Source: Candidatus Bathyarchaeia archaeon
Lineage (GTDB): Archaea; Thermoproteota; Bathyarchaeia; 40CM-2-53-6; DTGE01
DNA length: 48,290 nt
Assembly (NCBI GenBank): GCA_038852285.1
Contig: JAWCKG010000009.1
Location: forward strand, 1 to 48,290
Direction of reading: 5' to 3'
Shown here: piece after piece, positions 1-48,290 of the stretch
How the letters are laid out: the number at the start of each line of letters is the position of its first letter
Position numbering within the stretch: position 1 is the stretch's first letter
Made by a program: the position numbers and the translations under genes
The notes under the pieces: model-generated
Database searches by the model: none
What the model was told of the DNA's origin: nothing
What the model saw: the letters and a program-made list of their open reading frames with translations, nothing else

Positions 1-559
1 AGTCAGCGGTTAAACCTGTTCGAAGCATGGTTGAAACCCTAGGGGCGAGGGATCTCCCCGTGGAGGTTGCGCCTATCAACAGGATGCTGGGCTTAACCTC
101 CCTCACTAGGTCGACGATGACCTGGCTGTATGGGTCGTCCCTGAAGTCCCTTAAAACAGGATGAGAGTAAACGTATACTTTCATCACACCGTATTTGAGG
201 AGCTCTTGGGCGCATTCCTCCACGCCGTCGCCCAGCAATACGGCTACCAAAGGCTCCCCCAGCTTTTCAGCCAGCTCTAACCCCTTCCCCACCAGCTCGT
301 AAACCACGGGCGCCAGCTTTCCCTCCCTCTGCTCAGCGAACACCATAACTCCCTTATACTGGGACAAATCCACCTCTTTTAGCTCCCTTCTCTCGATGGA
401 TATGGCTGAGACTGGACATCGGGATACGCATATTCCACAGAACCTGCAATCTTTGAACTCCGGATATCCGTCCACTAACACGACGCATCCGAAGGGGCAG
501 ACCTCAGCGCACAGCCCGCACTTCACACATTTCTCCTTTTCAACAGTGATCTCAGGCAT
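1..559 (-). CDS. etfA: Electron transfer flavoprotein alpha subunit with N-terminal ferredoxin domain (3' partial)
   Basis: My own translation of the minus strand from the ATG at 559-557 gives an open frame that runs off the left edge, so the FAD-binding C-terminal half is missing. The N-terminus carries two 4Fe-4S cysteine clusters (CVKCGLCAEVCP, then CRFCGICVSRCP), followed by the ETF alpha N-domain (VMVFAEQREGKL, then VLLGDGVEE). Ferredoxin-fused EtfA is known from anaerobic bacteria and archaea, where EtfAB passes electrons between acyl-CoA or 2-hydroxyacid dehydrogenases and ferredoxin or quinone, in some complexes by electron bifurcation. It lies 13 nt after etfB in the same operon and is divergent from a GlcD-like oxidase, which suggests an EtfAB-oxidase complex. 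The family call is firm; bifurcation is inference. Confidence 0.92.
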   Translation of the reverse strand, partial: MPEITVEKEKCVKCGLCAEVCPFGCVVLVDGYPEFKDCRFCGICVSRCPVSAISIERRELKEVDLSQYKGVMVFAEQREGKLAPVVYELVGKGLELAEKLGEPLVAVLLGDGVEECAQELLKYGVMKVYVYSHPVLRDFRDDPYSQVIVDLVREVKPSILLIGATSTGRSLAPRVSTMLRTGLTAD

Positions 560-572
560 CTCGAACACCCGT

Positions 573-1358
573 TTATAAGACCTTTAATTCCCTAAGCTTC
601 ATGTACAGGGTTTCCGCCTGAACCCTAGGGGGGCCTTCTATCGTCTCCCCCTTAGAGGGTGGTTCAGGAGTGAACACCTTGATCACCTGGGTCGGCGACC
701 CATCCAACCCGTATCTTGACTGCTCGCCTTCCAAGTCTCCAGCCCCCCATTTCTTAATCTCCGCTTTCCTCGCCATCAACTTCGTTTTAAGGGATGGGAG
801 CCTAGGCTCGTTTATTCCCTTCAACACCGTGATCAAGCATGGCAGGGGGCATTTAATCACCTCCACGCCGTCCTCTACAAGCTTCTCCACCACCAAGCAA
901 TCCTCAGCTATTTCGTTAATCCTGTTCACGTAGGCTACGTGGGGTATTCCAAGCTCCTGAGCCAGTCCAGGACCCACCTGGCCTGTATCTCCATCGGTGG
1001 TTTTCATCCCACATATGACCAAGTCGAATCGACCGATCTTCCTGATTCCGCAAGCCAACGTATAGGAGGTGGCGAGCGTGTCGGCGCCTGCAAAGGCCTT
1101 ATCCGTCAACAATACTCCCTCGTCACAGCCCATCGCCAAAGCGTCCCTTACAGCTTCCTCAGCTTGAGGAGGACCCATGCTGATCACCGTCACCTTCCCC
1201 CCAACCTTCTCCCTGATCCTTAACCCCTCCTCAATGGCGTGGAGGTCGAAGGGGTTAATGACCGCTGGAACCCCCTCCCTCATCAAAGTCCCGGTTTTAG
1301 GATCTATTTTCACCTCAGTGGTCTCAGGCACCTGTTTCACGCAAACCACGATCTCCAA
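573..1358 (-). CDS. etfB: Electron transfer flavoprotein beta subunit
   Basis: The 261-residue protein matches the EtfB family along its length. It starts MEIVVCVKQVPETTEVKI, has the central nucleotide-binding region (DLVICGMKTTDGDTGQVGPGLA) and the conserved segment VLKGINEPRLPSLK. EtfB forms a heterodimer with EtfA and binds AMP, or a second FAD in bifurcating ETFs. Translation starts at a TTG (1358-1356), preceded by a strong Shine-Dalgarno AGGAGG (complement of 1367-1372) at 8-nt spacing. The gene leads a two-gene operon with etfA and shares a 177-bp divergent control region with the FAD-linked oxidase at 1536. Confidence 0.95.
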   Translation of the reverse strand: MEIVVCVKQVPETTEVKIDPKTGTLMREGVPAVINPFDLHAIEEGLRIREKVGGKVTVISMGPPQAEEAVRDALAMGCDEGVLLTDKAFAGADTLATSYTLACGIRKIGRFDLVICGMKTTDGDTGQVGPGLAQELGIPHVAYVNRINEIAEDCLVVEKLVEDGVEVIKCPLPCLITVLKGINEPRLPSLKTKLMARKAEIKKWGAGDLEGEQSRYGLDGSPTQVIKVFTPEPPSKGETIEGPPRVQAETLYMKLRELKVL

Positions 1359-1499
1359 TGTTAAATCCTCCTAACCGAGCCGAGTTGACACGTAAAGCCT
1401 AAGGTACATATGCCGCCAATAAATCTACCGGAAAAAAAATTATAGCAACCTTCACCATCCTCCTCCGATATTCGGTTCAGGAGATCTGGGAAACTTAGA

Positions 1500-1515
1500 A
1501 ACGTTAAATAACGTT
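1500..1515 (+). promoter_or_regulatory. Inverted repeat overlapping a leaderless-type TATA box of the GlcD gene
   Basis: A perfect 7-bp inverted repeat with a 2-nt spacer (AACGTTA-AA-TAACGTT) lies 20 bp before the ATG at 1536. Its centre TTAAATA (1504-1510) is 26-32 nt before that ATG, the expected TATA position for an archaeal leaderless transcript. A repressor bound here would cover the TATA box. The repeat is seen directly; operator function is inferred. Confidence 0.45.
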
Positions 1516-1535
1516 TCACCGCTATAACGTGTCGA

Positions 1536-2960
1536 ATGGAGGTCGAAGGCGCTTTGCCATCATACGGTAAGGTAACTGGGGAGCTTTTAGACAAGTTGAA
1601 GAGAATTGTAGGCGAAGAAAACATTATTGTTGAGGGGCCTTCCATGAAGGATTACTCCCATGACGAGATGGCTGAAGAGATAGCGATCACCCATATGCCC
1701 GATGTGGTGGTGAAGCCGGGGAACGCCGAGGAGGTTTCAAGGGTGCTGAAACTCGCCAACGAGTATTTGATACCCGTCACTCCTAGGGGGGCTGGAACCG
1801 GACTCAGCGGTGGGGCTGTTCCAGTTTACGGCGGGATAGTTCTATGCTTGGAGCGCATGAACAGCGTTCTCGAAGTGGATGAAGATAATTTAATGATGAC
1901 TGTGGAGGCTGGGGCTCCGTTGATGAACATCTACAAGGCGTTGGAAGGAACAGGCCTATTCTTCCCCCCACATCCTGGAGATGAAAGCGCTCAGATAGGA
2001 GCTTCAGTGGCCACCAACGCTGGGGGAGCGAGAACCGTGAAGTACGGGGTCATGAGGGACTACGTGAAGGGCGCTGAAGTTGTGTTGCCTACTGGTGAAA
2101 TCCTGAACTTAGGTGGGAAGTTGATGAAGAACAATACGGGTTATAGCCTCCTCCACCTTTTAATTGGAAGCGAAGGAACATTGGCCGTCTTCACGAAGGT
2201 CGTTTTAAGGCTGCTGCCTAAACCCAAGGAGTCCATGATCCTCATCATGCAGTTCAACGAGGTGGGCGACGCCATATCCGCCGTCCCCGACATTTTAAAA
2301 AGCGGGGAGATACCTCTAGGACTAGAATACTTGGAGAGGCAGTGCATAACCCCTACGGAGAAGCTGACCGGGGAAACCTGGCCCGCCAAGGGAGAAGCCT
2401 TCCTGATGGTGGTAGTCGTGGGGAAAAGCGAAGACGAATTATACTCCATATGCGAGGATATAGCTAAAGTAGGGGAGCGTAGGGGAGCCTCAGACATACT
2501 GTTAGCGGACAAAAAGAGGGATCAAGACGCCATCATGAATATTCGAAGCAATATATACGAGGGATTAAAGCCTGAAACCCTTGAAATCCTCGACGTAGGC
2601 GTACCTCCAAGCAGAATCGCGGAGTTCGTTCGCACCGTCAAGAAGATTTCATCCGAAGAAACCGTGTTCTTGCCAGTCTACGGCCACGCGGCGGACGGCA
2701 ACGTCCACGTCCACGTGATGAAGACTGGGCTGGGGGAAAACTGGAAAGACACGTATCTCCGAGTTAAACAAAGACTGTTCGAGGCTGGGAAGGCGCTGGG
2801 CGGCGTGATCACAGCGGAGCATGGAGTTGGAGCTCAGAAAATACCGGACCTACACTACACCCTAACAAGAAAGGAAATAGAGTTGATGAAGGCCCTTAAA
2901 AGGGTCTTCGACCCAAACAACATCATGAACCCGGGAAAAGTGCTACCGCCTGACCTGTGA
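1536..2960 (+). CDS. glcD: FAD-linked oxidase, GlcD/D-lactate dehydrogenase type (ETF-associated)
   Basis: A 474-residue FAD-dependent 2-hydroxyacid dehydrogenase of the glycolate oxidase GlcD family. The PCMH-type FAD-binding domain has the diphosphate loop PRGAGTGLSGG at residues 83-93. The C-terminal oxidase domain has GHAADGNVHVH and TAEHGVGAQK, and the family-typical end FDPNNIMNPGK. It is divergent from etfBA, and in anaerobes this arrangement usually marks an EtfAB-coupled lactate or glycolate dehydrogenase. The substrate cannot be read from sequence. A TATA-like box 26-32 nt before the ATG suggests leaderless transcription. A second, clearly different paralogue lies at 22129. Confidence 0.9.
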   Translation: MEVEGALPSYGKVTGELLDKLKRIVGEENIIVEGPSMKDYSHDEMAEEIAITHMPDVVVKPGNAEEVSRVLKLANEYLIPVTPRGAGTGLSGGAVPVYGGIVLCLERMNSVLEVDEDNLMMTVEAGAPLMNIYKALEGTGLFFPPHPGDESAQIGASVATNAGGARTVKYGVMRDYVKGAEVVLPTGEILNLGGKLMKNNTGYSLLHLLIGSEGTLAVFTKVVLRLLPKPKESMILIMQFNEVGDAISAVPDILKSGEIPLGLEYLERQCITPTEKLTGETWPAKGEAFLMVVVVGKSEDELYSICEDIAKVGERRGASDILLADKKRDQDAIMNIRSNIYEGLKPETLEILDVGVPPSRIAEFVRTVKKISSEETVFLPVYGHAADGNVHVHVMKTGLGENWKDTYLRVKQRLFEAGKALGGVITAEHGVGAQKIPDLHYTLTRKEIELMKALKRVFDPNNIMNPGKVLPPDL

Positions 2961-3150
2961 TCACGAAGCTAACTAAACCATTCCATGAGTTTAAATCTCC
3001 ATCTAATCAGACTTGCCCTGAAAATGTTTAAGGGGAGGTATAAGGTTAAAGCGTTTCAGACTTGCTTCAACACGCCGGGTCGGCCGCAGTTAAACGCGGC
3101 TACCGGGCGATGTTAAGGTTTTCAGACGAATAAGCGCTCAGGGGAGGAAT

Positions 3151-4983
3151 ATGACAGAAAAACGGCAATTCGCGTCGTTGTTAGTCATCGTTTCACTCAT
3201 CGGAGCCTTAGGCTTTCTCTTGGTTACCCATCCCCCTGAGCTTCAAATAGGCTCAAAGGATATAGCAATCGCCAAGTATCAAGCCACCTTCCATTTAAAC
3301 GGAACCTTACAGGAACAATACACGTATAGGGTAGAGGCGGCTGGAAAATACCGGATGCTGTATAGGGCATGGGATGTCCCCCTTACAATCGAAGATACGA
3401 GTTTTCCAAGCGTCGAAGTCCGCGCCGTGGATCCGCCTCAAGGAGCCTACGTCTACGTGAAGGATTATGAGGGAAGGCTTTACCTGAGCCCGGAAGATCA
3501 GAGCGTAGGCTCCCAAGCCTCGAGTATGGCTTATTTAAACGAGGCTGGGGCGTTTAAACCCGATTACTACAGTCCAGGGCTTTACCAAGTTAACTACATC
3601 TTCACCCTGCATCCGCCGATCGAGTACGATGACGAGTCATCACACCTAAATTTGAAGCTCGCCTCAAACCACCTACCCTACGAATCCGTAGTAATCGTCG
3701 TCAAAGAGGCGGCTCAAGTAGAGGAAGCTTACCTTCATCCACCGAGCTTAAGAAAAGAACGGGTGGGAAATGAACTGATCATACGTGGATCGTGTCCTGA
3801 GGATCAACTCCTTGAAGTTGAGTTGCTGCTGAAAAAAGACGCATTGTCAAGTATGGAGGGCTTCCCTCAACGGGTGGAGGGCGTTAAAGCCAAGACTAGA
3901 CTCGCCAACTTGGCCTACGGGCTTCCATACCACGCTGCCACGTTCATTAAATACGCTTCATACCTCATCGCCCCGGCGATTCCAGCCGCTCTCTCATATG
4001 TTTACTGGAGGCATGGGAGGGAGAGGCGATACGTTACCCCCAGATACCTTAGCTATCCACCCGTCAAAAGGAAGCCGTGGCTGGTGAACCTAATCTTTAA
4101 AGGCGATGTCAGCGACTTCGATGAAAACGGGTTATACGCCACCCTCCTAGACCTCCACATGAGGGGGAAACTGAAAGTTAAGGTGAAAGAGTCATCAAAA
4201 GGAAAGGAAGGAGGGCTGCAGGTACAGGTTCTTGACACCCGAGGCGACGACGAATATGAAACAATGGTGCTGAGGTTTTTTTCGGAGAACGCTCCGAAAG
4301 GCGTATTCGACACCGACGAAGTGAAGAAGCTGGTGGAGGAGGCTAAAAAACAGGGATATCCGCCGGCTAATCTTTTAAAGATAAAAGACGGTTTGAGATC
4401 CCTTATTTCCTATCGAAACGAGAAAGCTGTATCCGAATTCGCTTTCAGTGGTCGAAGAAGAGTCGTGAAGCTCCTGCCCGCGCCGGGAATCCTGCTGGCT
4501 CTGAGCATATTGTTGATGCTCCCTTACCCATATGTGCGAGGCGTGGCCTGGAAGGCCTCAGCCCTGTCCGCTTTCAGCCTCGTACAGCTCGCCGTGGCCC
4601 TCGCTTATCCTTCAACGCTGTTTGGAAGATGGAGGGGCGAGCATTATAAGGAGAAGATGGAGTGGGACGCGTTCAAGAATACGCTTTCAAACCTCGCCCA
4701 GATGGAAAGGTATGGGCCTCAAGACATATCCATGTGGGGTGAGTGGCTGGTATATGGCACGGCGCTTGGAGTTGGCGGCAAGGTGGTTGAAGCCATGAGG
4801 AAGATGCGCGTGGAAATGCCTGAGTTAGATAGCTTCGCATCGATACCGGTGATCCTTCATCCCGTGATCTTCACGCCGATTGAACCCATGGCGACTCCTT
4901 CCAGTAGCTCGATGGGAGGGTCCTTCGGAGGAGGGTTTGGAGGCGGCGGAGGCTTCGGGGGAGGGGGAGGGGGAGCGCGATAA
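3151..4983 (+). CDS. DUF2207-type predicted membrane protein with Gly-rich tail
   Basis: 610 residues. An N-terminal signal/anchor helix (about residues 8-26) is followed by a beta-rich extracytoplasmic region with the DUF2207 pattern. A membrane helix follows near 265-285, then a soluble cytoplasmic part, then two close helices near 445-490. The last 20-25 residues are almost only Gly, Phe and Ser, the typical DUF2207 tail. The function is unknown; family members are often found beside LemA proteins, as here (LemA at 5257, convergent). A ribosome-binding site GGAGGAA lies just before the ATG. The family assignment rests on architecture and the tail. Confidence 0.8.
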   Translation: MTEKRQFASLLVIVSLIGALGFLLVTHPPELQIGSKDIAIAKYQATFHLNGTLQEQYTYRVEAAGKYRMLYRAWDVPLTIEDTSFPSVEVRAVDPPQGAYVYVKDYEGRLYLSPEDQSVGSQASSMAYLNEAGAFKPDYYSPGLYQVNYIFTLHPPIEYDDESSHLNLKLASNHLPYESVVIVVKEAAQVEEAYLHPPSLRKERVGNELIIRGSCPEDQLLEVELLLKKDALSSMEGFPQRVEGVKAKTRLANLAYGLPYHAATFIKYASYLIAPAIPAALSYVYWRHGRERRYVTPRYLSYPPVKRKPWLVNLIFKGDVSDFDENGLYATLLDLHMRGKLKVKVKESSKGKEGGLQVQVLDTRGDDEYETMVLRFFSENAPKGVFDTDEVKKLVEEAKKQGYPPANLLKIKDGLRSLISYRNEKAVSEFAFSGRRRVVKLLPAPGILLALSILLMLPYPYVRGVAWKASALSAFSLVQLAVALAYPSTLFGRWRGEHYKEKMEWDAFKNTLSNLAQMERYGPQDISMWGEWLVYGTALGVGGKVVEAMRKMRVEMPELDSFASIPVILHPVIFTPIEPMATPSSSSMGGSFGGGFGGGGGFGGGGGGAR

Positions 4984-5256
4984 AAATCCTCTCTCAACCA
5001 AAAGCTAGTTAAACTATCTTAAAAAATAACGTAAAAAGCCCTTTCCCCATCTAACGAAGCTTGCCCATAAATCCTGACATATCCTAATAACCCTAGGGTG
5101 CGAATAGGTCCCGCCTTTCATTCGTTATCAATAGTGGGGTTCATGGGATTAATTTAACTTGAGTCCGATATATTTGGATGTCCTCTGTGGAAGGGGTTCG
5201 CCGATAAGGTTGATGGGGACGATCAACACTTTAACGGCGGACCGTTAGATTTCTTT

Positions 5257-5820
5257 CTAAAATTCGATTCTCGGCCGTCTTTCTATCTCCTCCTCGAACT
5301 GGAGGTACGGTATTTTAGTTAGGCCGATGAGGCTGGCTACGAGCTTTGATGGTATCGTATCGCACATGATGTTGTATTCTTGGCCAATGTTGTTGTAGGT
5401 GTATCTTTGCCTCGCGATCTCGTCTTCCACGTTTTTAACGGCTTCCATAAGGCTTGCCACATTTGTCGAGGTTTTCAGGTCTGGGTAACTCTCAGCCACG
5501 GCTAGAATGTTCCCCAAGATCTGTCTGGATTGCCTGTCAACTTCTCCTAATCCTTCAGCGCCCGCCTTAAAGACCATGGACCTCAAGCTAGTAACCTTTT
5601 CTAGAACATCCCTCTCAAACTTGGCGTAACTTTTAACGGAGTCCACCAGCTGCTCAATCATGTCAAGCCTCTTTTTCAACGCGACTCTAACCTGCCCCAA
5701 AGTCGCTTCAGCCGAATTCTTAAGGCTGAAAAACCTGTTGTATGTTGATATGAAATACACTATTAGCCCAATGATTATGAGTATTGGAATAACCAGTAAA
5801 ACCCACCCAAGCAAGCTCAA
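5257..5820 (-). CDS. lemA: LemA family protein
   Basis: 187 residues with one N-terminal membrane helix (about residues 4-26) and then a long helical region. The LemA hallmark pattern is present: [29 protein letters not shown] near residue 30, and [14 protein letters not shown] near the C-terminus. LemA proteins are membrane-anchored helical bundles of unknown biochemical role, commonly encoded with DUF2207 or TPM-domain proteins. The start is a TTG at 5820-5818, with a purine-rich GGGGATGAG upstream. It converges on the DUF2207 gene; the 273 bp between them shows no other gene. Confidence 0.92.
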
Positions 5821-5891
5821 AGCTCATCCCCATTAAAATAGGTTAACGAGTATTTAACATTCTCGATGTTCGGTCAACTGACTTGTCTTGC

Positions 5892-6152
5892 CTACTTTGG
5901 CCGGTCTAAGTTTTTCCGGCCTCTCACGCTTTTGATGCTGTCGACCCATTTGACGAGTTCAAGGGGAACCTCAATGGACTCCACGTTCCGTTCCAGGTAG
6001 TTTTTTATGACGGAGGACACGAAGTCCGCTCGGTTGGCGAAGCCTAAGAGGCGCCCGCTGTCGGAGTCGATGTACGCGTCGATGGTTTTGAGAAGGTTTT
6101 CAGTGAGTTTGATTGTGCCGTAGGGGTTTCGCCTGCGGCCTTTTTGATTCAT
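5892..6152 (-). CDS. Small ribbon-helix-helix protein, putative regulator
   Basis: 86 residues. After a basic N-terminus, residues about 13-55 read like a ribbon-helix-helix fold: a strand (GTIKLTENLLKTIDAYI), a turn, then a helix (FANRADFVSSVIKNYLER). This resembles archaeal CopG/ParD-like proteins that bind DNA as dimers. The rest is short and charged. There is no toxin gene next to it; the upstream LemA frame starts 72 bp away on the same strand. The target is unknown, and the fold is called from the pattern only. Confidence 0.6.
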   Translation of the reverse strand: MNQKGRRRNPYGTIKLTENLLKTIDAYIDSDSGRLLGFANRADFVSSVIKNYLERNVESIEVPLELVKWVDSIKSVRGRKNLDRPK

Positions 6153-6274
6153 GGGTGTTTATTTGCTTTTTTCCGTTATATATTAAAGCTGACTGGTTCA
6201 TGGCTTTCAAACGATTAAAGCCTCAGCCACCCTTACCGTACAGTTTCCTTGGAGGGCGTCGTAGAAGGCGCGGC

Positions 6275-7420
6275 TCATGAAACATGATGTTCATCGTCCT
6301 TTAAGGGAAACTCCTTGGAACGCGTATTCGTGAAGCAGGCTATATACGCTTTAAGGCGTGTTTTCACCCAAAGGCGGGAAGAGGGAAACCTTCTCCCCCA
6401 TCTTATCAGCGCATAGATGAGGATGAGCGGGAAGCTCAATAAGGCCGCTGCTAACATGAAACTCGGTTTACCTTCGGCTTGCGGTTTAACCGGTTTTTCA
6501 TGATATACTTTATCTAAAGGTTCGGTGGATAGGATGCATAAAGTGGCTGTGACGACTTTAGCTGTTTCGACCAGACGACTTGGATAAAGGGTTTCCGGCA
6601 AGTCTAACGGGCTGTGAATATATGTTGTATCTTCATCCCATAGACGGATGATTCTTAGCCCACGTCCTAGAAAAACGTGGCTGTCGCTTCCCTCAACTCC
6701 CAGGATGCTCGCCTCGCATCGGAACTCCTTGAATCCCAACACTCTGGAGACGTTTAACAAGAGGTCGGCGAGGGTCTTTGACCCCTCATCCGCGTACATG
6801 ACGGTTATGGCTTGACCTCTCCCCACGCCGTCAAGGCAGATTCCTCCTACAGCGTTTTTAAGAGAAGCCTCATTCTCCTTCATCCACGCGGATGAACCGA
6901 TGAACCCGATTTCCTCACCCGAAAAGGCGATGAAAACCAATGTTCGATTCCAATCCCGTAAGCTCATGACGTAGGCGACCTCCATCATCACCGCCACCCC
7001 AGCTGCGTTGTCGTCCGCGCCCGGCGCCGAAACATATGGATCGTTCGACACGGAATCGTAATGAGCGAACAATAGGACGTGTTCACCGCTTCCACCAACG
7101 CCTGGCCTACAAGCAACCACGTTTAACCCCACCAGTCTATCCTCAGGGATAAGAGAAAAGCTATGGAAAGCCACATTAAAACCTCTCAGAGCGGAGAAAT
7201 GGCTGTATAAGTATTCAGCCGAAAGATTCGCACCACCTGATAGCGCGAACCTGGTTTCGAAAGCCGCTAAATCCTCCACATAACTCATCATCCTTTCACC
7301 GGAAACTTGGTCCAACGAGAACATCCACTCTTCGTTCCCCTTCACTATAAGAGTTGAAGGCATTGAAACCGCTAACGCCAGAAGGGCGAAGGCTCTCGCC
7401 CAACATTCAAACTTGTTCAT
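6275..7420 (-). CDS. Membrane-anchored M28 family metallopeptidase
   Basis: 381 residues with an N-terminal signal-like helix (about 9-27), an exported peptidase domain and a C-terminal membrane helix (about 325-345) with a short basic cytoplasmic tail. The co-catalytic zinc ligands of family M28 are in place: His120 in HYDS, the GADDNAAG motif (134-141), the Glu pair at 169-170 in SGEEIGF, Asp197 in CLDG, and His269 in YIHSP. M28 enzymes are mostly aminopeptidases. The topology places the active site outside the cell, consistent with scavenging peptides. The Asp-rich metal site is intact, so it should be active. Confidence 0.88.
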   Translation of the reverse strand: MNKFECWARAFALLALAVSMPSTLIVKGNEEWMFSLDQVSGERMMSYVEDLAAFETRFALSGGANLSAEYLYSHFSALRGFNVAFHSFSLIPEDRLVGLNVVACRPGVGGSGEHVLLFAHYDSVSNDPYVSAPGADDNAAGVAVMMEVAYVMSLRDWNRTLVFIAFSGEEIGFIGSSAWMKENEASLKNAVGGICLDGVGRGQAITVMYADEGSKTLADLLLNVSRVLGFKEFRCEASILGVEGSDSHVFLGRGLRIIRLWDEDTTYIHSPLDLPETLYPSRLVETAKVVTATLCILSTEPLDKVYHEKPVKPQAEGKPSFMLAAALLSFPLILIYALIRWGRRFPSSRLWVKTRLKAYIACFTNTRSKEFPLKDDEHHVS

Positions 7421-7512
7421 CGCGACTCATTAATCATTGAAGCGAGTCAAGTGTAACCTTTCTTTCGCTTCCTTAAAAATCAGCCTCATCCCCCTTCTAT
7501 CTCCATGAAGGC

Positions 7513-7716
7513 TCATGCCGATTGAGATTTCTTATCGAAGCATTTCTCTATCAGGGTGGATGGCGAACGGGCTTTCACATTTCCCAATCGACCCTTAATC
7601 TCATTCCGACCTCCCTTACGAGCCCCTTTTTTCCAGGCGTCAATCATGGTGATGATGAAGGCATAAGCGTATCCCTTGTTGCTCTTTAGAGTTTTGAAGA
7701 GAAAATCTGGGAAAAG
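7513..7716 (-). other. Open frame without a normal start in a 321-bp divergent gap (possible gene remnant)
   Basis: Between the M28 peptidase and the LLM oxidoreductase the minus strand is open from about 7716 to a TGA at 7513-7515, about 67 codons. The peptide has a natural composition (for example YAYAFIITMIDAWKKGARK). The only ATG is internal, leaving about 38 codons. I do not recognise it. It could be a decayed gene end or chance. Confidence 0.2.
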
Positions 7717-7724
7717 AATTTAAA
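7717..7724 (+). promoter_or_regulatory. TATA-like box of the LLM oxidoreductase gene
   Basis: An AATTTAAAC stretch lies about 20-27 nt before the TTG start at 7742, where an archaeal TATA box for a leaderless or near-leaderless transcript belongs. No Shine-Dalgarno is evident before the TTG. Confidence 0.4.
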
Positions 7725-7741
7725 CTAGGGAGTTTGATTGG

Positions 7742-8743
7742 TTGGTTTGGGGTGTCTGTGTGGAGTTTGGCTTAAACCCGAAGATGTTTGGAGACTACTT
7801 TGAGGAGGCGTTGGAGCAGACCTTACTGGCTGAGAAGGTTGGTTTTAGCTCTGTTTGGATCATGGAGCATCATTGCAATAAGGAGTACCTGCCCTCGCCC
7901 ATGCTGGCCCTCGGAACCTTAGCGGCCCACGCTAGAAAAATGAAGGTGGGCACGAACATCATGATTCTCCCAATCAACGATCCTGTAAGGGTCGCGGAGG
8001 AAGGTGCCATGCTGGACGTGCTTACAAAGGGCAAGTTCATCCTCGGAGTCGGCGTGGGCTATAGACCTGCGGACTTTAACACCTTCGGCATACCATTGAA
8101 GGAGAGGGCTGGAAGGATGGAGGAGCAGCTGGAAATAATAAAACGTTTATGGACAGAGGAATCCGTTTCACATGAAGGACGGTTCTACAGGTTTAGGGAT
8201 GTGACCATCGATCCTAGACCTGTTCAGAAGCCTCGACCTCCAATATGGATTGGAGGATGGATGAAGAGGGCCATAGAGCGGGCGGCTGAGATGGGTGACG
8301 CCTGGTTTCCAGGACCGGTTGGAGAACTGCCTAGGCTGGAGGAAGGGCTGAGAATCTATAAGGATGCTTTGAAACGATTGGGAAGAGACGTATCCGACCT
8401 AAAGATTCCTTTGAACAGGGAGCTCTATGTAGCTGAAAACCATGACAGGGCTGTGGAGGAGGCTAAGCCTCACCTCATACACATGTACCTAGGGGACTAC
8501 GCGGCCTCAGAGCATCCATTCTTCACTGGGGACGCAGAGGAGAGCTTTGAGAAAATCGCTCAGAACCGGTTTATTGTAGGCGACCCGGATGAATGCATCG
8601 CATCCATCGAAAAATATAGGAGTCGACTTAACGTTAACCACATGGTTTTCCGGATGCACTTCCCAGGAATCAGCCACGACCGTGTCATTAACTCCATCAG
8701 GCTGTTTGGGGAGAAAGTAATCCCATACTTTGCCGAGGAATAA
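7742..8743 (+). CDS. LLM-class flavin/F420-dependent oxidoreductase
   Basis: 333 residues of the bacterial luciferase-like monooxygenase fold (TIM barrel). Family segments seen are VWIMEHHC near residue 40, GTLAAHARKMKVGTNIMILP, FILGVGVGYRPADFNTFGIP, and the phosphate-binding PPIWIGG near residue 165. Archaeal members often use coenzyme F420 rather than FMN, but the cofactor and substrate cannot be read here. The start used is TTG at 7742; an in-frame GTG at 7760 would give the more usual short N-terminus. The gene stands alone between a divergent peptidase and the convergent Mo-cofactor genes. Confidence 0.85.
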   Translation: MVWGVCVEFGLNPKMFGDYFEEALEQTLLAEKVGFSSVWIMEHHCNKEYLPSPMLALGTLAAHARKMKVGTNIMILPINDPVRVAEEGAMLDVLTKGKFILGVGVGYRPADFNTFGIPLKERAGRMEEQLEIIKRLWTEESVSHEGRFYRFRDVTIDPRPVQKPRPPIWIGGWMKRAIERAAEMGDAWFPGPVGELPRLEEGLRIYKDALKRLGRDVSDLKIPLNRELYVAENHDRAVEEAKPHLIHMYLGDYAASEHPFFTGDAEESFEKIAQNRFIVGDPDECIASIEKYRSRLNVNHMVFRMHFPGISHDRVINSIRLFGEKVIPYFAEE

Positions 8744-8770
8744 ACGGTTAATGAAGACGATTTGAACGAG

Positions 8771-8783
8771 TTCTTTATTTTTT
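8771..8783 (+). terminator. T-rich transcription terminator after the LLM gene
   Basis: A run TTCTTTATTTTTT starts 28 nt after the stop of the LLM gene. Archaeal RNA polymerase stops at such U-tracts. It just overlaps the stop codon of the convergent mobA. Confidence 0.45.
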
Positions 8784-9828
8784 ATGTAAGAAATTTATTT
8801 TTGATAAGTTGTTGACACCGCAAACTATCTTTAATAGCGCGGTGAGCTAACGTGCTAATCTTGTTGTCATCATAAATTTCAGCCTCTAATCTATAGTTTA
8901 GAGCAGCTTTTATGAGTGATGCATTTCTTAAGTTATAGGATTTTCTCAGCTTAAGCCCCAAATTAGTCAAACATTTAGCCTCGATCTCTCGGCTGATACC
9001 TGCCCAAAATTTCAACTGTTTACTTTCCATATATGTCGATAAAGGTGAAATGATGTCAAGTGCCTTTAAAAAATTTTTATGTAAATAATATTTTGAAGTA
9101 ATTTTAAGCAGCTTTAATTTATGCATATTAAGTTGTCCAAGTTTTAAATTTATGGTTTCTCTTACAGGCCCCACTTCGGTAACTCGTGTTGAAAGTATAT
9201 TAAGATCTTCAAGTGAATTTATGTTAATGAAGCTCTTAAATTCTGGATCAAAATATCTTAATTCATTAATTGTCGAAATATAGGAGATTTCAGGTGCTCC
9301 CCTTATAATGTCGTCAGGTCTATCCCGTCCTATTTCGCATAACGTTTCTGAAATACGGGCGACCGTCGATCTCTGACAAACCATCATGAGAGTTTCAAGT
9401 TTGCCGTTTGGATGTATTGGAACCGCTATGCACGCCTTTCTAAGAGCGGCAAACATGAAATCAACTACTGACGGTTGTATAAAAGGAGTATCGCATGGAA
9501 GTATTACACAGTGATCTGCGCTACTAGCGTTTAAACCTGTTGCGATGGCTGCAGCTGGACCTCTCTTCACGGAAGTGAATTGCTTATCAACGAACAACTT
9601 TACGTTTTTAATCGAAAAATGTTTTAATACCTTAGAATATCGAAGCTTTCGGGTTTGGCTATTAACACATATTATAATTTCGTCAACCGCTGGGATCACG
9701 CTTTCTATCACATATACGAGCAGAGGTTTACCGGAAAGTGTTATGAGAGCTTTATCTATCCATTGTTTTCCTCCTAATTGAAATCTCCTACTTTGACCTC
9801 CGGCGAGTATTATAGCTCCTCTTCTCAC
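8782..9828 (-). CDS. mobA: MobA-like molybdenum cofactor guanylyltransferase with long C-terminal extension
   Basis: Residues 1 to about 200 are a MobA-type nucleotidyltransferase, with the GTP-binding signature LAGGQSRRF (8-16), RGPAAAIATGL, and the metal-binding LPCDTPF. MobA adds GMP to molybdopterin to make the dinucleotide cofactor. The protein is 348 residues, against about 190-220 for ordinary MobA. The extra 130-150 residues are basic and helical (KLLKITSKYYLHKNFLKALDII and onward), with no domain I can name; the composition hints at a helical-repeat or RNA/protein-binding part. It is followed on the same strand by mobB and moeA, so it is the last gene of a moeA-mobB-mobA operon. Confidence 0.85.
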   Translation of the reverse strand: MRRGAIILAGGQSRRFQLGGKQWIDKALITLSGKPLLVYVIESVIPAVDEIIICVNSQTRKLRYSKVLKHFSIKNVKLFVDKQFTSVKRGPAAAIATGLNASSADHCVILPCDTPFIQPSVVDFMFAALRKACIAVPIHPNGKLETLMMVCQRSTVARISETLCEIGRDRPDDIIRGAPEISYISTINELRYFDPEFKSFININSLEDLNILSTRVTEVGPVRETINLKLGQLNMHKLKLLKITSKYYLHKNFLKALDIISPLSTYMESKQLKFWAGISREIEAKCLTNLGLKLRKSYNLRNASLIKAALNYRLEAEIYDDNKISTLAHRAIKDSLRCQQLIKNKFLT

Positions 9829-9850
9829 TGAAAAATTTCCTCTAACTGAC

Positions 9851-10396
9851 TTACTTTCTTCTCTTAAGGCAAATGTCCTTTACCAATTTTAGGAGGAGGT
9901 CGCCTTCGCCGTCTATGTCGATTATTGGCACATTAATGTTTGTTGTTTCAAGCTTCCTTTTAGTAATCACGCCTGTAATTGCTAGTATTGGCTCGGCTGT
10001 ACCATTCAACGTCATCATAAGCTCTTTTGCGTCCTTTGCTACGATTATTTTAAAGACACCTTTTTTCTTAGCGATAAGCGAATGTAACCCTTCAATAAAC
10101 ACGAAGTCTAGCTCCTCTTCGCCAAGAAATTTAATAATCCTATCTAAGTTATGTGTATCATCATCAGTTTTCTTGATTATCACCATCTCTTTAGGCGCAA
10201 TAGCTATAGTTACCATTGCTCCAGCGTGTGCATGTCTCCACGTGTCTGTGCCTTTAGTATCTATGGAAAAGTTTGTATGGTGAATATGTTTTATGGTGCC
10301 TACTTTATATCCCTCTTGTGTAAGTCGTGATGTAAGGTATTCGATTGTCGTGGTTTTACCTGAGCCGCTCATCCCAACTACGGCTATTACCTCCAT
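9851..10396 (-). CDS. mobB: Molybdopterin-guanine dinucleotide biosynthesis adaptor protein MobB
   Basis: 181 residues. Walker A motif GMSGSGKTT at 8-16, then the MobB-specific TIKHIHHTNFSIDTKGTDTWRH and the acidic motif FVFIEGLHS. MobB is a GTP-binding partner of MobA that aids cofactor maturation or delivery. It sits between moeA (1-nt gap) and mobA (22 nt), so all three are co-transcribed. A second MobB with an Fe-S extension lies at 12870, so this is the plain copy. Confidence 0.93.
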   Translation of the reverse strand: MEVIAVVGMSGSGKTTTIEYLTSRLTQEGYKVGTIKHIHHTNFSIDTKGTDTWRHAHAGAMVTIAIAPKEMVIIKKTDDDTHNLDRIIKFLGEEELDFVFIEGLHSLIAKKKGVFKIIVAKDAKELMMTLNGTAEPILAITGVITKRKLETTNINVPIIDIDGEGDLLLKLVKDICLKRRK

Positions 10397-10397
10397 G

Positions 10398-11681
10398 TCA
10401 CTGCGCCCTCATGCGTATAAGTCGATTAAATTCTTCATTACTAAACATGGTAACGTTTACTTCTTCACCCTTTTCTAAAGCTTTTTTTGGAGGTAGCAAA
10501 ATAAAACCATTGGATTTGACGAATCTACTTAAGCTACTTGCTCCTCCAAGAATCGGCTCCGCGATGAATGCACTGTTAACCCACCTTACATAAATCGTTA
10601 AAAATCTCCAAAGAGAACTATTATCTGCTTCCAGATCTCGATTCATTTTGGCGCTGATGATTGGGAATCCATCACCAACATTTAATCCCCTATACAAGCT
10701 GACTAATGGTGCAAGAATTAAATAAAATCCCGCTAAGGTGGAGGCGATTAAGCCGGGCAACATAACTATGGGCTTTCCTCTGATTACTCCAAATCCAGTA
10801 ACCCTTCCTGGCTTAACTCTAATTCCATGAACTATAATTCCTGGCTTTCCAAATGAGTCAATGGCATCTGGAACAAGATCCTTCTCGCCCACAGAGCATC
10901 CTCCTATTGTAACAATGATATCGGCCTCCTGTAAAGCCTCATCAATTTTCTTTTTAATTTCAGATAATTCGTCTGGAGCTATTCCTAGCCTAATCGCGAC
11001 ACCACCTAACTCTGATATTAAACTGGAAACAATTAGAGCGTAATTATCTACTATTCCCGAGGAATCAAGCTTACTTAACTCGAAAAGCTCATCTCCCGTA
11101 GAAATTATGGCCACTCTTGGTTTCTTAAACACCTTTACCGCCTTCAAGCCTATGCCTGCTAAAAATCCCACATCTTGTGGTCTTAAAACCTCCCCTATTT
11201 TAAGAGCCAAGCTCCCCACCCTCACATCTTCTCCGGCCTGAGCCACGTTCTCCCCCGCCTTAATAACATGCCGTATTTCAATTTCGCCATTATGTGGCAC
11301 CGTATTCTCGATTTTTATTACCGAATCAGCCCCCCTCGGTATTGGAGCCCCACATGTAACATAAGCTGTCTGTTTCGTTAATATACTACACTCCGTGGGA
11401 GGACTTGATGGATAAAGTTTCCCAACAACTCTCAGCATGACTGGATTCTTGGAAGATGCGTTCAGCGTGTCTACGGATTTAAGCGCATACCCATCCACCA
11501 AGCTTCGATCAGTTTGGGGGATGTCTAATTTTGACGTTACGTCCTCAGCTAAGACGCGCCCAACGGCTCTTTCAAGGGAAACCGTTTCATAACTCAAATT
11601 AACAGGCAGTGCTTGGATTTTCTTTAATGCCTCTCTATATGGAACTAGTTTAAGTATCCTTTTTTGAATGGTTCCATACAT
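10398..11681 (-). CDS. moeA: Molybdopterin molybdenumtransferase MoeA
   Basis: 427 residues covering the full MoeA domain order: an N-terminal domain with the conserved Asp/Ser loop (IPQTDRSLVDGYAL) and GEDVR, the central MPT-binding domain with VAIISTGDEL and TIGGCSVGEKD, and a C-terminal beta domain. MoeA inserts molybdate (or tungstate) into adenylylated molybdopterin. It is the first gene of moeA-mobB-mobA. A TATA-like CTAAATA lies on the minus strand near 11717-11724, about 40 nt before the ATG. All expected motifs are intact. Confidence 0.95.
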   Translation of the reverse strand: MYGTIQKRILKLVPYREALKKIQALPVNLSYETVSLERAVGRVLAEDVTSKLDIPQTDRSLVDGYALKSVDTLNASSKNPVMLRVVGKLYPSSPPTECSILTKQTAYVTCGAPIPRGADSVIKIENTVPHNGEIEIRHVIKAGENVAQAGEDVRVGSLALKIGEVLRPQDVGFLAGIGLKAVKVFKKPRVAIISTGDELFELSKLDSSGIVDNYALIVSSLISELGGVAIRLGIAPDELSEIKKKIDEALQEADIIVTIGGCSVGEKDLVPDAIDSFGKPGIIVHGIRVKPGRVTGFGVIRGKPIVMLPGLIASTLAGFYLILAPLVSLYRGLNVGDGFPIISAKMNRDLEADNSSLWRFLTIYVRWVNSAFIAEPILGGASSLSRFVKSNGFILLPPKKALEKGEEVNVTMFSNEEFNRLIRMRAQ

Positions 11682-11983
11682 TAAACTTTCCCCGCTATAA
11701 CGAGCCCTCGAAAACTATTTAGGCTTTTCATGAAACCTCAGTGAAGCTTTAGTATATTCTGATGCCTAGTAAGGGGTGATAAAGAACTGAAGAAAGAAGA
11801 GATTTTCCTGGGGTTGTCAATTTAAGCATCACTCCTTTGTAAACCCCATATAAACTAAAGTTCACAACATCATTTTCATTATGGAAAGACTGGTAAGAAA
11901 GAATGTAAAGAGGATAACGATTAGAAGTAATGGTACTTCAAGCTGTAGTTAAAGCGTACGGAAGTTTTGGATGAGCCCTGGGG

Positions 11984-12590
11984 TTAGTGTTTGTCCACGC
12001 TGTATGAGGCCCTCGCCTCTGCTATGAATTTACATTCATCACTCGTGACCTGAACTGTGCATTGTAGCCCCTCGAAGCTTCTAAAAACGGCGTATGTTAT
12101 GGTGTGGACCATGGGAGTAAAGGGATGCGAGCAACCGTTAGCTAACAGTAGCCTCTTTAGCCTCTATTCTCCTCTGGGCTGAAGCTGTTACATTCATGTT
12201 CCGATACTCTGCCAGGGCATTTTTCGACCTGCTCCTTGGGGCATTACATGCATCGCGTGCCATCGCTGAGTTTTCCAAAAAGGTTGGCTAGGGGATCTAG
12301 GACGTAAAGTAAGGCATTCGCGCCCAAGGAAATGTAAACGCCATTCCTCTCAGTAAATGCAATAAACTCTTCGCGGGTCCCTCTCCTCCTCTGTTCAAAC
12401 CTCACTTCCCAGAAACCTCAATTTGTCGGTTAAGTTGAAAGATTAGCATCGTATATGGGATACCTGGCATCTCCGCTAGGGCTTTTTTAGTTACTGGATA
12501 GTCCAGCGTTGCCACGGACAAGATGTGAAGGATCCTTCTCCTTAGGAGATGCTTGATGAACCAAGTCAAGCTTAATACTCTGGAGGACCC
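11984..12590 (-). pseudogene. Broken HTH-regulator-like gene (at least two frameshifts plus an in-frame stop)
   Basis: Translating the minus strand by hand gives pieces of one protein spread over frames. Piece A (about 12590-12402) has an HTH-like start, HLLRRRILHILSVATLDYP, then KKALAEMPGIPYTMLIFQLN. Piece B (about 12405-12244) includes EEFIAFTERNGVYISLGANA and ends at a TAA. It continues in the same frame as piece C (to 12157), CPKEQVEKCPGRVSEHEC. Piece D (about 12147-11984) reads GCSHPFTPMVHTITYAVF and ends SYSVDKH-stop. Order and spacing are those of a single protein of roughly 190-200 residues: an N-terminal winged-helix-like part and a Cys-containing C-terminal part. I cannot name the family. 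The plus-strand frame at 12553-12750 is a shadow of this region. Confidence 0.6.
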
Positions 12591-12835
12591 ATACTTGCTT
12601 ACGTACTACGCCGTATATCTTCATCTCATTTTTGTTCTACCTCGCTTAGAAGGAACCCCAGGGTCTTGGAGCCGTGGATTAGGTGGAGCCGCGCGGCCAT
12701 ATGGCTTTGGGTTCAGAGGCTTGCCTGGTTATGTTGGGAGGGGTATTTAAGGCGGGATTTATAGGTATTTTCCTTAAAAAACTATTTATAAATCTTAAAA
12801 CGTTAATTTGACAGGCCTGGATAGTATCTAAATGA

Positions 12836-12846
12836 GTTTTTATTAG
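12836..12846 (+). promoter_or_regulatory. TATA-like box before the MobB-FeS gene
   Basis: GTTTTTATTAG lies 24-34 nt before the ATG at 12870 with no clear Shine-Dalgarno between, as for a leaderless archaeal transcript. Confidence 0.4.
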
Positions 12847-12869
12847 GTTGTTAGAGTAAGAATAATTTT

Positions 12870-13643
12870 ATGACTAAGTTTGTGGCGGTTGTTGGTGGGA
12901 AACACTCAGGGAAAACTACGGTAATTCAGCGTTTAATTTATGAACTTAAGCGTCGAGGTTATAGAGTAGGCTCAGCGAAGGAAATGTCCAGTGCTGGCTG
13001 GATTAACCTACCAGATAAGGACGCTTGGAAGCACGCTAGTGCCGGCGCGGAGATTGTAATAGCGACCCCGCTCAATGAGACTGTATGCTTCATAAAGAAA
13101 AGGTTGAACCTAAATGAAATGTCAACTTTTTTTCATGGGCTTGATTACGTTATCTTGGAAGGCTTTGAAAGTGAGAAAACCATTCCAAAGATAATAGCTG
13201 CTAAAGATGCGGAGGAAGCCGTAACCTACTCTGACGGCCTAGAGATCGCAATTTCAGGCATAATAACTGGGTTGGGTGTGGAAGTTGAGAAAGCTTCTTC
13301 CTTAAAGATTCCGATAATTAACTGTGAAACTGAAGCTGAAAAACTTGTAAATCTAGTTGAACGTATGGCTTTCCCAAAATTGCCGGGTATGTCACATTGT
13401 GGAGAATGCGGATATATTTCATGTTACGAATTTGCAAGGGCTCTCGTTACTGGCAAAGAAGTGTTAAAAAACTGTCCGTTATTAACGATGGATGAGGTAG
13501 TTCTAAATGTTAACGGTAACAGGATACCGTTAAAGGAGTTTCCGCGAATGATAATCAAGAATACTGTTTTAGGAATGATCTCATCTCTTAGTGGAGTTAG
13601 AAACGTAAATAAGGTTGAGATCATAGTCAAGAGAGAACGATGA
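12870..13643 (+). CDS. MobB-like GTP-binding protein fused to a C-terminal 4-Cys Fe-S domain
   Basis: 257 residues. The N-terminal MobB domain has Walker A GGKHSGKTT (9-17), a DAWKHASAGAE segment and YVILEGFES. The C-terminal domain carries Cys177, Cys180, Cys185 and Cys202 in the pattern CGECGY-x-x-C-x16-C, typical of the PF04060-like 4Fe-4S domain found in CO-dehydrogenase/corrinoid and RnfB proteins. It is a second MobB in the same island. The Fe-S part suggests a maturation or delivery job for a particular Mo/W enzyme, or redox gating, but this is inference. It is transcribed alone and converges with the ABC transporter operon. Confidence 0.85.
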   Translation: MTKFVAVVGGKHSGKTTVIQRLIYELKRRGYRVGSAKEMSSAGWINLPDKDAWKHASAGAEIVIATPLNETVCFIKKRLNLNEMSTFFHGLDYVILEGFESEKTIPKIIAAKDAEEAVTYSDGLEIAISGIITGLGVEVEKASSLKIPIINCETEAEKLVNLVERMAFPKLPGMSHCGECGYISCYEFARALVTGKEVLKNCPLLTMDEVVLNVNGNRIPLKEFPRMIIKNTVLGMISSLSGVRNVNKVEIIVKRER

Positions 13644-13660
13644 TGTCAACATGAGATGAT

Positions 13661-14449
13661 TTATTTTCTTAGCCTATAAGTGTTGAGGCTTATTATCGGT
13701 CTATCGTTCACGTTGCAGATTACTATTGGTATACTCCAAATCTTCTCTAACACCTCCCTAGTTATCGCCTCGCTGGGGGGGCCTTCACTCATCACTTCAC
13801 CCCCATTCAATATGATCACGTTATCCGCTACAAACGAAGCCTCGTTAGGGTCGTGTGTAGAGAAAAATATTGTTTTGCCAGAGTCAGCCATTTTCTTGAC
13901 TATGGAAAGCACCGTCGCCTTGTTTCCCAAATCTAAATGCGCCGTAGGTTCGTCCATAATAAGTATATCGGACTCCTGAGCCAGCGCCCTAGCTATTGAA
14001 ACAAGTCTTTTTTCTCCCCCACTTAAACTTGGAACTTTTCTGTGAGCTATTTTTAACAAGCCCAATCGGTGAAGAACATTGTACACCACTTCTTCATCCT
14101 CCTCATTCGGCACATCGAAGAAGCCGAGATGCGGAGCCCTGCCCATGAGAACGTATTCATAAACAGTATATGGAAAAAATGAGTCCTCTTCCTGTGGGAT
14201 CCAAGCCATGATTTTACTTAAATAGCTCGCATCAATACTATCGACGTCTTTACCGTCTATATAGATTTTACCCCCATAAGGAATCAATATTTTAAGTAGA
14301 ATTTTAAAAAGCGTGGATTTACCCGACCCGTTAGGTCCCAGCAAGGCACTTACTTTGCCTTTGGGTACCTCAAAAGATACACCTTTCAAAACGTCCGCCG
14401 CATCCTCCTTATATTTATACTTAAGATTTTTAATACACACCTTACTCAT
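13661..14449 (-). CDS. ABC transporter ATP-binding protein (FecE/BtuD/MolC type)
   Basis: 262 residues with Walker A GPNGSGKST (38-46), a Q-loop (WIPQEEDSFFPYTVYEYV), the signature LSGGEKRL, Walker B ILIMDEPTAHLDLG and the switch His in FFSTHDPNEA. It energises import through the adjacent FecCD-type permease, whose frame it overlaps by 8 nt. Transporters of this family carry iron-siderophore, B12 or, as in MolBCA, molybdate/tungstate. Its place in a Mo-cofactor island argues for molybdate or tungstate. It is the last gene of the FmdE-binding protein-permease-ATPase operon. Confidence 0.92.
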   Translation of the reverse strand: MSKVCIKNLKYKYKEDAADVLKGVSFEVPKGKVSALLGPNGSGKSTLFKILLKILIPYGGKIYIDGKDVDSIDASYLSKIMAWIPQEEDSFFPYTVYEYVLMGRAPHLGFFDVPNEEDEEVVYNVLHRLGLLKIAHRKVPSLSGGEKRLVSIARALAQESDILIMDEPTAHLDLGNKATVLSIVKKMADSGKTIFFSTHDPNEASFVADNVIILNGGEVMSEGPPSEAITREVLEKIWSIPIVICNVNDRPIISLNTYRLRK

Positions 14450-15410
14450 GAGACATTCCTCTTGAAAGCAATATTATAAATAATGTTGAACCTATGATAG
14501 ATGCGACTATGCCGAGGGGTATCTCGCCGGCCGTTATTGTTCGTGCAATGTCGTCAAAAGTTATCGTTAAAATAGCGCCTAATAGTATTGAAGCTGGGAT
14601 TACTTTACTGCTCTCAGCCCCGAACAGCTTCCTAGACATGTGTGGAATTGTTAATCCAACCCAGCCTATTATACCTGCCACGGAGGTAACCGATGCCGTT
14701 GCTAATACTGCGCTGACAACTACAAAAGCCCTAAGTTTTTTAGGATCGGTTCCTAAGGATGTAACGATGTCATCGTCTAAGGTCAGCAAGTTAACCCTCC
14801 ATCTAGCAATAAGTATTAATGCTATGCCCACGATGGCTAAGGGAGCAGCGTAGAAAAAGTCCCTCCAAGTAACACCTGATAAACCACCTAGCAACCAAAA
14901 AGTTAGTTCTGGTAGCTGTTTTAAGGGATCCGCTAAACACTTCATTGCTCCCACTCCGGCTGAGTATATCGCTGAAACAGCTAATCCCGCCAGCACTAAC
15001 TTAAGAATTCTTCCGCCGTACTTTATTGCGGAGGAGATAGCATATGAGGTTAAGAGTGCCAATAAACCAAAAATCATTGATAAGACCTCTATTTTTACGG
15101 GATCGCTTGCAAGAAAAAGTATGGCTAAAGCTGCTCCGAACGCCGCTCCTTGACTGACACCTAGAATTTCCGGTCCAACTAAAGGATTTCTAAAAGCCGA
15201 CTGCAAGGTAGCGCCAGATATGGATAAGGCCGCCCCCAGTACAGTTGCAGTCAGGATTCGAGGTAATCTAACATTGAAAATTATCTTCAAGACTAGGTCA
15301 TCTAATATCAACCTATTGGGGTAAATCGTGTACCTACCAATAAACATGGATGCGATGAATGTGATGGCTAGAATAATCGATAGTGAGTGAAATCGAACAC
15401 TATGCTCCAA
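14442..15410 (-). CDS. ABC transporter permease, FecCD family
   Basis: 322 residues, hydrophobic throughout, with about nine or ten membrane helices. FecCD signatures are present: RLPRILTATVLGAALSISGA near residue 50, FRNPLVGPEILGVSQGAAFG, and SVAGIIGWVGLTIPHMSRKL before the C-terminal helices. It forms the channel of the importer with the ATPase at 13661 and the binding protein at 15433. Substrate specificity is not encoded in the permease motifs; molybdate/tungstate is inferred from neighbours. Confidence 0.93.
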   Translation of the reverse strand: MEHSVRFHSLSIILAITFIASMFIGRYTIYPNRLILDDLVLKIIFNVRLPRILTATVLGAALSISGATLQSAFRNPLVGPEILGVSQGAAFGAALAILFLASDPVKIEVLSMIFGLLALLTSYAISSAIKYGGRILKLVLAGLAVSAIYSAGVGAMKCLADPLKQLPELTFWLLGGLSGVTWRDFFYAAPLAIVGIALILIARWRVNLLTLDDDIVTSLGTDPKKLRAFVVVSAVLATASVTSVAGIIGWVGLTIPHMSRKLFGAESSKVIPASILLGAILTITFDDIARTITAGEIPLGIVASIIGSTLFIILLSRGMSHE

Positions 15411-15432
15411 AGACCGATCCCTTTAGGTTCCT

Positions 15433-16548
15433 TTAGATTAAGTCTCCTGAGATTCCATTAACTATTATGAGCGCGTCTTTCTCTTCAAGACCATACATTT
15501 TCATGTAAAAGTTTTTAGCGTCTATAATGATATCTATGTCGCTGTAGAGAGATGGGTTTATTTTCCTCGCCATCCATTCCAGCCCAAGAGCCCACCTAGA
15601 ACCAGGGGTATCCCAGCTGCCTAGGGCCCCTATATTGCCACAATCATGAGGAACAGCGTATACTTCCCCATTCATCACCGCATTTATTTTCATCCACTCA
15701 GGGCTTCGCAAAAGTACATTTTTCGCGTCAACTGCTGACGGTGAGTCGGAGTAGGTAACGAGAAATATTATATCTGGATTCCACCGGGCTATTTGCTCGA
15801 AGGATACAGTATTCCATCCTGTCTCAGCAAGTTCCCTGGATAAAGCGTAACCTCCAGCTGCCTCTATCATGAATGTCTGCAACCATCCTTCTCCTGGCAC
15901 CTGAAATGAAACTGCACCCCCTTTCGTGCTATAGTATAAAAAAAGAACTTTTCGTCTCTCTTTTGTGATTGATGACTTGGAAAGGACGGTGTTGTAGGTT
16001 TCGTTATAGTGCTTTACGATTTTTTCAGCTATATCATCATTCCTGAAAACTTTCCCTAACACTCTAAGATCTCGAATATAACTGTTCAAATTCTCAAAGT
16101 CAACGTAAACAACTTTAATTCCCAATTCTTCCAACGAATCCCCTATGGTTAGTTTCATCGTAGACTTAAGTATGACCACATCGGGATTCATGGCAACTAT
16201 TTCCTCCACGTTTGGGGTAGCACTTGTAGTCGGAACTATTTTAGACTCTATACTTGGATCTACCATTCTGAACAATGGACAATCCACTTCACCTCTTAAA
16301 CCGTAAAGAACGTTTTTAGCGTTAGGGAACATGTACGCCACAGTTACAATGGGCCATGAACCTGCGCCTGTTATTACCACTCTGTTAATGGGTAATTTCA
16401 ATTGGACCACTCTGTTTGACGCATCTGTAAAAGTAATGAATTCCTCTCGAGATTCCGTAGGGCTGCATCGCCAAATTAGTAAGTAAGTGACCGTAAAAGT
16501 ACCCAGTATGCATAGAATAATTAATGCCAGTAATAAACTCTTTCTCAC
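15433..16548 (-). CDS. ABC transporter substrate-binding protein, FecB/BtuF type (putative molybdate/tungstate)
   Basis: 371 residues. An N-terminal signal/anchor helix (about 4-28) is followed by the two-lobed periplasmic-binding-protein type III fold: FTDASNRVVQLKLPINRVVI, then NPDVVILKS, then the long linker helix and NPDIIFLVTYSD. This class lacks the classical ModA/WtpA motifs but includes MolA-type molybdate binders. It is encoded 22 nt before the permease and 1 nt after the FmdE gene. Being beside FmdE, ModE and Mo-cofactor genes, it most likely binds an oxyanion of Mo or W rather than a siderophore; a corrinoid remains possible. Confidence 0.85.
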   Translation of the reverse strand: MRKSLLLALIILCILGTFTVTYLLIWRCSPTESREEFITFTDASNRVVQLKLPINRVVITGAGSWPIVTVAYMFPNAKNVLYGLRGEVDCPLFRMVDPSIESKIVPTTSATPNVEEIVAMNPDVVILKSTMKLTIGDSLEELGIKVVYVDFENLNSYIRDLRVLGKVFRNDDIAEKIVKHYNETYNTVLSKSSITKERRKVLFLYYSTKGGAVSFQVPGEGWLQTFMIEAAGGYALSRELAETGWNTVSFEQIARWNPDIIFLVTYSDSPSAVDAKNVLLRSPEWMKINAVMNGEVYAVPHDCGNIGALGSWDTPGSRWALGLEWMARKINPSLYSDIDIIIDAKNFYMKMYGLEEKDALIIVNGISGDLI

Positions 16549-16549
16549 A

Positions 16550-17137
16550 CTATTTCCTCACCTTACCACCACAACCAATATTAGGTATATAATATCTCAT
16601 TCCAAAACATGCCCTGCAAATTTTTCTTCCTTCTTTCATAACGGATTTAACTTCGAGGACCAACTCATCACATTCACAACATTTGACTACTTCACCGCCA
16701 TCAAATTCTGGAAATTTTTCAAACATTACCTTCTCGATCTGAAAAAATGAATCATCTAAACGGAGTAATTCTTTAGCAAGCTCTTCTTCCTCTTCATGGC
16801 TTAGTCTTCTTTTTCGCATAACCCAATCATCAAATAATGGAGAACATACTACTCGTTTCAACGTTATCCTCACAGCCTCTTTTGTATCCGATCTAGCCAA
16901 GCAGAAAGCAAGCTTACCGAAATCCTCGATCTGTAATGAGTTGTGACCGGGTGTGCACCCTGTAGTTGCTTGAACACCGTCGGGCAGACATAAACTCGTC
17001 TCCACAATAGCGTAAAGTCTCTTGTCACCCCTGGGAAGCCCGATACTTTTCAAGCTTATTTGACCCATTCGAATTCCTAAAGCTACTCCTGGTGCGAGGT
17101 GCCCATGCAAGTCTCTCGACAAATCGACTACGTTCAT
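16550..17137 (-). CDS. FmdE-family protein with C-terminal zinc ribbon
   Basis: About 195 residues from the ATG at 17137. The longer frame from 17179 is unlikely because the TATA-like box at 17196-17205 would place the transcript start near 17174. The FmdE domain begins DLSRDLHGHLAPGVALGIRMG and has the conserved TGCTPGHNSLQIEDFGK. The tail has a CCEC...CRAC zinc ribbon. FmdE was named for the molybdenum formylmethanofuran dehydrogenase operon but is not a subunit; homologues occur widely near Mo/W genes. Here it heads the FecBCD-type importer operon, 1 nt before the binding-protein gene. No formylmethanofuran dehydrogenase genes are in the window. Confidence 0.85.
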   Translation of the reverse strand: MNVVDLSRDLHGHLAPGVALGIRMGQISLKSIGLPRGDKRLYAIVETSLCLPDGVQATTGCTPGHNSLQIEDFGKLAFCLARSDTKEAVRITLKRVVCSPLFDDWVMRKRRLSHEEEEELAKELLRLDDSFFQIEKVMFEKFPEFDGGEVVKCCECDELVLEVKSVMKEGRKICRACFGMRYYIPNIGCGGKVRK

Positions 17138-17195
17138 CTTTAATATCCTAGTATTTTTGATTAACAGGCGATGGTACAAACTTGTAACATCGAAG

Positions 17196-17205
17196 TATAA
17201 AAATT
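17196..17205 (-). promoter_or_regulatory. TATA-like box of the FmdE-ABC operon
   Basis: On the minus strand AATTTTTATA precedes the operon. A start about 26 nt downstream (near 17174) would make the ATG at 17137, not 17179, the usable start codon. Confidence 0.45.
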
Positions 17206-17237
17206 TTTGCCTCTTCTAATTCATTTATTATTTAGAT

Positions 17238-17278
17238 GCGATAATCGCGTGCAAAGTTTCTATTTATCTGCCAGCGAT
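17238..17278. promoter_or_regulatory. Candidate ModE-type operator (GCGAT/ATCGC half-sites)
   Basis: GCGATAATCGC at 17238-17248 is a palindrome with 5-bp arms, and a third half-site GCGATATAT starts at 17274. Bacterial ModE sites are built on ATCG...TATATA half-sites, so the resemblance is real but loose. It lies 30-75 bp upstream of the TATA-like box of the FmdE-ABC operon, and a ModE-like gene is 400 bp away. Function is inferred. Confidence 0.35.
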
Positions 17279-17286
17279 ATATTTAA

Positions 17287-17640
17287 GTCAAAAAATTTAA
17301 ACAAACATGTAAGCAGAGTTGGAAAATATTTGGAAGTCGAAATTGTATACCTGGAAGAATAATTAACGAAGTTTCAATTACGCTCGAAAGCATAATTCCT
17401 AGGATAGACGAGTTAATTACCGAGAAAGTTATAATTGGTTAGGTTACACCGCTGCCAAGCTGAACACAAAACACGTAGGTGTTTGTTACACTTTTACACG
17501 CTATTAGGCGGAATCAATGTCAAAGATGGTGAGAAGATGCTACAAATAATTTCTGAGGGTGGGGGGATGCCAAGTTTCAAAATTGCATGTGATTACATAA
17601 CAATCAAACCACGTCGAAAGGGATGCTCAACTGAGGATGC
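17287..17640 (+). other. 490-bp gap between FmdE and ModE genes: fragments of a possible decayed gene
   Basis: Beyond the promoter signals, the plus strand holds short reading pieces in changing frames. One is KNLNKHVSRVGKYLEVEIVY up to a stop near 17362. Another is INEVSITLESIIPRIDELIT up to a stop near 17441. A third is the 69-codon frame at 17435-17644. They have protein-like composition and follow one another, as in a frameshifted gene, but I recognise no family. Confidence 0.2.
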
Positions 17641-17669
17641 TTAAATCCGTTTTTAAATAGATCGTCATT

Positions 17670-18032
17670 TTACCTATAACGTTGAATTTTATTCCGATAC
17701 GCAAAGCTGAAGGATCGTAGAAACTTCTTAATCTCTCTCTCCGTATTTCTGTATTTTATAAGCAATTTCTTCCCTTGAGCTGTTAGTTCCGAAGTACCCC
17801 CAGCAACCCCACCGCGGCTTCTCCTAATCAGCACGCATCTTAACCGTCTTTCTGCAAGTGAAACTCTGTGAAGGGCGTACCTGTAGGACATATCTAATTT
17901 TTTAGATGCTTTCGAAATAGATCGGTATTTTTCAACCTCTTCTAAGAGTGTTACCAAACCATCTCCTAAAACCGACTCGCCATCCTCATTTACAAACCAA
18001 AGCTTAGCCTTAGGGTAGATGCGCATAGACAT
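17670..18032 (-). CDS. ModE-like winged-helix regulator (DNA-binding domain only)
   Basis: 120 residues matching the N-terminal LysR-type winged helix of ModE: LWFVNEDGESVLGDGLVTLL, then YRSISKASKKLDMSYRYALH (recognition region), then GGVAGGTSELTAQGKKLL. It lacks the C-terminal molybdate-binding TOBE domains of bacterial ModE, as is common in archaea, so how it would sense Mo/W is open. It probably controls the neighbouring transporter or cofactor genes. A second in-frame ATG two codons in is an equally good start. Confidence 0.88.
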   Translation of the reverse strand: MSMRIYPKAKLWFVNEDGESVLGDGLVTLLEEVEKYRSISKASKKLDMSYRYALHRVSLAERRLRCVLIRRSRGGVAGGTSELTAQGKKLLIKYRNTEREIKKFLRSFSFAYRNKIQRYR

Positions 18033-18280
18033 TTCTGATTCACCTTATCTACTAGACTGGCCTAGGCTGGTTGATTTACAATTAATTATAAACTACCGCT
18101 CCCTAATAAGATCTAGCTTCAGGATTAAAATTATCACCGTCCTGAGGTTAAACCCTCCCTTTATGAAAAAGTTAGAAAGTTGGCAGTTTCATGGGTGGTT
18201 AATGTAGAAAAATCATACTTTAAGCATTCTAATTGATACACAATTTTGAGTTATTAAATAAAGCGATGATGTCTTCATTC

Positions 18281-19126
18281 TTATACGATTATTCTATCCT
18301 GGAATGTATAAACCTTCATATATTTTTTGTCCTCTACACTTACAAGCGTTATTCCTACTTTTTCGGCGGCTACTACGCCCGAAATTATAGGGTTAGCGAT
18401 CGATGCTGTTATTGGTATGCCTATTCTAGCTGCTTTTAGAACTAAATGCGCAGACAGCCTACCGGAAGTTAATAAAATCAAATTTGAAAAATCGTGTCGT
18501 TTTAATGCAGCGTCTCCTACAACTTTATCAATAGCGTTATGTCTTCCTACATCCTCAGAAAAGGATACGAGTTCAGCGTTTCCTAGGAAAATTGCTGCTG
18601 AATGAACCCCCCTAGTGGCCTTATATACTATGCCTCTTTTATTCAGCTGCTTAACCATCTTTAAAACATCTTTAGCTTTAACCTTCACATCTGACAATAC
18701 ATGAAGCTCATCCAATTCCTTTAAAGCTTTAATGAAATCCTCGTATGGCCCTTGAGTAGATGTGAAAAGCCTTACATATTTCCTTACTTTTTGACTATAA
18801 TCCGGTGTTCTTCTTAAGTTAACATTTACCGTGCCTTTTGATATGTAGAGCTCTTCCAAATCCTCTATAGATCGTATCCACCCCTCACTCAATAAATGAC
18901 CTATTATAAGCTCTTTCTCCATCGTAGGCGAGGCTATAAAAATGGCGTATTGCTCATTATTTACGTATACCTTTATACATTTCTCTGTAGCCAACGTATC
19001 GGAGTCCAGTTTAGCCTCTCCCGATTTAAAACCTATCTTCATTACAGCCCTTTCAGACATTAGTTCATTAGTTTCCAAAGTCAAGTTCTCAAACAGAGTT
19101 AAGTCATCTACCATATAAGGCTTCAT
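18281..19126 (-). CDS. fdhD: FdhD-family protein (formate dehydrogenase accessory type) without the CXXC loop
   Basis: 281 residues. FdhD core motifs are present: ELIIGHLLSEGWI near residue 73, RGVHSAAIFL, FSEDVGRHNAIDKVVGDA, LLTSGRLSAHLVLKAA and GIPITASIANPIISG. FdhD passes sulfur from a cysteine desulfurase to the bis-MGD cofactor of formate dehydrogenases through a Cys-X2-Cys loop in E. coli. Here the corresponding loop (121-128) reads FTSTQGPY and has no cysteine; the only Cys in the protein is residue 50. It may therefore act as a cofactor-binding chaperone rather than a sulfurtransferase. It is upstream of the ModE-like gene on the same strand, 248 bp apart. Confidence 0.88.
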   Translation of the reverse strand: MKPYMVDDLTLFENLTLETNELMSERAVMKIGFKSGEAKLDSDTLATEKCIKVYVNNEQYAIFIASPTMEKELIIGHLLSEGWIRSIEDLEELYISKGTVNVNLRRTPDYSQKVRKYVRLFTSTQGPYEDFIKALKELDELHVLSDVKVKAKDVLKMVKQLNKRGIVYKATRGVHSAAIFLGNAELVSFSEDVGRHNAIDKVVGDAALKRHDFSNLILLTSGRLSAHLVLKAARIGIPITASIANPIISGVVAAEKVGITLVSVEDKKYMKVYTFQDRIIV

Positions 19127-19217
19127 TTTTTCTAAGACGCTTTAAGGCAAAAGCTCACTCCCAGGTCAAGCTTAAATGTAAACCTGTCATGCACCACCCT
19201 ACCAAGGGAATAAGATC

Positions 19218-19456
19218 ATGCCGTTTGTAGCGCTTATACAAGCACTTATATTATATGGTGTGGGTGCTCGAAACATTAATCATCTGATGAAGTGGTGCGG
19301 ATGGAGATTTCTGATTTAGGAGTATGCAAGATGTTTACTCAGAGCACTTAAAGACAGGATTAAGTTGCCCTTAACATAAACTTTCAAGAAAAGCCTTATT
19401 CCAGTAGCTTATGACGCATCCGAAGAGATAATCATGCCATAAATGAACATCAGTTC
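19218..19456 (+). pseudogene. Unrecognised broken reading frame
   Basis: From an ATG at 19218 one frame reads MPFVALIQALILYGVGARNI and onward, with in-frame stops after 'WRFLI' and after 'KLPLT' and the last piece ending DASEEIIMP-stop. The continuity of composition across the stops suggests a dead gene. I cannot assign a family; a transposase-like origin is possible but not supported. Confidence 0.3.
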
Positions 19457-19562
19457 ATTACAAGACTAAGGCAAAGGCATCCCCTTATTATAAAGAAAAT
19501 TCTAGGACGGATAGCCATCTATTACGTCACAAAGGTCTCTCTGATTAACCTAAGGAGATTTC

Positions 19563-20480
19563 CTTAATGGATTGTTAAGGATAATACATGAGGCTATAAG
19601 GTGGCGACTGGAAGCCGACTTTTACGCGATCAATACGGATCTATGCTAAGGAAAAGGATTGATCGAAAGGCTTATCATCGCCGGCCATGTTAAGGGCTAC
19701 GATAAGATCAAGGTCCTCTCGTCTAATAGGATCGATAAAGAAGCTCTCTGGGAAATCATCGAAGCTGAGATCAAACTGATCGGCCTCAGCGCCGTCGAAG
19801 AAGAGTGTTCAAATGTAACGCTTCAACGCTCGATTAACCCAGCTGACTTCCAACTTGACATAGTCCTCCGCCGCCTTTACACACTCTTCTTCACGATGCT
19901 AGACGAATCGATCGAAGCCTTGATGAACCCGATATTGATCTCGCCGAGGAGGTTTAGGGCCGTGGGCTCAAAGCCAACAGAGCCTACTCCCTAATCTTAA
20001 GGTTGTTAAATCAAGCTCAGAAAAACCCTAGAATATCCACGCAAACCGATACCACCGCTAGAGACGTATTAAACGTGAGCATCGTCGCAAACGCGTTTGA
20101 AAGATTGGGGATTGGGCCTGTAAAATAGCTAGGGATGTGAAAAGAATAGGAAACGCTGGAATAGAGTTAAGCCGGGAAATTAAAGCCTAAATAGGAAACT
20201 ATGGTGACCGAATAAAAGATGTATGTGAGAAAGCTGCGAAAAGCGTGTTCTCCCAAGATGTCGTGTTATCTAATATGACGATAAACTTGTTCGATGAAGC
20301 CCTTGATCTGGGGCTTTACAATACGGTCGACCAACTCAGGGCTGAAAACGTACACCACGGCTTTGGAGAGTTGACAGATTGCACTAGCCCTGCATGTGAT
20401 CGGTGAAAACGCCGTCACCATAGCCACAACAGCCATAGAAGCGGCGGTTATAAAGGAGCCTCTAATATCATTATAAGCAG
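19563..20480 (+). pseudogene. Degraded PhoU-domain (AbrB-PhoU type) regulator gene
   Basis: The clearest piece (19659-19994) reads HVKGYDKIKVLSSNRIDKEA, then SAVEEECSNVTLQRSINPAD and VLRRLYTLFFTMLDESIEAL, which match the linker and first PhoU repeat of archaeal phosphate-uptake-regulator-like proteins. After stops and frame changes the rest follows in order on the same strand: AYSLILRLLNQAQKNPRIS and VSIVANAFERLG (to about 20105), GNYGDRIKDVCEKAAKSVF and NLFDEALDLGL (20190-20340), and HVIGENAVTIATTAIEAAV (about 20395-20470). The N-terminal SpoVT/AbrB part is missing or too eroded to see. Several stops and frameshifts make it a certain pseudogene. Confidence 0.75.
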
Positions 20481-20679
20481 ACTGCCAAGCCGAATAAAAG
20501 AAAAGTTGAAGACATCAATTATGACTGATGGATTCTTCTGATAAGCGGGGCATGACTCACGTGGCAACATCCCGTCCTCTAAAGACAGCCTGACCATTCA
20601 CCTCAACGCCCTCTTAATCAGCCTCCACACCATCGATCTAAAAAGGAAAAGACAGCCTTCATCTTGACTATCCATTGAA

Positions 20680-20703
20680 TCACCTCTTGAATTAGAGAGG
20701 TGA
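20680..20703. repeat. 8-bp stem inverted repeat
   Basis: TCACCTCT ... AGAGGTGA with an 8-nt loop lies 82 bp before the aminotransferase start. It could be an operator, or a terminator-like hairpin left from the decayed region upstream. It has no clear T-tract. Confidence 0.3.
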
Positions 20704-20784
20704 ATTTTAGTTGAAAAAGAAGCTGTAAAGCCTTAAATTCTAGTCACCAGATTATTCCGTAAGGATTTCAAGGTTGGAGCATAA

Positions 20785-22077
20785 ATGAACTTCCTTAAAC
20801 CTCCACCGCCACCTCCAGCGATCAGAGAGGCGATGGCTAAAGCCTCAGCCAGGGAAGAGGCGGGCCTACCCGTGATAGATTTCAGCAGCGGTAATGTAGG
20901 CAAGATCCTAGCGGATCAGAGGCTTTTCAACCGATTCGAATTAGAAGTGAACGACGCTCTACCCCCGCCGTTAAGGTTGATCAGTGAAGCTTTAAAAAAC
21001 GGGTTAACGGAGGCCTTTTACAAGGGGTTAACCGGCATCGCTTACTCGCCCACAGGTGGAGCGGAATCCGTGAAAAAATGGGTTTTAAAGTACTTTAGAG
21101 AGTTCCACGGAGTTCCCTTAGGGGACGGTGAAACAAGTAAGGTTATCGCTACAGCTGGTGGACAGCAGGCCCTCACAGCGGCTTTAAGGTCCATAAAGCC
21201 TGGAACCACGGTTTACCTGCCTAAATGGGAGTACGCCCCAGCCTCAGACATCATCAAGGAGAACGGATGCCATGTTTCACGCGTCCCACTTAACGAAGAT
21301 TTATCAATTAACCTAGATGGGCTGAAAGACCATGTAGATGGAAACTCGGTTTTCTACATAAGCATGCCCAACAACCCAGCTGGTTATACTTCACCCGAAG
21401 ACCTAGAGAGAGTCGCATGGCTGATGGAGTCGGCTGATGGAGGAGTCGTCTGGGACGCCCCATATCTTTTCACGGTCCTCAGGCTGAAGGCCTCTAAGGC
21501 TGTTTACGACAAGTCCTTTCTAACAGAAGTGGTTGACAGGTTTAAGAACGTGGTTGGCAAGCATTATCAACGCATGTGCATCCTCTCCAGCATATCTAAA
21601 ACCTGTTTGATGGCTGGGTTAAGGTTCGGATTCGCCACAGCGCCCAGCCAATGGATAGGCCTAATGAACACAATCATCGGAACGGAGAACCTCAGCAGCC
21701 CCACCCACTCCTTCGCCATCGGCGTCGAAGCTTTAAGGCTGTTTCTGGAGAACCCAATCACACACGAATGGCTCTGCCAGGTCTTAGCTGAACGTTTAAC
21801 CTGCCTGCTAGAGGAAGATGTGCCCCTCATTCTCCCAGGCAACGGGATGTTCGGCGCCTTATACGTCCTCGTCAAAACAGGCGGGCTTGACGGAGACAGG
21901 TTCGCCAGCGAACTGATCGACAGGTTCGGCATCGTCACCGTTTCCGGCAACTCTTTCTACGGCGGAGAAGTAAACGCTGTGAGAATATCTCTGGTCGCCA
22001 CCCCCTGGAGCGAAGGAGACGAAGCTTGGAGGGAAAACGTCAAAGCGTTAAAGAAAGCGGTTGACCACTTCAGTTAA
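20785..22077 (+). CDS. PLP-dependent aminotransferase, class I/II (fold type I)
   Basis: 430 residues. Family marks are ATAGGQQALTAALRSI (cofactor phosphate region), ISMPNNPAGY, VVWDAPYLF (Asp contacting the pyridine nitrogen), and SSISKTCLMAGLRFGF with the Schiff-base lysine. The N-terminus is unusual: a run of prolines (LKPPPPPPAIREAM) precedes the body. Specificity is not readable; aspartate/alanine-type or aromatic amino acids are all possible. It lies 51 bp before a GlcD-GlcF-like pair on the same strand, so a joint path (amino acid to 2-oxoacid to 2-hydroxyacid) is possible. Confidence 0.85.
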   Translation: MNFLKPPPPPPAIREAMAKASAREEAGLPVIDFSSGNVGKILADQRLFNRFELEVNDALPPPLRLISEALKNGLTEAFYKGLTGIAYSPTGGAESVKKWVLKYFREFHGVPLGDGETSKVIATAGGQQALTAALRSIKPGTTVYLPKWEYAPASDIIKENGCHVSRVPLNEDLSINLDGLKDHVDGNSVFYISMPNNPAGYTSPEDLERVAWLMESADGGVVWDAPYLFTVLRLKASKAVYDKSFLTEVVDRFKNVVGKHYQRMCILSSISKTCLMAGLRFGFATAPSQWIGLMNTIIGTENLSSPTHSFAIGVEALRLFLENPITHEWLCQVLAERLTCLLEEDVPLILPGNGMFGALYVLVKTGGLDGDRFASELIDRFGIVTVSGNSFYGGEVNAVRISLVATPWSEGDEAWRENVKALKKAVDHFS

Positions 22078-22128
22078 AGTCATCGCTTAACTTCAACTCC
22101 CAAAATCAATGTTCGATGGACGTTTAAA

Positions 22129-23565
22129 ATGCCACGTTATGGTCGAGTCACCGAGTCGGTTGTCAATAAGCTTGAGGAAATTGTTGGGCCTGAAAACATC
22201 ACTACGAGGCCTGAGGAAATGATCTGCTATATGAGGGATTCGTCGCCATTCCGGTTTAAAGCCGAAGCCATTGTTAGACCAACCTCCACCGAGCAGGTTT
22301 CAAGCATCCTTAAGCTAGCTAACATGGAAAGGATCCCGGTAACGCCTAGAGGAGCTGGAACAGGCGTAGCTGGAGCGGCGCTGCCGGTTCTCGGAGGTAT
22401 AGTCCTAGACATGTATAGAATGAATAGAATAATCGACATTGACGTGGACGATCAAATAGTCCTCGTGGAACCTGGTGTGGTATGCGATGTCTTGAACGAC
22501 ATTTTATCGAGGCATGGATACTTTTTTCCACCGGACCCGGCGAGTAGCCCAGCCTGCACGATCGGTGGAATGGTGGGAACAGACGCCGCTGGAAATAAAG
22601 CGATGAAATATGGATCAACTCGAGCCTTCGTGTTATGGCTTGAAGTGGTATTAGCTAGCGGGGAAGTCGTTAACACGGGGTCCAAGACTTTAAAGTCAGT
22701 CTCAGGCTTTGATTTAACCCGTTTAATGGTTGGGTCTGAAGGATCCCTCGGCATTTTCACGAAAATATGCTTGAAAATAATACCCTTGCCTCACTGTTAC
22801 GCCACGGCCGTCTTCGTCTACGACTCCATCGAAAGCTTAGCGCGTTCAGCGTTAAAGGTTCGACGCAGCGGAATCATACCGGAAATGATGGAGTTCATGA
22901 ACGAGAAGACGATGAAAACCGCTTTGGATTACGCTGGAATAAAAGGTTTCCCGGAGGGAAGTTTCATGATGATCGACATAGGCGGTGAAAGCCGGGAGAC
23001 CGTGACATCAACCCTTAGGAAATGCGTCGACATATGTCGTGGAGAAAACCCCATATACGTAGAGGAGGCGGAGGATGAGGCGCAGAGACTGGACTTCATC
23101 TCGGCTAGGAAGGCCGCGCTACCCGCCTTAGCGAGGATTAGGCCTACCACCTCAATGGAGGACTGCACCGTCCCCCCCTCAAAGCTTCCTGAAGCCGCCT
23201 CAAGGATTGAAGAAATTCCTGAGCAACTGGGCGTTGAAGGGTTCGAGTTAGGCAACTTCGGCCACATCGGCGACGGAAACATGCATCCCACCTTCCTCTA
23301 CGACGAACGCGTCGAGGAGCAGAACAAAGCCTTCTTTCAAGCTCTAGAAATCCTTTACAATCAAATCATCTTCCCACTAGGGGGAAGCATCACAGCGGAG
23401 CACGGCATCGGCCTTATCAGAGCCCCCTTTATAGGCAGGGAGCATCCAACCACCGTTGAATTGATGAGGAGGATAAAGAAGTTTTTCGACCCAAACCTAA
23501 TCCTCAACCCTGGGAAGGGAAAGGGAGGACCATACCCCATCGAAGGAAGGGAACATGCCCGTTAA
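22129..23565 (+). CDS. FAD-linked oxidase, GlcD type (second paralogue)
   Basis: 478 residues with the PCMH FAD-binding loop PRGAGTGVAGA (73-83), PPDPASSPACTIGGMVGTDA, and the C-terminal motifs GHIGDGNMHP, TAEHGIGLIR and FDPNLILNPGKG. It is homologous to the oxidase at 1536, but the two clearly differ and have different partners: this gene overlaps an Fe-S subunit by 11 nt. Together they look like a membrane- or thiol-linked glycolate/lactate dehydrogenase (GlcDF/LldE-like), oxidising a 2-hydroxyacid and passing electrons through the Fe-S subunit. The substrate is not determined. Confidence 0.9.
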   Translation: MPRYGRVTESVVNKLEEIVGPENITTRPEEMICYMRDSSPFRFKAEAIVRPTSTEQVSSILKLANMERIPVTPRGAGTGVAGAALPVLGGIVLDMYRMNRIIDIDVDDQIVLVEPGVVCDVLNDILSRHGYFFPPDPASSPACTIGGMVGTDAAGNKAMKYGSTRAFVLWLEVVLASGEVVNTGSKTLKSVSGFDLTRLMVGSEGSLGIFTKICLKIIPLPHCYATAVFVYDSIESLARSALKVRRSGIIPEMMEFMNEKTMKTALDYAGIKGFPEGSFMMIDIGGESRETVTSTLRKCVDICRGENPIYVEEAEDEAQRLDFISARKAALPALARIRPTTSMEDCTVPPSKLPEAASRIEEIPEQLGVEGFELGNFGHIGDGNMHPTFLYDERVEEQNKAFFQALEILYNQIIFPLGGSITAEHGIGLIRAPFIGREHPTTVELMRRIKKFFDPNLILNPGKGKGGPYPIEGREHAR

Positions 23566-24715
23566 GAACCGTCCATCAATAACGGAGTTCAGGGAGGACG
23601 TTCAAAAATGCATGCGATGCGGGTTCTGCGTAGCCCAATGCCCCACCGAGGAATACATGGGCTTCGAATCCAACAGCCCCAGAGGAAGGATGCAGATGAT
23701 TAAGGCTCTCATCGACGGGGAAATCGCCGTAAACGAGTACCTCATGAACAGAATATACGATTGCTCGCTGTGCGGTTACTGTCGTTGGAGATGCCCGCCT
23801 GGAGTCAACACCGTCAACGCCATCGAAGCCACTAGAGCATATTTCGTGGAGAACAACTGCTACCCTAAAGCTCACGGAGAATTCGCGACGCGACTGCGAA
23901 GGTTCGGCAACCCATACGGTGAACCGTCGGAGAAACGTTCAGCTTGGGCTCCGAGTAAAGCATTGTTTTCAAGAAAAGCCGAGGTACTGTATTTTGTAGG
24001 GTGCACCTCGGCTTTAAGGCTCCCAGAGGTGACCATAGCCACAGTGAAGCTGCTTCAAGCAACAGGAGTAAACTTCACCATAATGCCGGACGAGGTATGC
24101 TGCGGCTCCATCATGTTTAGATCCGGCTTCAGAGAAGCCGCCGAGGAAACGGCTGAAAAGGTTATTCGAATGGTTGAAGGCACAGGAGCGTCGACAGTTT
24201 TATTCTCATGTCCGGGCTGTTATAGAACTTTCGCCGTCGACTATCCAGCGATTTTAGGTGGGCCTTTAGGCTATGAGTTGAAGCACATTTCGCAGTATTT
24301 GCTTGAAATCGAAAATTTGAAACTCGTTAACTCTTTGAACGTGAAGGTAACGTATCATGACCCCTGCCATCTAGGTAGGCATTTAGGCGTATTTGAAGCG
24401 CCAAGGCAGCTTCTCGCCAGCATACCCGGCGTGAGGTTGATGGAGATGAATCGGAGAGGGGTGACTTCGTTTTGCTGCGGCGCCGGGGGCGGTATGAGGG
24501 GCGCGTTTCCCGACATTTCATTAAGCATCGCTGGTGAAAGGGTTCGGGAGGCATCTGAAACCGGAGCCGAGGTGCTCACTTCAGCCTGCCCCTTCTGCAA
24601 GAGAAACCTCCAAGACGCCGCGGCTCAGCTGAAAACGCCCATAAAGGTAATGGACATCGTTGAACTCGCCTCAGCCTCCATCAGGGTAAATGAAGAAGCG
24701 TTTGGCCCCATGTAG
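23555..24715 (+). CDS. GlcF/HdrD-like Fe-S oxidoreductase with two CCG domains
   Basis: 386 residues. Two 4Fe-4S ferredoxin clusters (Cys19/22/25/29 and Cys70/73/76/80) are followed by two cysteine-rich CCG domains. The first has YFVGCTSAL, VCCGS and SCPGC; the second has DPCHLG, FCCGAGGG and CPFC. This is the architecture of GlcF, LldE/LutA and HdrD. In HdrD the CCG domains hold the noncubane clusters that reduce heterodisulfide. The 11-nt overlap with the GlcD-type gene shows translational coupling and a shared complex. The final acceptor (quinone, heterodisulfide or other) is open. Confidence 0.92.
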   Translation: MPVKNRPSITEFREDVQKCMRCGFCVAQCPTEEYMGFESNSPRGRMQMIKALIDGEIAVNEYLMNRIYDCSLCGYCRWRCPPGVNTVNAIEATRAYFVENNCYPKAHGEFATRLRRFGNPYGEPSEKRSAWAPSKALFSRKAEVLYFVGCTSALRLPEVTIATVKLLQATGVNFTIMPDEVCCGSIMFRSGFREAAEETAEKVIRMVEGTGASTVLFSCPGCYRTFAVDYPAILGGPLGYELKHISQYLLEIENLKLVNSLNVKVTYHDPCHLGRHLGVFEAPRQLLASIPGVRLMEMNRRGVTSFCCGAGGGMRGAFPDISLSIAGERVREASETGAEVLTSACPFCKRNLQDAAAQLKTPIKVMDIVELASASIRVNEEAFGPM

Positions 24716-24904
24716 AATCGCCTCGCAAGAGTCTAATGGTTTACGGCTCCCTGAAACCTGTTTAATATAGCTTGAAACTATTGTTTGAACGCATCAACTA
24801 TTCTTACCATTAATGGAGATGAGACGCGAACCTCAGTTATTTTAGGACAACACCGAATCATTTAAATTCACGATCAAGATAGTCTATATCAAGGTTCCTT
24901 AACC

Positions 24905-25558
24905 ATGAGTAGTTTTATTGAAGAGTTTATGAACACGTATGGACCTGAAGTGAGCAAGCATCTTTCCTCAAACCTAGGAGTCAAAGAAGACGTAGTAGCT
25001 CAAATGATCCCTATGGTCGCGCCTTTGATACTGGGTGGATTAAAACGGCAGATGAAAGAATATGGGGGAGAAACACGGGTAAACCATATCTTGAGCAAGT
25101 ATGGAAGCGCCAGCTCTCTGGACAATCTAGGTGAGGAAATTTCCTCTCGAGTCCAGTATCAGCAGCCCGATCCACGCCTCGGCGGTCTTTTAGGAGACTC
25201 AGGAGTCCAGGCCGCATCGGCGATGGCGCAACGATTTAACGTGAACCCCAAAATAGTGATGACGGCCATTTCCGTTTTAGCACCCATCATTCTAGGAGCT
25301 TTGGTGAGAAAGCGGGACAGGGGAAAAGTAGGGCCACAGGGCATAGCCGCCATCATTGATCGAGATGGAAATGACAGCATACTCGATGATGTGATTGGGA
25401 TGCTTTTAGGGGGCATGGGAGGATCCGGCTCTCAAGGCGTAATGGGGCTTATCGGCGATCTAATCAGCCAGTTCACTACGCCTCGCTGCGGCAGGTGCGG
25501 ATCTTCGCTTGACCCAAACTTTAGATACTGCCCACACTGCGGCACAAAAATATCCTAG
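24905..25558 (+). CDS. DUF937-family protein with C-terminal zinc ribbon
   Basis: 217 residues. Two similar helical DUF937-type segments are seen: VAQMIPMVAPLILGGLKRQM near residue 30, and PKIVMTAISVLAPIILGALV near 112. A glycine-rich stretch follows, and then a zinc ribbon CGRCG...CPHCG at the C-terminus. The molecular function of DUF937 proteins is unknown. It sits 40 bp before the small gene at 25599 and is probably co-transcribed with it. Confidence 0.8.
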   Translation: MSSFIEEFMNTYGPEVSKHLSSNLGVKEDVVAQMIPMVAPLILGGLKRQMKEYGGETRVNHILSKYGSASSLDNLGEEISSRVQYQQPDPRLGGLLGDSGVQAASAMAQRFNVNPKIVMTAISVLAPIILGALVRKRDRGKVGPQGIAAIIDRDGNDSILDDVIGMLLGGMGGSGSQGVMGLIGDLISQFTTPRCGRCGSSLDPNFRYCPHCGTKIS

Positions 25559-25598
25559 ATTGCCATATTTCCGATTATGAGAATGAGGCGGTAATGAA

Positions 25599-25979
25599 AT
25601 GAGTTTTGGAAGAGGGGCTCCACAACAAAAACCTCCAATGCGACGTTCAGCTATAACCATGAGAAACATCGCCTATCTATGTCGAACTAATCCTAACATT
25701 AAGACGGAAAATGAAGCAAAACTCTTTCTCGCAAAATTACAGAGGCAGCATCCTAAAGAGTCAATCCGCGTCACAAAAGAGGGTTTAATCTTTTGCGAAG
25801 CAGAAGATGGGACGATAACCAAACTTGGAATAGATGGAAAGATCATCGAAGTATACCGTCCAACCTCAGAGGCCGCTAAAAAAGCACGAGCTCTCTTTCC
25901 TCATTATGACGAAGAGGCCGGGGAAGGTGCTGCGAAATCAGAGGCCGCTAAAAAGACACGTCCTTTCCCTCGTCCCTAA
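25599..25979 (+). CDS. Hypothetical protein, 126 aa
   Basis: I do not recognise a family. The N-terminus is basic and rich in Pro/Gln; the centre (residues about 25-85) looks like a small mixed domain (NIKTENEAKLFLAKLQRQ, then IRVTKEGLIFCEAEDGTI). The tail repeats a short unit twice: SEAAKKARALFP and SEAAKKTRPFP. A plausible ribosome-binding site (GAGGCGG) precedes the ATG. It lies directly downstream of the DUF937 gene and upstream of two tRNA genes. Confidence 0.6.
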   Translation: MSFGRGAPQQKPPMRRSAITMRNIAYLCRTNPNIKTENEAKLFLAKLQRQHPKESIRVTKEGLIFCEAEDGTITKLGIDGKIIEVYRPTSEAAKKARALFPHYDEEAGEGAAKSEAAKKTRPFPRP

Positions 25980-26075
25980 AAAGGCAGGCATAATCTACGA
26001 AGCCTAAAGGCGCATTATGTGCTATTATATCGTTTCGAAAACCACATCGTAAGATAAAATATTGTTCAAAATGAT

Positions 26076-26181
26076 TGGTGGACCGGGCGGGATTTGAACC
26101 CGCGGCTTTCCGGCTTCTTGGTTGTAGCTTGCAAACCGGACGTTCATCAGCCTTCCGTATGCCGAGCTGAACTACCGGCCC
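26076..26181 (-). tRNA. tRNA-Ala(UGC) with anticodon-loop intron and an oversized D-loop
   Basis: The minus strand folds as a tRNA. Acceptor GGGCCGG/CCGGTCC includes the G3-U70 pair diagnostic for alanine; discriminator A and an encoded CCA are present. The anticodon stem is TCCGG/CCGGA with loop TTTGCA (anticodon UGC), and the T arm is GCGGG-TTCAAAT-CCCGC. A 15-nt intron (GCTACAACCAAGAAG or one base earlier) sits at the canonical 37/38 site. The D stem GTTC/GAAC encloses 23 nt, 12-13 more than normal, which suggests a second, noncanonical intron (about CGGAAGGCTGAT). Confidence 0.9.
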
Positions 26182-26272
26182 TCTTTTGACTTAGCTGTCC
26201 TTCGCTTAAATTTTACCATTTTTGAGTAAAATTCATATCTTCCATAAGCTGGTTTTAAGGTTGCTGGTCGTG

Positions 26273-26400
26273 GCCGCCGTAACGTAGCTTGGTTAGCGTA
26301 CAGGCCTGAGGGGTGATTAGCCTCGGCCAATGGAGCCTGGAGAGCCCTCGGCTGTCGTCGAGGTTCGGGTAGAGGCCGGGTTCAAATCCCGGCGGCGGCC
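26273..26400 (+). tRNA. Intron-containing class II tRNA, probably tRNA-Leu(GAG)
   Basis: Acceptor GCCGCCG/CGGCGGC, T8-A9, a 3-bp D stem (ACG/CGT) as in class II tRNAs, anticodon stem CAGGC/GCCTG and T arm CCGGG-TTCAAAT-CCCGG. The anticodon loop begins CTGAGG, giving GAG after U33. An intron of about 22 nt (GGTGATTAGC... to ...AATGG) follows position 37. The variable region is about 36 nt, against about 15 for archaeal Leu, with a CTCG/CGAG hairpin inside, so a second insertion is likely. The discriminator is C and no CCA is encoded; C73 is odd for Leu. A G just before position 1 could pair with it, as in tRNA-His, but no GUG anticodon fits. Confidence 0.65.
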
Positions 26401-26485
26401 CTCAGCTACCTCGAAGCTGATACGGCTTAGGTTTACTGGGTTTCATCATTTACACGCCACGTTATCCGAGGCCTCCTCTCCGTGA

Positions 26486-27553
<1,068 letters not shown>

Positions 27554-27564
27554 GGGGGTGTCCG

Positions 27565-28785
27565 TTGAACGGGTTTCTAACCCTAGACGACGTGGACGTG
27601 AAGTCAAAGGTCACATTGGTAAGGGTTGACTTAAATGTTCCCTATGACGCTCAAACAGGTCTGATACAGGAAAGCGAACGCGTCAAGGCTCACGCCGAAA
27701 CGATAAGGGAGTTGTCCGATAAAGGCGCCAGGGTTGTCGTGTTAGCTCATCAGGGTAGGAGGGGAGACCCTGACTTTATACATCTAAGCCAACACGCCGA
27801 GCTTCTCAGCAAGCATGTGGGTAAACCCGTCGCCTACGTCGACGACGTGGTAGGGGAGAAGGCTGTTCAAGCCATTAAAAGACTGAGGGACGGAGATATA
27901 CTTCTTTTAGACAACGTTAGGATCTTAGAAGATGAAACCGTTGAGAAAACCGTTGAAGAGCATGGTGAAAGCCTCATAGTGAAGGCGCTCGCGCCGTTGG
28001 CCGATCTGTTCGTAAACGACGCATTCTCAGCCGCCCATAGGTCTCACGCGTCGATCGTAGGCTTCACCGTGAAGTTGCCCTCAGTTGCTGGGAGGGTGAT
28101 GGAGCGGGAGGTCAAGTCCTGTGAAAGGGCGTTGACCCCGGAGAGGCCGAACATATTCGTGTTAGGCGGCGCCAAACCTGATGATTGCGTGAAGATCATG
28201 GCGCACATGCTGGATAAGGGTGTTTTAGATGAAGCGTTAACCTGCGGCCTTTTAGGCCAGCTTTGCCTCAAAGCAGAAGGGGTAGACTTGGGTGAAGCAA
28301 GCACCGGGCTTCTCGAGAGAAGAAGGGTCTTAAACCTTATTCCAACCCTGCAGACCCTACGAAACAGGTATGGTGATCAAGTTGTATGCCCATTGGACGT
28401 GGCTGAAGAGGTGGGTGGAAGACGGGTTGAAAGGGCCTTGGAAGAATTGCCCTGTGAAGGGTTAATCATGGATATAGGCGGTAAAACCGTTGAGCGATAT
28501 AGGAGAAGCTTAAAACGCGCCAGAACGATCGTTGTGAAGGGGCCGGCGGGCGTCTACGAGAAAAAAGGCTTCGAGGTGGGGACCCGCATGCTACTGGAGG
28601 AGGTGAGGAAATCCGGTGCGTACACGCTGATCGGTGGAGGCGACACTTCAGTCGCCTTGTCAACGTTGGGATTTAAACCCGAGGACTTCTCCTATGTAAG
28701 CTTGGCTGGAGGCGCCTTAATCACATACCTGTCCGGTGAAGACATGCCCGGGGTGAGGGCTCTAAAGGACTCGGCTAAACGTTGA
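27565..28785 (+). CDS. pgk: Phosphoglycerate kinase (archaeal type)
   Basis: 406 residues. N-terminal VRVDLNVPY (substrate side), VVVLAHQGRRGDPDF, LFVNDAFSAAHRSHAS, then the nucleotide side with FVLGGAKPDDC and the C-terminal GGGDTSVAL...FSYVSLAGGALITYL. The LAHQGRRGDPDF form is archaeal rather than bacterial. The start is a TTG 11 nt after gap with a G-rich ribosome-binding site. It catalyses ATP formation from 1,3-bisphosphoglycerate, reversibly. Confidence 0.96.
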   Translation: MNGFLTLDDVDVKSKVTLVRVDLNVPYDAQTGLIQESERVKAHAETIRELSDKGARVVVLAHQGRRGDPDFIHLSQHAELLSKHVGKPVAYVDDVVGEKAVQAIKRLRDGDILLLDNVRILEDETVEKTVEEHGESLIVKALAPLADLFVNDAFSAAHRSHASIVGFTVKLPSVAGRVMEREVKSCERALTPERPNIFVLGGAKPDDCVKIMAHMLDKGVLDEALTCGLLGQLCLKAEGVDLGEASTGLLERRRVLNLIPTLQTLRNRYGDQVVCPLDVAEEVGGRRVERALEELPCEGLIMDIGGKTVERYRRSLKRARTIVVKGPAGVYEKKGFEVGTRMLLEEVRKSGAYTLIGGGDTSVALSTLGFKPEDFSYVSLAGGALITYLSGEDMPGVRALKDSAKR

Positions 28786-28795
28786 GGCTTAGCCG

Positions 28796-30913
28796 TTAAG
28801 TCCCCTGGCATAGGGTTGTTGGGCATCCACCCGAGTATTCAGGCTCGGCGCTCACATATTCCCTGGCCTCGCCTAATCCTCCCCCGATCATCGATCCTAT
28901 GTACAGAACCTGCTCCCTTTTACTACCATACCTGTATACCGTTATGCCCTTGCATCCCAGCTCGTAAGCCAGCAGAAACGCTTTTCGAACCTGGTCTACG
29001 GTCGCGTCGTGGGGGAAGTTTATAGTCTTGGAAACAGCGTTATCCGTGTACTTCTGGAAAGCCGCTTGGATGCGTATATGCCATTCAGGGCTGATGTCTA
29101 GGGCGGTGACGAATGTTCTTCTAACGCTTTCCGGTATCTCCACGAAGTCCTGTACTGAGCCTTTCTTAGCGATGTTCATCATTAAATCCTCGCTGTAGAA
29201 TCCCTCTTTCTTAGCGATCTCTTCGAACAGCGGGTTCACCTCCAGAAGCCTGGTTCCCTCCATGACGTTTCTGACGAAGCTTACGGCGAACAACGGCTCT
29301 ATACCGCTTGTGGTTCCGGCGATGATGCTGATGGTTCCGGTGGGAGCTATGGTTGTTACAGTGGCGTTTCTCATCGCCTTGTACCCCTTCTTCTCCCATA
29401 TGCTGCCCTTAAAGTTGGGGAAGGATCCTCGCTTGAGGCCTAGTTCAACCGAGGTCTTTCTAGCTTCTTTTGAGATGAAGCGCATAAGCCTTTCAGCGAC
29501 TTGAACTGCTTGCTCGGAGTCGTATGGAATGCCAAGCTTGATGAGGGCTTCAGCGAACCCCATAACCCCTAACCCTATTTTACGGTTTCCCAAGGTCTTC
29601 TTCTCAATCTGCTTCAACGGGTACTGGTTGGCATCTATGACGTTGTCCAGGAAGTGAACGGCGGTTTTAACGGTTTTTCTCAGCTTCTCAAAGTTGATTT
29701 TACCGTCTTCAACCATTTTAGCCAGGTTTATCGATCCTAGGTTACATGACTCGAAGGGCAGTAGGGGTTGCTCGCCGCATGGATTGGTGCTCTCCACCTC
29801 CCCTAAAAGCGGGGTTGGATTGGCCTTGTTAACTCGATCGATGAAAACGACACCTGGATCCCCTGTCTTCCAAGCCATGGTTACGATTAAGTCGAATACA
29901 TCGGAGGCCTTAAGCCTTCTCACCTCCATGTTGGTTCTAGGGTTGATGAGTGAGTATTCTTCGTCTTTTTCAACAGCCTTCATAAACTCGTCGGTGACGG
30001 CTACGGATAGGTTGAAGTTCGATAGGAAGCCTTCCCTGGTTTTGGCCGTTATAAACTCCATTATATCGGGGTGATCAACCCTGAGGATTCCCATGTTGGC
30101 CCCTCTCCTCCTTCCACCCTGCTTAATCACATCCGTGGCTGTGTCGAAAACCCTCATGAAAGAAACGGGGCCGGACGCTATGCCTTTCGTAGATTTAACC
30201 AAGTCTCCCTTGGGCCTAAGCCTGGAGAAGGAGAACCCTGTTCCACCGCCGCTCTTATGAACCAACGCCATATACTTTAACGCGTCGAATATGCTTTCCA
30301 TCGAATCCTCAACCGGTATGACGAAGCATGCTGAGAGTTGCCCGATATCGGTTCCAGCGTTCATCAAGGTGGGGGAGTTCGGTAGAAACTCAAGGTTGGC
30401 CATGACGTTGTAGAACTCCTCCTCCACCGCTTTCACGTCGGCTTCAGGGTCGTATCGCCGATCAACCGCAGCGATGGCTTTAGCCACCCTCCTAAACATC
30501 TGGGCGGGGGTCTCAACAACCCTGCCCTCCTCGTCCTTCAGCAAATATCTTCTCTCAAGGACGCTGACGGCGTTGAGCGAAAGCTTAAGCTCATCCTTAA
30601 CCCCTATAAAGGACTTTACCCTTCTGATCTCAGCCCTCTTCTCACGGTAGAGGATGTAGGCCTTCGCCACATCGGCGTATCCTTCATCTATGAGCACTTC
30701 CTCGACAATGTCTTGAACGTCCTCAACGCCAGGGATTTGCTCCTTAAACCTTTCCGAAAGGAGTTGAACAACCTTATCCGTAAGCCTTGAGACGACGCCT
30801 TCGTCACCGCCTTTAACCGCCGCGAAGGCCTTTCTGATAGCGTTCGTGATCTTATCGGGCTCGAAGTCTACTATTCGACCATCCCTTTTCTGAATCTTCT
30901 TAACGGTAAACAT
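28796..30913 (-). CDS. nrdJ: Ribonucleoside-diphosphate reductase, adenosylcobalamin-dependent (class II)
   Basis: 705 residues. An N-terminal ATP-cone ([20 protein letters not shown], residues 3-90) is followed by the ten-stranded barrel, with [20 protein letters not shown], the radical-site [20 protein letters not shown], and [20 protein letters not shown]. The C-terminal tail ends with a cysteine pair ([11 protein letters not shown]) that re-reduces the active site. The lack of a neighbouring small subunit or activase supports the B12-dependent, oxygen-indifferent class II. It makes deoxynucleotides for DNA synthesis and repair; the next genes on the same strand are DNA-repair genes. Confidence 0.93.
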
Positions 30914-30972
30914 CCCGGTTACTTTACCTCCGTGAACGTAATGGTTATCGGATGGGAATGTGCTTTTGGAAT

Positions 30973-31824
30973 TTAAAAGCTTTCTAGTACTGTTTGGCGG
31001 ATGGGTTTGGGTTTAGGCTTAAAGGTAGGCTTTACAGCCACCTCCCGCTCTACGGCTAACTCTTCGAGCGACGCTTTAACCCTCCTCCAGTATCCTTCGT
31101 CATTAAGCTTACGTAGAATCTCGGTTGTGTATAAATTCAGCTTCAACAGCGGCCGTCTCATCCTGTCCATGACTCCCCTCTTAAGGTTTAACCGATCGTA
31201 GAGAACTTCGCCGCCGGATTTCTCCGCTAGGTTAACGATTTCAATCATAGTTTTCCGGTCATCGTTCACCATGGGGATGATGGGACCGTAAAATATCCAT
31301 GTTTTAAACCCCTTTTCAAACGCCTTCATCAAACCCTCCCTTCTCGCCCCCGGCCTAGGGGCGTTGGGCTCCAATAAACTCGCGAGGCGGTCATCCATCG
31401 TTGTTATGGTAAACCCTATATCAACGGTTCCAGGATCCATTAACGGTAGATCCCTGACGACAAGATCCGATTTCGTTTGAATCGAAACGTGGAGCCTCGC
31501 CTCGGAGAGCAATTCCAAGCAGCCTCTGGTCAACCGCAGTTTCTGCTCAACCGGCTGGTATGGATCCGTAACCGTGCCGAGGCCGACGATGCCTGGCTTC
31601 ACCTCTTTAAGGTCTGTTTTAAGGGCTTCAAGCAGGTTCTCCTTTACGTCGACGAAGCTGCCCCAGCTTCTATCCCAGATCCTGAGAGTGGAGGGAGCGT
31701 AGCAGTATCGGCATCCATGTTGGCAGCCGATGTAAGGGTTTAAAGCGTAGTCTAAGCCAGGTAGTCCGCTCCTGTTTAAGGCTCTGCGACACTTCACCCA
31801 AGTCACAAGCGCTTGGTCATCCAT
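30973..31824 (-). CDS. SplB-like radical SAM protein with C-terminal PCNA-interaction-like motif
   Basis: 283 residues of the radical SAM superfamily, COG1533-like (spore photoproduct lyase/DNA repair photolyase relatives). It has the cluster-binding CxxxCxxC at Cys34/38/41 (GCQHGCRYCYAP), GLGTVTDPYQPVEQK, RLHVSIQTKS and the later barrel strands. The last seven residues, QTVLESF (277-283), fit the PIP-box pattern Q-x-x-hydrophobic-x-x-aromatic that binds the sliding clamp PCNA. The frame overlaps nreA by 8 nt, so they are one operon. A role in DNA damage repair is inferred from family and context; the lesion is unknown. Confidence 0.85.
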   Translation of the reverse strand: MDDQALVTWVKCRRALNRSGLPGLDYALNPYIGCQHGCRYCYAPSTLRIWDRSWGSFVDVKENLLEALKTDLKEVKPGIVGLGTVTDPYQPVEQKLRLTRGCLELLSEARLHVSIQTKSDLVVRDLPLMDPGTVDIGFTITTMDDRLASLLEPNAPRPGARREGLMKAFEKGFKTWIFYGPIIPMVNDDRKTMIEIVNLAEKSGGEVLYDRLNLKRGVMDRMRRPLLKLNLYTTEILRKLNDEGYWRRVKASLEELAVEREVAVKPTFKPKPKPIRQTVLESF

Positions 31825-33052
31825 TTCCCAGGAACCTTTCCAAACGAATCTGACCCCTTAAGTTTTTCAACAATTTGCTGGCCTGCGTCCACCTTTCCAA
31901 CGATATGGTAAGCTTGCTCATCGCGTACCTGACGGCGTCTAGGTGATTGTCGAAGACTTCGGGCTTCGTGTTCATTGTGGCCCTTAGGCTTTCTCTCACG
32001 TTCCAAACTCCTACAGGCAACGTGTACCCGGGGTGGATTTCCCTGAGGGCTAGGACGGAGGCCTGTCTCCTCTCCTTGACTAACGCTTCAGCGACGGCTA
32101 GACGGGCTGAGTAGTAGCAGCCTCCCACCTCGGCGTAGGTGGTTCTTCCCCAGTATCCTTCATAGTCTCCCATGAGCTCCGCTTGGCTTCCTGACATGTT
32201 CCATGTGGTGCCGGGAAACCAAGCTTCAATCCACTCGAACTCCCATCCTGATGGAGAAAGCAATACCACGTACCTGTTATCTAAATATTTGAAGTAGTGG
32301 ACTCTGTATTCATCGATTGTGGGGAAGCTTTTGATCTGGTTGATCAGTTTTTTAGAGACAGCGTCGTCTACGGCGGTGATGCTCCACCGTGTGGGAACAA
32401 GCTTTCTGTCGGGTCGAACGCCCAGCATGCCTACGCTGAGGCATCTCTGTATCTTCGTGACGGGTACACCGTCCAGGTAAAGCCTCCAGACGGCTTCTGA
32501 GGCCTTTAAATCCGGGTCATTGAAGGCCTTCTCAACCCTAAAGTCGGACTTTACGTTTCCCGTTTTAAAGTCAAGGAGTGGAGCTGATGGGCCGAAGGGT
32601 GGGGAAAACTCACTTAACACCATGACAGCACTTGGCCTCCTCTTAAAATGGGCCTCGGTGTCTACCGGTTCACAGGCCATGGCGAGCTCCTGTAAGCTGG
32701 ATATGAAGCGGTTTTCCTGCACCTTGAGAACATTCACCCTACTCTTCCCCCTCACCAAGGCGTATCTGAAATCCATAATCTCCTCGATGCTCCTACCCAT
32801 CCAGCGTTCAGGCTCATCCAGGATCGCCGTGTTCCCCTTCAAGGGAGGGATCATCGGGCCAACATACACCTTAGGATACCCCGCTCTGCCGACAAACACG
32901 GACGGAGGGGATGAGCCCTCGATCAGATTGGAGTCTAGTAAACCACGATACTTTGACGCGACGTTCAGCTTCAACAATAAGGGGCATATCAACCCTCCGC
33001 ACAGCATCTTCCCTCCCCTACATGAAAGGCAAAGAGACCTTTCAACACTCAT
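31817..33052 (-). CDS. nreA: DNA repair protein NreA
   Basis: 411 residues matching archaeal NreA. The N-terminal zinc finger has Cys8, Cys11, Cys18 and Cys23. The conserved block SVFVGRAGYPKVYVGPMIPP and the FSPPFGPSAPLLDF region follow, along with a C-terminal PIP box QIRLERFL (401-408). In Haloferax, NreA works with PCNA in repair of DNA damage such as mitomycin C lesions. The stop region overlaps the downstream radical SAM gene by 8 nt. FEN1 is transcribed divergently 249 bp away. Confidence 0.93.
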   Translation of the reverse strand: MSVERSLCLSCRGGKMLCGGLICPLLLKLNVASKYRGLLDSNLIEGSSPPSVFVGRAGYPKVYVGPMIPPLKGNTAILDEPERWMGRSIEEIMDFRYALVRGKSRVNVLKVQENRFISSLQELAMACEPVDTEAHFKRRPSAVMVLSEFSPPFGPSAPLLDFKTGNVKSDFRVEKAFNDPDLKASEAVWRLYLDGVPVTKIQRCLSVGMLGVRPDRKLVPTRWSITAVDDAVSKKLINQIKSFPTIDEYRVHYFKYLDNRYVVLLSPSGWEFEWIEAWFPGTTWNMSGSQAELMGDYEGYWGRTTYAEVGGCYYSARLAVAEALVKERRQASVLALREIHPGYTLPVGVWNVRESLRATMNTKPEVFDNHLDAVRYAMSKLTISLERWTQASKLLKNLRGQIRLERFLGNG

Positions 33053-33301
33053 GGCCCAGACGCCTCAGCCAACTAAGCCCATCCGCATAATGGGGTGAAA
33101 CCCTTGAAAACGCATTCCTAAATCTAAAGTAACGGAGGAGTTCAAGGATTTAAGCTGTGCTCCCCCTGCCCCTCACACCATAGCGGAGGAATTAATTGTT
33201 AAAACGGTTTAACCCATCAACCTGTTTAAACCAGAATTTACTAGAGGGGCGTTGAGGTTATTTATGGGAGTGAGCTCAAACTATATTGGTGTGTATCCCG
33301 T

Positions 33302-34330
33302 TTGGGTGTGGATTTAGCCGATATCGTATCTAGGCGTAAAGTTTCCTTAGAGGAGTTATCGGGTAAAAGCGTGGCCGTGGACGGTTACAACGCGCTGTAC
33401 CAGTTCCTCTCCATCATCAGAGGCGTCGCCGGGGAGCCTTTGATGGATAGGTCTGGAAGGGTGACGAGTCATTTAAGCGGTCTATTCTACAGGACGGTTA
33501 ACTTGGTCGAGAAGGGGATCAAGCTGGTTTACGTGTTCGATGGAAAGCCTCCAGCCTTGAAGGAGGCCGAGTTAAAGTATAGGATGGCTGTTAAAGATGA
33601 GGCCGTTGTAAAGTATAAGGAGGCTTTAAGAAGGGGCGAGTTGGATGAGGCTCGAAAATATGCTCAGATGACTTCGAGGCTTAAAGACGAAATGGTGGAG
33701 GACGCTAAAAGGTTGATTTCGCTCCTAGGCGTACCGTGGGTTCAAGCCCCCTCCGAGGGGGAGGCCCAAGCGGCTTACATGGCGTTTAAAGGAGATGTGT
33801 GGGCTGCTTCAAGTCAAGATTACGATTCCCTGTTGTTTAACGCTCCCAGGTTGGTGAGAAACCTCACGTTAACGGGTAGAAGGAAGCTGCCTGGAAAGAA
33901 CATATATGTTGAAGTGGAGCCTGAGATCGTTGAGCTCAATCAGGTTTTAGATGAGCTGGGAATCACAAGGGAACAGCTTGTCGACCTAGGCATCCTCATC
34001 GGCACGGATTTTAACCCTGAAGGCGTGAAGGGCCTGGGACCCAAAACGGCTTTGAAGCTTTTAAAGGAGTACAAGAGCATCGAGTCCATTCAAGCGAGCA
34101 GGCCTATGGATTTACCGTTCAACTTAGAGGAGATTCGAAGCATATTCCTACGCCCAGAAGTGACGGATGATTACAGGCTTGAGTGGACGCCTCCGCGATC
34201 AGAGGAGGTCGTGAAATTCCTATGCGGTGAAAGGGACTTCAACGAGTCCAGGGTGAGAAACGCGTTAACCCGGTTGGCGGACGCGTGGAAACGGGTGAAG
34301 GAGAAGAGAACCCTGGAATCCTACTTCTAA
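33302..34330 (+). CDS. fen1: Flap endonuclease 1
   Basis: 342 residues from a TTG start giving MGVDLADIV, the expected N-terminus for FEN1. Active-site acids are in place: Asp27 (VAVDGYNAL), Asp80 (YVFDGKPP), the Glu pair in APSEGEAQAAYMA, QDYDSLLF, and GTDFNPEGVKGLGPKTAL (helix-hairpin-helix). It trims 5' flaps in Okazaki-fragment maturation and long-patch repair. The C-terminus KRTLESYF (335-342) is a PIP box in which the usual Gln is Lys. The stop overlaps the convergent pcm by 4 nt. Confidence 0.96.
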   Translation: MGVDLADIVSRRKVSLEELSGKSVAVDGYNALYQFLSIIRGVAGEPLMDRSGRVTSHLSGLFYRTVNLVEKGIKLVYVFDGKPPALKEAELKYRMAVKDEAVVKYKEALRRGELDEARKYAQMTSRLKDEMVEDAKRLISLLGVPWVQAPSEGEAQAAYMAFKGDVWAASSQDYDSLLFNAPRLVRNLTLTGRRKLPGKNIYVEVEPEIVELNQVLDELGITREQLVDLGILIGTDFNPEGVKGLGPKTALKLLKEYKSIESIQASRPMDLPFNLEEIRSIFLRPEVTDDYRLEWTPPRSEEVVKFLCGERDFNESRVRNALTRLADAWKRVKEKRTLESYF

Positions 34331-35016
34331 GAGCCGAAACCGTAGTCCCCCATTAATGGAACGAAAGCGCATCCGCCATGACTCCTCACCTTTACTCTAC
34401 CAGAGGCCTCTTTCCTCACCGTTAACAGCTCCTGAAAACCATATTGTCCGCCCACGGGCAAGACCAGCAGCCCACCCTCCTTCAGCTGCTCGATTAACGG
34501 TGGAGGAATCCTAGGCGCGGCCGCTGTGACCAGGATCCTATCGTAGGGAGCGGCGTCCGGATATCCCCTGGATCCGTCGCCTTGAATAACGGTTACCCTG
34601 CTTGAGTAGCTTGTTTCCCTCAGGTTTTTCTCAGCCATCTTCACCAGCTCGGGTAGGATCTCCACCGTGTAAACATGTCCCAGGTTTACTGCGTCCTTTG
34701 GCGCCACTATCTCAGCGATCGTCGCCGCGTGGTACCCGCTGCCAGCTCCAATCTCCAGAACCCTGTTTCCAACCTCAAGGCTCAATAACTCGTTCATCAT
34801 GGCCACCATATGTGGGGCGCTGATGGTTTTCCCATAGCCGATAGGCAGGGGAGTATCGACGTAGGATTGGCGCCTAAGCTCTGGAGGAACAAATTTCTCT
34901 CTGGGAACCCTCATCATGGCCCTTATAACTGGCTTCGACCTTAAAACCCCCTCAGCGATTAACCTCTCCACTAAGCTTTTTCTCTCAGTAAACATGTTAT
35001 CGGTCATCGAGTTCAA
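34327..35016 (-). CDS. pcm: Protein-L-isoaspartate O-methyltransferase
   Basis: 229 residues. PCMT family: VPREKFVPPELRRQSYVDTP, then GYGKTISAPHMVAMM (substrate loop), the SAM-binding VLEIGAGSGYHAATIAEIV, and DRILVTAAAP. It methylates isoaspartyl residues so that damaged proteins can be repaired. The longest frame starts only 25 bp from the divergent DUF371 start at 35042; internal ATG codons at 35007 or a little later are equally possible. It is convergent with fen1, overlapping by 4 nt. Confidence 0.94.
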   Translation of the reverse strand: MNSMTDNMFTERKSLVERLIAEGVLRSKPVIRAMMRVPREKFVPPELRRQSYVDTPLPIGYGKTISAPHMVAMMNELLSLEVGNRVLEIGAGSGYHAATIAEIVAPKDAVNLGHVYTVEILPELVKMAEKNLRETSYSSRVTVIQGDGSRGYPDAAPYDRILVTAAAPRIPPPLIEQLKEGGLLVLPVGGQYGFQELLTVRKEASGRVKVRSHGGCAFVPLMGDYGFGS

Positions 35017-35041
35017 GAGATACTGGAGGAGACAGGGGTTA

Positions 35042-35467
35042 ATGAGGGTTATGGATTATTTGGACGCCCGCGGCCACCCTTTGATCGTGGCCACTCATCC
35101 CACCACCTTTGAGGTTACGAAGAATAGTTGGTTGACGAGCCGAGGATCCTGCATCATAGGCGTGAAAGCTTCTAAGGCGGCGTTGGAGCTCTCAGAGGAT
35201 TTCAAAAGGATGGCTTCCATGGATGGGTCGAGAATTAAAGTAGTGTTGGAGGCGGATGGGGTGAAGGAGGAGGCTCATGGAGTGGGGTGCTCTAAACTTG
35301 GCTTTACGGATGGCGGGAGCCTGGTGGCCCGTAAAAGCGTTTATACTTGCGGGAGGACTTTAATGATTCGATCTGACAAAGCTGCGGCGGACCTCACAAG
35401 GTCGCTTATCTCAATGTTGAAGAGCTCCAGCGCGAGGCTGGAAATCGAGATCACAGTGGAGCTTTAA
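35042..35467 (+). CDS. DUF371 family protein
   Basis: About 141 residues from the ATG at 35042; the longer frame upstream is the antisense of pcm and is rejected. The DUF371 (COG2090) pattern is clear: DYLDARGHPLIVATHPTTFE, then SRGSCIIGVKASKAALELSEDFK, and SKLGFTDGGSLVARKSV. This small family is nearly confined to archaea and has no known function. It is divergent from pcm with a very short gap. Confidence 0.85.
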   Translation: MRVMDYLDARGHPLIVATHPTTFEVTKNSWLTSRGSCIIGVKASKAALELSEDFKRMASMDGSRIKVVLEADGVKEEAHGVGCSKLGFTDGGSLVARKSVYTCGRTLMIRSDKAAADLTRSLISMLKSSSARLEIEITVEL

Positions 35468-35551
35468 CCCGTTGAACACGGTAGTACTACATTCGATCAA
35501 TAAACCTTTATATTACGGTGAAAAGCTTCTTGGTGGAGGTTTCGGATAAGA

Positions 35552-35893
35552 ATGCCTTTCATAGGCCCCTGGGAAATCGCCCTAATAATAATCGTGGTGT
35601 TAATCATCTTTGGGCCGAAGAAGCTACCTGAGCTAGCGAAGTCCATCGGATCCGCTATAAGGCAGTACAAGCAGGCTACAGAAGGGTTTCTAGGCGAAAC
35701 GGAGACAACTTCACCTAAGGCTGTTGAATCCAAGGATGAGAGGCTGATTCTGCTGGAAACCGCTAAGAAGCTGGGAATCCAGACCGAGGGTAAAACGCCT
35801 GAAGAAATATCAGAGGAGATCGTGAAGAAAACGCAGACCAAGAGGACTAGGAGGACGAGGAAACCTGAGCAAGCGGGCGGAGAAGCTAGATAG
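35552..35893 (+). CDS. tatA: Sec-independent protein translocase TatA
   Basis: 113 residues. A short N-terminal membrane helix (IALIIIVVLIIFGP, residues 9-22) is followed by the TatA hinge FGPKKLPELAKSIGSAIRQYK and an amphipathic helix, then a charged, Lys/Arg-rich tail. TatA oligomers form the pore that moves folded proteins. tatC follows 121 bp downstream, giving a minimal archaeal TatAC system. Folded cofactor proteins such as Fe-S or Mo enzymes are typical passengers. Confidence 0.93.
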   Translation: MPFIGPWEIALIIIVVLIIFGPKKLPELAKSIGSAIRQYKQATEGFLGETETTSPKAVESKDERLILLETAKKLGIQTEGKTPEEISEEIVKKTQTKRTRRTRKPEQAGGEAR

Positions 35894-36023
35894 ACCCGAC
35901 TCGGGGATGTAAACGCTCATCGAGGCGCGTCGAGTTTTAAGGAACGTCGAAAACCGCGGGCGGCGTCAAAGCCAGTTAACTTGACCGTTAACCCGGCTTA
36001 GAGCTCAAAGGAGATTGTACGCT

Positions 36024-36818
36024 ATGTCAGGCAAGTCTAGAAATCATGAAAAGAAGATGACGTTCCTTGAACATACCGTCGAGCTACTAAGCAGGCTTAG
36101 GATAATCGTCCTCTCCGTAGTCCTCTTAGGGTTCTTAGTGGCCTTTTGGCCCACAGACGTCGTTAAGACGTTCAGCGCCTCCTTAGAGTATACGCCTATT
36201 GTAGCCTTACTCATGAATAAGATGAAGCGGGACTTGCTGCCTAAAGGCGCCATGCTCATCGCAGGCAGCATCATGGATACAGCTCACATCTACCTCACGA
36301 TGTCCATGCTCGTCGGCGTGATCTTAAGCTCCCCGATCATAGCCTACGAGCTTTACAAGTTCTTTAACCCAGCGCTCTTGCCCTCTGAGCGGAAGTGGGC
36401 TTCAAGGTTCGTCGCCTCGTTTATAGGGTTAATGATCTTCGGAGCCTCTTTATCCTATAAGGTAATCCTCCCCATCACGTTCAGGATATTAATGTGGTTT
36501 GTGAGAAGCGCCGGGGCAGAGCCAATATTTCACGTCTCAGACTTCGTCAACATCATTGTAACCCTCATGATCGGGGTTGGTTTAATCTACTCTTCACCCA
36601 TATTCGTGGTTTTGCTGGTTGAGAGGGGCGTGTTAACTTCGTCTCAGATCTCGAAAAACCGGCGCATCGTGTACCTTGTTTTCATCATCATGGCCGCCGT
36701 TTTAACACCTGACCCAACGATTCTAAGCGACATAATCCTTTTCGCCCCGTTCGCCATCATCTATGAGGCCGTAATATACGCGTCAAAGCGGGTTGAGAAG
36801 CGTAAAGCCCTCCAGTAA
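36024..36818 (+). CDS. tatC: Sec-independent protein translocase TatC
   Basis: 264 residues from the ATG at 36024, chosen over the TTG at 36015 because GGAG at about 36010 is too close to the latter. Six membrane helices are visible. TatC signatures: MTFLEHTVELLSRLRIIVLS at the N-terminus (receptor site for the twin-arginine signal), YELYKFFNPALLPSERKW in the middle, and LTPDPTILSDIILFAPFAI near the end. It is the signal-recognising core of the Tat translocase and pairs with tatA. Confidence 0.94.
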   Translation: MSGKSRNHEKKMTFLEHTVELLSRLRIIVLSVVLLGFLVAFWPTDVVKTFSASLEYTPIVALLMNKMKRDLLPKGAMLIAGSIMDTAHIYLTMSMLVGVILSSPIIAYELYKFFNPALLPSERKWASRFVASFIGLMIFGASLSYKVILPITFRILMWFVRSAGAEPIFHVSDFVNIIVTLMIGVGLIYSSPIFVVLLVERGVLTSSQISKNRRIVYLVFIIMAAVLTPDPTILSDIILFAPFAIIYEAVIYASKRVEKRKALQ

Positions 36819-36847
36819 GATTTATCCCCTCAATTGAGGAGCAGAAT

Positions 36848-37807
36848 TTGAGCTTAAAAACCCTGTTGGAGAAGGTGGAGGCCGTTGACGCCGCCCAACT
36901 CCGTGAATTAATAACCTATTCAACAAGTCAAGCTGAAGAAGAGAAAAAACAAGGGTTTTTAGGAGATGGTGAAAGAGTAGGGGGCCTAGTTAAACTTCCA
37001 CCTCGAGGGAGAATTCTGATCGTAGGAGACATACATGGAGACCTAAGAAGCCTAAAACATATCATTCTAAATTCCGGTCTCAGACATATGGGTGAAGATG
37101 AGGAGTCAAAGCCTTTCACGACGATTTTTCTAGGAGACTACGTCGACAGGGGTGAACAATCAATCGAAACCCTCTACATAGCCTTAAGCTTAAAGAGGAT
37201 TCATCCGAGTCGAGTGGTGTTGTTGAGGGGAAACCATGAAGGCCCCCGGGACATCCCAGTTTTCCCCCATGAACTACCCTACCTTTATAGGTTGAGGTTC
37301 AAGGATGAGGGTGAAGCCCTATACGATGAAACCGTTAACCTCTTTCAAAAGCTCCCCCACGCCGTTTTGGTTGAGGGGAGGCTTCTTATGGTTCACGGAG
37401 GCGTCCCCCATGGGGTGAAGAGTCTAGAAGACTTGGCCTACGCGGATGAAAACCACCCTGAAACCAGATTCTTGGAGGAAATCCTGTGGAGCGACCCAGT
37501 GGAGGGCTTCACAGGCGTCCATCCATCGCCCAGGGGGGCGGGCATGCTCTTCGGCCCGGATGTTTCATGGAAAGCGGCGGAGATCCTTGGAGTTGACGCG
37601 ATCATCAGGGGGCATGAGCCATGCGACGGTGGGTTCAAGATTAACCATCAAGGCAAGGTGTTAACGCTTTTCTCACGGCTGGGACCACCGTATTACAACC
37701 GTTCAGCCTCCTACTTGGAGGTTGAAGTCCGCGCGAAGGGTTTTAACGCGTATCGCCTCTCACATTTAGCAACCTGTTTCTCAATTGAAGACCTAGAGGC
37801 GTCCTAA
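36848..37807 (+). CDS. PPP-family serine/threonine protein phosphatase
   Basis: 319 residues of the PPP metallophosphatase family. It has the three metal-binding motifs GDIHG, GDYVDRG and RGNHE, followed by the His ligands in MVHGGVP and IIRGHEP. Such archaeal phosphatases remove phosphate from Ser/Thr (sometimes Tyr) of proteins. The start is a TTG at 36848, just after GAGGAG. It follows tatC by 29 bp, but a functional link to Tat is not implied. The catalytic set is complete. Confidence 0.93.
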   Translation: MSLKTLLEKVEAVDAAQLRELITYSTSQAEEEKKQGFLGDGERVGGLVKLPPRGRILIVGDIHGDLRSLKHIILNSGLRHMGEDEESKPFTTIFLGDYVDRGEQSIETLYIALSLKRIHPSRVVLLRGNHEGPRDIPVFPHELPYLYRLRFKDEGEALYDETVNLFQKLPHAVLVEGRLLMVHGGVPHGVKSLEDLAYADENHPETRFLEEILWSDPVEGFTGVHPSPRGAGMLFGPDVSWKAAEILGVDAIIRGHEPCDGGFKINHQGKVLTLFSRLGPPYYNRSASYLEVEVRAKGFNAYRLSHLATCFSIEDLEAS

Positions 37808-37888
37808 GGATAACTCTCGTGGGGACGCTGAACAATCTTAAATATGCGTTTACGTTACTTAGGTTAGGATTAAACGGTGTGAAAAGAC

Positions 37889-38269
37889 TTGAAGCCCCCA
37901 TGTGTTTTTGTGGTGGGAGCCCTACTTCCATCCTTAGGGGTTACGGTCGCTAGGAAGCTTGTTAGGGAACGTGGTTTAAAGCCGATTCAAGCCGCCAGAA
38001 AAATGAGCGTCACCCCCGCCGCTGTCACTCAGTATCTTCAAGGCGTTAGGGGAGGCGGGTACGTTGACGGGTTTTTTGAGCGTGAGGACGTGAAGCTGGT
38101 TTTGAACGGGCTCTTGGAGGAGTTAATCAAGGAGGAGGTTTACTATCCCGCGGTGGTCGAGAAGATATGCGGTTTATGCAAGATGCTTAGACGGGAAGGC
38201 CTGCTGTGTGAACGATGTGTGGAGGTTTCGCCGACGCTTAAGGAGGTGGGCTGCCGGGTTTGCCGGTGA
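37889..38269 (+). CDS. HTH transcriptional regulator with cysteine-rich C-terminus (COG2522-like)
   Basis: 126 residues from a TTG at 37889. The N-terminal part has PCVFVVGALLPSLGVTVARKL, then a Cro/XRE-like helix-turn-helix QAARKMSVTPAAVTQYLQGVRG. The C-terminal third carries six cysteines (CGLC, C, ERC, C, C) that could hold a metal or Fe-S cluster, making it a candidate redox- or metal-responsive regulator. The last 32 bp overlap the 3' end of the convergent rpl18 gene. The targets are unknown. Confidence 0.75.
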   Translation: MKPPCVFVVGALLPSLGVTVARKLVRERGLKPIQAARKMSVTPAAVTQYLQGVRGGGYVDGFFEREDVKLVLNGLLEELIKEEVYYPAVVEKICGLCKMLRREGLLCERCVEVSPTLKEVGCRVCR

Positions 38270-38840
38270 CCTGAGCCTTAACCTCCATGAAGTGCGCGGT
38301 AAAGTCCTCCGGTTTTAAGCCGTTCGCCAAATACTTAGAGAAGAACCTCCTGTACTTTTCAGGTTCAGCTGAAAGATGCTTAGCGTATCCAACTATATGC
38401 GCCCCCTCTATCCTTTCTCGGCTGGGTAGGACGCTTTCATCGTACGGTATTTGTAGACCCGCGTCAACCCCACCCTTCAAGGCCGCGTACACCCTAGCCC
38501 CTTTAACGGATCTCCTTAAACCTATGTCCAGCACGGCTGTCTTCACGTTTTTCTGAACGGCCCTTAAACCCGCCAGCAGGCCTGTGAGATACGCGGCTGG
38601 AAGGTTTCCGCATCCACCTTTCCAACCGAATCTTTTCTGCAACTCCTTTGAGTGAGCTGACGTGATCACCCTGTCCCCTTTAGGGTTGGCTTCGACAAGC
38701 TGAACCGTGATGTTTTTAACGGTTGGCCTAACCACAAACCTCGGTTGCCCAGATAAGACAAGCTGCCTTCGGGCTTTGTAGTCGGTCTTCCCCTCCCTCC
38801 TCCTCCGATACGGCATGTTGTATCTGGATCCCCTAGCCAT
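38238..38840 (-). CDS. rpl18: Large ribosomal subunit protein uL18
   Basis: 200 residues from the ATG at 38840 (MARGSRYNMPYRRRREG); a longer frame to 38981 overlaps rps8 and is rejected. Archaeal-type features: KTDYKARRQLVLSGQPRFVV, AYLTGLLAGLRA, VYAALKGGVDAGLQIPYDE. It binds 5S rRNA with uL5. It is the last gene of the cluster, 11 nt after rps8; the usual L6, L32e and L19e genes between S8 and L18 and the S5, L30 and L15 genes after it are absent. Confidence 0.96.
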   Translation of the reverse strand: MARGSRYNMPYRRRREGKTDYKARRQLVLSGQPRFVVRPTVKNITVQLVEANPKGDRVITSAHSKELQKRFGWKGGCGNLPAAYLTGLLAGLRAVQKNVKTAVLDIGLRRSVKGARVYAALKGGVDAGLQIPYDESVLPSRERIEGAHIVGYAKHLSAEPEKYRRFFSKYLANGLKPEDFTAHFMEVKAQVTGKPGSPPP

Positions 38841-38851
38841 TCGCCGACACC

Positions 38852-39253
38852 TCAGTACACGTAGGCTAGAAGTTGCCCCGCTAACCGGGTTTCCTTCGCT
38901 TCCCGGTGGGAGATTACTCCGCGAGGAGTGGTAAGGATGAGTAAGCCTATGTTGCTGGCTGGAAGATATCTTTTCTCCCATTGCTCCATGTCTTTGAGCT
39001 TAACAGAGAACCTGGGTTTAACCGCTCCGCACTTATTTATTCTGCCTAGAAGCTGGACCTTAAACTTGCCTGCTCTCCCGTCGTCCACGTACTCGAATTC
39101 TCCGATATATCCGTTCTTCTGCATCACCCTGAGGACCTGGCCCACAAGCTTTGACGCAGGCCAGATTACGCACTCCCTTTTATGGCGAGTTTCATTGTTG
39201 TTTATGGTTGACAGGGCGTTGGATAATGGGTCCATCGAGGTCACTTCAACCAC
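38852..39253 (-). CDS. rps8: Small ribosomal subunit protein uS8
   Basis: 133 residues from a GTG at 39253, or 127 from the ATG at 39235, which fits the family N-terminus ([12 protein letters not shown]) better. The C-terminal RNA-binding signature [13 protein letters not shown] is present. It binds 16S rRNA helix 21 early in assembly. It lies directly after S4e, whereas most archaea have L5 and S14 between S4e and S8. Confidence 0.96.
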
Positions 39254-39256
39254 CTT

Positions 39257-40006
39257 TCAGCCCGCGGCCAGCTTCACCTCAGGCTTCTCATCGCCTAGGA
39301 TGAACACGTAGTCCGCTACTGTTTGAATCGTCTCCCCGTTTTGATCTTGAATGGAGACCACAGCTCTCCTCGTGGCTGTTCCAGGAGTGAATCCGGTTAT
39401 TCTCCCATGTCTTCCAGCGTTTCTACCGGAGGTGATTAGGGCGTACGCGTTTTCCTGAAACTTCACGTGTTTTAGGATCCTTTGGTCAGGCAGGCTGAGG
39501 ATTAAGGTGTCTCTAGGCTTGTAAACGTCTTCCCTAGGAGCCTTGGGGTCGCTGACCTTCACGATTACGTTTCGGCCGTCGTGTAGGGTGAGCTGTATAT
39601 GGCCGCCTTTAACAACCGTTTTACCTTCGATCCGGCATGGTTTAAGCTGCGACTCCTCCTCGTTGATTTGAATCAGGCCAAGGCCCTTCTTTAATGGCAG
39701 CGCCCTGTACTTGGCGTTGATGTCCTGTATTTCCAAGATGTCCATTAACCCAACCGGGTATTTTCCACTCCTGCGAACCACACCGTCAACCTTCACCTTC
39801 CCCTGGGAAAGGATGATCCTAGCCTCCCTGGCGTTTTTCGCGTAGCCTAGTAGGTCCCTTAAAACTATGGTTAAGGGTATGCTTCGAGGGGCTGGATGGG
39901 GGCCTGGTTTAGGCTTAACAGCCCACTTCTTCTCCTTAACGTGGATGGGCCAGCTTCTAGGCGCCATCAGCCTCTTTAAATGTCTCGCCCCGCCTTTTCC
40001 TCCCAT
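39257..40006 (-). CDS. rps4e: Small ribosomal subunit protein eS4
   Basis: 249 residues. N-terminal GGARHLKRLMAPRSWPIHVK, an S4-type RNA-binding segment (ARIILSQGKVKVDGVVRR), the central domain with YKPRDTLILSLP, and a C-terminal KOW-like part (SGRNAGRHGRITGF). It is found only in archaea and eukaryotes. Its place after L24 is the normal one. Confidence 0.97.
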   Translation of the reverse strand: MGGKGGARHLKRLMAPRSWPIHVKEKKWAVKPKPGPHPAPRSIPLTIVLRDLLGYAKNAREARIILSQGKVKVDGVVRRSGKYPVGLMDILEIQDINAKYRALPLKKGLGLIQINEEESQLKPCRIEGKTVVKGGHIQLTLHDGRNVIVKVSDPKAPREDVYKPRDTLILSLPDQRILKHVKFQENAYALITSGRNAGRHGRITGFTPGTATRRAVVSIQDQNGETIQTVADYVFILGDEKPEVKLAAG

Positions 40007-40034
40007 TTCACCGATTCACCTTCACGGCACACGT

Positions 40035-40424
40035 TTATTCCTCTTCTTTAGCTTTTCTCCTCTCCAGGGATTGACGTCTCCACTTATCGTCCAGGTTGAG
40101 GCCTGTGATCATGACGTTTGAAGGATGCACAGGGATTTTAACGGTTTCCCCGGAGGTTTTCTCCCTGGTAACTCCGTCTATGTACAGCTTCATCTTCCCT
40201 CTATCCACCCCTGAAACCTTTCCCTCTATCCCGGCGAAGTCTCCTCTCATGATCTTCACGGTGTCCCCTATCCTGACGGGGAAAGACCTCGTGAAGTGCT
40301 TCGCCCTTAAATCCTCGGACAGATGGGCTGAAAACAGGGATTTCCGCGAGTGCTGGGGGGATTCGTACATGGCCTTCCTCTGCTTTGAAGGCTTAGAGGA
40401 GGAGGTTTTCACCATTATCTCCAC
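40035..40424 (-). CDS. rpl24: Large ribosomal subunit protein uL24 (L26e type)
   Basis: 129 residues. A basic N-terminal arm (SSKPSKQRKAMYESPQHSRK), then the KOW motif in VRIGDTVKIMRGDFAGIEGKV. Archaeal-type, with the charged tail of the L26e family. It follows rpl23 with no gap, skipping L2, S19, L22, S3, L29, S17 and L14, which normally stand between. Confidence 0.96.
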   Translation of the reverse strand: MEIMVKTSSSKPSKQRKAMYESPQHSRKSLFSAHLSEDLRAKHFTRSFPVRIGDTVKIMRGDFAGIEGKVSGVDRGKMKLYIDGVTREKTSGETVKIPVHPSNVMITGLNLDDKWRRQSLERRKAKEEE

Positions 40425-40700
40425 CTAGAGGACGCCGAGTTTAACGGCTAGGTCAGCAGCCTTGTACTCGGGCTTCAACTTCACATACGCTTTTTTCCTA
40501 CCTGTTGGCGTGACGCATATGTTCACCTTCTCCACCTCAACCTCGTACAGTGTTTCGACGGCCTTCTTCACCTCTCCTTTGTTAACCCTTGAATCCACGA
40601 TGAAGGTGATCTTATTTTCAGCTTCAACAAGCCTGACGGAGCTTTCAGAGATTAGGGGGTATAAGATAACCTTTAGGGCTTGGCCTCTCTCCATAGTCAT
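40425..40700 (-). CDS. rpl23: Large ribosomal subunit protein uL23
   Basis: 91 residues, usual length for archaeal L23. ILYPLISESSVRLVEAENKI near the start and the C-terminal VNICVTPTGRKKAYVKL are family features. It lies at the polypeptide exit tunnel. Its start overlaps the end of rpl4 by 4 nt and its end abuts rpl24. Confidence 0.96.
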   Translation of the reverse strand: MTMERGQALKVILYPLISESSVRLVEAENKITFIVDSRVNKGEVKKAVETLYEVEVEKVNICVTPTGRKKAYVKLKPEYKAADLAVKLGVL

Positions 40701-41482
40701 GCACCTGTGAGCTTCTCCTCTAGTCTTTTCAAAGCTGACTCAGACCATACCGTCAGCCTGCCGGGATGGGTTCCGGGAGCCAGAGCCTCAACGTTTAATC
40801 TGTCTATTTTAACAACGTCCACGCCTGGCAGGTTTCTCGCGGCCTTCAAGACGGCTCCTCCATCCTTCACTACTATGAGTGGGCCTACGCCATGCTTTTT
40901 CCTTCTCCCCCTCATCTTGCCTTTTCCAGCTCTAACCTTCACGGAGTCCCTTACCCTTTCCACATCGGGCCAGAGGCCTAAATTCGCTAGTACTCGGCAG
41001 ACCTCTTTAGTGGAGTTTAACTCCTCGATTTGATCAGTTACGATGAGGGGCAGCTCGGTTTTCTCGTCTACTATGTGTCCTCGGCTTAACACGGCCTCCT
41101 TGGAGGCTGTGGCCGCCACCGCCGCCATTAACGCCCTTACCTTCTCTTTCTTGTTCATGTTTTTACGAACCTTCTTCTCAGGCGTAGGCGGGTGAGCCAG
41201 TCTTCCCTTCACGGTTCCAGGGGCGAAGGCGGCGGACCCCGCCCTAGCGTATCTTTCGCCCTTCACCCTTGGAACGCGGGACAACCCGTATCCGACCCCG
41301 TAGGACTCGGCGGATGTTCTCTTACCCGCCATCCTGTCTCTTCCCTTCGGCTGAATCCGATGGGATTGGGCGGCTAACACAGCCCTTTTGATGAGGTCTG
41401 CTCTGACGAAGGCCTTGAATACTTCGGGTAAACGTATTTTTCCCGTGGGGTTTCCCTCAAGGTCGTAAACGTTAGCCTCCAT
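40697..41482 (-). CDS. rpl4: Large ribosomal subunit protein uL4
   Basis: 261 residues, archaeal L4 (L4e). It begins with ANVYDLEGNPTGKIRLPEVF, has the tunnel loop GVGYGLSRVPRVKGERYARAG with the Arg-rich region, and ends with DRLNVEALAPGTHPGRLTVW. It starts 6 nt after rpl3 and overlaps rpl23 by 4 nt, showing translational coupling. Confidence 0.97.
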   Translation of the reverse strand: MEANVYDLEGNPTGKIRLPEVFKAFVRADLIKRAVLAAQSHRIQPKGRDRMAGKRTSAESYGVGYGLSRVPRVKGERYARAGSAAFAPGTVKGRLAHPPTPEKKVRKNMNKKEKVRALMAAVAATASKEAVLSRGHIVDEKTELPLIVTDQIEELNSTKEVCRVLANLGLWPDVERVRDSVKVRAGKGKMRGRRKKHGVGPLIVVKDGGAVLKAARNLPGVDVVKIDRLNVEALAPGTHPGRLTVWSESALKRLEEKLTGA

Positions 41483-41488
41483 TCTATT

Positions 41489-42496
41489 CTAAGCCCCCTG
41501 CTTTGAATCCAGGCTTACGGCCTCGATTTTATATCTCGGCGAGATAGGCTCAGGAGCCCTAACCGCGTATCTAAGGGTGATCAGCCTCTTTGTGGGTCCT
41601 GGAACGCTTCCCTTGACCATGATGTACTCTGATCTAACCTGTCCGAAACGTAGAAATCCCCCCTTTGGGGTAACCTCTACTCCGTTCCCCCCTACTTTGA
41701 GGATCTGCTTGTTATATTCTGTTCTACGGTGGAAGCCCATTTGCCCAGCCCTTGGAACTGTTCTCATAACGTAGTGGGGGTGCCATGGGCCGAGGCTGCC
41801 GACACCCCTTACCTTCTTCCTAGCCTTATGGTGAAGTCTGGCGACTCCGAAGCGTTTAACCGGTCCTTGGAAGCCTTTCCCCCCGGTCACCGCTAGGACG
41901 TCGATAAACTGTCCCTCTTGAAACACGCTTGAAGCCTTAACCTCCTTCCCCAACATTCCCTTCGCGTATTCAAGCTGACCCTTCACGTCACCTCCGCCAA
42001 CCTTCACCTCCAAGAGCTCAGGCTTCTTTTTACCCTTAGCCGCGACCCTTGGTTGAGTGGCCAGGATAAGCCTAACCTCTTTCAGCTCCCCAATCTTATC
42101 CTCCAGCTTCTTAAGCCCAGGCTCTGGGTCGAATTTTTCAGGTAAGGTGAAAACCCTAGACAGGTCCTTGGGCGGACTGTTCATCCACGCCTCCCCCGCC
42201 ACTGTTAGGCCCTTATAGGACGCCGTATAGCCCCTAACGGCGCATACGATCATTGGTGGTATTTCAATCACCGTGGCTGGAACAACGATCTCCTTGCCAT
42301 ATGTTGAGGAGCCCTTTTTCTCGTCAACCGCCACCACATGTGTCATGCCGGCTTTATAACCCGCCATCGCCAGCGGTCTAGGGTCGCCGCTTACTTCAGG
42401 CCAATGCTTAACCCTGGCGATCCAGCGTTTAGCCCTCGCCCTAGGGGAGTACGCCAGCGAACCCCTTCTAGGTGAGCTCCACTTCTTTCTACCCAT
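41489..42496 (-). CDS. rpl3: Large ribosomal subunit protein uL3
   Basis: 335 residues, the usual archaeal length. N-terminal RRGSLAYSPRARAKRWIARV, MAGYKAGMTHVVAVD, and the peptidyl-transferase-reaching loop VTGGKGFQGPVKRFG...PWHPHYVMRTVPRAGQMG. Its ATG directly abuts the stop of rps19e. In most archaea the upstream neighbour is a SPOUT methyltransferase, not S19e. Confidence 0.97.
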   Translation of the reverse strand: MGRKKWSSPRRGSLAYSPRARAKRWIARVKHWPEVSGDPRPLAMAGYKAGMTHVVAVDEKKGSSTYGKEIVVPATVIEIPPMIVCAVRGYTASYKGLTVAGEAWMNSPPKDLSRVFTLPEKFDPEPGLKKLEDKIGELKEVRLILATQPRVAAKGKKKPELLEVKVGGGDVKGQLEYAKGMLGKEVKASSVFQEGQFIDVLAVTGGKGFQGPVKRFGVARLHHKARKKVRGVGSLGPWHPHYVMRTVPRAGQMGFHRRTEYNKQILKVGGNGVEVTPKGGFLRFGQVRSEYIMVKGSVPGPTKRLITLRYAVRAPEPISPRYKIEAVSLDSKQGA

Positions 42497-42949
42497 CTAA
42501 GACACCCTAGCCGCGGACTTCACAGTTTTCTCAGCGAGCAACTCAGATGATAACCGGTCAAGAAGCCGCTGCCCCTCAGCGGTGATCCTCCTCCCCGCCT
42601 TATTCGCCTTTTCCACTAACCCGGCTTTCTCAAGCTGTTGTAACGGCTCCCTGATGGATGATCCCCCACCCTTAGCCGTATGCTCGGGCCTCCTCCCCCG
42701 CCTCTTCCTAGCACCGTACTCCTTCCTCAGCCTGGACACGCCCACCGGGCCGTGAACATACAGCTTCCTCAGCAGGGAGGCACATCGCGTATACCACCAA
42801 TCGGGGTCTTGGGGCGGGTGCTCCTTAGCCGAGCTTGTTTTGGCGAACATCGCCCAGCTCGGTGGAGCAACCTCCTCCACATTCTCCTTTAAGTAAGAGG
42901 CCAGCCTTTTAATCAAGGCCTCCGGAGATACTTCAAAGGCTGTGGGCAT
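42497..42949 (-). CDS. rps19e: Small ribosomal subunit protein eS19
   Basis: 150 residues. S19e features: LIKRLASYLKENVEEVAPPSW near the start, DPDWWYTRCASLLRKLYVHG, and the C-terminal REPLQQLEKAGLVEK...ITAEGQRLLDRL winged-helix part. It is an archaeal/eukaryotic 40S-type protein required for small-subunit maturation. It is the first gene of the ribosomal operon, with GGTGG before the ATG. Finding S19e at the head of the L3-L4-L23 group is unusual. Confidence 0.96.
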   Translation of the reverse strand: MPTAFEVSPEALIKRLASYLKENVEEVAPPSWAMFAKTSSAKEHPPQDPDWWYTRCASLLRKLYVHGPVGVSRLRKEYGARKRRGRRPEHTAKGGGSSIREPLQQLEKAGLVEKANKAGRRITAEGQRLLDRLSSELLAEKTVKSAARVS

Positions 42950-43055
42950 ACCACCGCCCCCCTACAGGGAACTGGTTCATCGAATACTCACTTGTCATGT
43001 AACTTACTCCAGCGGATCTTAACCACTGGACCGGAGGGGGTTTTAATCTCCGAGT

Positions 43056-43421
43056 TTAAGATAAAGGTTTCGATGATCGTGGCATGCCTCCCCGCCGCCT
43101 CAGAATGACGCTAACCGTGAACGCGACTAAGATCGCTATGATGAGGATTGACGCTATCTTAGAGGACTCTAGCTGTGGAGGAGTGTAGACGGCTTCAACG
43201 CTGGTCATCGTAGCCGATACTTCAACCACGGTTACGTTAGGGGTGAAGATGGACGCCTCAACCGTTGTGGTAGACGCGTTCACAACTCCTCCAACCTGCA
43301 TATAGACAACGCGGACCGCGAAGCCGTGTATCCATGGTTGAAGCGTCGGGGTAGCGGAAACCGTTGAAGTAAACCCGATGATGGTTAATATCAGGATTAA
43401 AGCGGTTAAACGAGCTTTCAT
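43056..43421 (-). CDS. Small exported, C-terminally anchored protein of unknown function
   Basis: 121 residues. A signal peptide (ARLTALILILTIIGFTSTVSA, residues 3-23) is followed by a Thr/Val-rich extracytoplasmic part (TTTVEASIFTPNVTVVEVSA), then one membrane helix near residues 88-108 and a basic stop-transfer RRRGG. I recognise no family. The start and upstream region have a decayed copy at about 44595-44700, so this locus was once duplicated. Confidence 0.6.
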   Translation of the reverse strand: MKARLTALILILTIIGFTSTVSATPTLQPWIHGFAVRVVYMQVGGVVNASTTTVEASIFTPNVTVVEVSATMTSVEAVYTPPQLESSKIASILIIAILVAFTVSVILRRRGGMPRSSKPLS

Positions 43422-43827
43422 GATGGATAATTCACCTCCCGAAGGTTATTAAAGGTTCATTAAAGATCTAACGGAGATTCTCCATTAAACTGTTAACCTT
43501 TCGTCAGCGGTTAGGGTTGTGGATATAACCCCATGCGAGTTTAGAGATCCGATCCGGTTTACAACGTGGTTTTGATCCGGCCACCTGAACAATTTGAAAA
43601 ACGCCTGATGGAAGCTCCTTGAGCCGTATGGAGACGGTCTCATAATTCAGTAAATACGACCTGAGGAGTCATGAGCATTTAGGTAGTTGCAACTCGACCT
43701 AGCTTGTTTGCGTCGTTGGAGACACCTTTGTCTAAGAAAGGAGGTTGTCGTTATTTTTGACTTTCCTTCTGTATAACAAAGATTAATTTTTATATAAGTT
43801 ATACTGAATGTTAGAAGTGGATCGACT
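43422..43827. other. 406-bp intergenic region, parent copy of a local duplication
   Basis: No gene is seen. It separates the small membrane-protein gene (minus) and vapB (plus) and contains the vapB promoter. Stretches at 43422-43470, 43556-43665 and 43786-43827 resemble 44643-44690, 44832-44939 and 46122-46165 respectively. Confidence 0.5.
43789..43798 (+). promoter_or_regulatory. TATA box of the vapBC operon
   Basis: TTTATATAAG lies 30-39 nt before the vapB ATG. The same box with the same spacing is preserved before the broken vapB copy (46125-46134), which supports it being the promoter. Confidence 0.55.
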
Positions 43828-44100
43828 ATGGGAATAACCGTAGTGATAAAGGACGTGGATGAAAGCGCCTTTAGGAGGCTAAAAGCCGAGGCGGTGAAAA
43901 AGGGAATTAAGGTCGGTCAAGCAGCATCGCAGGCTTTTAGGCTGTGGGCTCAGGAATCCGAGTTGAAACCCTTAAAGGACCTCAACCGTTTACGAAGCGC
44001 CGCCGAGGCCATAGAAAACGCCAGGTTAAAGCTTAAGATGATTAAGGAATGGTCCAGCGTGGACGTGATAAGAAGTTGGAGAGAGCGACCAAAGGCGTAG
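43828..44100 (+). CDS. vapB: VapB-type antitoxin
   Basis: 90 residues. The N-terminus GITVVIKDVDESAFRRLKAEAVKKG has the strand-helix pattern of a ribbon-helix-helix-like archaeal antitoxin; the C-terminal half (about 50-90) is helical and should wrap the toxin. It overlaps the start of the vapC frame, the usual arrangement for a toxin-antitoxin pair. A frameshifted copy of its first 20 codons lies at 46166. Confidence 0.75.
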   Translation: MGITVVIKDVDESAFRRLKAEAVKKGIKVGQAASQAFRLWAQESELKPLKDLNRLRSAAEAIENARLKLKMIKEWSSVDVIRSWRERPKA

Positions 44101-44525
44101 TGATAGATGCCTCAGTGGCGGCCAAATGGTTCATCCCGGAGGAAGACAGCGACAAAGCCTCAAGAATTCTACAAGAATACGTCAAGGGAAAAATAGAGGT
44201 TTATTCAACTGACCTATTAATTTACGAAGTAGTTAACGCTATGCGATACAGGCCAGACATAAGCGATGAAGCTTTATCATCTAATGTGGAAAATTTATTT
44301 AAGCTCCAGCTTAACTTAATTCCCCCAACTCTGGACGTGATCTCTGAAGCCGCATTAAAAGCTAGAGAGCTGGACCTATCAACCTACGATGCTTGCTACA
44401 TGGTCGTCGCCGAAGCGTTAGCTGCAAACCTAATAACAGCTGATGAAAAGCTTTACGAAAAATGCAAGGAAAACAAATTAACATTCCTCCTCAAGGATCT
44501 TGACGAAAAATGGAGAATCGCGTAA
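44076..44525 (+). CDS. vapC: VapC-type PIN-domain toxin
   Basis: About 150 residues from the TTG at 44076; the frame is open back to an ATG at 44049, which would deepen the overlap with vapB from 25 to 52 nt. PIN-domain acids are present: VVIDASVAAKWFIPEE, then STDLLIYEVVNAMRY, LDLSTYDACYMVVAEAL and NLITADEKLYEKC. VapC enzymes are Mg-dependent RNases acting on tRNA or rRNA, held inactive by VapB. Confidence 0.85.
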   Translation: MERATKGVVIDASVAAKWFIPEEDSDKASRILQEYVKGKIEVYSTDLLIYEVVNAMRYRPDISDEALSSNVENLFKLQLNLIPPTLDVISEAALKARELDLSTYDACYMVVAEALAANLITADEKLYEKCKENKLTFLLKDLDEKWRIA

Positions 44526-44591
44526 CGATGTTTAAAGGCTGAAGCCGCCTCGACCTTTTAAAGGAACATATCGTAAACCAAGGTCCTTTAA

Positions 44592-44700
44592 GGCATCCAT
44601 AAGAAGTAAAGCAGGATTAAAGCCGTTAAACGGGCTTTCATAATGAATAGTTCATCTCCTCTCGGGTTATTAATGTTCCTCAACGAATCCGCTGTGAGTC
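44592..44700 (-). pseudogene. Relic of the start of the 43056-43421 gene plus its upstream region
   Basis: On the minus strand an ATG at 44642-44640 begins MKARLTALILL, identical to the first ten residues of the intact gene at 43421, then runs MP-stop after 17 codons. The bases just upstream (44643-44700) also resemble those upstream of the intact gene, so both the start and part of the control region were copied. Confidence 0.7.
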
Positions 44701-45301
44701 GTCTATTAAACGCGCCCTCTCCCGGATCGCTAGGGTTTAAGGCTATGACGATGACCTGTGAATGTTCAACTTGGGGGTATGGTGTTTGATACTCCTTAAG
44801 CCTTAGCTCATGTATTTTTAGGGACGGTGACTTGTTTTCAACGCAGTTTAGTATCCGCCCGGGCGGTGTGAAAACGCATGGCCTACTGGAGAGCCCTTAA
44901 GCCATGTAAGGCAGTCTCGCCATCTGGTCGAATATGACTCGTGAACTGGATTGCAGGTTCTTGAGGACCAGGGAGGGGCGGTGTCAAATTCATCTTCATT
45001 AAAAATGGGGGGAGTTGGAGATCACAAATAGGCTTAAATCCGTCCGCTCACTTGGACGCGTAACTACTTTATACATGGATCTGCTATCTCTAATCAGCGT
45101 AGCTCCACTCATCCTTGAATTGCTGAAACTCGGAAACTTTTAATGTGGACTTGAATAGGGAGGTTGAAAGACGTGGTGCTTCGACCTCCTTTATTTTTGT
45201 TTTCCCCAGTCGTCAGCCAAGCGTATTTAAAGAGTTCTGATTAAATGGGAATATTTCCTGAATCGTGTTGAAAGCTTACTTCTTAACGGGGTGGAGGGAA
45301 T
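44701..45301. other. 600-bp gap with diverged duplicate sequence
   Basis: No convincing gene. The part at 44832-44939 can be aligned by eye with 43556-43665. A short hydrophobic frame from TTG 45016 (ending ISVAPLILELLKLGNF) could be a small peptide gene but has no other support. Confidence 0.4.
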
Positions 45302-45718
45302 TTAAATCTCCTCTAATCGAATTCTCTTCGCTTCCTTTAAGGCGTCAAGATCTGTGTCGTCGCTTACGATTTCCTTAATGCCATTTTGGATAGCGCATGC
45401 TGAGTGAATGGCGTCCCTGGGCTTCAATTTATATTCTTTTACCAGCCTCTGCGCTTCTTTAACCACTTTCTCATCTACGCTTAGCAATTTTAAGTTAGGG
45501 AACCTTAGAAATTTTTCTCCCTCTTCGGCCGCCACCTTCAAGTTTAAGAGCCTTCTTACGGACCAAACGAGTTCATCCCAAGTTAGCGAGGAAGTGGCGG
45601 CTTCGAGGAGGCCTTTAGCTATTTTTAGTAGAATGTTCCTCGCTAGAAACGCTTTCCTTTCTGTTTTTTCATCAGCAATTACAGGGTAAATGAACACGTT
45701 TGAATCAATGTACCTCAT
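45302..45718 (-). CDS. PIN-domain toxin (VapC-like), partner of AbrB-type antitoxin
   Basis: 138 residues with the PIN acids in MRYIDSNVFIYPVI, SSLTWDELVWSVRR, LKPRDAIHSACAIQNG and IVSDDTDLD. It differs in sequence and antitoxin type from the VapC at 44076. Its start overlaps the upstream antitoxin gene by 14 nt. It is a predicted RNase of a type II toxin-antitoxin pair. Confidence 0.87.
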   Translation of the reverse strand: MRYIDSNVFIYPVIADEKTERKAFLARNILLKIAKGLLEAATSSLTWDELVWSVRRLLNLKVAAEEGEKFLRFPNLKLLSVDEKVVKEAQRLVKEYKLKPRDAIHSACAIQNGIKEIVSDDTDLDALKEAKRIRLEEI

Positions 45719-45956
45719 ATTCTTCCTCCAAAACTTTCTTTAAGGTTTTTACATCTAATTTTTCAAGCTTCTTGGGGACAGCCACAAACTCTTCTACAAA
45801 TTTTTCAGGGTCTTCTCCAGGCTTCACTATTAACTCTCTGCCTCTTACCTCTAGAATAACCTCAGAACCTGGTTTTAAGCCAAGGTAATTTCTAACGTCT
45901 TTCGGTATTACGATTTGACCTTTCTCCCCTAAACTTCTCCTCATATACAATTTCAT
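45705..45956 (-). CDS. AbrB/SpoVT-type antitoxin
   Basis: 83 residues. Swapped-hairpin AbrB domain at the N-terminus: LGEKGQIVIPKDVRNYLGLKPGSEVILEV in two halves, followed by a helical tail (about 50-83) that would bind the PIN toxin. It forms an operon with the toxin at 45302, with a 14-nt overlap. Confidence 0.88.
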   Translation of the reverse strand: MKLYMRRSLGEKGQIVIPKDVRNYLGLKPGSEVILEVRGRELIVKPGEDPEKFVEEFVAVPKKLEKLDVKTLKKVLEEEYEVH

Positions 45957-46121
45957 ACCACAAAATATTAATTTGTATGAACTAAAATTTTAACTTTTCC
46001 TACTAATTAGTTCGAAATTCTCAGACGACTCTCACATCCAGCCACAATGGAAACTAGAGCCCATGCCCTTCCACCACTTAAAATCTAGATAATGAACAAT
46101 TTGCCACCATATGATAAAGAC

Positions 46122-46234
46122 GAATTTTATATAATTTATACTAAAGGGTGGTGGGCAGATAGATTATGGGAATAACCGTAGTGACAAAGGACGTGAATGA
46201 AGGCGCCCATAGGAGGGTTAAAAGCCGAGGATAG
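46122..46234 (+). pseudogene. Promoter and 5' end of a duplicated vapB, frameshifted
   Basis: The TATA-like TTTTATATAA (46125-46134) and an ATG at 46166 match the vapB promoter and start. The peptide MGITVVTKDVNEGAHRR matches vapB for 17 residues. Then one extra G shifts the frame to VKSRG-stop, although the DNA (TTAAAAGCCGAGG) still matches vapB. Similarity ends at about 46233. Confidence 0.8.
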
Positions 46235-46293
46235 TTTAATTGTTAGTTTTAAGATCATAATTTCAAGGTAAACATGTTCAGGTGGTTGTCGGG

Positions 46294-47304
46294 TTGAAGG
46301 AGGCTATGTTTTATCATAGGCTTGAGGGTGGTGACGTGAAATGTGATTTATGTAATCATCGTTGTCATGTAAGGAATAACGGGAGGGGCATATGCTATGT
46401 CAGGGAGAATAAGAACGGCGTCTTATACACCCTGGTTTACGGTAAATTGATTTCCAGGGCTGTTGACCCAGTTGAGAAAAAGCCTTTATTCCATTTCTAC
46501 CCCGGCTCATCCGCCTACTCGATCGCTACTGTTGGCTGTAACTTCAGATGCTTAAACTGTCAAAACTATGAGATTTCTCAGATGCCCAGGGAAACGAAAA
46601 AAATTGTCGGCGAGGATGCGACCCCTGAATCAGTGGTTGAGGAGGCAAGGCTATACCGCTCTAAAAGCATAGCGTACACGTACACCGAACCCACCGTGTT
46701 CTACGAGTTCGCGTACGACGTAGCCCGCCTCGCCTCTAAGGAGGGAATTAAAAACGTGTTCGTCACGAACGGATACATCACGGAAGAGGCTTTAAAGGAG
46801 ATAAGACCATACCTGGACGCCGCGAACATAGACCTCAAAGGATTCTCCGACGAGTTCTACCGTAAGAATTGTGGAGCCAGATTAGACCTAGTCTTGGACA
46901 CGATCAGATCCTACAAGAAAATGGGGATATGGATCGAATTAACTACGCTTCTCATCCCAACACTTAACGACGATGAAGCCCAGTTGAAGGCGATCGCAGA
47001 CTTCATCGTAAACTTGGACCCCGGAATCCCGTGGCATATATCCCGCTTCTATCCCATGTACAAGCTGTTGGATTTACCTGAAACCCCCATGAAAAGCTTA
47101 GATTCAGCCCGGCGGATTGGAATCGAAGCCGGGTTAAGATACGTTTATCAAGGAAACGTTCCAGGCTCGGAGGGAGAAAACACCTACTGCCATCGATGCG
47201 GAGAGCTTCTCATCCACCGATACGGATACCGCATACTAGAGTATAAAATCAAGGATGGACAATGCCCTCGATGCGGGGTAAAAATCGATGGAGTTTGGAC
47301 GTGA
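46294..47304 (+). CDS. amrS: AmmeMemoRadiSam system radical SAM enzyme (PflA-like)
   Basis: 336 residues from a TTG at 46294; this gives the family-like N-terminus KEAMFYHRLEGG and has GGTGGT at the right distance, while the longer GTG start at 46282 lacks a ribosome-binding site. An N-terminal Cys pair region (CDLCNHRC) precedes the radical SAM cluster Cys82/86/89 (GCNFRCLNC). TEPTVFYEFAYDVA and WHISRFYP follow, and a C-terminal zinc ribbon (CHRCG...CPRCG). The AMMECR1 and Memo partners are not in the window. It overlaps the next gene by 17 nt. Confidence 0.9.
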   Translation: MKEAMFYHRLEGGDVKCDLCNHRCHVRNNGRGICYVRENKNGVLYTLVYGKLISRAVDPVEKKPLFHFYPGSSAYSIATVGCNFRCLNCQNYEISQMPRETKKIVGEDATPESVVEEARLYRSKSIAYTYTEPTVFYEFAYDVARLASKEGIKNVFVTNGYITEEALKEIRPYLDAANIDLKGFSDEFYRKNCGARLDLVLDTIRSYKKMGIWIELTTLLIPTLNDDEAQLKAIADFIVNLDPGIPWHISRFYPMYKLLDLPETPMKSLDSARRIGIEAGLRYVYQGNVPGSEGENTYCHRCGELLIHRYGYRILEYKIKDGQCPRCGVKIDGVWT

Positions 47305-47905
47305 AGCTTACAGTCGCTCAAGGATCAAGGTTACGCGATGGTACGACGCCTTGGCTGAAAGGTATGATGAGCTCTACGGCGAAGAGCAGAGACGTAAGTT
47401 TAAGCTAGCTGAGGTAAAGGGAAAAGGGGTCGTATTGGATTGTGGATGTGGAACAGGTCTCCTGCTGGCCAATTTGTCCCCTGGGCCCATGACCGTTGGC
47501 CTAGACCTCTCTGAGAAAATGCTTCGACAAGCGAAGAAAAGGCTAGGCAGTGGGGTCCACCTTGTTCAAGGAGACGCCTTGACACCTCCGTTCAAGGCCT
47601 CGGCCTTTGACACCGTGTATTCGTTCACCGTCATAGAGCCCGAGCGGTGCGAAACCTTCATCAAGGCGATTAGCGGCCTGCTGAGGGAGGGAGGAATGGT
47701 GGTTCTATCGGCTTTAAAGAAAAGCTTTAACCCCCAAATCCTCAGAAGTCTCACGGAAGCTTCAGGTTTAACGCCCGTTGACGTAATGGATGTTGAAGGG
47801 GTTAAGGATTATGTCGTCGTATGCTTTAAGAGGAATGGGTGGAAATCTCCTCCAAAACCTTGCCTTTCGTCTCCATGCCCCAAACACCGACAGCGAGGGC
47901 GTTGA
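47288..47905 (+). CDS. Class I SAM-dependent methyltransferase
   Basis: 205 residues. A methyltransferase-11-like fold: WYDALAERYDELYG at the start, motif I VVLDCGCGTGLLL, the acidic end of strand 2 in VGLDLSEKML, and AFDTVYSFTVIEP. Substrate unknown. The 17-nt overlap with amrS suggests coupled translation. The last 80 bp overlap the convergent MFS gene, and the end of the protein (Pro/Cys/Lys-rich) is non-conserved in style. Confidence 0.88.
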   Translation: MEFGREAYSRSRIKVTRWYDALAERYDELYGEEQRRKFKLAEVKGKGVVLDCGCGTGLLLANLSPGPMTVGLDLSEKMLRQAKKRLGSGVHLVQGDALTPPFKASAFDTVYSFTVIEPERCETFIKAISGLLREGGMVVLSALKKSFNPQILRSLTEASGLTPVDVMDVEGVKDYVVVCFKRNGWKSPPKPCLSSPCPKHRQRGR

Positions 47906-48290
47906 CTAAATGCGCCGCCGCGAACACAAGGAAGGCCATGGACAACCCCCAGATGGACCAAATGTACCCTGTTAAAGCGGGAGCGGCGATGCCCGCCAAC
48001 CTTCCAACGCTGGCCGCTGAACCCGTTCCCGTACCTCTCATCTCAGTGGGATAAAGCTCCGGAGTATAAGTGTACAGGGCCGCCCAAGACCCTAGGTTGA
48101 AGAAGGAAACCACGCCGCTCCAAATTAAGATCGTTTGAAGCCCATGGGACACGGAGAACATGTAGCTTCCAATCCCCGCGACGGCGAGGTAAATCGCCAG
48201 TACAGGCTTCCTGCCGAGGCTGTCCAAGAGAAAGGTGGCTGAGTAGTAGCCGGGAACCTGAAGTAGCGTCACGATTAAAACCCAGTATAA
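47826..48290 (-). CDS. MFS transporter, C-terminal part (5' partial)
   Basis: The frame is open to the right edge, giving at least 154 residues; the visible ATG/GTG codons are internal. About five membrane helices are seen, with the MFS loop motif LDSLGRKPVL between helices and YTPELYPTEMRGTGTG as in sugar/metabolite: H+ symporters of the SP or AAHS type. Substrate unknown. The N-terminal half lies outside the window. Confidence 0.88.
   Translation of the reverse strand, partial: LYWVLIVTLLQVPGYYSATFLLDSLGRKPVLAIYLAVAGIGSYMFSVSHGLQTILIWSGVVSFFNLGSWAALYTYTPELYPTEMRGTGTGSAASVGRLAGIAAPALTGYIWSIWGLSMAFLVFAAAHLVNALAVGVWGMETKGKVLEEISTHSS

Follow-up and report, generated by a model that had tools for sequence, protein, structure and literature searches.

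The window analysed here is a 48,290-nt stretch of a Bathyarchaeia metagenome-assembled genome (MAG; 1.7 Mb, 99% complete), whose single fdhD gene lies on contig C9 at positions 18281–19126 of the minus strand. The gene starts with ATG, its reading frame is open throughout, and it encodes a full-length, 281-residue FdhD/NarQ family protein without a cysteine in the loop that carries the sulfur-transfer cysteine in its relatives. It sits within an island of molybdenum/tungsten cofactor genes. Encoded on the same strand are a ModE-like DNA-binding domain protein (17670–18032; NCBIfam ModE_repress, 61.2 bits, below the cut-off of 98.5), an FmdE-like protein (16550–17179; PF02663, 115 bits) and an ABC transporter comprising a Peripla_BP_2 substrate-binding protein, a FecCD permease and an ATPase (13661–16548). 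The FmdE-like gene ends just before the transporter cluster, whose position suggests that it may take up molybdate or tungstate. A protein that joins a MobB-like domain to an Fe–S cluster domain is encoded on the plus strand (12870–13643), and a MoeA-like molybdotransferase (10398–11681), MobB (9851–10396) and a MobA-like guanylyltransferase (8782–9828; 85 bits, below the equivalog cut-off of 151.85) on the minus strand. The latter has a C-terminal extension of ~130 residues past the stretch matched by the MobA models.

Sixteen proteins of the query genome were compared with the open reading frames (ORFs) of 100 FdhD loci from the class, most of which span ±4 kb. The FmdE-like and ModE-like proteins were the best match of no ORF in these loci, and their position beside fdhD is therefore not a general feature. 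The desulfurase of the query genome, included as a possible sulfur-carrier neighbour, was the best match to a single ORF.

Family models and predicted fold both identify the protein as a true member of the FdhD/NarQ family. It scores 203.6 bits against Pfam PF02634 (FdhD-NarQ; cut-off 27.2) and 159 bits against NCBIfam TIGR00129 (cut-off 140.9), and falls short of the narrower FdhD equivalog NF001943 (168.8 bits; cut-off 269). The AlphaFold2 model has a mean pLDDT of 87.8, with most of residues 110–126 below 50. At E ≤0.001, Foldseek returned two FdhD entries, 2PW9 (E 1.6e-22) and 4PDE (E 3.0e-22), and no others. The FdhD-like protein of Desulfotalea psychrophila (2PW9) is the best solved match by sequence as well as fold; its loop aligns as TSGCGG, with one cysteine where the query has none. 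Escherichia coli FdhD (4PDE) shares the fold and the EDVGRH...DK motif with the query and differs from it in having C121, which carries a persulfide received from IscS, and C124 and in serving a formate dehydrogenase, an enzyme that the query genome lacks at the model cut-off. The first-pass annotation described all FdhD motifs outside the loop as intact, which overstates the case: among 28 columns conserved at ≥95% in the class alignment, 25 are kept in the query, including EDVGRHNAIDK and SGR, and the exceptions are G172R, F264V and R266D.

The disordered loop is encoded at 18749–18799 of the minus strand (residues 110–126, mostly at pLDDT <50). As the first-pass annotation had read from the translation, residues 121–128 are FTSTQGPY and the only cysteine is Cys50 (codon at 18977–18979); residues 51–281 contain none. 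In an alignment of 150 FdhD sequences from the class, Gln125 (CAA, 18752–18754) occupies the column that holds the single loop cysteine of all 120 cysteine-bearing proteins. CAA differs from TGC at three bases and from any cysteine codon at two or three, so one sequencing error is ruled out as the source of Gln125. The Cys50 column is Pro in 118 of the 150 rows and Cys in the query alone, and we reject residue 50 as a displaced catalytic cysteine.

Loop cysteine loss was followed across 256 Bathyarchaeia genomes, one per species and mostly MAGs. FdhD is present in 167 of them, and the 150 aligned sequences come from 145 of these; the other 22 genomes, whose matches were weaker and outside the listing, fragmentary or, for G370, listed, were left out of the alignment, rows shorter than 191 residues or with E >1e-20 having been dropped. 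The match lists on which the class comparisons draw each run to about 150–165 entries. None of the 150 proteins has Cys-X2-Cys, 120 have one loop cysteine and 30 have none. One of the dropped rows (L012, genome G039) is an FdhD that lacks the loop altogether, and its inclusion brings the cysteine-less total to 31 of 151. The first-pass annotation had measured the query against the E. coli Cys-X2-Cys pair; the pair is indeed missing, but it is the wrong yardstick for a class in which no aligned FdhD has it. A common loop type, PLIK-STS-YQ and its variants, accounts for 25 of the 30 cysteine-less proteins; the remainder are the query, those of G041, G328 and G051, and the second copy of G257.

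The loop cysteine has been lost about six times in the class. A maximum-likelihood tree built without the loop columns requires six state changes, of which well supported branches force five or more, and a class-only tree without outgroups again gives six. The query has an end branch of 1.44 (median 0.24) in the former and of 1.54 (median 0.23) in the latter, where it is the longest of all; its placement is unsure because of this very long branch. We also considered compensation by a cysteine elsewhere in the protein. In the large cysteine-less clade, the positions that align with residues 100 and 216 of the query are Cys in all 25 members, but they are also Cys in 65 and 81, respectively, of the 120 loop-cysteine proteins, and the query has neither; the idea is not supported. 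Outside the class, loop cysteines are also missing from the FdhD proteins of Ca. Argoarchaeum (L061) and Ca. Ethanoperedens (L091), whose genomes encode FwdB; unlike the query, both have the entire sulfur-transfer loop deleted. Ethanoperedens additionally has a formate-dehydrogenase-like protein of 970 residues (552.7 bits, below the cut-off).

Cysteine-less FdhD proteins are already in the literature, and the query adds one more example to them. Cys-X2-Cys is described as not conserved across the family (PMC6239281), and reviews mention FdhDs with one loop cysteine or none. Cysteine variants of the E. coli and Rhodobacter capsulatus proteins are reported still to bind bis-MGD and to yield active formate dehydrogenase (PMC6239281). 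R. capsulatus FdsC thus remains functional when its loop cysteines are replaced (C104A/C107A variants), and the query has no such cysteines to begin with; in contrast to the query, wild-type FdsC has a CXXC motif and a formate dehydrogenase client (PMC6239281). The FdhD of Methanococcus maripaludis, like the query, is described as having no loop cysteine and a retained cofactor-binding motif, and another route of sulfuration has been suggested for this organism, which is said to have no cysteine desulfurase (PMC10609526). A cysteine-less FdhD is, by itself, ordinary. The earlier conclusion that the known persulfide relay is unusable is sound, since no persulfide can be carried on a loop without cysteine, and the suggestion of a chaperone, or of another sulfur source, agrees with what these papers propose for such proteins (PMC10609526, PMC6239281). 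That interpretation is therefore partly supported, and in kind already published.

The explanation given for M. maripaludis does not hold for the Bathyarchaeia. The first-pass annotation had proposed mapping cysteine loss against the presence of IscS-like desulfurases, here scored as a match to NCBIfam TIGR03402 at E <1e-70, a threshold chosen for this analysis. Such a NifS/IscS-family match is found in the genomes of 28 of the 30 cysteine-less and 106 of the 120 cysteine-bearing FdhDs (Fisher p 0.74), so the two are not associated. Desulfurase loss is accordingly rejected as the cause of cysteine loss, the query genome being among the 28 that have a match. Its own desulfurase (L259) carries the SACTS...EPSHV motif and scores below equivalog level against both NifS (373.6 bits; cut-off 530.75) and IscS (310.4 bits; cut-off 643.2); its presence sets the query apart from M. 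maripaludis.

The candidate clients of the query FdhD are the MopB proteins of its genome. No formate dehydrogenase alpha subunit scores above the cut-off in this genome (best 318–319 bits; cut-off 666.25). The formylmethanofuran dehydrogenase (Fwd) subunit FwdB is well matched (560.8 bits; cut-off 327.8) and is encoded in an mtd-fwdD-fwdB-fwdA cluster on contig C10, thus apart from fdhD on C9. The SVCHGPG segment of this FwdB aligns with the site of a non-standard residue (X) in its best solved relative. Like formate dehydrogenase, Fwd is reported to carry a sulfido/sulfhydryl ligand (PMC11656701). The other two MopB proteins are an acetylene-hydratase-like protein of 734 residues and an ArrA/PhsA-like protein of 911 residues; no ORF in the 100 FdhD loci (mostly ±4 kb) had either of them as its best match.

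Across the class, FdhD seems to go with formylmethanofuran dehydrogenase rather than with formate dehydrogenase. FwdB is found in 206 of the 256 genomes at E 1e-3 (186 above the cut-off), and formate dehydrogenase alpha above the cut-off in 19. Counts for both proteins, FdhD alone, FwdB alone and neither are 149, 18, 43 and 46 (odds ratio 8.9, p 2e-12, uncorrected for kinship); the corresponding counts for FdhD and formate dehydrogenase alpha are 14, 153, 5 and 84 (odds ratio 1.5, p 0.62, likewise uncorrected). In genomes that are ≥90% complete and ≤5% contaminated, a table compiled by hand from the tallies and completeness values gives 94, 3, 14 and 9 for FdhD and FwdB (p 1.2e-5, kinship ignored). 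Fwd is not strictly dependent on FdhD, since 43 of the 192 genomes with a strong FwdB match have no FdhD. Formate dehydrogenase above the cut-off accompanies one of the 31 cysteine-less FdhDs, the loop-less protein of G039.

Gene order points the same way in part of the class. We compared 116 FdhD and 79 FwdB places chosen among the matches listed; these coordinates, like the genome sets behind the desulfurase, co-occurrence and MopB comparisons, were transcribed by hand. Within this set the two genes share a contig in 42 genomes and lie within 12 kb of each other in 32, with the next gap at 162 kb; the 32 close pairs span 20 genera, 30 are co-oriented, and 28 come from one family. In the 100 FdhD loci (mostly ±4 kb), fwdA, fwdB or fwdD is near FdhD in 26, made up of 16 of the 23 cysteine-less and 10 of the 77 cysteine-bearing loci. 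Among the matches listed, FwdB is the sole MopB catalytic subunit, or there is none, in 28 of the 30 cysteine-less genomes, and 77 of the 115 genomes with only cysteine-bearing FdhD have no MopB protein other than FwdB (p 0.003, a comparison dominated by one clade). Adjacency of FdhD to Fmd genes is already in print: in a figure legend for a Bathy-6 genome, FmdCFAC occupy genes 362–365 and FdhD is gene 366 (PMC11697101). Judged by titles or the beginnings of abstracts, no paper assigning FdhD to formylmethanofuran dehydrogenase was found; the word FdhD is absent from the available text of a Fwd review (PMC11656701), and a passage of another paper mentions FdhD only beside formate dehydrogenase (PMC3087415).

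We propose that the query FdhD acts as a cofactor chaperone for FwdB and that sulfur bypasses an FdhD persulfide, a reading that we believe and doubt in roughly equal measure. FdhD would probably bind the W/Mo bis-pyranopterin guanine dinucleotide (bis-PGD) and hand it to the FwdB encoded on the other contig, an enzyme that, like formate dehydrogenase, requires a sulfido ligand. The loop persulfide would be dispensed with, as appears to have happened several times in the class, and either the IscS/NifS-like desulfurase, acting directly, or sulfide in the anaerobic cell would probably supply the sulfido sulfur. Sulfuration of R. capsulatus formate dehydrogenase in vitro by sulfide and a reductant, with no chaperone, has been reported (PMC12140954). 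Against the proposal stand the separate contigs of fdhD and fwdB in the query genome, its two other MopB proteins as possible clients, the genomes with FwdB and no FdhD, a cysteine-less FdhD with no detected client in G328, the formate dehydrogenase of G039, and the long branch and near-invariant substitutions of the query. More tentatively, and with doubt prevailing, FdhD could be mainly a maturation chaperone for Fwd throughout the Bathyarchaeia, and perhaps in other archaea with Fwd, in which case the loop cysteine would be free to be lost wherever Fwd is the only detected bis-PGD enzyme, and Fwd would acquire its sulfido ligand with no FdhD persulfide involved.

The alternatives differ in what they ask of the protein. 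An FdhD that degenerates under weak constraint after the loss of formate dehydrogenase, and now does little, would explain the long end branch of the query in both trees and the three substitutions at near-invariant positions. It would also fit two other genomes, each 98% complete: G001, the one further genome searched from the query's family, has FwdB and no FdhD, and G328 has a loop-cysteine-deleted FdhD (L224 on C12) with neither a FwdB nor a PF00384 match, and thus without a detected client. We nevertheless consider degeneration unlikely. The query frame is open and full length, the gene lies among MobA-, MobB-, MoeA- and ModE-like genes, most near-invariant residues persist, EDVGRHNAIDK and SGR included, and five cysteine-bearing FdhDs of the class have as many or more such changes (at least three each).

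A somewhat less probable alternative is that the client is the 734- or the 911-residue MopB protein and that the query inserts a cofactor without a sulfur requirement. The query genome encodes both enzymes, and the smaller is closest to acetylene hydratase, whose tungsten has no known sulfido ligand. Such a client cannot explain the class pattern, however, because among the matches listed no enzyme of this kind occurs in 28 of the 30 cysteine-less genomes, and linkage to FdhD is seen in none of the 100 loci (mostly ±4 kb). That the query is a canonical sulfurtransferase with its catalytic cysteine elsewhere, or an assembly artefact, is very improbable. Cys50 does exist and the sequence does come from a MAG, but nothing further speaks for either idea: the Cys50 column is Cys in one of 150 rows, CAA is several base changes from a cysteine codon, and the class contains 29 more cysteine-less relatives. 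The reading of FdhD as a chaperone for FwdB is the one we favour.

Relatives were already known to have lost the cysteine; what deserves pursuit is the identity of the client. Formylmethanofuran dehydrogenase brings CO2 into archaeal carbon metabolism by fixing it onto methanofuran, and FdhDs without the loop cysteine make up about a fifth of the sampled class sequences. Whether FdhD holds and inserts the cofactor or carries sulfur is disputed for the E. coli protein. If FdhD matures Fwd in the Bathyarchaeia and works without the loop cysteine, the approximately six independent losses form a natural set for telling cofactor insertion and sulfur carriage apart.

Several further features were seen in individual genomes. 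G257 has two FdhD copies (L195, L151); the cysteine-less copy is 6.2 kb from fwdB, and the cysteine-bearing copy is on a different contig. In G041, whose FdhD also has no loop cysteine, a second MopB-type gene (contig C33, ~112781–113974; L266) is split into ORFs of 138, 152, 252 and 132 residues and looks broken, since these lie in different frames. For FwdB in many genomes of the class (frames of ~490 residues), the match to the family model is broken in two, a pattern suggestive of an inserted segment near model position 170.
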